33,841 nt of DNA. Source: Spirochaetales bacterium (lineage in GTDB: Bacteria; Spirochaetota; Spirochaetia; Sphaerochaetales; Sphaerochaetaceae). Below the pieces are notes generated by a model. It made no database searches. It was given only the letters and a program-made list of their open reading frames with translations, and was not told the origin of the DNA. Made by a program: the position numbers and the translations under genes. Below, piece by piece: positions 1 to 33,841 of the stretch (its first letter is position 1; every line of letters begins with the position of its first letter). The stretch covers positions 1 through 33,841 of the forward strand of contig JAAYQW010000101.1 of the NCBI GenBank assembly GCA_012519115.1, in the 5' to 3' direction.

Positions 1-611
1 ACCTGTTCGGCGATGTACTTCTCATCCACCTTCTCCCGGCTGAGGTAAGAGGGGGTGAACGCCGCGACGTGCAGGGCAAGATCGTTGGCGAACTCCTTGA
101 CTTCTTCTTTTTCAAAGACCGCGGAATCGCCCGCTTTGATCTTGACCAACACGGCGAGGGATCCTTCACCGTGGGTGTAGGCGGCTGCCAGCTCGTCGGC
201 AGCGATATCATACACGGTGAGGTTGGCGAGGCTCATGTTTTCCTTGATGATGGAGATGAGGTCGTTGACCATCCCGTTCAGCTCATCGTTGATCTCCGTG
301 TAGCCCTTCTCAAGAGCGACGTCGCAGATCTTCTCGCCAAGGGCGATGAACTCCTTGTTCGTCGCGACGAAGTCCGTCTCGCAGGTGAGGTTGATGAGAA
401 TGGCTTTGTTCTTTGCGACCTTGACGAACACCCGGCCATTATCTGTCGCCCGGTCCTGGCGCTTCGCCACGGCGGCGAGGCCCATCTTCTTTAAAATCTT
501 CTCAGCTTCGGCAAAGTCTCCGTTCGCTTCGGTGAGCGCTTTCTTGCAATCCATCATTCCGGCACCGGTGGCATCCCGGAGCTTCTTCACTAAATCAGCG
601 GTAATTACCAT
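1..611 (-). CDS. tsf: Elongation factor Ts, 3'-truncated by window edge
   Basis: EF-Ts is the nucleotide-exchange factor that regenerates EF-Tu-GTP in translation. Reading leftward from an ATG at 611, the protein begins MVITADLVKKLRDATGAGMM and continues DCKKALTEANGDFAEAEKIL, the classic N-terminal UBA-like EF-Ts signature. Further in, CETDFVATNKEF matches the conserved core motif TDFVA. About 203 codons are visible and the C-terminus lies beyond base 1. The ribosome site AGGAGA sits 8 bases before the ATG and overlaps the TAA stop of rpsB, so the two genes are translationally linked in the usual rpsB-tsf order. Identification is secure; only the missing end is unknown. Confidence 0.96.
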   Translation of the reverse strand, partial: MVITADLVKKLRDATGAGMMDCKKALTEANGDFAEAEKILKKMGLAAVAKRQDRATDNGRVFVKVAKNKAILINLTCETDFVATNKEFIALGEKICDVALEKGYTEINDELNGMVNDLISIIKENMSLANLTVYDIAADELAAAYTHGEGSLAVLVKIKAGDSAVFEKEEVKEFANDLALHVAAFTPSYLSREKVDEKYIAEQ

Positions 612-623
612 ATATGCTTCTCC

Positions 624-1511
624 TTAGTCGTTATAGAGCGTCTCGTCTTCATCGTCATCCTCATCAATGCGAGCATCTTCCTCATCTTCCTCGTCTTCAA
701 ACTTGGAATAATCGGCATCGTCATCGGTGGAGTAGACGATGGCTTCGTCGTCATCGTCGTCTTTTTTGGAGACTTCCGGCTCTTCAATCGGCTCATCATC
801 ACCAAGGCTCTCGATGATCTGGATTCCCGCTTCATTGTCGGCGTCGATGACCGCATTGGCGATGATTTCGACAAACAGGCTGATTGCTCGGATCGCGTCA
901 TCGTTTCCCGGAATCGGGTAGGTGATATAGGTGGGATCGCAGTTCGTGTCGACGACGGCGATGACGGGAATGCCCAAACGGGTCGCTTCGGCGATCGCGA
1001 TCGCTTCCTTTTTCGTGTCGATGACGAAGATCGCTCCGGGCAGTTCCTTCATGTCTTTGATGCCGCCGAGGTTCTTCTCGAGCTTCTCTTTCTGTTTCTC
1101 CAAGAGCGAGATCTCTTTCTTGGTCAACGCATTGAAGGTACCGTCATTTTCCATTCGCTCGATCTTCTTGAGCGTGGCGATGGATTTCTTGATCGTTGAA
1201 AAGTTGGTGAGCATTCCGCCGAGCCAACGATGGTTGACATACGGCATGCCGCAGCGCTGAGCTTCGGTCTCGATCGCTTGCTGGGCTTGTTTCTTTGTTC
1301 CGACAAAGAGAACGGTCTTTCCTTGTTTGACGACGCTTCTTACCGCGTCATACGCCTCAATGATACACGCTGAGGTCTTCTGTAAATCGATGATGTGAAT
1401 ACCGTTTCGTTCACTGAAGATGAAACGGGCCATTTTCGGGTTCCACCGTTTTGTCTGGTGGCCGAAGTGCACGCCTGACTCAAGCAGGCTTTTCATAGTT
1501 ACTACGGACAT
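624..1511 (-). CDS. rpsB: 30S ribosomal protein S2
   Basis: S2 is a small-subunit protein at the head-body junction. The start [20 protein letters not shown] is diagnostic, followed by [12 protein letters not shown] and the conserved VDTNCDP segment. An ATG four codons upstream is in frame, but GAGGAGG lies just before the MSVV start, so base 1511 is preferred; the gap to it is short (3-4 bases), so a few codons of doubt remain. At 295 residues the protein is longer than typical S2 (about 240). The extra is a C-terminal tail of roughly 50 residues made almost entirely of Asp and Glu, separated from the fold by a Lys-rich spot. Similar acidic tails occur in other spirochaetes, as I recall. tsf follows after 12 bases. 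Confidence 0.96.
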
Positions 1512-1524
1512 AATCCTCCTCATT

Positions 1525-1543
1525 GACGCACCAAAAGCACGTC
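1525..1543 (-). promoter_or_regulatory. Hairpin next to the rpsB ribosome site
   Basis: On the leftward transcript GACGTGC and GTGCGTC pair over seven positions (two G-U) around a five-base loop. The stem ends three bases before the GAGGAGG ribosome site. S2 is known to repress its own mRNA in other bacteria, so this may be the translational operator. The structural match to known S2 leaders was not tested. Confidence 0.35.
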
Positions 1544-1581
1544 ACCCTTCTCCTATTACACACCTTGCGGTGGAGATTTTT

Positions 1582-2154
1582 CTACCAGTCCGGCAGAGCT
1601 TCAGCTAGTATCCCAAAAATTTGATTCATTGGCAAGCCTATCACCGTGCTTTCATCCCCGCTGACGGATTTGACGAACTTTTTCCCGAGGCCTTGATAGC
1701 GATAGGAGCCGGCGGCTCCGATCCATTCGTCCGTATCAAGGTAGGCTTTGATCTCGTCATCATTCAGGTTCTTGAACGTAACCGCGCATCGGTCGCATCC
1801 CTGATGGATCCGACCGTCCGCCCACAACGCCCACGCCGAATACACATGATGGGTTTTTCCGCTTAAAAGCCTCAGCTGAGAAAAGGCGGCTTCCCTGTTT
1901 TCAGGTTGGCCAAGTTCAATATCATCGAATGCGAGGAGCGTATCGCTGGCGATGACGGGATGAGCGGGGGCAGGCCGGGTTTGAAGAAATGCTTCAAGCT
2001 TGCGCTTTGCCAGCAATCGGACGCTTTTCTCGACACTTTCTCTTTGGTGCTCTTCATCCGCTTTGGTGGGCTGAATCAGGACATCGAACCCCGCTTCCTC
2101 CAACAGGAGTTTTCTTCCCAACGATTTTGATGCCAGAATGATCGTCTTACCCAT
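1582..2154 (-). CDS. maf: Maf family nucleotide pyrophosphatase
   Basis: Maf proteins hydrolyse non-canonical or modified nucleoside triphosphates, cleaning the nucleotide pool; some also affect septation. The 190-residue protein has the family layout: N-terminal ILASKSLGRKLLLEEAGF (the SxSxxR phosphate-binding motif), VIASDTLLAF with the catalytic aspartate, SGKTHHVYSA, and GAAGSYRYQGLGKKFVKSVSGD followed by VIGLP near the end. Length is normal. The ATG at 2154 lies inside the end of the upstream ABC-F gene (8-base overlap), so the two are probably translated together. Which nucleotide it prefers cannot be read from the sequence. Confidence 0.93.
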   Translation of the reverse strand: MGKTIILASKSLGRKLLLEEAGFDVLIQPTKADEEHQRESVEKSVRLLAKRKLEAFLQTRPAPAHPVIASDTLLAFDDIELGQPENREAAFSQLRLLSGKTHHVYSAWALWADGRIHQGCDRCAVTFKNLNDDEIKAYLDTDEWIGAAGSYRYQGLGKKFVKSVSGDESTVIGLPMNQIFGILAEALPDW

Positions 2155-4066
2155 ACAGCTCTTCCTCCAACTTCATCCGCTCCTCTTCCAAGGCGAGCCA
2201 CGACGCTTCCTCTTTGGCGAGTTTCTTCCGCAGCCGTTCTTCCTCGTTTACCAATTTCACGATCTTTTCTTCAACCGAGTAGTTCTCGCTTTGGCTCATC
2301 GATCGTTGAACCTCTTTGAGTTCCGTCTCGATCGTGTCGTGTCGGACCAGAGATGCTTCCGCTTGGCGGCGAAGCGAGACAAGGCGATTATGCTTCTGCT
2401 TCTCCACGCGATAGGAGCGAGCCGGCTTTTTTTCTTCTTTCGGCGTTTCGACCGCCACCGCCTCTTTCTGTTCCAGCCGATAGCTGAAGTACGACCAATC
2501 GCCCTTAAACAGTTCGGGGGGATTCTCTTCCGTCAGATAGAGAATGCTTGTCGCTGCTTCTTGAATGACATGGGCGTCGTGACTGACGAAGATCAAGGTT
2601 CCATCATATTCCTTGATCGCTTGAAGGAGCGCATTCTTCGCCGAGATATCCAAGTGGCTCGTCGGTTCATCCAGAATCAGCAGATTCGCCGGATGCATGA
2701 GCGTCTTGAGGAGCGCCAGACGGGAGCGTTCTCCGCCGCTTAGGATTCCAACCCGTTTGAATACGTCATCTCCGCTGAAGAGAAAGGAACCGAGGTATGT
2801 TCTCAGCCGGGGAATGTCGGCGGTCGAAGCCACGCTGCCAAGTTCTTCAAGGACCGTGTTCGAATCATCGAGGGTTTGTTTGGCATCCTGGGCGAAATAC
2901 CCGATCTGAACTCCCGATCCGACGGTCAGCTTTCCCCGGTAATCGGTGTCGATTCCCGCAAGAATCCGTAAAAGAGTCGATTTTCCCGTTCCGTTCTTTC
3001 CGACGACAGCGATTCGTTCTCCTTTCATGACGATCGAATCGAAGTGCTCGAAGACAGTAAGCGAACCGTAGCGCTTGGTGAGGTCTTCGATCTTCAACAC
3101 CTGCTTGCCGCTGTGCGGGGCAGGGGGAAAGGAAAACGAAAGATTTCTGAGGTGCTCCGGGATTTCAATGATTTCCAGCCTCTCCAGCTGTTTTATCCGA
3201 CCTTGGACTTGACGGGCTTTGGAAGCTTTCGCCCGGAAGCGTTCGATGAACACCTCCTGCTTCCTGATCTCTTCCCGCTGTTGTTCATAGGCGTGGATGA
3301 GGCTTTGGATCTCATTCTCCCGCTGCTTCTCATATTGGCTGTACGTTCCCTTGTATCGCTTCAATTGACCCTGAAAGAGTTCGAACACCTCGTTGATCGT
3401 CTCATCCAGGAAGGAGCGGTCGTGGCTGACAATCATCACCGACTCGGGATATACCCTGAGATAGTTTCTCAGCCAGTAGCGGGCTTCGATGTCGAGGTAG
3501 TTGGTCGGTTCATCCAACAGCAGGAGGTGGGGTTTCTCCGCCAGGACTTTTGCCAGCGCGATCCGCATTTGCCACCCTCCGGAAAATTCGCTGCAGGGGC
3601 GGTGAAGATCGCCGTCATGAAACCCGAGACCTTTGAGAATGATCGCGATCTCCGTCTTTCGATCATGATATCCCTCCCCGAGGAGGGCTTCCTGGATCTC
3701 ATGAAGCCGCTGAAGGAGATAATCGGAAAGCTCACCCCGGGCAAGGCGTTCTTCGATTGCGTGCTGTTCATCGACAAGCGGAAGAAAACGATCGTAGGCG
3801 AGCTCAACCTGTTCATACGCAGTTCCCTCCTCCAAGACGATATCGCTTTGAGGAAGGTAGGAGATCCGCATGTCTTTCGGCTGAGCATATTCGTAGATAT
3901 CCGCACTCATCAGTCCGGCGACGATCTGCAGAAGGGTGGATTTGCCGCTCCCGTTCGCCCCGACCAATGCGGCACGGGCACGCTCTGAAAGCGTGAACGA
4001 GATATCATCCAGCAGTTGTCGATCGGCAAATGCAATGGATAACCGCTGTACCTGTAAGGTAGCCAA
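2147..4066 (-). CDS. ABC-F family ATPase (ribosome-associated type)
   Basis: ABC-F proteins carry two ATPase cassettes and no membrane domain; characterised members act on the ribosome. First cassette: Walker A GANGSGKST, signature EFSGGWQMRIALAK, Walker B LLLLDEPTNYLD. A charged linker (about 240-310) follows, then the second cassette with GKNGTGKST, LSGGERSRLALLKTL and LLILDEPTSHLD. A coiled-coil C-terminal tail of about 100 residues resembles the Uup/YdiF subgroup. The start is taken as TTG at 4066 because LQVQRLSIAF is the family N-terminus and GGGAG lies 7 bases upstream; the longer reading frame to 4159 runs through promoter DNA. Predicted length 639 residues. Substrate is unknown, and antibiotic protection cannot be claimed. 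Confidence 0.92.
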   Translation of the reverse strand: MATLQVQRLSIAFADRQLLDDISFTLSERARAALVGANGSGKSTLLQIVAGLMSADIYEYAQPKDMRISYLPQSDIVLEEGTAYEQVELAYDRFLPLVDEQHAIEERLARGELSDYLLQRLHEIQEALLGEGYHDRKTEIAIILKGLGFHDGDLHRPCSEFSGGWQMRIALAKVLAEKPHLLLLDEPTNYLDIEARYWLRNYLRVYPESVMIVSHDRSFLDETINEVFELFQGQLKRYKGTYSQYEKQRENEIQSLIHAYEQQREEIRKQEVFIERFRAKASKARQVQGRIKQLERLEIIEIPEHLRNLSFSFPPAPHSGKQVLKIEDLTKRYGSLTVFEHFDSIVMKGERIAVVGKNGTGKSTLLRILAGIDTDYRGKLTVGSGVQIGYFAQDAKQTLDDSNTVLEELGSVASTADIPRLRTYLGSFLFSGDDVFKRVGILSGGERSRLALLKTLMHPANLLILDEPTSHLDISAKNALLQAIKEYDGTLIFVSHDAHVIQEAATSILYLTEENPPELFKGDWSYFSYRLEQKEAVAVETPKEEKKPARSYRVEKQKHNRLVSLRRQAEASLVRHDTIETELKEVQRSMSQSENYSVEEKIVKLVNEEERLRKKLAKEEASWLALEEERMKLEEELYG

Positions 4067-4093
4067 ACTCCTTCTCCCTTGGCCAAGCGGGTG

Positions 4094-4122
4094 TTGATTA
4101 GCCCTGCTGTAGGCGCTATGAT
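4094..4122 (+). promoter_or_regulatory. Promoter for aroDE
   Basis: TTGATT at 4094-4099 and TATGAT at 4117-4122 are separated by 17 bases, a good housekeeping-sigma promoter pointing at aroDE. It is interleaved with the leftward ABC-F promoter, so the two may interfere. Confidence 0.65.
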
Positions 4123-4124
4123 GG

Positions 4125-4154
4125 AGTCTACCACACCCGCGCCCGCGATGACAA
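4125..4154 (-). promoter_or_regulatory. Promoter for the ABC-F gene
   Basis: On the minus strand TTGTCA (4154-4149) and TAGACT (4130-4125) are 18 bases apart. This places transcription start about 50 bases before the TTG start codon of the ABC-F gene. Confidence 0.5.
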
Positions 4155-4171
4155 TCCACAGGAGGTTTGTC

Positions 4172-5656
4172 GTGCTTTGCTTAACGCTCACCGCTTCGAC
4201 ACTGGCTGAAAACAAAGCATTGGTGGAGAAAAACCGCTCATGGATCAGCGCCGCCGAAGTACGTCTCGATTATCTTGATGAACATGAATTGAAAGTGGCA
4301 TCGGTCTTTCCCTCGATGGTCGATCTTCCCCTCATTCTCACCTATCGTCGAAAAAGTGACGGGGGACTGTGCACCAAACATGAAAAAGAACGCCTTCAAA
4401 CCCTCTATGAGGCCGCCAAGGGTAGTTGGGCATATGTTGATATCGAAGAGGATGTGAAGAAAAGCGACCTGAAATGCAAAGATCCCCTCTTTGAAGGCCG
4501 GGTGGACCTTGAAGAAAGCTTGCGAGCGCGAAATATCCGGATCATTCGATCCTATCATGATTTTGGAGGAGTTCCCGAAGATCTGTTCGGACGAGTCAAT
4601 CGCCTGGCCGGTAAAGGGGACATCCCCAAAGTGGCGGTGACCCCTCAATCGCTCTTGGATGTGATCATGCTTTTCCAGGTGGAAGAACAGCTTGCCCACC
4701 TCAAAGAGAAAATCATCATTGGAATGGGACAGTGGGGAATTCCCACGCGAATCCTCTATAAACGCCTCGGCTCGATGCTGAGTTTCGTCAGCGATACCCA
4801 AGCCGTCCTCGGTCATCTCGGCCCGAGAGAGATGAGCGAGGTGTATCACGCCGATCGGATCGATCGGAACACCCATATCTACGGAGTCATCGGAAACCCC
4901 GTTTATCACACCTCGTCGCCGAAAATCCACAACCGCGGCTTTGAGGCGATCCGGTACAACGCCGTCTATGTTCCCTTTCTGGTCGACTCCGTCCGATCCT
5001 TCTTCAAGCTCGCCGAGCTTTTGAAGATTCGCGGCTTCTCCGTAACGATTCCTCACAAACAAGCGGTCGTACCCTATCTGGGCAAGACCAGCAGGGAAGT
5101 CAAACAGATCGGTTCGTGCAACACCGTAGTCCGGATTCAAGGGATGTGGAAAGGGATCAATACCGACTATTATGGCTTCTTGAGTCCCATTCAGGACCGT
5201 ATCGCCTCCGGTTCGATCAGAAGCGCTCTTGTCGTCGGCTCCGGAGGGGCGAGCCGGTCGATCGTATACGCCTTGATCAACCACGGTGTGAAGGTGACGA
5301 TTCTCAATCGAACGGTGGAGAGAGCCAAGAAGCTGAGTGAGGAGACGATGAGCGGATACGACTCATTGGAAAACGCCCATCTGTATCAAGGAGGTGTCGA
5401 TCTGGTCGTCCAGACCACCAGCGTCGGGATGGGGGAGCTGGAAGGGATCAACCCGATTCCCTCCTTTGCGTTCACCGGCAAAGAGCTCGCCTACGAGTTG
5501 ATTTATCAACCGGAAGAAACGGCGTTTCTTCAAGCTGCGAAGAGGGCGGGATGCGAGCTCATTCTTGGCAAAGAGATGCTCATCGAGCAGGGAAAGCTAC
5601 AGTTCGAAGCGTTCTGCGGGTATCACTTTCCTCACTGGATTCCCCTCAATCTTTAA
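4172..5656 (+). CDS. aroDE: Bifunctional 3-dehydroquinate dehydratase / shikimate dehydrogenase
   Basis: The fused enzyme would carry out two consecutive shikimate-pathway steps: 3-dehydroquinate to 3-dehydroshikimate, then NADPH reduction to shikimate. Residues 1-210 are type I dehydroquinase: ExRxD at 29-33, SYHDF with catalytic His about 129, and the Schiff-base Lys in KVAVTPQS about 153. Residues 235-494 are AroE: GNPVYHTSSPKIHN, VTIPHK with catalytic Lys about 296, SCNT, NTD at 330-332, the nucleotide-binding GSGGAS and TTSVGM. The GTG at 4172 is chosen because AGGAGG lies six bases before it and LCLTLTAST is the usual AroD start; the frame is open upstream to 4079. Similar fusions occur in chlamydiae and plants. 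The stop overlaps that of the convergent gene. Confidence 0.94.
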   Translation: MLCLTLTASTLAENKALVEKNRSWISAAEVRLDYLDEHELKVASVFPSMVDLPLILTYRRKSDGGLCTKHEKERLQTLYEAAKGSWAYVDIEEDVKKSDLKCKDPLFEGRVDLEESLRARNIRIIRSYHDFGGVPEDLFGRVNRLAGKGDIPKVAVTPQSLLDVIMLFQVEEQLAHLKEKIIIGMGQWGIPTRILYKRLGSMLSFVSDTQAVLGHLGPREMSEVYHADRIDRNTHIYGVIGNPVYHTSSPKIHNRGFEAIRYNAVYVPFLVDSVRSFFKLAELLKIRGFSVTIPHKQAVVPYLGKTSREVKQIGSCNTVVRIQGMWKGINTDYYGFLSPIQDRIASGSIRSALVVGSGGASRSIVYALINHGVKVTILNRTVERAKKLSEETMSGYDSLENAHLYQGGVDLVVQTTSVGMGELEGINPIPSFAFTGKELAYELIYQPEETAFLQAAKRAGCELILGKEMLIEQGKLQFEAFCGYHFPHWIPLNL

Positions 5657-7527
5657 AGAAAGAGCATCTTTATCTGGCGAAGCAGGAAGATTTTCGATAG
5701 CGGGATCACCCGGGTTTCCATCTGAGGCAGGATCGCCACTTTGAAGAGAGCTTCCTTATTGGGCGTGTAGGTAAGCTCCAACGCCAAGGCCATCACCTCC
5801 TCGCCACCCATGAAGAGCTGGACGACGGTTCCTTCCTTCGAGGAAGCTTGCTTCGCGAGTGAGATTTTTCCTTGGTAATCAAAACCGCCCGCTTCAATTC
5901 TCGTATAGAGAATCTGGGGGGCAAGCTGGGTCTTGCTGATGATCAGGCGCTCTTCGAAGCGCTCCAGGAGATCCTCCTCCGCTTCTTTGGGATAGTTCTT
6001 CTTCATGATCGCCTCCCTGATCGTCTCATCCCGCATGACAGGAGGAATCTCCACCGTTCTTTGAATCCTTTTCGGTCTTTGAAGATCGTCCGGCCAATCA
6101 AGGGCGGGATACTCTTGCGTTTCCGCTTCGCTCGTGTGGGCAAGCTCGCCTTTGGTCGAACCGAGACTCAGCCCCGCCTGGACAAGGATCTGCCGCCATA
6201 ATCGCTCCTGTGCTCGGCTCATCAGGAAGATCGTGGGCGAAAGACGATCGAGAATATGTTCTTGGAGAGCCGGCAGCTGTTCGACGATCCGGCTGACCCG
6301 CTCGTCGGTATGCAAGACGAGACCGTCATAGATCTGAACCTGCTTGCTCCGTTCGGCGATCAGATCTAGAGATTTGACCAAAGCGGTGTTCAGTGTCCCG
6401 TTCACATGCTTTCGCAGATATGCTTTGATCTCATCATAGCCGACCCCTCCATCCAACGCGCTTCGCAACCGTTCTTCGGTGATTCGCCACAGTCGGGTCC
6501 GATCGAGGGTCTCCAAGGCGGCAAAGCGGAAGAGAAGCGAGTCGGCGTCCAAAGATCCGAGGTAAGAAACCGAGTAGTCGCTGTCTACGACGAAGGAGGC
6601 GGCCTGTTCGTTTTGGGAGTAGAAGACATGGCGGTATGCTCCTTTTGCTTTGACCAGCAGTCCAAGACCGAGCAGCACCGAAGCAAGGTCACAGCTTTTA
6701 ATGTGATGTTTGAGGGAAAGAGCCTGGCTTAGCCGCTCCAGGCCGGAAGTGGAAAGCGTTTCGACATCCTCCAGGATGCAGACGACATCATTGCAGCAGG
6801 TGTTCAAGGCGGCCTCTTTATCGCCTTCAAAATGCCTGCTGAGCATCATCGCCTTCAACCGGCGGTCATCCAGAAGAAAGAGATCATGAGCGCGCTGCCA
6901 ATTGACCCGTCGATGAGGGTCTTCGATGATGATTCCAAGTTTGATGAAACTCGTGTGGATCGTTTCAAAGATCGCGGGAAGATCGACGCTTTGTATCGTC
7001 GGAAAGAGGGTTTCATATTCTTTTCGGAAGAAGGAGCGGCTCGGTCGTTCCGCCAAGGTAAGAATCGCTTGAAGGAATTCGCGATAGCTGAAGGGGTAGA
7101 TATGAATCGTGCTGTCTTCCGCTCCGAAAAGGGGTGTCAGACTGGCGAATCGGTAAAGGTGCTCTTCCAGCAGCGGATTGAGAACCAGCATCTTGTCTGT
7201 CGCGATGATGATCATCCGCTCACGCAGGTTCGCGACCCGAAGCAGCAGCTTGCCGTACGGATGGAACCCCTCCAGGAGAGTCGCCAGCTGTTCGAAGCGC
7301 AAGGGTCCGCTGAAGAGCAGGGCGGTGATGATCGCTTGATCGAAGGAATCGAGAAGAGAAAGAATCTTTTTCCGGTTTTCTTCAAGCGCGAAGAAGGCGA
7401 CGAGCCGTGAAGTGATATGCTCTTTATGAAACGGTGACTCGATCAGGCCAAGATAGTTCCGGGCCAAAAAGAAGTATTCCTCGTCATTGTACTGCTCAAG
7501 GAGTGTTTTCAGCTGTTCATGACTCAT
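5653..7527 (-). CDS. XPB-associated protein with XPB/Ssl2 N-terminal-like domain
   Basis: A 624-residue protein without catalytic motifs. Residues about 345-440 (WRITEERLRSALDGGVGYDE, then AYLRKHVNGTLNTAL and LSPTIFLMSR) resemble the helicase-associated domain found in XPB/Ssl2 N-termini, known from stand-alone proteins encoded beside XPB genes in actinobacteria, for example Rv0862c next to Rv0861c. That resemblance is from memory of the family. The N-terminus is helical; the last 110 residues contain ILYTRIEAGGFDYQGKISLA, perhaps a WYL-like or OB-like fold. The ATG at 7527 sits in an ATGA overlap with the helicase stop, with GAGGTG five bases upstream, so the two are almost certainly made together. 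Likely role: regulatory or DNA-binding partner of the helicase. Confidence 0.72.
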   Translation of the reverse strand: MSHEQLKTLLEQYNDEEYFFLARNYLGLIESPFHKEHITSRLVAFFALEENRKKILSLLDSFDQAIITALLFSGPLRFEQLATLLEGFHPYGKLLLRVANLRERMIIIATDKMLVLNPLLEEHLYRFASLTPLFGAEDSTIHIYPFSYREFLQAILTLAERPSRSFFRKEYETLFPTIQSVDLPAIFETIHTSFIKLGIIIEDPHRRVNWQRAHDLFLLDDRRLKAMMLSRHFEGDKEAALNTCCNDVVCILEDVETLSTSGLERLSQALSLKHHIKSCDLASVLLGLGLLVKAKGAYRHVFYSQNEQAASFVVDSDYSVSYLGSLDADSLLFRFAALETLDRTRLWRITEERLRSALDGGVGYDEIKAYLRKHVNGTLNTALVKSLDLIAERSKQVQIYDGLVLHTDERVSRIVEQLPALQEHILDRLSPTIFLMSRAQERLWRQILVQAGLSLGSTKGELAHTSEAETQEYPALDWPDDLQRPKRIQRTVEIPPVMRDETIREAIMKKNYPKEAEEDLLERFEERLIISKTQLAPQILYTRIEAGGFDYQGKISLAKQASSKEGTVVQLFMGGEEVMALALELTYTPNKEALFKVAILPQMETRVIPLSKIFLLRQIKMLFL

Positions 7528-9182
7528 TCCCACACCTCGATTTCATAACTATAGCCTTGTTCGGCAAGAAACTTTTGACGATTGGCACTGAACTCCTCCT
7601 CACTGGAGTAGCGGGTGATCACCGAATAGAAGAACGATGATCGGCCTTTAGGTCGAAGGATTCGCCCGAGGCGCTGTGCCTCTTCGCTTCGGGAGCCGAA
7701 CGTTCCGGAGATCTGGATGGCGACCGAGGCGTCCGGCAGATCGATCGCGTAGTTTGCGACCTTGCTGACGACGAGAATCCGAATCTCCCCGCTTCTGAAC
7801 ACACTATACAATTCGTCCCGCTTCGCGTTTGGGGTGCTTCCCGTGATGATCGGGAGCTCGAAGAGCTCTGCCACCTCTTCGAGCTGGTCGATGTATTGGC
7901 CGATGATCAGGATGAAATCATCGCTGTGACGCTCGATGAGCGAACGGACCACATCAATCTTCAGGGGGTTTTCACTTGCGATTCGATACTTTTGCCGCTT
8001 GGTGGCCAGAGCATACTCCAGCTCCAGTTCTTTCGGCAGATCCAAGCGGATTTCATGGCAGTACGCTTGGGCGATGAACCCTTGCTGTTGAAGTTCGATC
8101 CATGGAACGTCGTAGCGCTTCGGTCCGACCAGGCTGAAGACTTCATCCTCGCGTCCGTCTTCCCGGACCAGGGTGGCGGTAAAGCCGACTCGGAACGTCG
8201 CCTGCAGCTCCGCCGTTACTTTGAAAACGGGCGCGGGAAGCATGTGCACTTCATCGTAGATGATGAGGCCCCATTCGCCTTTGGTCAGGAGATCCATATG
8301 AGCGAACGGAGCGGTTTTGCTCTTGCGGTAGGTGAGAACCTGATAGGTGCACACCGTCACCGGTTTCCGCTCTTTCAGATTGCCGGTATATTCACCGACA
8401 TCTTCGCTCGTCAACGTAGTCTTGTCGAGGATTTCCCTCATCCACTGGTGAACCGCCACCACGTTGGTGGTCACTATGAGGGTGTTTGTTTTCAGTCGGC
8501 TCATGATCTCCAGGCCGACGATCGTTTTTCCCGATCCGCAGGGCAGGACGATCGTGCCGAAGCCGCGACCACGGCCAAGATCCCCCAAGAGGGCATCCGC
8601 GGCTTGGCTCTGGTATGACCGAACGACGAACGGCTCCCCTTCCAAGGTGGCCTTGCGCTTGTCAAACAGAAGGGGAGGACCTTTGGAAAGCGGAATCTGA
8701 TCATCCACCGGGTAGCCGAGCTTGATGAGGCGAAGCTTGAGCTCGCCGCGCATATACCGTTCAACGAGGAAGGAGTGCTCGTCCTTGACGACGAGAAGCT
8801 TCATCAACTCCTTTCGATGTCTGATTTCCAGCCGGATCTTTTCAATCAAAACCGTCAGCAGATAATGGTTTTCATCATCGCTTTCGGTAAGAACCAGCGA
8901 TCCCCATCGGCTGGAGATGTCCCGAACGAAAAAGAGCACGCTCTCCGGTGGAGAAAACTTTGACCATTTTCTGATCGTTTCAACGATTGCATCCCCGCCG
9001 AGACCTTCACTCGAGGCGTTCCACAGGCTGATCTCACTGATCCGGTAGGTGTGCATATGTTCGGGAGATTTCACCAATTCGCAGAAACGGATCAGATCCT
9101 TCCGACACTCTTCGCTGTCTTTGTGGTGGACATCGAGAAGGAGGCTGCGGTCACTTTGGACGATCAAGGGAGTATCTTTCAT
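7524..9182 (-). CDS. XPB/RAD25-type DNA repair helicase
   Basis: A 552-residue superfamily-2 helicase of the XPB type. Motif I is LPCGSGKT (about 213-220), motif II is DEVH (310-313) rather than DEAD/DEAH, motif III GFTATL is followed at once by the XPB-specific RED triplet (about 339-341), and motif VI is EAQRLGRILRPK (about 500). The C-terminus, SANRQKFLAEQGYSYEI, is also typical. The N-terminal 170 residues form the damage-recognition-like region. The ATG at 9182 overlaps the aroC stop as ATGA; the frame upstream of it belongs to aroC. XPB proteins unwind DNA in repair and transcription; the bacterial function is largely uncharacterised. A gene of this type is present in Treponema. Confidence 0.92.
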   Translation of the reverse strand: MKDTPLIVQSDRSLLLDVHHKDSEECRKDLIRFCELVKSPEHMHTYRISEISLWNASSEGLGGDAIVETIRKWSKFSPPESVLFFVRDISSRWGSLVLTESDDENHYLLTVLIEKIRLEIRHRKELMKLLVVKDEHSFLVERYMRGELKLRLIKLGYPVDDQIPLSKGPPLLFDKRKATLEGEPFVVRSYQSQAADALLGDLGRGRGFGTIVLPCGSGKTIVGLEIMSRLKTNTLIVTTNVVAVHQWMREILDKTTLTSEDVGEYTGNLKERKPVTVCTYQVLTYRKSKTAPFAHMDLLTKGEWGLIIYDEVHMLPAPVFKVTAELQATFRVGFTATLVREDGREDEVFSLVGPKRYDVPWIELQQQGFIAQAYCHEIRLDLPKELELEYALATKRQKYRIASENPLKIDVVRSLIERHSDDFILIIGQYIDQLEEVAELFELPIITGSTPNAKRDELYSVFRSGEIRILVVSKVANYAIDLPDASVAIQISGTFGSRSEEAQRLGRILRPKGRSSFFYSVITRYSSEEEFSANRQKFLAEQGYSYEIEVWE

Positions 9183-10231
9183 GCATGCTTCCCGAAGGCG
9201 GTGTAATAGAGATCGAGGAGGGTGATCGCGGTCATCGCTTCGATGACGACGACCGCTCGAGCGCAGATACACGGATCGTGGCGACCGGCAACGGTCAGCC
9301 TTACATCGTTTCCTTCTTTGTCAACCGTCCGCTGCTCGATGCTGATCGAGCAGGTCGGCTTGATCGCGGCTTGGAAAACGATCTCCTGACCGCTGGAGAT
9401 TCCGCCCAGGATGCCTCCGCTGTGGTTGCTCAAAAACCCGTCTTTGGTCCGCTGATCATTGGCATGGCTGCCTCGCATCGCGGACAAGGCGAACCCGTCG
9501 CCGAATTGAATCCCTTTTACCGCTCCGATTGAAAGGATCGCGTGGGCGAGGAGCGCGTCGAGTTTTCCGAACACCGGTTCCCCGAGACCGGCCGGAGCTC
9601 CCCGGACGATGCATTCGATGACCCCTCCGATCGAGTCGTTTTCCTTTCGGACCGTTTCGATGAGTCGGACCATCGAGGCGGCCACTTCCCGATCGGGACA
9701 GTTGAGGATCGGATCGGGATCTTCCCAATCGCGCTTCGTCGCGACAAGGCCGCCCACTTGGACGACTCCCGCTTGAACCGTGATTCCCCGTTTGGCCAGA
9801 AGCTGTTTCGCCAACGCTCCGGCGGCGACCCGGGCACTGGTTTCCCTCCCGCTTGAGCGGCCTCCGCCGCGGATATCGCGAATTCCATACTTCTTATGAA
9901 ACGTCCAGTCGGCATGACCGGGGCGGAATACATCCTTGAGGTGGGAGTAGTCACCGGGGCGCTGGTTGGTTGACTCGAGGATCATCGCGATCGGAGTCCC
10001 TGTGGTGACGCCTTCATACAAGCCGCTTAATACTACCAGTCTGTCAATCTCGCTTCGCTCCGTTCCGGCGGGGTTTGACCCCGGACGGCGGCGATCCATC
10101 TCTTTTTGAATCGCTTCAAGATCGACGGCGAATCCGCTTTCAACCCCGTCGACGATGACCCCGAGAGCCGGTCCGTGAGATTCGCCGAAGGTGGTGACGG
10201 AAAAATGATTGCCGAATGTGTTGTGACCCAC
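9179..10231 (-). CDS. aroC: Chorismate synthase
   Basis: Makes chorismate from EPSP, the last shared step to aromatic amino acids; needs reduced FMN. The 350-residue protein starts MGHNTFGNHFSVTTFGESHG, a family signature, and contains RPGHADWTFHKKYGIRD, GGGRSSGRETSARVAAGA and GGISSGQEI, all conserved FMN/substrate segments. Length is normal. The start is GTG at 10231 with AAGGAG five bases before it; that ribosome site overlaps the end of aroK, whose stop is two bases away. The gene is third in a five-gene leftward operon. Confidence 0.97.
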   Translation of the reverse strand: MGHNTFGNHFSVTTFGESHGPALGVIVDGVESGFAVDLEAIQKEMDRRRPGSNPAGTERSEIDRLVVLSGLYEGVTTGTPIAMILESTNQRPGDYSHLKDVFRPGHADWTFHKKYGIRDIRGGGRSSGRETSARVAAGALAKQLLAKRGITVQAGVVQVGGLVATKRDWEDPDPILNCPDREVAASMVRLIETVRKENDSIGGVIECIVRGAPAGLGEPVFGKLDALLAHAILSIGAVKGIQFGDGFALSAMRGSHANDQRTKDGFLSNHSGGILGGISSGQEIVFQAAIKPTCSISIEQRTVDKEGNDVRLTVAGRHDPCICARAVVVIEAMTAITLLDLYYTAFGKHA

Positions 10232-10233
10232 GT

Positions 10234-10749
10234 TTACTCCTTCAGACCAAGGGAATCGAGAACCAATTCAACGTTCGCCTCCTTGGCTTGGCCGAAGGGT
10301 AATTGTATCAAATGGTTGCAGTCCTTGGAATAGCGTCGATTCCGCCGTTCGTACAAACGATGAAACGATCCTTCAACATCATTCTCATCCAAAAATGGAG
10401 GGATTCCTCCGCGGAGAATCCGCTTCAGGAGATGTGCCTCTTCGACATATAAGTACACAAGGATTCCATATTTCTTGATCAGCTTCATCAATGGATCGTT
10501 GTCGGCGGCTCCGCCGCCGAGGCTGATGACGAGATTCTCCTCTCCGATAATCGTTTTCAGCACTTCGACCTCCAACCGTTGGAAGGCTTCTTGACCTGAA
10601 ACACGGTAAAACGTCCGAATCGGTTCCTTGATCTTCTTTTCAATCTCCTGATCGAGGTCATACCATCGGCGGCCCAACCGTTGAGCAAGCAGCTTTCCGA
10701 TCGTGGTTTTCCCGCTGTGCTTGATTCCACATAAGAAGATGTGGCCCAT
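10234..10749 (-). CDS. aroK: Shikimate kinase
   Basis: Phosphorylates shikimate with ATP. The 171-residue protein has the P-loop GIKHSGKTTIGK near the start, WYDLDQEIEKK with the substrate-binding aspartates, SGQEAFQRLE (equivalent of FRxxE) and the LGGGA glycine triplet. The lid segment RGGIPPFLDEND lacks one of the usual arginine pairs but fits the position. ATG at 10749 is preferred over an ATG seven codons upstream because GAGGATTGAG precedes it and it begins directly at the P-loop strand. One base separates it from the stop of the membrane-protein gene upstream. Confidence 0.93.
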   Translation of the reverse strand: MGHIFLCGIKHSGKTTIGKLLAQRLGRRWYDLDQEIEKKIKEPIRTFYRVSGQEAFQRLEVEVLKTIIGEENLVISLGGGAADNDPLMKLIKKYGILVYLYVEEAHLLKRILRGGIPPFLDENDVEGSFHRLYERRNRRYSKDCNHLIQLPFGQAKEANVELVLDSLGLKE

Positions 10750-10750
10750 C

Positions 10751-11221
10751 TCAATCCTCAAACAGTTCAACCCAGGCGAGAGGGGCGGTGTTGGTTCGGG
10801 GAACTACGGAACGGTTTCCCGCAAAGCGCTCTTTCCGCCGTTTTTCCCGATCGATCAGCTGGCGGCTTTCGATCTTCGCCTGATAACGGGCTTCATGAAG
10901 GTTTTTTCTCATATCCGCCTCATAGCGATTGATTCGGATCGTTTTCTTCAGGGCGTAATGAAAGGTGATGATGAGCAGGTACCACAGGAGAGAAAGACCG
11001 AGAGGCTGATAGGTAAGAAGGCCGCCGGGAGCGGCAAACGCATTCGGGTTGCTGGCTACCGTGTAGAGGGTAAGCGCGTTCGGGACGATCAGAAAAAGGG
11101 TGAGCAGGAGGGGGATGAACCAGTACAGACCTTGACGCGAAAAAAGAAAGCGCAGGCAAGATCCGAAGGCGAGAAAGTTCAGCAATAGTGTCAGTAACGG
11201 CAACGCGTAGATTGCAACCAT
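10751..11221 (-). CDS. Small membrane protein of unknown function, first gene of the aro-helicase operon
   Basis: I do not recognise this protein. The chosen ATG at 11221 has GGAGG four bases upstream and gives 156 residues. Three hydrophobic stretches are visible: about 3-22 (IYALPLLTLLLNFLAFG), about 33-55 (WFIPLLLTLFLIVPNALTLY) and about 75-93 (LGLSLLWYLLIITFHYAL). After them comes a basic, helical cytoplasmic tail rich in Arg, Lys and Glu. An in-frame ATG at 11254 is possible but has no ribosome site. The stop lies one base before aroK, so it is translated with the shikimate genes, although nothing in the sequence suggests an aromatic-pathway role. Confidence 0.7.
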   Translation of the reverse strand: MVAIYALPLLTLLLNFLAFGSCLRFLFSRQGLYWFIPLLLTLFLIVPNALTLYTVASNPNAFAAPGGLLTYQPLGLSLLWYLLIITFHYALKKTIRINRYEADMRKNLHEARYQAKIESRQLIDREKRRKERFAGNRSVVPRTNTAPLAWVELFED

Positions 11222-11237
11222 TGATCCTCCGCTAGAA

Positions 11238-11265
11238 TTGATTACTTTTTCCATGATATCATAAT
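11238..11265 (+). promoter_or_regulatory. Promoter for dgt with palindrome over the -10
   Basis: TTGATT (11238-11243) and CATAAT (11260-11265) are 16 bases apart. A perfect 10-base palindrome ATGATATCAT (11253-11262) overlaps the -10 and lies between the divergent dgt and membrane-protein genes, so it could be an operator for either. Confidence 0.5.
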
Positions 11266-11286
11266 CACCGGACATTGGGGAATGGT

Positions 11287-12438
11287 ATGAAGTTGCACAA
11301 TGAGATCGACCACGAGCTTTTGACGCAGCGGATTCGACCACGGGAGGTCGATGTTCGCGGTCCGTTTTATCGCGACACGACCGCGATCATCCACTCGTCG
11401 GCGTTTCGCCGCCTGAAGCAGAAAACCCAAGTGTTCTTCGCCCCTTCAAACGACCATATCTGCACCCGGATGGAGCACTGCCTCCACGTCGCTTCGATCG
11501 CATCGACGATCTGCAAGGGGCTCGGTCTCGACAGCGATCTGGCGTGGGCGATCGGAATGGGGCACGACCTGGGACACACTCCTTTCGGCCATACGGGGGA
11601 GAAGATTCTCTCCAGGAAGATGGAACGAAGCGGCTTGGGCGACTTTGAACATGAGAAGCACTCCCTGAGGGTGGTCGATTTTCTCAGCGAACAGGGAAGG
11701 GGATTGAACCTCACCTATGCGGTACGGGACGGAATCGCCTTTCATAACGGGGAACACCTCGTGAAATCGATTCGACCCACCTTTGAAGTGCGGGATTTGA
11801 CGAAAGATCTGCGGAACCAGGCGATTCTTCCGGCCACCTATGAAGGGACGGTAGTCCGTTTCAGTGATACGATCGCCTATCTTGGACGGGATTTCGAGGA
11901 TGCGTGCCGGCTGGGAGTGATCGACAAAGGAGCGCTTCCGCCAAGGGTGGCGGCGAAGCTGGGCAAATCGAATGCGCAGATCATCGATACGCTCGTCAAC
12001 GACATCATTCTTCATTCCAACCCCGTTGAGGGCATCTCCTTCAGTGACGAGCTCTTTCCCGTCATCGAAGAGATGATGAAATTCAACTATCGTGAAATCT
12101 ACAAAAGCCCGATGCTGGAGGGATATGAGCGATATTTTGAGCGCCTCTTCACCCTCATCATCTCCTATTTGCAGACTCTCCTGGCGGAGTGCGGCGATGA
12201 TGAAGAATGTTACAAGGATGAGCGCAACATGCTGGCGATGGGATTCTATCACCACAAGCAGGAGATGGAGCAAGCGTATATCGCCCATGATGGAAACGTC
12301 GATCGCCTCGTCTACGATTATATCGCCGGAATGAGCGATCACTTCGCCCTTGATTGCGCCAATGAGATTCTCAAGCCGGAACACCTCAATGATGCGATCG
12401 AACAATCACTGACCGGCAAATGGTTTGATGTCCGTTAA
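11287..12438 (+). CDS. dgt: dNTP triphosphohydrolase (dGTPase-like, HD domain)
   Basis: Removes triphosphate from deoxynucleotides, lowering dNTP pools. The 383-residue protein shows YRDTTAIIHSSAFRRLKQKTQV at the N-terminus, the family signature, then the metal-binding HD residues: RMEHCLHV (His about 64), MGHDLGHTPFGHTGE (His-Asp 93-94) and the distal FSDTIAYLGRD. Length matches the shorter, non-E. coli class. ATG at 11287 is used; a TTG at 11275 is also in frame, and the ribosome site (GGGGA) is weak for both. Its stop shares TTAA with the stop of nrdR on the other strand. Confidence 0.92.
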   Translation: MKLHNEIDHELLTQRIRPREVDVRGPFYRDTTAIIHSSAFRRLKQKTQVFFAPSNDHICTRMEHCLHVASIASTICKGLGLDSDLAWAIGMGHDLGHTPFGHTGEKILSRKMERSGLGDFEHEKHSLRVVDFLSEQGRGLNLTYAVRDGIAFHNGEHLVKSIRPTFEVRDLTKDLRNQAILPATYEGTVVRFSDTIAYLGRDFEDACRLGVIDKGALPPRVAAKLGKSNAQIIDTLVNDIILHSNPVEGISFSDELFPVIEEMMKFNYREIYKSPMLEGYERYFERLFTLIISYLQTLLAECGDDEECYKDERNMLAMGFYHHKQEMEQAYIAHDGNVDRLVYDYIAGMSDHFALDCANEILKPEHLNDAIEQSLTGKWFDVR

Positions 12439-12899
12439 TTCAATTCTTTGTCCAGTTGTTTGATCTCGCCGATGAACTGCTCGATGTCATTGAACGCCTT
12501 GTACACCGCCGCAAATCGGACGTACGCGACCAGATCGACGGTCTTCAATTGCCGAAGCGCTTCTTCTCCAATCTCGGTGGATGAGATTTCGCGTCTGTTA
12601 CCGAGTTTGAGCATGATCGCGTCTTCAATATTCTGAAGCAGGGTCTCGATCTGATGTTCGCTGATCGAGAGCTTCTCCGTGCAGGAGCGGATTCCACGGC
12701 CGACTTTGGAGATATCAAACATCTCCCTCCGGCCGTCGCGCTTGATCACCATCACCGGTTTATCTTCGATCCGTTCATAGCTGGTGGATCGATACCCGCA
12801 AGAGAGGCACTCACGTCGCCGCCGGATCGCACTCCCGCTGGCGTTCTGTCGTGATTCGAGGACTTTATCTTCCAATGAGGAACACCGAGGGCACCGCAT
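12435..12899 (-). CDS. nrdR: Transcriptional repressor NrdR
   Basis: NrdR senses ATP/dATP and represses ribonucleotide reductase genes. The 154-residue protein opens with a zinc ribbon (Cys 3, 6, 31, 34 in RCPRC and ECLSCG) with the Arg-rich AIRRRREC between, followed by the ATP-cone (VMVIKRDGRREMFD, then VGRGIRSCTEKL). ATG at 12899 has a near-ideal AAGGAGG five bases away; the frame continues upstream through non-coding leader. No NrdR box was recognised beside this gene and no nrd gene lies in the window. The pairing with dgt, another dNTP-pool gene, may be meaningful. Confidence 0.96.
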   Translation of the reverse strand: MRCPRCSSLEDKVLESRQNASGSAIRRRRECLSCGYRSTSYERIEDKPVMVIKRDGRREMFDISKVGRGIRSCTEKLSISEHQIETLLQNIEDAIMLKLGNRREISSTEIGEEALRQLKTVDLVAYVRFAAVYKAFNDIEQFIGEIKQLDKELN

Positions 12900-12952
12900 C
12901 TTCACCTCCTTATCACCCTCATAGTACAAAGAGAAAGAGTAAAACGCAATCG

Positions 12953-13009
12953 CTAGTGGTATTTCCCGGATATTCTTCCCGGTATTCTTAAAGAATACCA
13001 CTAGGGAAG
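12953..13009. promoter_or_regulatory. Nested inverted repeats in the nrdR leader
   Basis: CTAGTGGTATT (12953-12963) is perfectly inverted at 12994-13004. Inside, GGTATTCTT (12981-12989) is inverted at 12991-12999, and CTTCCC (12975-12980) is inverted at 13004-13009. The right-hand arm can therefore pair with either of two partners, but not both. It lies 54-110 bases before nrdR on its transcript. It may be an operator dyad or a switching RNA leader. Confidence 0.55.
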
Positions 13010-13056
13010 TCTGCCTCTGCAACATTTGTGTAATAAGGATAAAAATGTGTGAAGAT

Positions 13057-13086
13057 TTGTTGTAATATACTAAGCCTTGTGATAAT
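13057..13086 (+). promoter_or_regulatory. Promoter for the ACT-domain gene
   Basis: TTGTTG (13057-13062) and GATAAT (13081-13086), 18 bases apart, precede the gene; AAGGAGG follows just before the ATG. Confidence 0.5.
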
Positions 13087-13106
13087 AATAACAGAAGGAG
13101 GATGGA

Positions 13107-13766
13107 ATGGCCGAGTCAGTATCCAGTTGTGTTAAACGTATCGTAGACAAATCTCCCTTTATCGGAGAGATGCTCACCCTTGGGATTTTATCCTTTTCCA
13201 ACTATGCCGCGCTCATCGGCGACGAAGTCGAACGAGCCCTCGGAAAGCCGGCCAAAAGCAGTGCGATCGTTATGGCGCTGAGGCGCTATGGGGAAGATCT
13301 GAAGCGATCCAATCTGGTTCGTGATACCGCCAACGTCGATTACCAGATCGTCATGAAAACGAACATTTTCGACATCAATCTCGTTCGACGCGATTCCTTC
13401 ATCGGCAAGCTCGGATCCCTGTATAACCAGATTTCCACCGAGAAAGGAGACTTTCTCAATATTACCCTGGGCAGTCATGAAATCTCCCTCGCGGTGAGTG
13501 AGAAATACCGCTCTCTCATAAAAGAACTGACCAAGGATGAAGAGATCCTCAACAAGGAAGATGATCTTGTCGCACTCTCGCTGGTATTCACCGGGGACTT
13601 TCTTCAGACTCCGGGAATCGTCTATGAGGCGGTGCGGCATCTTGCCTGGCAGCAGATCAATGTCATTGAAATCGTTTCAACGATGAATGAACTGACGTTC
13701 GTCATCTCGCGGGAGGATTCAATGCGGGCCTTCGATGTTCTGCAGAGTTTTTTACGTGTTCAATAA
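13107..13766 (+). CDS. ACT-domain regulatory protein, aspartate-kinase-like C-terminus
   Basis: A 219-residue protein. The first 75 residues (IVDKSPFIGEMLTLGILSFSNYAALI, then VMALRRYGEDL) look like a small helical DNA-binding-type domain seen in a family of conserved hypothetical proteins. The C-terminal half (about 110-219: ISLAVSEKYRSLIKEL, GDFLQTPGIVYEAVRHLAWQQINVIEIVSTMNELTFVISREDSMRAF) is typical of paired ACT domains such as those of aspartate kinase, which bind amino acids. The strong ribosome site AAGGAGG supports the ATG at 13107. The role is unknown; an amino-acid-responsive regulator is a reasonable inference. It overlaps the start of the next gene. Confidence 0.7.
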   Translation: MAESVSSCVKRIVDKSPFIGEMLTLGILSFSNYAALIGDEVERALGKPAKSSAIVMALRRYGEDLKRSNLVRDTANVDYQIVMKTNIFDINLVRRDSFIGKLGSLYNQISTEKGDFLNITLGSHEISLAVSEKYRSLIKELTKDEEILNKEDDLVALSLVFTGDFLQTPGIVYEAVRHLAWQQINVIEIVSTMNELTFVISREDSMRAFDVLQSFLRVQ

Positions 13767-14217
13767 GCTTACCCTAGTTTCCTCGCCGGTCGGAGGTGGA
13801 AAGACGCGCTATCTAGCTCAAATGAGACTTCCCGCGTCTCATTGCGGGGTGATCACATCCTCAAATATCGAGAAGACGATCTATCACATCCAGGACCTCT
13901 CAAGCGGAGAGAAACGATTGCTCCTCAGTGAAGAACAGACCCCAAATGCTCGAAGATTTGGTCGTTTTTTCGTTCTTCAAGAAACATTCGATTGGGCGAA
14001 TGAACGGATCGTCAGCAACCTTCCGACTTGCAGTGTTGCTGTTTTTGATGAAATCGGACGGATTGAACTCGAGGGATGGGGGCTGCAGCCATCCTTTCTC
14101 AAGGCTCTTCAGACACCGGATATCGAAATCTACGCTACTGTCCGCGACACCTTCCTCGGACAAGTGATCAGAGCTTTTGACTTGGAAGAAAGAATCTCAA
14201 GAATCATCAATTTGTAG
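13756..14217 (+). CDS. THEP1-like nucleoside-triphosphatase (P-loop)
   Basis: A small P-loop NTPase of about 153 residues. Near the N-terminus is SSPVGGGKTRYL (Walker A). In the middle is AVFDEIGRIELEGWG, matching the DEIGxxE Walker B signature of THEP1/NTPase_1 proteins; FGRFFVLQETF corresponds to the family's GF segment. Function in bacteria is not settled. The start is uncertain: GTG at 13756 puts the P-loop strand right at the N-terminus, as in relatives, but ATG at 13735 is also in frame. Neither has a good ribosome site. Both overlap the end of the ACT gene, which suggests translational coupling. Confidence 0.72.
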   Translation: MFNKLTLVSSPVGGGKTRYLAQMRLPASHCGVITSSNIEKTIYHIQDLSSGEKRLLLSEEQTPNARRFGRFFVLQETFDWANERIVSNLPTCSVAVFDEIGRIELEGWGLQPSFLKALQTPDIEIYATVRDTFLGQVIRAFDLEERISRIINL

Positions 14218-14225
14218 AAACGCTC

Positions 14226-14275
14226 TATACTGAGAAGGTCTTGTTTTTCCATGGCTTCTTGCAGTATACCCTTCT
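14226..14275 (+). promoter_or_regulatory. Promoter plus inverted repeat before the queuosine transporter
   Basis: TATACTG (14226-14232) is inverted as CAGTATA (14262-14268); next to them AGAAG and CTTCT also pair. Within it TTGTTT (14241-14246) and TATACC (14265-14270) form a weak promoter with 18-base spacing. If used, the mRNA would start about 5 bases before the ATG. AGAAGG (14233-14238) can alternatively pair with CCTTCT (14270-14275). No preQ1 aptamer motif was seen. Confidence 0.45.
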
Positions 14276-14281
14276 AAGTGT

Positions 14282-14980
14282 ATGAATGAATTGTTTTGGT
14301 TCGGAATGCTCGTCGTCAACTTCGTGTTCATCCTGGTCGCCTTTCGATTATGGGGGAAGATCGGATTGTTCGCATGGATTCCCGTCAGCATCATCGTGGC
14401 GAATATCCAAGTAACGAAGAACGTGTCGCTCTTCGGTCTGGAAGCGACATTGGGCAATATCGTGTATGCGACCTCGTTTCTGGCTACAGATATCCTCGGT
14501 GAGTTTTTCGGAAAGAAAGAGGCGTATAAAGCGGTCGGAATCGGATTTTTCAGCTTGGTCGCGATGACCGTGCTGATGCAGCTTGCGTTGATCTTCACGC
14601 CGTCTCCCTCGGATATCGTACACGGTTCGATGACTGCGATCTTCTCCCTGATGCCGAGAATCGCCCTCGCTTCCCTTGTTGCATACCTCTTGAGCAATCT
14701 CCATGACGTGTGGGCATTCGCCTATTGGAGAGAAAAGAAACCGGGGCGAAAGACGCTCTGGATGCGCAACAACTACTCCACTTTCATCAGCCAGCTGATC
14801 GACACGGTTATCTTCACCACAATCGCTTTTCTTGGTGTCTATCCGTGGGAAGTGCTCCTGCAAATCGGAATCTCGACGTATCTCCTGAAATGGATCGTAG
14901 CGGTGCTTGATACCCCCTGCATCTATCTTGCCCGCAGCTGGGTCGATCGAGGGTATATTCCTACCGATCAGCGACTTTGA
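14282..14980 (+). CDS. Queuosine-precursor transporter, YhhQ/VUT-1 family
   Basis: YhhQ-family proteins import preQ0/preQ1 for queuosine modification of tRNA. The 232-residue protein has about six hydrophobic segments (MLVVNFVFILVAFRLW, IGLFAWIPVSIIVANIQVTK, FFSLVAMTVLMQLALIF, IALASLVAYLLSNL, ISQLIDTVIFTTIAFLGVYPW, ISTYLLKWIVAVLDTPCIY). The family core is very clear: VTKNVSLFGLEATLGNIVYA, then TSFLATDILGEFFGKKEA. No ribosome site precedes the ATG, which fits a leaderless or nearly leaderless mRNA. Its last 20 bases overlap the end of the convergent phosphatase gene. Confidence 0.88.
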   Translation: MNELFWFGMLVVNFVFILVAFRLWGKIGLFAWIPVSIIVANIQVTKNVSLFGLEATLGNIVYATSFLATDILGEFFGKKEAYKAVGIGFFSLVAMTVLMQLALIFTPSPSDIVHGSMTAIFSLMPRIALASLVAYLLSNLHDVWAFAYWREKKPGRKTLWMRNNYSTFISQLIDTVIFTTIAFLGVYPWEVLLQIGISTYLLKWIVAVLDTPCIYLARSWVDRGYIPTDQRL

Positions 14981-15761
14981 TCTTCCGCTGCAGATCGACG
15001 ACTCCGGCGATCGTTCCGGCAAGGATGAACCGGCCTGTATTCTTCCGTTCTTTCAACAAGCGGTCCGTGTAGGTGACGCGTTGTCCGTCTTCATACAGGA
15101 GACGGTAGCCGAAGTGACAAAGCACCGCGTGGGCGGCGCAAAAATCCCAGACGAAGACCGAAGAGTTCATCGCGCCCTGGATCTCGGGGTAGATCACCGG
15201 GGCGAGAAGATGAAGAATCGCCGATCCGAAGACCCGGATCTTCCCGTGAAAATTGCTGAAGTCACAAAACCGATGGCCATTTGAGGACATCGCGACTTGA
15301 TGCATCGTGTCTTTTGGGAGATTCGGGGAAAACGGTTTGCCGTTAAGGAGCAGCTCTTTTCCGGGATCGAGGCGGACAAACAGATTATCGACTCCGAGAC
15401 CCATCCGGGGGGCGCTGATCATCGCGCCCACCGGGTTTCGTTCCTTATCAAGGATGCCTACAGCCACCGCCCATGTCGGCAGTCCCTGGCTGTACCCGTC
15501 GGTTCCGTCGATCGGATCGATTACGAACGTGTATGGAGCTTCATCATCGAATGGATCGATCGCTTCTTCACTGATGATGTTCACCTCAGGAAGATGGGCT
15601 TTGATGAAGGAGGTGAGGCGGTCGCTGATCGTCATGTCAACCTCGGTGATCACCGTTCCGTCATTTTTGAAGGAACGGAGGACCGAACCTTGGCGTTCCT
15701 TTGCATAGGTTCCGCACCGGACGACCTCTTCAGCCAGCAGATCGAGGAACTCGTTTTTCAT
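14961..15761 (-). CDS. Inositol monophosphatase family protein
   Basis: Mg-dependent sugar- or nucleotide-phosphate phosphatase of about 266 residues. Signatures: TEVDMTISDRL, NIISEEA (metal Glu), FVIDPIDGTDGYSQGLPTWAVAVG (DPIDGT metal motif) and VWDFCAAHAVL (the second WD motif). Members include inositol-1-phosphatase, CysQ and fructose-bisphosphatase; the sequence does not decide among them. The ATG at 15761 is chosen because MKNEFLDLL fits; a TTG at 15773 is also possible and neither has a strong ribosome site. Confidence 0.85.
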   Translation of the reverse strand: MKNEFLDLLAEEVVRCGTYAKERQGSVLRSFKNDGTVITEVDMTISDRLTSFIKAHLPEVNIISEEAIDPFDDEAPYTFVIDPIDGTDGYSQGLPTWAVAVGILDKERNPVGAMISAPRMGLGVDNLFVRLDPGKELLLNGKPFSPNLPKDTMHQVAMSSNGHRFCDFSNFHGKIRVFGSAILHLLAPVIYPEIQGAMNSSVFVWDFCAAHAVLCHFGYRLLYEDGQRVTYTDRLLKERKNTGRFILAGTIAGVVDLQRKIKVADR

Positions 15762-15805
15762 TCTCTTGCACAACCTTTTTTCACGTGGTACGGTAACAGG
15801 CGCTT

Positions 15806-18800
15806 ATGCAGACGCCGATTACCAACTCCGTCCAATCATATATCAAATCCAGCTCAGCCTACAAGGCGTACCATGGTCCCGATACCCGGTTGCTGGTTGA
15901 AGGGATCGAAGGGTATCCGCTTGCGATGTTTTTGAAACAAATCGCCCGGATCGGCAGTCAACGGCTCTGGATCGTTGCCCCCACCGAAGAAGTCGCCCGT
16001 ACGCTGCTGTTGGATCTGGGTCTGGCGTTGGACCCCAAAAGCGGACACTTGCTCAAACGGACGGAGCAGGATATGAAGATCCGTTATCTGCCTTCAACGG
16101 GCCGTACCCTGTACGCGGAAAAAGAGGTCGACAACGTCGAGTATGAGCAGGCGAATCGGCTCAGTGAAATTCTCTCGTTGAAGCATGGAATGATCATCAC
16201 CTCGCTGAGAACGTTCGTATCTCCTTTGATAACCCCCGCGTCGCTCAAGCGCTCGGAGCTCGAACTGAAGCGGGGAGGAGTGTTCGATCCGGTCGCGATC
16301 GCCGGCCGGCTTGCCGAAGGTTCCTACCTCCAAGTACCTTCCACGACGGCGATGGGGCAGTTTTCCGTTCGGGGCGAAGTGATGGACATCTTTCCCTTTG
16401 AAGGTGCGACACCCTATCGGATCTACGCCGATTGGGACAAGATTGACCGAATCTCCGCCTTCGATCCGATCACCCAGGAAACGATCGAAACGGTGGGAAG
16501 CGTCTCGATCAACATTCTCCATGAGGACGGAATCATCGAGTACTCTTCGATCAAGGAGTACATTCAAAGCCGGGATGCCCTTGCCTTCATCGGTGATGAA
16601 CGCCTGCTCACTTCATACAAGAGTTTGCAGAGCGAGGCGAAAAGTCTCTACCGCACTGTGTTTCAAATCAACCGGGAAGCTGTCAAACCGAATGAGCTTC
16701 TGCTGGATTACCCCGCCTTCGTGGAAGAGAATCCCGCAGTGGTCATCTGCGACATAAGTCGACGAGCCAGCGGCAACCATCGCTTCGACTTTGAGGGGCC
16801 AAGATCGTACTTCGGTAATTTCACCCTCCTCAAAGACGATTTGAAAGCGCTTTTGAAGGAAGGGTGGAAGCCTACCATTTTCGCCTCTAACACCCTCCAG
16901 CGGCAGCGCCTGGAGCAGATGCTTTCCTCCATCGAAGGTCTGGCCTTTGAAGAACGGGAACTTTCCGGCGGCTTCGGGATTCCCTCGCTCCAAGTGCTGG
17001 CGATCTGCGAACATGAAATCTTTGGCCGAAGACGTGAAGTGGTCAAGACGCTTCGGCATACCAGAACAACGCCTCTGGATTCCTTTGTCGATCTGAACGA
17101 AGGGGACTACGTGGTGCATATAAACTACGGGATTGGGCGTTTTGAGAAGATCGATCGGGTTTCTTCCTTCGATCGCGAGCGGGATTTCATCAAGATCGTG
17201 TATGCGGATAAAGAGAATCTGTATGTTCCGATCGAGCAGGCGAATTTGATTCAGCGTTATATCGGAAGTGACGGTTCTCCCCCTCGGCTGGATAAGCTCG
17301 CCGGCATGGGCTGGGAGATGAAAAAAGCCAAAGCTCGAAAGAACGCCGAAGATCTGGCGAAACATCTCATCGGCCTCTATGCGAAGCGAATGAACTCGAC
17401 CGGCTATGCGTTCAGCGAAGACACCGACTGGCAGCTCCAATTCGAAGCTTCCTTCGCGTTTAATGAAACAGCGGATCAGCTCCAGTGCATCGAAGAGATC
17501 AAGGAGGATATGGAGAAACCGATCGTCATGGACCGCCTTGTCTGCGGGGATGTCGGCTATGGAAAAACGGAGATCGCCTTTCGCGCCGCGTTCAAAGCGG
17601 TGATGGATGGCAAGCAGGTCGCCTTTCTGGCTCCGACGACGATCCTAGCGGAGCAGCATTATCGGACCTTCATGAAGCGGGTGGGCGAGTTTCCCGTCAA
17701 AAGCGCCCTTCTGTCGCGAATCGTTCCGGCGAAACGCCAAAAGCAGGTCCTTGTCGAGGTCGCCGAGGGAAAGGTGGACGTTCTCTTCGGAACACATCGG
17801 ATCCTGCAGAAAGATCTTCTCTATCACAACCTCGGCTTATTGATCATCGATGAAGAGCAGCGGTTCGGAGTAAAGGACAAAGAGCGGATTAAAACGCTTC
17901 GAACCAATATCGACTCGCTTTCTCTTTCAGCCACCCCGATTCCCCGAACCCTCTATATGTCGCTCTTGAAGATCCGGGACATGTCGCTGCTTGCGACCCC
18001 TCCGATGGAGCGCAGGGCTGTTGAAACGTTCATCGATGCGTATGATGAGTATCTGGTCGCCAAAGCGGTCAGGCGGGAGCTTGAGCGGGACGGGCAGGTA
18101 TTTTACCTGCACAACCGGGTCGAATCCCTTCCGCGAGTCGCCGATCGGTTGCGGGAACTCGTTCCCGAAGCGGTCATCGATATAGCGCACGGTCAGATGG
18201 AAGCCACCGCGTTGGAGGATCAGATGCGCAGGTTCATCCACCAAGGAATCCAGGTGCTTGTTTCCACCACGATCATCGAAAACGGAATCGACATCCCCAA
18301 CGTCAACACGATCATCATCGACCGGGCGGATAGATATGGGCTTGCTCAACTCTATCAGCTCCGCGGTCGGGTAGGGCGGAGCAATCGGCAAGGATATGCA
18401 TATCTCTTCTATCCTCCGGAAAGCTCGTTGAATGAACTGGCGGTGAAACGGCTGAGAATTATCAGTGAACTGACCGAGCTGGGCAGCGGATTCAAGATCG
18501 CCATGAAAGACATGGAGATGCGGGGAACGGGGAATCTGCTCGGACGCGAACAAAGCGGGCAGGTGGCTTCGGTCGGGTTGGATATGTATATCAGGATTCT
18601 TGATGAAGCGATTCGAACTCTTCAGAATGAAGGGGAGAAAGAAGAGGACCGCCAAGTTCTCCTTGAACTCGATTACACCGGCTTCATCCCCGATTCCTAC
18701 ATCAAGACTCCGAGCGTTAAGTTCGAAGTCTATCGAAAGATCTCCTCCATTCAAAATGATGAACAGCTCGATGCCCTGAGAACCGAATTGGCCGATCGGT

Positions 18801-19090
18801 ATGGGCAGGTGCCTGAAGAAGTGGAGAATCTCCTGTATATCGCCCGGATCAAGATCCTCTGCCGCAAGCTTTCAATCACCACGTTAAGCGACCGTAAAGG
18901 AATCGTCCGGATCGAATTCGGAAAGGTGGCGGATCTGAACATCGGCAAAGTGATGAACCTGATAGCCCTTTCCAATAAAAAAGTGCGGCTTGATCGAAAT
19001 GTGATGAATATCATGTATATCGAGGTGGAAGCGGTGAGCCTGAAGGATAAAGCGCTCTTTCTGATGGAACATCTGGAGCGGCTTTTATAG
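15806..19090 (+). CDS. mfd: Transcription-repair coupling factor
   Basis: Mfd is a DNA translocase that removes stalled RNA polymerase and recruits UvrA. The 1094-residue protein has a UvrB-like N-terminal half (about 10-400), an RNA-polymerase-interacting CarD-like domain ([17 protein letters not shown], about 430), a RecG-like motor (Walker [10 protein letters not shown] about 580; [33 protein letters not shown]) and the C-terminal D7 domain. [17 protein letters not shown] is the TRG motif. Length is near normal. Only 44 bases separate the ATG from the divergent phosphatase gene; a weak promoter (TTGCAC at 15766, TACGGT at 15789) would start transcription about 5 bases before the ATG. trmB follows after 10 bases. 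Confidence 0.97.
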
Positions 19091-19100
19091 AGGTACTCTG

Positions 19101-19829
19101 ATGAATGAAACAATCTTCAAAGATTTTCCCGAGCTAAGGGTGGTCGATACCCGGAAAATCGGAAGCGATCGGACAATAAAAAGCTATGTGCTGAGAACCG
19201 CCAGCCTGAAAGAGCGGGAGGCGAGGGCGATCGAAACCTATTGGCCTCGCTACGGTCTTTCCTTCAAAGATGAGATTCTCGATTTTTCCACGCTCTTCGG
19301 AAACGACAAGCCGGTGGTGATCGAGATCGGGTTCGGCATGGGTGCCGCGACAGCTCATATCGCCAAGACCCGAAACGAATACAATTATATCGGTCTGGAA
19401 GTATTCCTTTCGGGAGTCGCGAAGCTTCTCAACGCCGTCGGAAAAGAAGGGTTGGATAACATCAGGATGATGCGCTTTGATGCAGTCGAGGTGCTCAAGC
19501 ACATGATTGCCGACTCTTCAATCGCCGGGTTTCATATCTTCTTCCCCGATCCTTGGCCGAAAAAGCGCCACTTCAAGCGCCGTCTCATTCAAAAGCCGTT
19601 CGCCGAGCTGTTGGCTCGGAAGCTCATCAAAGGCGGGTATATCTACTGCGTCACCGATTGGCAGGAGTACGCCGATCAGATGCTTGAGGTGTTTGATTCC
19701 ATTCCCGGCCTCAAGAATCCCCACGGCGGATTCGCCGATCCGATTCCTTGGCGCTTGGAGACCTCTTTCGAGAAGAAAGGTATCGAAAAAGAGCATCCGA
19801 TCAATGAAGTGTGGGTTGAGAAAGTATAA
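19101..19829 (+). CDS. trmB: tRNA (guanine-N7-)-methyltransferase
   Basis: Makes m7G46 in tRNA from S-adenosylmethionine. The 242-residue protein shows the SAM site VIEIGFGMGAATAHIA, GLEVFLSGVAKLL, the signature FFPDPWPKKRHFKRRLI, and TDWQEYADQML. An N-terminal extension of about 50 residues precedes the catalytic core. GAGGTAC lies 5 bases before the ATG. It is co-transcribed with mfd, whose stop is 10 bases upstream. Confidence 0.96.
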   Translation: MNETIFKDFPELRVVDTRKIGSDRTIKSYVLRTASLKEREARAIETYWPRYGLSFKDEILDFSTLFGNDKPVVIEIGFGMGAATAHIAKTRNEYNYIGLEVFLSGVAKLLNAVGKEGLDNIRMMRFDAVEVLKHMIADSSIAGFHIFFPDPWPKKRHFKRRLIQKPFAELLARKLIKGGYIYCVTDWQEYADQMLEVFDSIPGLKNPHGGFADPIPWRLETSFEKKGIEKEHPINEVWVEKV

Positions 19830-19834
19830 GAAAT

Positions 19835-19854
19835 GGGAGGGGCGAACCCCTCCC
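19835..19854. terminator. Perfect 8-bp GC hairpin after trmB
   Basis: GGGAGGGG and CCCCTCCC pair perfectly around CGAA (UUCG on the other strand), five bases after the trmB stop. There is no U-run on the plus strand; the minus-strand side is followed by ATTTCTTATAC. It is a likely but non-classical end signal for the convergent trmB and EF-G-like genes. Confidence 0.55.
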
Positions 19855-19878
19855 AAGTGCTACAAATTGACTCTCATG

Positions 19879-19907
19879 CAATCAGAAATGTAGTGAGCTT
19901 CTGATTG
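19879..19907. terminator. 9-bp hairpin after the EF-G-like gene
   Basis: CAATCAGAA (19879-19887) pairs with TTCTGATTG (19899-19907) around an 11-base loop. It lies 18 bases beyond the stop of the EF-G-like gene. No T-run follows, so it may protect the mRNA end rather than terminate transcription. Confidence 0.4.
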
Positions 19908-19924
19908 TCCCTGATACTCGATCC

Positions 19925-22003
19925 TTATGCCTCTTCCTGGGACTCCTTGTAGGCACGGATCACATCGTCTGCCAACTTGCCGGAAAGCGGCTCATAGTGG
20001 TCAAACTCCATTTCAAAACTTCCGGTCCCGCTGGTCATGGACTTCAGGTCGATCGCATAGTTGAGCAGTTCGCTCTGCGGCACCAAAGCCTTTACAAGAA
20101 TCAGGTGACCGATGTCTTCCTGTCCGAGAACTCGACCGCGTTTGCCGGAGAGGTCGGAGAGGATATCTCCAAGATACTCCTCGTCGATGAAGACCGACAA
20201 GGAAACGATCGGCTCAAGCAGGGTTGGTCCCGCTTTTTCCAAAGCCAGCTTCATCGCGCCTTTGGCAGCGAGCTTGAACGCCATTTCACTCGAGTCGACG
20301 GGGTGTTCCTTGCCGTCGTGGAGGGTGATCCCGATATCCATCATCGGATAACCGGCAAGGAATCCTTCCTCCATCTGCTCGTGAAGGCCTTTTTCGATTC
20401 CGGGAATATATCCCTTGGATACGGCGCCGCCTTTGATGACGTTCTCGAAGGAGTAGTATTCGCCACGCTCAAGCGGTTTGATATCGATGAGGACGCGGGC
20501 GTACTGACCGTGGCCGCCGCTTTGCTTTTTGTGGGTGTATTCACAAATCGGACTCGTCTTGCTGATCGTTTCCCGATAGGCGACTCGGGGCAGCTTCGTG
20601 TTGATCGTGACCTTTTGGCGATCGCGCACTCGATCGAGGATCATGTTCAAGTGCAGCTCGCCCTGGCCGGCAACGACGTTTTCTTTCGTCTCTTCGTTGA
20701 ATCCGATCGTGAACGTCAGGTCTTCCTCAGCGATCTTGTTCAATGCTTCATTCATCTTCACTTCAGCTTTCTTGTCATCCGAAGAGATCGCAAGTGAGTA
20801 GATCGGTTGCGGGAAGGCGATCGGCTTGAAGATGAGCGAACCATCTCCGCCCTCCACCAACGAGGTGTTGGTTGCGGTGATGCCGCTCTTTGCGATTACT
20901 CCGATATCTCCGGCGACCAGAGAACCGACTTCATTCAGCTTCTTTCCGACCATGCGATACACCTTGCCCGGACGTTCGCGTTTGCCGGTCTCCGGATTGG
21001 TAAGATCGGTATCACCTTTGATCGTTCCCCGAAGCACCTTGATGAAGGAGAGCTTTCCGCTGAACTGGTCGATCGTGGTCTTGAAGACGAGAGCGGAAGC
21101 CGGCCCCTCTTCGGCGATGACGAATTCATGGGTGTTTCCTTCGCTATCGATGCTCCAGTCGATCGCACCTACCGGGTCGGGGAAGTTGTTCTGGATGAAG
21201 TTCATCAGCGGAATGATGCCAGAACCGAGGCCGGTAGCACCGGCGAAGATGGGGACCAGCCGGTTTCCCCTCAACCCGAGCTGCAAGCCCTGCCGAATCT
21301 CGTCCGGCTCGAGGGTTCCCGCTTCAAAATACTTTTCGATCAATTCATCGGAACCTTCAGCGGCGGATTCAATCAGCTCGGTGCGATACTCTTCAACCAA
21401 GTCTTCCAATTCGGAAGGGATATCGCCGCTTTTTTCTTTCCCGTTCGCCTGGAAATAGTAGACTTTATTTTCAATGAGGTTCACGACCCCTTTGTATTCA
21501 CTGCTGGCTCCGACCGGAATTACCACCGGAACGAAGGTGACGTTGAAGGACTCCTTCAAGTCATCAAGAACTTTATGGAAGTCGGCATGGTCCCGATCCA
21601 TTTTGTTGATGAATACTGCCCGCGGCTTGTTTCGATCATCCAAATTGCGCCAAAGCTTGATCGTCTCGATCTGCGGACCGACACGGCCGTCGACGACCAT
21701 GATCGCTGATTCGGTGGATCGGAATCCACAGATTGTTTCGCCGATGAAACCGGCTGTTCCCGGGGTGTCGATGATGTTGAACGTCTTGTCCCCGCAGGTC
21801 ATTGACTGGAGCGTTGCATAGATGGAAATCTTGTTGGCGATCTCCGCTTCGGCGTAGTCGCTGGTGGTCTTTCCACTTTCAACCGTTTCTGCCCGGGAAA
21901 TAACCCCAGCATAGGCAAGCATTTGCTCAACGAGGGTTGTTTTCCCGGTTTCGTTGTGGCCAATAATGGCAACGTTCCTCAAGTCTGTGCTTTTAACACT
22001 CAT
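19925..22003 (-). CDS. EF-G-like translational GTPase with altered switch II
   Basis: A 692-residue protein with the five-domain EF-G layout. P-loop GHNETGKT (15-22), NKMD (133-136), and domain IV with HKKQSGGHGQYARV and PVDSSEMAFKLAAKGA. The switch II motif reads DTPGTAGF instead of DTPGHVDF: the near-universal catalytic histidine (about position 83) is threonine. Switch I (TTSDYAEAEIANKIS) also departs from the usual RGITI. This resembles the EF-G2/FusA2 group rather than the main translocase. ATG at 22003 is set by GGAGG four to five bases upstream. It may bind the ribosome with slow or regulated GTP hydrolysis; that is inference. Confidence 0.85.
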   Translation of the reverse strand: MSVKSTDLRNVAIIGHNETGKTTLVEQMLAYAGVISRAETVESGKTTSDYAEAEIANKISIYATLQSMTCGDKTFNIIDTPGTAGFIGETICGFRSTESAIMVVDGRVGPQIETIKLWRNLDDRNKPRAVFINKMDRDHADFHKVLDDLKESFNVTFVPVVIPVGASSEYKGVVNLIENKVYYFQANGKEKSGDIPSELEDLVEEYRTELIESAAEGSDELIEKYFEAGTLEPDEIRQGLQLGLRGNRLVPIFAGATGLGSGIIPLMNFIQNNFPDPVGAIDWSIDSEGNTHEFVIAEEGPASALVFKTTIDQFSGKLSFIKVLRGTIKGDTDLTNPETGKRERPGKVYRMVGKKLNEVGSLVAGDIGVIAKSGITATNTSLVEGGDGSLIFKPIAFPQPIYSLAISSDDKKAEVKMNEALNKIAEEDLTFTIGFNEETKENVVAGQGELHLNMILDRVRDRQKVTINTKLPRVAYRETISKTSPICEYTHKKQSGGHGQYARVLIDIKPLERGEYYSFENVIKGGAVSKGYIPGIEKGLHEQMEEGFLAGYPMMDIGITLHDGKEHPVDSSEMAFKLAAKGAMKLALEKAGPTLLEPIVSLSVFIDEEYLGDILSDLSGKRGRVLGQEDIGHLILVKALVPQSELLNYAIDLKSMTSGTGSFEMEFDHYEPLSGKLADDVIRAYKESQEEA

Positions 22004-22049
22004 AGATCCTCCTTCGATCACCAATCGATAATCCAAAACGCATACCGGT

Positions 22050-22079
22050 ATGGTACGCTCCTTTGGTGGCACCTGTCAA
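22050..22079 (-). promoter_or_regulatory. Promoter for the EF-G-like gene
   Basis: On the minus strand TTGACA (22079-22074) and TACCAT (22055-22050) lie 18 bases apart, upstream of the GGAGG ribosome site. Confidence 0.55.
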
Positions 22080-22109
22080 AAGGTTTCTTTTGCTCTTGCA
22101 TAGAGTTGC

Positions 22110-22125
22110 GTGTAGTATCCTACAC
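22110..22125. promoter_or_regulatory. Dyad GTGTAG-TATC-CTACAC between divergent genes
   Basis: A perfect 6-bp inverted repeat with a 4-base centre lies between the EF-G-like promoter and a TATAAT (22152-22157) pointing at the EAL gene. It is a possible operator; no matching regulator is known. The rest of the 308-base gap holds the leader described in the next entry. Confidence 0.3.
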
Positions 22126-22207
22126 TACAAACAATTCGATGGTCCATACTATATAATAGAAATCGGATTGATGTAATAACCTCTTGGATTTCTTCTCTCT
22201 GACAATG

Positions 22208-22257
22208 TCCAACGATCTGATATTTTTATTGGAAAAAGTAGCGTTGGAGGAAACGCT
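22208..22257 (+). promoter_or_regulatory. Mutually exclusive hairpins in the EAL-gene leader
   Basis: TCCAACG (22208-22214) pairs with CGTTGGA (22242-22248). AGCGTT (22240-22245) also pairs with AACGCT (22252-22257), leaving GGAGGA in the loop. The two helices share bases and cannot both form. They lie in a leader of about 145 bases between TATAAT and the ATG. No known c-di-GMP aptamer motif was recognised. Confidence 0.4.
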
Positions 22258-22311
22258 GTGGTACATTTGCCGTAGGCGCCGTTTTCGCATGCTGAACGAT
22301 AAAGGGACTGG

Positions 22312-24732
22312 ATGATTGCAGTAATCAGTAATCAAGAACGTGATGCGCACATGATTCAAAGCGCGCTTGTTCCTCTCGAAGTTGTTCACCTTGACCGGGT
22401 TTCAGCTGGAATCGATCTGCTTGAAGAGGTAGGAGTTCCTACGCTGCTCATCGTCGATCTTGCGCTCGGAGAAGAAGCAAAAGACCTTATCACGCTGTTG
22501 GCGGGAAACAAATTTTATACACATATCAAGGTGATCGTTCTCTGCGATACCGAAGAGGAAGGCGCATCCTACTCTGAATGGATCGCCCGTCCGACCTCTC
22601 AAGAGAACATCGAACCCCTCCTGGGAATCTATCTGGCATTCCAACAATACTGTCTCGGCGATCGAACCGAGCATGATGGAATCTCCTACCGGGCGTTGTT
22701 CTCTCAACTTCCCCTAGGAATTGCGGTTTCCAGGCTCGTCAAGCGTGGAAATACGTCCAGTCACGTCATTCATCAAATCAATTCGAAGCTCGAAAATATG
22801 TTAGGACGAACGAAGCAGGAAATTATTCGGTTAGGGATCGAGGGATGCACAAACACGAAAGACTGGGAGCAGGAACGATTGCTCTTGAAACAGCTTGAGG
22901 AACAGACCGTCACCCATTACTCCTTCGACAAACGATGTCTTCATGGCGACGGGAAGGAGATATGGGTTCAAGCGTTGGTCTTCTCCCTTACATTCCCCGA
23001 AGATGATGATTTCCATTATATAAGCATCATTCGGGACATCACCGAAGAGAAGAACCTCGCTCTGAAAGCGAATGAGGCGGTGAGTCAGGTACTGCAGGGA
23101 AAACTGCAGGGGATGGGGTATCGATCCCACTTGGATGAGGAACTCACCGTCTTCTATCTTACCAACGGTTCATATGAGCTTACCGGGTATACCGCGGATG
23201 AGTTAACCGGTGGCTATGGATTCGATTATAACAAGATGATCGAGCCGAGTTCTTATCGGAAGGTGATAGATCGGCTTCATGAACAGATCAGGTATGGGAA
23301 ACATGCACGTCTCGAGTACGAGATCATTACCAAAGGCGGAGAACATAAATGGGTGTTTGAGCTCGGACGGATAACGGAAGACAATCCGCCGATTCTTGAA
23401 GGAATCATCCTGGATGTTTCTCACTACAAAGAACTGGAGCGAAGCCGGTTGTATGAGAGCGACCGTATTCCGCTGACCGGCTTGTTGAATCGCAGCGCTC
23501 TGAAGCGACAGATGGAAGAGGACAAAAAGAGCTCGGAGATTCAAGAAAGCGCTCTTATAAGCATCAACTTCACCCCCCTGTATGAGACGGTCACTCGACT
23601 TGATCATACCCATATAGAAAATCTCCTGATGGAGATCGGAGCAATCTTGGCCCAATTCAAGAGTGAATCCGTTGGGGTATATGGTCCGGTTGACTATAGC
23701 TTTGCAATCTATCTTTCTTCCTATCCGAGCCGGAGCTGGCTTGAGGCGCTTGGGACCCAGATCATCGGCCAGGTGAGCAATCTTCTCTTTTCCGAACACG
23801 TCGGATGGGGAGTCGGAATCATCGAAATTGACTGGAATGAAGATCCTGAGATCAATGAGCTTCTTCATCAGGCGATTCAGACAAGCGGCTTGGCATCCAA
23901 GACCCATTCCGGGCGTCCGTCAATCCGTTTTTATGACCGGATGATAAGCGAGCTGATTCACCGCGAGACGAGCATCTTGAGGGAGCTGTCTTCAATTGCC
24001 GCTTCAGTGGAAGATGATCGTTTGTACCTTGACTTCCAACCTGTGGTTTCTGTACAAACAAATACGATCGCCGGTTTTGAAGCGCTTGCTCGGCTTATGA
24101 GCGACGAGTTCGATCTGGTGGGTCCGGGTGAATTCATTCCCATCGCAGAGAAATACCATCTGATCGTTCCCATTGGATATCAGATCCTCACGAAAGCGCT
24201 TCGATTCCAAAAGCGTCTTGAGGAAAAAGGATGCGGCGACTGCTGGGTCTCGATAAATCTTTCTGCCCTTCAGCTTCTTGAGCCGGGGTTCGCCAATGTC
24301 GTGCAATCACTCATGACCAAAGAGGGCACGAACCCGGAAGCGGTCGTTTTTGAACACACGGAAACAAGCGCTTCCTCATCCGTGACAGTGGTCAATTCGA
24401 TTTTCAAGACCCTTCAAGACCTCGGATCGCGAATCGCTCTCGACGACTTCGGCGTCGGTTACTCCTCGGTGGCTCGGGAGAGTGAGTTGAATGTCGATTA
24501 TGTAAAAATTGATAAACTTTTTTCCGACCATGTCCTCACGCAGGAACCGGATCGGGCCGTTCTCGGAGATGTAATCAGGATGATTCACAAGATGGGGCAC
24601 ATTGCGATTGTTGAAGGAGTCGAGGCGGAGAGCCAGCTCGATTACTTGAAGCGGAACGGTTGCGTGCTCTACCAGGGGTTTCTCTATTCAAAACCGGTGA
24701 GCGAAGAAAAAGCCCTTGAAATGTGCACATAA
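22312..24732 (+). CDS. Cyclic-di-GMP phosphodiesterase: REC(degenerate)-PAS-PAS-GGDEF(degenerate)-EAL
   Basis: An 806-residue cytoplasmic signalling protein. Residues 1-110 resemble a receiver (IVDLALG, VIVLCD) but have Arg in place of the conserved Lys (IARPTS) and lack the acidic pair. Two PAS domains follow, about 125-245 (ending ISIIRDITEEK) and 255-380. Residues about 384-530 are a GGDEF fold (IPLTGLLNR) with the active-site motif replaced by GPVDYS, so no cyclase activity is expected. The EAL domain (about 550-805) keeps its catalytic residues: FEALAR, SINLSA, FEHTE, LDDFGVGYSS, KIDKLF and EGVEAE. It should therefore hydrolyse c-di-GMP under PAS control. AAAGGG lies five bases before the ATG. 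Confidence 0.9.
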   Translation: MIAVISNQERDAHMIQSALVPLEVVHLDRVSAGIDLLEEVGVPTLLIVDLALGEEAKDLITLLAGNKFYTHIKVIVLCDTEEEGASYSEWIARPTSQENIEPLLGIYLAFQQYCLGDRTEHDGISYRALFSQLPLGIAVSRLVKRGNTSSHVIHQINSKLENMLGRTKQEIIRLGIEGCTNTKDWEQERLLLKQLEEQTVTHYSFDKRCLHGDGKEIWVQALVFSLTFPEDDDFHYISIIRDITEEKNLALKANEAVSQVLQGKLQGMGYRSHLDEELTVFYLTNGSYELTGYTADELTGGYGFDYNKMIEPSSYRKVIDRLHEQIRYGKHARLEYEIITKGGEHKWVFELGRITEDNPPILEGIILDVSHYKELERSRLYESDRIPLTGLLNRSALKRQMEEDKKSSEIQESALISINFTPLYETVTRLDHTHIENLLMEIGAILAQFKSESVGVYGPVDYSFAIYLSSYPSRSWLEALGTQIIGQVSNLLFSEHVGWGVGIIEIDWNEDPEINELLHQAIQTSGLASKTHSGRPSIRFYDRMISELIHRETSILRELSSIAASVEDDRLYLDFQPVVSVQTNTIAGFEALARLMSDEFDLVGPGEFIPIAEKYHLIVPIGYQILTKALRFQKRLEEKGCGDCWVSINLSALQLLEPGFANVVQSLMTKEGTNPEAVVFEHTETSASSSVTVVNSIFKTLQDLGSRIALDDFGVGYSSVARESELNVDYVKIDKLFSDHVLTQEPDRAVLGDVIRMIHKMGHIAIVEGVEAESQLDYLKRNGCVLYQGFLYSKPVSEEKALEMCT

Positions 24733-24765
24733 AAAAGGCATCCGGAACCGGATATCCTTGTATTT
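24731..24765. terminator. Bidirectional terminator between the EAL and XRE genes
   Basis: ATCCGG-AA-CCGGAT with outer AAGG/CCTT forms a stem at 24735-24759. The plus strand continues TTGTATTT; on the minus strand six T residues follow, giving a textbook end for the XRE gene. Confidence 0.8.
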
Positions 24766-24776
24766 CTCATGCCCGG

Positions 24777-25100
24777 TTATCGGTTTTCATTCACTGTCTG
24801 GTCGATGACTTTTGCAATTTCTTGTTTAAGCCGGTATGCAAATTGATCTATCATGGTAACATCGCCGGTGAATTTATCCCCATCTTCGCAAAAGAACGTC
24901 CAACAAGGGATTTCAAGGGCTCGACCGATCTTTTCAATCGTAGAAAAGGAAGGAGCCTTCCTGGAAGTTTCAATCTCGGTAATGAATGAGGTGGAAACAC
25001 CGATTTTTCCAGCGAGTTTTGCTTGGGTCAACCCTAATTTTCGCCGCCGCTCCTTTAAGTTGCGGGCGAAAATTTCCTGCAATGTGTATGTTCGCGACAC
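24777..25100 (-). CDS. XRE-family helix-turn-helix regulator
   Basis: A 107-residue DNA-binding protein. Residues about 10-70 are a complete Cro/C1 helix-turn-helix (NLKERRRKLGLTQAKLAGKI, GVSTSFITEIETSRKAPSFS, IEKIGRALEI). The C-terminal 40 residues are helical and may dimerise. The start is set at GTG 25100 because AAGGAG lies six bases before it; the frame is open upstream to 25160. It is a single-gene unit between its own terminator and a palindromic site. The target genes are unknown; autoregulation is likely. Confidence 0.85.
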   Translation of the reverse strand: MSRTYTLQEIFARNLKERRRKLGLTQAKLAGKIGVSTSFITEIETSRKAPSFSTIEKIGRALEIPCWTFFCEDGDKFTGDVTMIDQFAYRLKQEIAKVIDQTVNENR

Positions 25101-25145
25101 GTTGTACTCCTTCTTCAGCTGTTGAAACATATAAAAACCATACCA

Positions 25146-25167
25146 TTGAATATCGACCAATATTCAA
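25146..25167. promoter_or_regulatory. Likely operator of the XRE gene
   Basis: TTGAATAT and ATATTCAA form a perfect 8-bp inverted repeat with a 6-base spacer, 45 bases before the XRE start. A further ATATTCA half-site occurs about 18 bases on, at 25178-25184. The spacing and symmetry fit a dimeric repressor. Confidence 0.55.
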
Positions 25168-25234
25168 CCCACTACCGTATATTCATACATGAAAAGCCCG
25201 AATTCGCAAGGGTCAAATCGGTTTTATCGGAACA

Positions 25235-27265
25235 TTATACGCCTTTTTCCTGATAATGGTCGAATTCCAAGGAAAATGTACCCCTCCCTTGAGTTGCTGA
25301 ACGCAAGACCGTCGAATACCCAAAGAGCTCGGAAAGAGGAGCTTGGGCGTAAATCTGTTCAGTAAATGAGCGTGATTCGATCGAAGTGACGATTCCTTTG
25401 CGGCTGGTGACACTGCTGATCGCTTCCCCTACATACTGGGTCGGAACGACGATCGTCATTCGCATGACCGGTTCCATGATGACCGGATTCGCTTCGTTAG
25501 CGACTTTGTCAAAACACATCGCGCTCGCCGCCTCGTAGGCGAAGGTGCTGGCGGTCAATTCATTGTAAGCGATAGCGGTTACTGCGACCTCCACGTTGCA
25601 CGTTTCGTATCCGTAGCGGATTCCTCCCATGAACGCGTTGGTGACACCGCGTTCAACGGCTTCGACAAACTCGGTGGGAATGCCTCGGGTGTTCGCCCGG
25701 TTGACGAAATGATTTCCATTGCCGGTGGGATAGGGACGGACCGTCATCGTAACGCCGGCTGTGTGTTCCCTATTGGCGATGATTCGGCTGAACTCTTCAC
25801 TGCCCGAAGCTTCTTTGGTGACCGATTCACGGTAGGTGACTTGAGGCTGGCCGACTCGGGCTTTGATCTTCATCTCCTTCGTGAGGCGATTGACGAGCAC
25901 TTCGAGGTGGAGTTCACCCATTCCGCTGATGATCAGCTGGCCGGTTTCTTCATCGTCCCGCCATGAGAACGTCGGGTCCTCCTGGCTGAGGATGCTCAGG
26001 GCGCTCCGAAGCTTATCGCCGTCGCTCATCGTATTCGGCTCGATCGCGATCGAGATGACCGGAACGGGGAAGTGGATCTGCTCCAGCAGGATCTGAGCTC
26101 CTTCGCTGCCGATCGTATCACCTGTTCGTCCTTCCTTGAATCCGATGACCACTCCGATGTCGCCCGCTTTCAATTCACTTAGTTCTTCAGCCCGATCGGC
26201 GTACATCCGCATGATCCGATTGACTCGTTCGCGCTTTTTCCTGGAGATGTTCATCAAAGCGGTGCCTTTCTTTATCGTACCGCTGTATACCCGCACGTAG
26301 TTCATCGCGCCTGCTTCCCGATCCACCTGGATCTTGAAGATCAAGGCGAGCGGAGGACCATCCGATTTGAAGGGGACTTCAACCGGGTGCCCGCTCTTTG
26401 CCGCGATTCCCTGCACCGGTGGAATCTCGTTCGGCGAAGGAAGGTAATCGACGATTCCATCAATCAAGGGCTGCACACCGATATCTTTCAGTGAGGAACC
26501 GACAAAGACCGGCAACGCTTGCCGTTTGATCGTCGCCTTCTTGATCGTTTCCTTGATCATTGAAACGGGAATCTCTTTTCCTTCAAAATACCGTTCGGTG
26601 ATCTCATCGTTGAAGGAGGAGACCGCATCGATGATGTTCTCATACGCCGTTTCCGTCGCTTCGACATATTCCTCGGGAAGAGGTTGTTCGGCGAACGTTT
26701 TTCCCTGATCTTCCGGGGAATATACAAGGTAGGTTTTATTGAGCACATCGATGATCCCGCTGAAGTCGTTCTCGTTCCCCACCGGCAGAAAGAGCGGAAT
26801 CGGGTTGGCATGAAGCTTTTTCCGAAGCTCTTCAACCGCATCGTCGAAGTTCGCTCCGAGCCGATCCATCTTGTTGATGAAGGCGATCCGAGGAACCCCG
26901 TAGGTATCCGCTTGGCGCCAGACGGTTTCCGTCTGGGGCTCGACTCCGCCGACGGCGCACACCACCATGACCGCCCCATCGAGCACGCGGAGGGAGCGTT
27001 CCACCTCGGCGGTGAAATCCACGTGGCCGGGAGTGTCGATGATATTGATCTGATGATCTTTCCAAAAGCAGGTTATCGCTGCGCTGGTGATGGTGATTCC
27101 CCGGTTCTGTTCCTCCTCCATCCAATCCATGATCGCTTCACCATCGTCGACTTCACCGATCCGGTGGCTTTCTCCGGTGTAATAGAGGATTCGTTCAGTA
27201 GTGGTCGTCTTACCGGCATCAATGTGGGCCATGATTCCGATATTTCGGATTAGTTGTTCATTCAT
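25235..27265 (-). CDS. fusA: Elongation factor G, paralogue with divergent domain IV
   Basis: A 676-residue EF-G. The G domain is canonical: AHIDAGKT (13-20), RGITITSA in switch I, DTPGH (77-81) and NKMD (131-134). Domain IV is unusual: the SGGxGQY element is replaced by [20 protein letters not shown], and the tip loop reads [11 protein letters not shown] instead of the usual HDVDSSE. Spirochaetes have two such EF-Gs, spdEFG1 and spdEFG2, dividing translocation and ribosome recycling; the domain IV changes hint at one of these, but I cannot assign which. ATG at 27265 has AAGGA seven bases upstream; the longer frame runs into the promoter. Confidence 0.88.
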
Positions 27266-27290
27266 CGTGTGATCCTTGCAAAGCGTTGCA

Positions 27291-27319
27291 ACAATATCAT
27301 ACATACGGGGGAGAATCAA
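27291..27319 (-). promoter_or_regulatory. Promoter for fusA
   Basis: On the minus strand TTGATT (27319-27314) and TATTGT (27296-27291) are 17 bases apart. The -35 overlaps the stop codon of the P-type ATPase gene, so fusA can be transcribed independently. Confidence 0.45.
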
Positions 27320-29443
27320 CGTGAAGGATCGAAGATGAGCAGTCTTAACGCATTGAGGATCGCAAGAAACGTCACTCCGGTATCGACGGTGACCGCGACC
27401 CACATCGGCGCATGGCCCAAGGCGGCAAGGATCATCGCAAGGGCTTTTACACCCAAGGCAAGGGCGATGTTCTGCCGGACGATCCGGGCGGTTTTCCTGC
27501 TGATCGAAATCAGGTTTCCCACTTCGGTCAGATCATCGCTGATGATGACCGCGTCAGCGTGTTCGATCGCGGCGTCGCTGGCGCCGCTGCCGATCGCTAT
27601 TTCCACTTTGCTTGCCGCAAGCGACGGGGCGTCATTCATCCCGTCTCCGACGAAAAAGTAATCGGGTGACCGTTCTCCCATCTCAAGCATCTTTTCCTGT
27701 TTTTGGTGGGGCAGCAGCGCTGAATGGACCTCATCCAATCCAAGGACGGAGCCTACGGCGGCGCTGCTCTGTCGGCTGTCTCCGCTGATCATTCCGATCG
27801 TGGTGAATCCAAACTCCCGAAGACGCTCCATCAAAGCGGGAGCTTCACCTTTTATCGTATCGACAACGTTGAAGCGGGCGGCAGGGGAGCCGTCGATGCT
27901 CATCAGAAGCGCTCCTTGTTCATCCATCCGTATATTCAACGCTTCATAGAGGGCGTTATTGCCAAGAGCGATTCTTTGATCGGCGATCGTTCCGACGATG
28001 CCTTTGCCGGCATGTTCCTGCACGTCGGCAACATCTTCGGCGTGGGGAAATGGTTCAAACGCTTTGGCAAGCGGGTGGGTGGAGTGCTTTTCCAATGAAG
28101 CGGCAAGGTGTGTGACCTGTTCTTTTGAATAGGCAACGTCAAGCAGGTCGATCGAGTCGATCGCAAACGACCCGGTAGTGAGGGTTCCGGTCTTATCGAA
28201 GATTGCGCAATCGGCTTTGGCCAGCGCCTCGAGGTAGTTTCCGCCTTTGACGATGATACCGCTCTTCGCGCTTTTTCCGATTCCGGCGAAATAGGAAAGC
28301 GGTACGCTGATGACCAGCGCACAGGGACAGCTGACCACCAGGAAGACCAGGGAACGATATAGCCATGGCTGGCAGCTGCCCGTCATGACGAAAGGAATCA
28401 GGAACAACAGCAGTGCTGCGATGACGACGGCCGGTGTGTAATAGCGGGCGAACGTGGTGATGAAACGCTCGGTCGGGGCTTTCTTCGCCGAGGACTCTTC
28501 CACGAGATGGAAGATCCTTGCCGCCGTCGATTCCTCCCAGACCCTGATTGTTCGGATCTCCAGGCTTCCACTGAGGTTTACCGAAGAGCTTAATACGGTG
28601 CTTCCTCTTTCAACCGGCAAGGGCAGGAATTCACCGGTGAGGCTCTTCATATCCAGAGTCGATGTTCCGCTGACGACAACACCATCGAGCGGAATCTTCT
28701 CCCCGGCCAATACCCGGACGATCGTTCCGACCGCAACCGATTCACTGGGCACAACGGTTACGTTCTCGCCTTCAACGACCCGTGCTTCTTCCGCTTTCAA
28801 ATCAAGAGTCGCAAGAATCGAGTTCCGACTTTTTTCCACTGCCGCGTCCTGAAGGTATTCGCCGATGATGTAGAGGAACATGACGGCGGCCGGCCGCTTC
28901 CCCGGTCTCGCCGATCGCCAGCGCTCCGAGGCTCGCAACGCTCATCAGAAAGTATTCGTCAAAGATCTTGCCGCCGAGAATGTTCCGGATCGCACGCCAA
29001 ATCACTGAATAACCGGCAGTGATGTAGCTCGCGATGTACGCCCATGGCTCTCGGATGATCAAGGCGAGGATGAAGAAGAGGGCGGAAACGATGAGACGAA
29101 AGAGTTCAAGAGGATGATTTCGGCTCTTCTTTTGGCGAACCACTTCAAAAAGGGGTTCAATACGCTGAGCGAGGGTGATGAGATTTTCGAAAAAGGAGGA
29201 GGATTGTTCTTCTTCGGCGGTGATCCTGATCATTTTCTTTGCGTAATCAAGGTGTACGGAAGCTACTCCGGCCTCTTTGCTCAGGCGTTCTTCAATGCCA
29301 AGGGCGCAGGAAGGACAATCAAGTCCTCGAAATGTCCATGATCGAGACAACGAATCTTCTTTTGAGGCGTTTGCCTGCTCATCGATTTCAAGAGCACGTT
29401 CGCTGCAATCTTTTTTCTCCGACTTCCGTGCACTCGGATGCAT
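27316..29443 (-). pseudogene. Zn/Cd/Pb-exporting P1B-type ATPase, broken by a 4-bp insertion
   Basis: Exports heavy-metal ions using ATP. The N-terminal part holds a metal-binding domain with FRGLDCPSCA and the first membrane helices up to GETGEAA. The frame then shifts at 28888-28895 and runs to a stop at 28802. The remainder continues in the next frame from AVMFLYIIGEYLQD, with SCPCALVIS (CPC ion site), DKTGTLT (phosphorylated Asp), THPLA (HP motif), GDGMNDAP, and a last helix with [17 protein letters not shown], whose Asp is typical of the Zn/Cd/Pb class. Removing one GGCC restores a single 707-residue frame of normal length. ATG at 29443 has GGGGA six bases before it. It could be a true mutation, a variable locus or an assembly error. 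Confidence 0.85.
28888..28895. repeat. Tandem GGCC duplication causing the frameshift
   Basis: GGCC occurs twice in direct succession inside CGGCCGGCCG. One copy is exactly the excess needed to break the ATPase frame. Confidence 0.85.
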
Positions 29444-29465
29444 TATATGTCCCCAAACCAATCAT

Positions 29466-29487
29466 TATATGATTAACTGTTCATATA
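29466..29487. promoter_or_regulatory. SmtB/ArsR-type metal operator
   Basis: TATATGA (29466-29472) and TCATATA (29481-29487) form a 7-bp inverted repeat; on the minus strand it contains ATATGAACA, the half-site style of SmtB/ZiaR repressors. It overlaps the promoter -10. No ArsR-type gene is in the window. Confidence 0.65.
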
Positions 29488-29513
29488 TTAGAAAGGAACC
29501 CCTCCCTTGTCAA
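29485..29513 (-). promoter_or_regulatory. Near-consensus promoter of the metal ATPase
   Basis: On the minus strand TTGACA (29513-29508) and TAATAT (29490-29485) have the ideal 17-base spacing. Confidence 0.8.
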
Positions 29514-29541
29514 CAGGAATAGGAACACTATCCAAACAATA

Positions 29542-29563
29542 CCGGCCGGCAATCGCCGGCCGG
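29542..29563 (-). terminator. Terminator of the ALDH-TPR operon
   Basis: CCGGCCGGC and GCCGGCCGG pair perfectly around a 4-base loop, 39 bases after the TPR gene stop. On the minus strand it is followed by TATTGTTT. Confidence 0.75.
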
Positions 29564-29601
29564 GTATCGATGATATGAATCGTCCAGCGGTAGTTGGACT
29601 C

Positions 29602-30504
29602 CTATTTCAACCAAGAGGCTCTCAGTTCGGCGATTTCCGCCAAGGTTCGCAAGTCACTGGACAGAAGAGGGGTGAAACTCTTCGCTTTAGCTTCGAGGTA
29701 GGCGAGGACCATCTCCGCTTCCTGGCGGTCGCTCATCTGATCCAGGGCAACAGAGGAATAGAAGGGTTTGGATTTGCCTCCGTCTTTTCCTTCGTAGAAG
29801 CGATAGCGCTCCAGGTTCGAACCTCCTTTGTCCCAGCTCGTCTGCATCTTAGCCAGTTCCTTGCCGCGTTTGCTGGCGCTCCAATTTCGTGCCCATAGCT
29901 CTTCAGCCAGCTTTTTGTAGTGTCCGGGATAGAGTTTATGAACCGGGAGCGTATCCATCGCACGCCGCATGTAGCCGATCGCCCAATTGTTGTTCCCGAA
30001 GGAAAGAGGGGCTCCGGGGAGTTCGTTGTAGAGTGAAGAAAGGACATACCACGTTTCGCTGTAGTCATCGATATTGAAGTGGTTCACGACCATCGTCAAA
30101 TCTTCAAGCATTCCTTTTGCTTTCCCAAGGGAGTTGAGAGGGCCTTTCGTCTGACCCCAGCGCCCGATGTTGGATGCTTTCCAGTGGTAGGCGAATGCGT
30201 TGGGATAGCGGGCGATGGAGAGGTTCGCATACTCTTCTCCTTCTTCATATGCGGCAAAGCGTCCCTCTTTGTCTTTCTTGTCCAAATCGTCTCCCATCCC
30301 GAGCACCACTCGGGAGAGGCGCCACAGGACTTCCGCTTCTTCTTGGGCTGTGACCGCTTGAGTGCGCATCTTCAAGAGTTCAGTTTTGCATGCGCTGTAC
30401 TGTTCATTGTCATACAAGGCATCAACAGCGGTGAAATTCAGGGCTGCAAACAGCATGCCGGTACCGAGAAGACCGATGAGCAGCAGTGCTCCAATCTTTT
30501 TCAT
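29602..30504 (-). CDS. Exported TPR-like protein of unknown function
   Basis: A 300-residue protein with a clear Sec signal peptide (MKKIGALLLIGLLGTGMLFA) and no lipobox cysteine, so probably periplasmic. The mature part is all-helical with TPR-like repeats: ALYDNEQYSACKTELLKM, AEVLWRLSRVVLGMGD, YANLSIARYPNAFAYHWKASNIGRWG, ETWYVLSSLYNELPGAPLSFGN and AIGYMRRAMDTLP. The pattern recalls TPR proteins related to RMD1-type regulators, and spirochaete TatT-like proteins, but I cannot assign it. GGAGG lies just before the ATG. It follows the aldehyde dehydrogenase after 14 bases and is probably its operon partner. Confidence 0.72.
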   Translation of the reverse strand: MKKIGALLLIGLLGTGMLFAALNFTAVDALYDNEQYSACKTELLKMRTQAVTAQEEAEVLWRLSRVVLGMGDDLDKKDKEGRFAAYEEGEEYANLSIARYPNAFAYHWKASNIGRWGQTKGPLNSLGKAKGMLEDLTMVVNHFNIDDYSETWYVLSSLYNELPGAPLSFGNNNWAIGYMRRAMDTLPVHKLYPGHYKKLAEELWARNWSASKRGKELAKMQTSWDKGGSNLERYRFYEGKDGGKSKPFYSSVALDQMSDRQEAEMVLAYLEAKAKSFTPLLSSDLRTLAEIAELRASWLK

Positions 30505-30518
30505 ACGTCCCTCCGTCG

Positions 30519-31877
30519 TCAGGAAAAAATCCTTTTTATGAATTCTAATCTCCGCCCCGTATAGGGAGGATAGCGTAGCGGCACATCAAGGAAGGTGTGG
30601 CTTTTGAGAATCGGCTTGGTGTGGCTGAAGGATAAGAACCCCTCTTTGGCGTGATAGGAGCCCAGACCGCTCGGCCCGACCCCTCCGAAGGGAAGGTGGA
30701 TGTTGGCCAGATGCATCACCACATCGTTGATGCATCCACCACCGTAGGAGAGCTCGCCGGTGACCCGCTTTTGGGTCTCTTTGTTTCGACTGAAGAGATA
30801 CAGGGCCAGCGGTTTCGGTTTCTGTTTTACAAAGCCGATCGCTTCATCGACCGCATCGAAGGGAATGATCGGGAGAATCGGTCCGAAGATCTCCTCCTCC
30901 ATGACGGGAGAGGCTTCGACCACATCGATCAAGAGGGTCGGGGCGATCCGCTTGCGCTTCGGATCGATCTGTCCGCCGTAGGCGAGTCTGCCATCCTCGA
31001 AGAGGGCAATGAGCCGATCGAACGCGGTATTGGAGATGATCGAGGGATAATCCGGATTGTTCAGCGGATCCAATCCCCACAGGTCTTTGATCGCATCTTT
31101 CAGACGGTCGAGAAATTGGGGAAGGACTTTCCGTTCGACCAGCACGTAGTCGGGGGCGATGCATGTTTGTCCGGCATTAAGCGTCTTTCCCCAGATGATC
31201 CGCTTGGCGGCGAGAGTGAGGTTGGCGGAAGCGTCGACGATCGTCGGGCTTTTGCCTCCGAGTTCCAAGGTGACGGAAGACAGGTGTTCGCTTGCGCTCT
31301 TCATGACGAGCTTGCCGACTCGGGTCGAACCGGTGAAGAAGATATGATTGAACGGAAGGGAAAGGAGATCACCTTCGGTAACGGTGGCGATGTAATGGGC
31401 CGGGTAGATTGAAGAAAGGATCTTTTCAATGACTTCGGTGGTATGCTTGCTTTGTCTGGAGGGTTTCACGATCGCGCAGTTGCCGGCGGCAACCGCGCTG
31501 ATGAGCGGCACCAACGCCAGCTGCAGGGGATAGTTCCAAGGACAGATGATCAGAACCACACCCTTCGGTTCAGCGATCGTGTATGAAGATGAGGGGAAGG
31601 TGGAGAGAGTTGTTCGGACCCGTCGAGGTTTTGCCCATTTCTCAAACCGTTTCAAATGGTAGGTGATCTGTTCGATGACGATTCCCAGCTCCGTCGTCCA
31701 TGATTCGACCCTGGATTTATGCAAATCTGACGATAACGCGTCAAGAATCTCTTTTTCATGCTCAAGCAGAGCGTTTTTCAAGTTGAGCAACTGAGTTTTT
31801 CGAAAAGCAAGGGATCTGGTGGCCCCTTGTTCAAAGAATGCGGTCATTTCAGTGAAACAAGTTCGCAACGCTTCCAT
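30519..31877 (-). CDS. Aldehyde dehydrogenase, class-3-like
   Basis: Oxidises aldehydes to acids with NAD(P). The 452-residue protein has GVVLIICPWNYPLQLAL (catalytic Asn about 114), FTGSTRVGKL, LELGGKSP (Glu about 205), NAGQTCIAPDYVLV (nucleophile Cys about 239) and EEEIFGPILP. It lacks the oligomerisation extension, as in fatty-aldehyde/class-3 enzymes such as YwdH; the C-terminal tail after FSHTKPIL is short. No ribosome site precedes the ATG, but a promoter ends 6 bases upstream, so the mRNA is probably leaderless. The physiological substrate is unknown. Confidence 0.92.
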   Translation of the reverse strand: MEALRTCFTEMTAFFEQGATRSLAFRKTQLLNLKNALLEHEKEILDALSSDLHKSRVESWTTELGIVIEQITYHLKRFEKWAKPRRVRTTLSTFPSSSYTIAEPKGVVLIICPWNYPLQLALVPLISAVAAGNCAIVKPSRQSKHTTEVIEKILSSIYPAHYIATVTEGDLLSLPFNHIFFTGSTRVGKLVMKSASEHLSSVTLELGGKSPTIVDASANLTLAAKRIIWGKTLNAGQTCIAPDYVLVERKVLPQFLDRLKDAIKDLWGLDPLNNPDYPSIISNTAFDRLIALFEDGRLAYGGQIDPKRKRIAPTLLIDVVEASPVMEEEIFGPILPIIPFDAVDEAIGFVKQKPKPLALYLFSRNKETQKRVTGELSYGGGCINDVVMHLANIHLPFGGVGPSGLGSYHAKEGFLSFSHTKPILKSHTFLDVPLRYPPYTGRRLEFIKRIFS

Positions 31878-31883
31878 AGAAGC

Positions 31884-31913
31884 AGTATCTCATCGTTGGA
31901 GCGAGTTTGTCAA
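31884..31913 (-). promoter_or_regulatory. Promoter placing transcription start at the ALDH start codon
   Basis: On the minus strand TTGACA (31913-31908) and GATACT (31889-31884) are 18 bases apart. The expected start (about 31877) is the A of the ATG. Confidence 0.6.
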
Positions 31914-31952
31914 AATGAAAGGCCGTTTATTCCGACATTATTCAAACAATTG

Positions 31953-33011
31953 TTAGAAAGAATCGATTATTTCCTGATTCAATTCATCAAGAATCGCGAT
32001 TCCAAGGGCGATCGCTCCTCTAAGATCGTCAAGACTCGCCACCGAATAGTGGGTATGGGAATACCTGACCGGCACTCCGATGACGATCGAGGGAACACCC
32101 CCTCCGGCAAGGTGGATCGCTCCGGCGTTCGTCGCTCCTCCGGTGCGAACGGCGGTTTGGACCGGGATGTCGTACTTCTTGGCGACATCGAGGGCAAAGC
32201 GCTGGAAGCGGGGATTGGTGATCATCTTTGAATCGATGTAGCGGAGCATCGGACCTTTTCCGAGCACCGTTTGCTGCCGGTCAGCGCTTTCAAAGGTGTC
32301 ATCTGCGGGCGTTCCTTCAAAACAGATCGCCGCGTCCGGTTTAAGGGTGTTTGCGGCGACTTGAGCTCCTCTGAGTCCAACCTCTTCCTGGCTTGAGAAT
32401 ATGCCGACGGGGTTGACCGATAACGACTTCCCTCGGAGCGACTCCAGAATCTCAACGATTGCGACACACCCCAGGCGGTCATCAAACGCTTTCCCGAAGA
32501 TGATTTCATCATCTTTGAATTCAAGTTCCGCCTTGGGAACGATCGGATTGCCTGTTCGGATACCGAGGTCGTGGACTTCTTTCCGGGAGGACGCACCGAT
32601 ATCGATGTACAGGTTTTCGATCATCGGGGCTTGGTTGCGTTCGCTCTCCGTGATGTAGTGGGGCGGTTTGGAACCGACGATGCCGGCAATGTAGGTGCCG
32701 TCGACCGTTCGAACAAGAACCTGATGAGCGGGAATATTGCTTGTCACCCAACCACCGATCGTGGTGAACTCGATCAATCCGTTCGGCCGGATGAGGCGGA
32801 CCATGAATCCCACCTCGTCGGTATGGGCATCCAGCATGACGACGGGCTTGCCCTCTTTGGCCTCCGATCGATGGACATAGAGGTTGAGCATCGAGTCGAT
32901 CGATGAGGACCCGATCTCTTTGAGTTCCTCTTGCAGATAGAACACGACATCATCTTCGAAGCCGGAGACTCCGCCAAGATCACAGATGGTTTTTAGACGA
33001 TCACGATTCAT
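31953..33011 (-). CDS. M42 family metallo-aminopeptidase (FrvX/glutamyl aminopeptidase-like)
   Basis: A 352-residue cytoplasmic peptidase of the type that forms large tetrahedral particles and trims short peptides. Metal ligands and catalytic residues are in place: DAHTDEVG (His 63, Asp 65), KAFDDRLGC (bridging Asp), SSQEEVGLRGA (catalytic Glu and ligand), ICFEGTPADD (Asp) and RYSHTHYS (final His). ATG at 33011 follows AAGGAG at eight bases. It is preceded immediately by a strong terminator hairpin, so expression appears to depend on read-through. Confidence 0.93.
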   Translation of the reverse strand: MNRDRLKTICDLGGVSGFEDDVVFYLQEELKEIGSSSIDSMLNLYVHRSEAKEGKPVVMLDAHTDEVGFMVRLIRPNGLIEFTTIGGWVTSNIPAHQVLVRTVDGTYIAGIVGSKPPHYITESERNQAPMIENLYIDIGASSRKEVHDLGIRTGNPIVPKAELEFKDDEIIFGKAFDDRLGCVAIVEILESLRGKSLSVNPVGIFSSQEEVGLRGAQVAANTLKPDAAICFEGTPADDTFESADRQQTVLGKGPMLRYIDSKMITNPRFQRFALDVAKKYDIPVQTAVRTGGATNAGAIHLAGGGVPSIVIGVPVRYSHTHYSVASLDDLRGAIALGIAILDELNQEIIDSF

Positions 33012-33030
33012 CGATTCAACTCCTTATTCA

Positions 33031-33088
33031 TAATAAAAGACTGCAACCCAAAGGAAAGCGGGTGTGGATGGATCCTTTGGATTGCAAT
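33031..33088 (-). terminator. Strong intrinsic terminator (possible attenuator) directly before the M42 gene
   Basis: On the minus strand bases 33088-33073 pair with 33055-33040 over 16 continuous positions (two G-U), with a 17-base loop, then CTTTTATT. Only five bases separate the T-run from the AAGGAG ribosome site of the M42 gene. Confidence 0.8.
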
Positions 33089-33095
33089 CAAGAAG

Positions 33096-33163
33096 GGTGC
33101 AAGAGGCAGTGGCCAAGGCTGGTTGGGAGATATACGCCTATTGGGACAGCCACTACCTGCACC
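33096..33163 (-). ncRNA. Structured 5' RNA in the M42 leader
   Basis: GGTGCA (33163-33158) pairs with TGCACC (33101-33096). The adjoining GGTAGTGGC (33157-33149) pairs with GCCACTGCC (33113-33105; one G-U). A 3-base bulge on the 3' side separates the stems. The 35-base loop contains CCAATAGGCGTATATCTCCC. It matches no riboswitch class I recognise. The predicted transcription start is at its first base. It could be an aptamer feeding the downstream terminator, or a free-standing small RNA of about 130 bases. Confidence 0.6.
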
Positions 33164-33167
33164 TTTA

Positions 33168-33196
33168 TTTGTAAAGCCAGTATCGCCAGAAGTCAA
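33168..33196 (-). promoter_or_regulatory. Promoter of the M42 leader RNA
   Basis: On the minus strand TTGACT (33196-33191) and TACAAA (33173-33168) are 17 bases apart. It lies after the tRNA terminator and before the leader stem. Confidence 0.6.
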
Positions 33197-33205
33197 GAGT
33201 TCGAG

Positions 33206-33242
33206 GCAAAGAAAAGAGGGCTTCCCTTGATGGAAACCCTCT
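33206..33242 (-). terminator. Terminator of the tRNA operon
   Basis: AGAGGG/CCCTCT with an inner TTCC/GGAA stem (33215-33242), followed on the minus strand by TTTTCTTTG, five bases after tRNA-Glu. Confidence 0.85.
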
Positions 33243-33246
33243 AAAA

Positions 33247-33318
33247 CATCTCCTAGGGGGATCGAACCCCTGTTGACGGGATGAAAACCCGTTGTCCTAA
33301 CCACTAGACGAAGGAGAC
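33247..33318 (-). tRNA. tRNA-Glu (anticodon TTC)
   Basis: A 72-base cloverleaf. The acceptor stem GTCTCCT/AGGAGAT begins with a G-U pair; D-stem GTCT/GGAC, anticodon arm ACGGG-TTTTCAT-CCCGT, T arm AGGGG-TTCGATC-CCCCT, discriminator G as expected for Glu. CCA is not encoded. Confidence 0.95.
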
Positions 33319-33325
33319 ACGTTAT

Positions 33326-33398
33326 TGAGCCGCACAGGATTCGGACCTGTGACCCACGCCTTAAAAGGGCGTTGCTCTACCAACTGAGCTAGCGGCCC
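33326..33398 (-). tRNA. tRNA-Lys (anticodon TTT) with unusual T loop
   Basis: A 73-base cloverleaf: acceptor GGGCCGC/GCGGCTC, D arm with GCTC/GAGC, anticodon arm ACGCC-CTTTTAA-GGCGT, T arm ACAGG/CCTGT, discriminator A. The T loop is TCCGAAT, not TTCGAAT, so position 55 is C. CCA is not encoded. It lies 7 bases before tRNA-Glu in the same transcript. Confidence 0.93.
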
Positions 33399-33411
33399 CA
33401 ACAACGATTGG

Positions 33412-33441
33412 ACTATATCAATAACAGGTTGAGGGTGTCAA
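33412..33441 (-). promoter_or_regulatory. Promoter of the tRNA-Lys/tRNA-Glu operon
   Basis: On the minus strand TTGACA (33441-33436) and TATAGT (33417-33412) are 18 bases apart, about 14 bases before tRNA-Lys. Confidence 0.75.
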
Positions 33442-33841
33442 CACCTTTTATTTAATCACATAATCAGTAATTAAGTTATTGTAATACATAGGATTCTAGA
33501 TAAAGTTGAAGGTAAAGAATATGAACATACTATTTTATGATTTTTATGGACTGTAAGCGATTAATTCGTTGAAATTGTTAAATTTGTTTAGACCCTCTGG
33601 ACACATTTACTCAAAAAGTCTATGATGCGTTCCTGTTCGGCTCTTTTCAAGAGTCGACGTTTTTTGAGAGTTTAGCGTAGGGAAGGAAATGAGAGAGGGA
33701 ATGCACCCGCAAGGGGGCTTCCAGTCAATTTCGAAGATGAAGACAAGAACAAGAGATGTCGGCATCGTCCGAGTTGGATTGGCTCTTAAGAATCAAAAAG
33801 AGCCCGGATTTTCGGATTCGGGAATTAGGATGACGGAGAGT
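33442..33841. other. 400 bases with no recognised gene; AT-rich then hairpin-rich
   Basis: The first 150 bases are clearly AT-richer than the rest of the window and hold only an 11-codon frame (33521-33556) with a weak AAGG. Past about 33590 the composition returns to normal. A hairpin GGCTCTT/AAGAGTC (33639-33655) is followed by six T residues from 33660 on the plus strand. GGCTCTT recurs at 33781, paired with 33798-33804. I see no coding signal; it could be the end of a mobile element beyond the edge, but that is only a guess. Confidence 0.4.
33803..33822 (-). terminator. Possible terminator of a leftward gene beyond the window
   Basis: CCCGGAT (33803-33809) and ATTCGGG (33816-33822) pair with one G-U; on the minus strand the stem is followed by CTCTTTTTG. 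Confidence 0.45.

Follow-up and report, generated by a model that had tools for sequence, protein, structure and literature searches.

The window, by which we mean the whole stretch of 33,841 nucleotides analysed here (genome G000), carries on its minus strand a pair of tRNA genes, a predicted structured RNA composed of two hairpins and, directly behind it, an open reading frame that matches Peptidase_M42 (PF05343, E = 4.8e-91). The positions of these features are given in Table 1. A first-pass annotation had described a promoter, a two-part stem, a terminator-like hairpin and a short gap to the M42 gene, all of which are present on the minus strand, and had interpreted them as a candidate new regulatory RNA that controls M42. 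The promoter lies where that annotation placed it, and its TTGAC is found in 17/17 aligned sequences covering the site (window included), with TACAAA, which is weak as a -10 element, in 12 of these 17 (hand count). Because this -10 is poor, the promoter is missed by a consensus scan of the window and does not appear in its list.

Table 1. Features on and around the predicted small RNA (sRNA) gene in the window
Feature	Position	Strand	Remarks
tRNA-Lys (TTT)	33326..33398	-	heads the usual upstream neighbourhood
tRNA-Glu (TTC)	33246..33319	-	between tRNA-Lys and the sRNA gene
terminator-like site after the tRNAs	33215..33242	-	11 pairs and T-rich tail; consensus match; separates the tRNAs from the sRNA gene
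sRNA promoter TTGACT-17-TACAAA	33168..33196	-	TTGACT 33196-33191, TACAAA 33173-33168; by sequence only
sRNA body, 132 bases	33032..33163	-	end-to-end covariance-model match; predicted transcription start near 33163
hairpin 1, two-part covarying stem	33096..33163	-	stem 1 begins at 33163
C-rich motif TATCTCCCAA, invariant, loop 1	33123..33132	-	aligned copies and folds
motif ACCCTTCTT, invariant, linker between hairpins	33090..33098	-	best fold of the window copy pairs the first three bases
hairpin 2, terminator-like, 17 pairs	33039..33089	-	folding and covariation
C-rich motif CCACACCC, invariant, loop 2	33060..33067	-	aligned copies and folds
T-rich tail	33030..33038	-	contains weak -10-like TATTAT (33035-33030)
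M42 ribosome site AAGGAG	33025-33020	-	M42 start codon ATG at 33011
Peptidase_M42 gene	31953..33011	-	neighbour by position, no constant partner of the sRNA

The best fold of the window RNA has an energy of -56.7 kcal/mol compared with a mean of -33.2 for shuffled sequences (z = -6.7, 0/200 shuffles as good), and eight copies from relatives give z values of -3.1 to -6.2. No family of Rfam 15 reaches its gathering score over the RNA, either in the window, where only tRNAs are reported at that threshold, or in any of the 21 loci with a copy of it. When E values up to 10 are admitted, four chance-level matches appear around the RNA, of which mir-34 and bxd_1 are the sole ones to overlap it, on the other strand and far below cut-off. 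A known RNA class was rejected for lack of any gathering-score match, in line with the earlier statements that no known aptamer signature is recognisable and that this is a new structured RNA with a putative promoter of its own. Among the literature matches listed, judged by titles and the starts of abstracts, none deals with a Sphaerochaeta sRNA; the phyla covered in PMC8632094 include Spirochaetes, and Sphaerochaeta is not named in its text.

Sixty genomes, that of the window included, were searched at the nucleotide level; there were two strong matches elsewhere, in G023 and G011 (93 and 96% identity), which together with G000 we refer to as the window lineage, and many weak matches that are mostly due to chance. 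Weak matches in G005, G010, G013, G008, G024, G002 and G019 are situated 1.44-1.51 kb upstream of M42, and these loci have in common the promoter type, both hairpins and all three C-rich motifs. Stem 1 is misplaced in two early alignments, from one of which RNAalifold recovers hairpin 2 only, and the covariance model was therefore built from ten well-aligned relatives with the window left out; 20 copies were later aligned to this model. It detects one copy each in 21/26 Sphaerochaeta genomes and none in 113 other genomes of the family (139 searched), and matches the window copy with E = 6.5e-8. The five genus genomes in which no full match was found (G004, G007, G009, G015 and G022) are drafts, 68-92% complete; the match in G022 has an E value of 5.7, and a partial match in G007 (locus L101, E = 0.009) is merely a short hairpin with similar arms. 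The latter, whose arms (GGCTGCAA/TTGCAGCC) resemble those of hairpin 2, is located at about 1500-1536 on the minus strand of L101, near the end of an apparently unrelated gene.

With a second model made from the 20 aligned copies, 13 of the 394 genomes in a sample of the class match, all of them Sphaerochaeta, under strict filters that may lose weak matches. A pattern scan of named contigs yielded at least 12 stretches, from records under the names Sphaerochaeta (among them S. halotolerans 4-11), Sphaerochaetaceae, Spirochaetales or Spirochaetia; the closed genomes in which the first model had a match are not among them. Judged by these comparisons, the element looks like an undescribed two-hairpin small RNA family common to many Sphaerochaeta. 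A phage or virus origin was considered and rejected, as none of 50,697 phage records matches the sRNA and viral contigs contain no exact pattern match.

Base pairing is maintained across the copies. In an alignment of 20 copies (18 distinct; G011 is left out, being cut by a contig end) that was fitted to the covariance model, which favours pairing, and that includes ten copies from outside the model, 94.6% of the stem cells are paired (shuffled mean 86.3; 0/500 shuffles as high) and in 19/35 pairs both partners have changed (shuffled mean 7.4; 0/500 shuffles as high). Further pair types show a modest excess only (41, compared with 35.6 in shuffles; 4/500 shuffles). Pairing falls to 31-45% when the partner column is shifted by 1 to 3 positions. 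The first-pass annotation had named conservation and covariation of the stems in relatives that keep M42 as a check on its proposal: the stems are indeed kept and covary there, only they do not precede M42. The three motifs TATCTCCCAA, ACCCTTCTT and CCACACCC are identical in all 21 copies, and in the 20 folded copies each has a mean unpaired probability of at least 0.75, except for the linker of the window copy with 0.67, whereas the mean over the whole RNA is 0.42-0.50.

For the surroundings of the RNA, we observe a constant upstream side and a variable downstream side. Both tRNA genes are found upstream on the same strand in 18/21 loci, the exceptions being G016, where tRNA-Glu is found at a distance of about 1.4 kb, and the loci of G023 and G011, which are cut by contig ends. 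Downstream, a Na+/H+ exchanger gene on the opposite strand (PF00999 for the G005 copy) adjoins the RNA in 17/20 mapped copies, or 17/21 with G011, and in those 17 loci it ends near or inside hairpin 2, with M42 located beyond it. M42 follows the RNA directly in the window and G023 (2/20 mapped copies) and likewise in G011. The RNA of G017 has an aldehyde dehydrogenase gene at a distance of 326 bases and no adjoining M42; no ortholog of the window M42 was found in this genome, whose sole M42 match, grouping with the second copies (paralogs) of G013 and G019, is found 2.7 Mb into a 3.59-Mb contig (0.9 Mb if the contig is circular). G007 and G015 carry tRNA-Lys, tRNA-Glu and then M42 without the RNA between, and by eye their M42 genes have a TTGCAC...GGATAAT-like promoter. 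Since M42 adjoins the RNA in only 3/21 genomes, the RNA is no constant partner of M42, and the neighbourhood comparison as a whole leads us to reject the role as M42 leader that had been assigned to it.

The exchanger gene has a regulatory element of its own. A fluoride riboswitch (RF01734) precedes it in 16/17 Sphaerochaeta loci (L080-L090 and L093-L097), with none at gathering score in G006, and because of this the Sphaerochaeta exchanger is probably a fluoride-response gene. The window genome has an exchanger homolog (58% identity) on another contig, C16; none was found in the drafts G023 and G011.

A cis-acting attenuator or riboswitch of M42, in which a ligand or the translation of a leader peptide relieves the terminator hairpin, would account for the arrangement in the window lineage, where M42 starts within about 21 bases of the RNA end and only a poor promoter lies between. 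The claim that no promoter fits into this gap was nearly right, a poor 8/12 match (TTTCCT-16-TATTAT, by eye) overlapping the tail. In addition to the exchanger gene that separates RNA and M42 in most genomes, the lack of an M42 ortholog in G017 and the M42 genes of G007 and G015 that do without the RNA, three results from the RNA itself stand against this explanation. The terminator had been described as a 16-bp hairpin with a T-run; there is a hairpin, of 17 pairs, and a T-rich tail, and T makes up six of the seven bases after the stem in G000 and G023, which the tail of G011 resembles, but two to five in the other 18 copies (best G010 with five). A clear T-rich tail as read from these bases is thus, by degree, a property of the window lineage and weaker in the other 18 copies. 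The suggested antiterminator CCTTGG/CCAAAGG, when five of its pairs are forced, gives -20.6 kcal/mol, 36 kcal/mol worse than the best fold in a calculation for equilibrium only, and we rejected it. The 24-codon GTG frame that was offered as a leader peptide exists, but among the other 19 copies it has a counterpart only in G023 (2/20 copies in all; a 19-codon frame that begins at this column in G021 is unrelated), and the leader peptide was rejected for this lack of conservation. Attenuation of M42 is in our judgement very improbable.

A weaker form of the connection with M42 fares better. If the RNA is a stand-alone transcript, it could secondarily have become a source of M42 transcription in the window lineage by partial read-through, a possibility that is compatible with our preferred explanation and that we hold open while leaning somewhat against it. 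By eye, TGGATAAT or TGAATAAT occurs upstream of M42 in 19/19 orthologs outside the window lineage (for G005 the promoter scan lists a TATACA-16-GATAAT match there), whereas the window M42 lacks this TGRATAAT-type element and has only the weak TATTAT that overlaps the terminator tail; the same lineage, however, has the strongest T-rich tail (6/7), which should favour termination. More doubtful is a role as cis-antisense regulator of the convergent, fluoride-riboswitch-preceded exchanger, with the transcript entering the 3' end of that gene. The exchanger is convergent in 17/20 copies examined, its match overlaps the 3' end of the RNA by about 17 bases in G005, G013 and G019, and the T-run is poor in these three (3, 3 and 2 of 7). 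Yet the RNA is kept without an adjoining exchanger in G017, G023, G011 and the window, of which the window genome has its exchanger homolog on a different contig and the two drafts have none that was found, and the invariant parts are the loops and the linker rather than the overlap, so we give this explanation little credence. A small mRNA for a short peptide is more improbable still. A second frame, MYPSSGLQ..., opens with ATG-TAC-CCT-TCT at column 70 in 14/20 copies and, read from a GTG at column 67 (V-M/I-YPSSGLQ), is present in 16/20, but it is missing in G021, G016, G023 and G000, elsewhere closes after 13 codons (G003) or 20 codons (G005, G013 and G019) or runs on, and the sequence changes follow base pairing.

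The explanation that we consider probable is a stand-alone small-RNA gene of about 130 bases, located behind the tRNA-Lys/tRNA-Glu unit in Sphaerochaeta and acting on several mRNAs via its C-rich motifs. The putative sRNA is probably of the Hfq-free, trans-acting, C-rich-loop type, and it has the features of a trans-acting sRNA in that it possesses its own promoter, as judged from the sequence, a discrete structured body and a position independent of any one downstream gene. It would be transcribed from this promoter as a separate molecule, and its three C-rich motifs would pair with the G-rich Shine-Dalgarno regions of mRNAs, a pairing that may repress or tune several mRNAs without Hfq. The arrangement with the exchanger would represent the older state, from which M42 came, in the window lineage, to lie directly behind the RNA terminator; any read-through that M42 may gain there would be a derived state and not the function of the RNA. 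A more elaborate version, in which one RNA gene works both in trans and in cis, each of the three different invariant C-rich sites having its own set of mRNAs and the terminator being taken over for M42 read-through in one lineage, in a genus mostly without recognisable Hfq, appears unlikely to us.

An Hfq model matches 1/26 genus genomes compared with 5/14 control genomes. The one genus genome with a match (PF17209) is G004 (L103); this match may stem from contamination, or G004 may be the only member to have kept the gene.

Pattern searches with the complements of the three motifs (26 genus genomes for loop 1) revealed no convincing conserved target. The loop 1 complement TTGGGAGATA is found before an ATG 71 times in the 26 genomes, compared with 40 times for the backward control, and 14 of the 71 matches are the sRNA gene itself. 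A recurring match with AAGGAG, in G005, G019, G013, G009, G008 and G006 (no RNA copy was found in G009), looks by eye like the 3' end of a coding frame ('RWEITKEY...' followed by a stop) and was rejected as a target; for one of these six (L135) an open frame of over 150 codons is confirmed there, the sequence pieces of the others extending only a short way upstream. For the complements of the linker and of loop 2, the counts are likewise above those of the backward controls, but we draw nothing from them because the sRNA itself accounts for many of the linker matches and the control alters the codon context. The M42 leader of G001 contains TTGGGGGATA, which matches the complement of loop 1 if one G-U pair is allowed; we take this as chance because it occurs in only 1/25 M42 leaders.

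Rfam holds a model of LhrC, an sRNA of Listeria monocytogenes, and has no match over the Sphaerochaeta RNA. According to PMC4132741, LhrC carries CU-rich motifs at three kinds of site, namely a hairpin loop, the single-stranded stretch between hairpins and the loop of the terminator, and binds lapB mRNA, with Hfq being dispensable for the lapB effect. The Sphaerochaeta RNA likewise has three C-rich sites, in loop 1, the linker and loop 2, but the two RNAs are alike only in this layout, and they differ in that the Sphaerochaeta sRNA is single-copy in each of 21 genomes, compared with five copies of LhrC, in that its three motifs are unlike one another and in that it belongs to a different phylum. 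The C-rich (UCCC) Gram-positive sRNAs such as RsaE, RNAIII, SprD and FsrA, named in PMC4132741, have C-rich unpaired motifs of the kind that blocks Shine-Dalgarno regions, and loop 1 of the Sphaerochaeta RNA contains CUCCC, although no relation between them was detected. In the window lineage, and only there, the Sphaerochaeta RNA resembles attenuating riboswitches and peptide leaders in placing a promoter, a structured leader and a terminator ahead of a gene; it differs from them in having no constant downstream gene, no supported antiterminator and no conserved leader frame.

To our knowledge, few spirochaete sRNAs have been characterised in detail. For Borrelia burgdorferi, one such sRNA was counted in 2017 (PMC5216591), and fewer 3' ends with canonical terminators are reported than for the other species compared (PMC10319736). 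The lower number of canonical terminators in this spirochaete fits the poor T-runs of most Sphaerochaeta relatives, but we claim no kinship with the Borrelia burgdorferi sRNAs; in the 394-genome class sample the covariance model matches Sphaerochaeta only.

With this element the spirochaetes gain a candidate new RNA family that is described by a covariance model, is so far confined to one genus and offers testable pairing sites. Because the Hfq model matches only 1/26 genus genomes, the Sphaerochaeta sRNA would offer a simple example of Hfq-independent regulation by an sRNA. The locus also illustrates that a gene newly placed behind a terminator can be taken wrongly for a riboswitch partner. 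Inside the ortholog group, the branch that leads to the M42 proteins of G000, G023 and G011 is long (1.12 changes per column), which suggests either fast change or import of the gene in this lineage.
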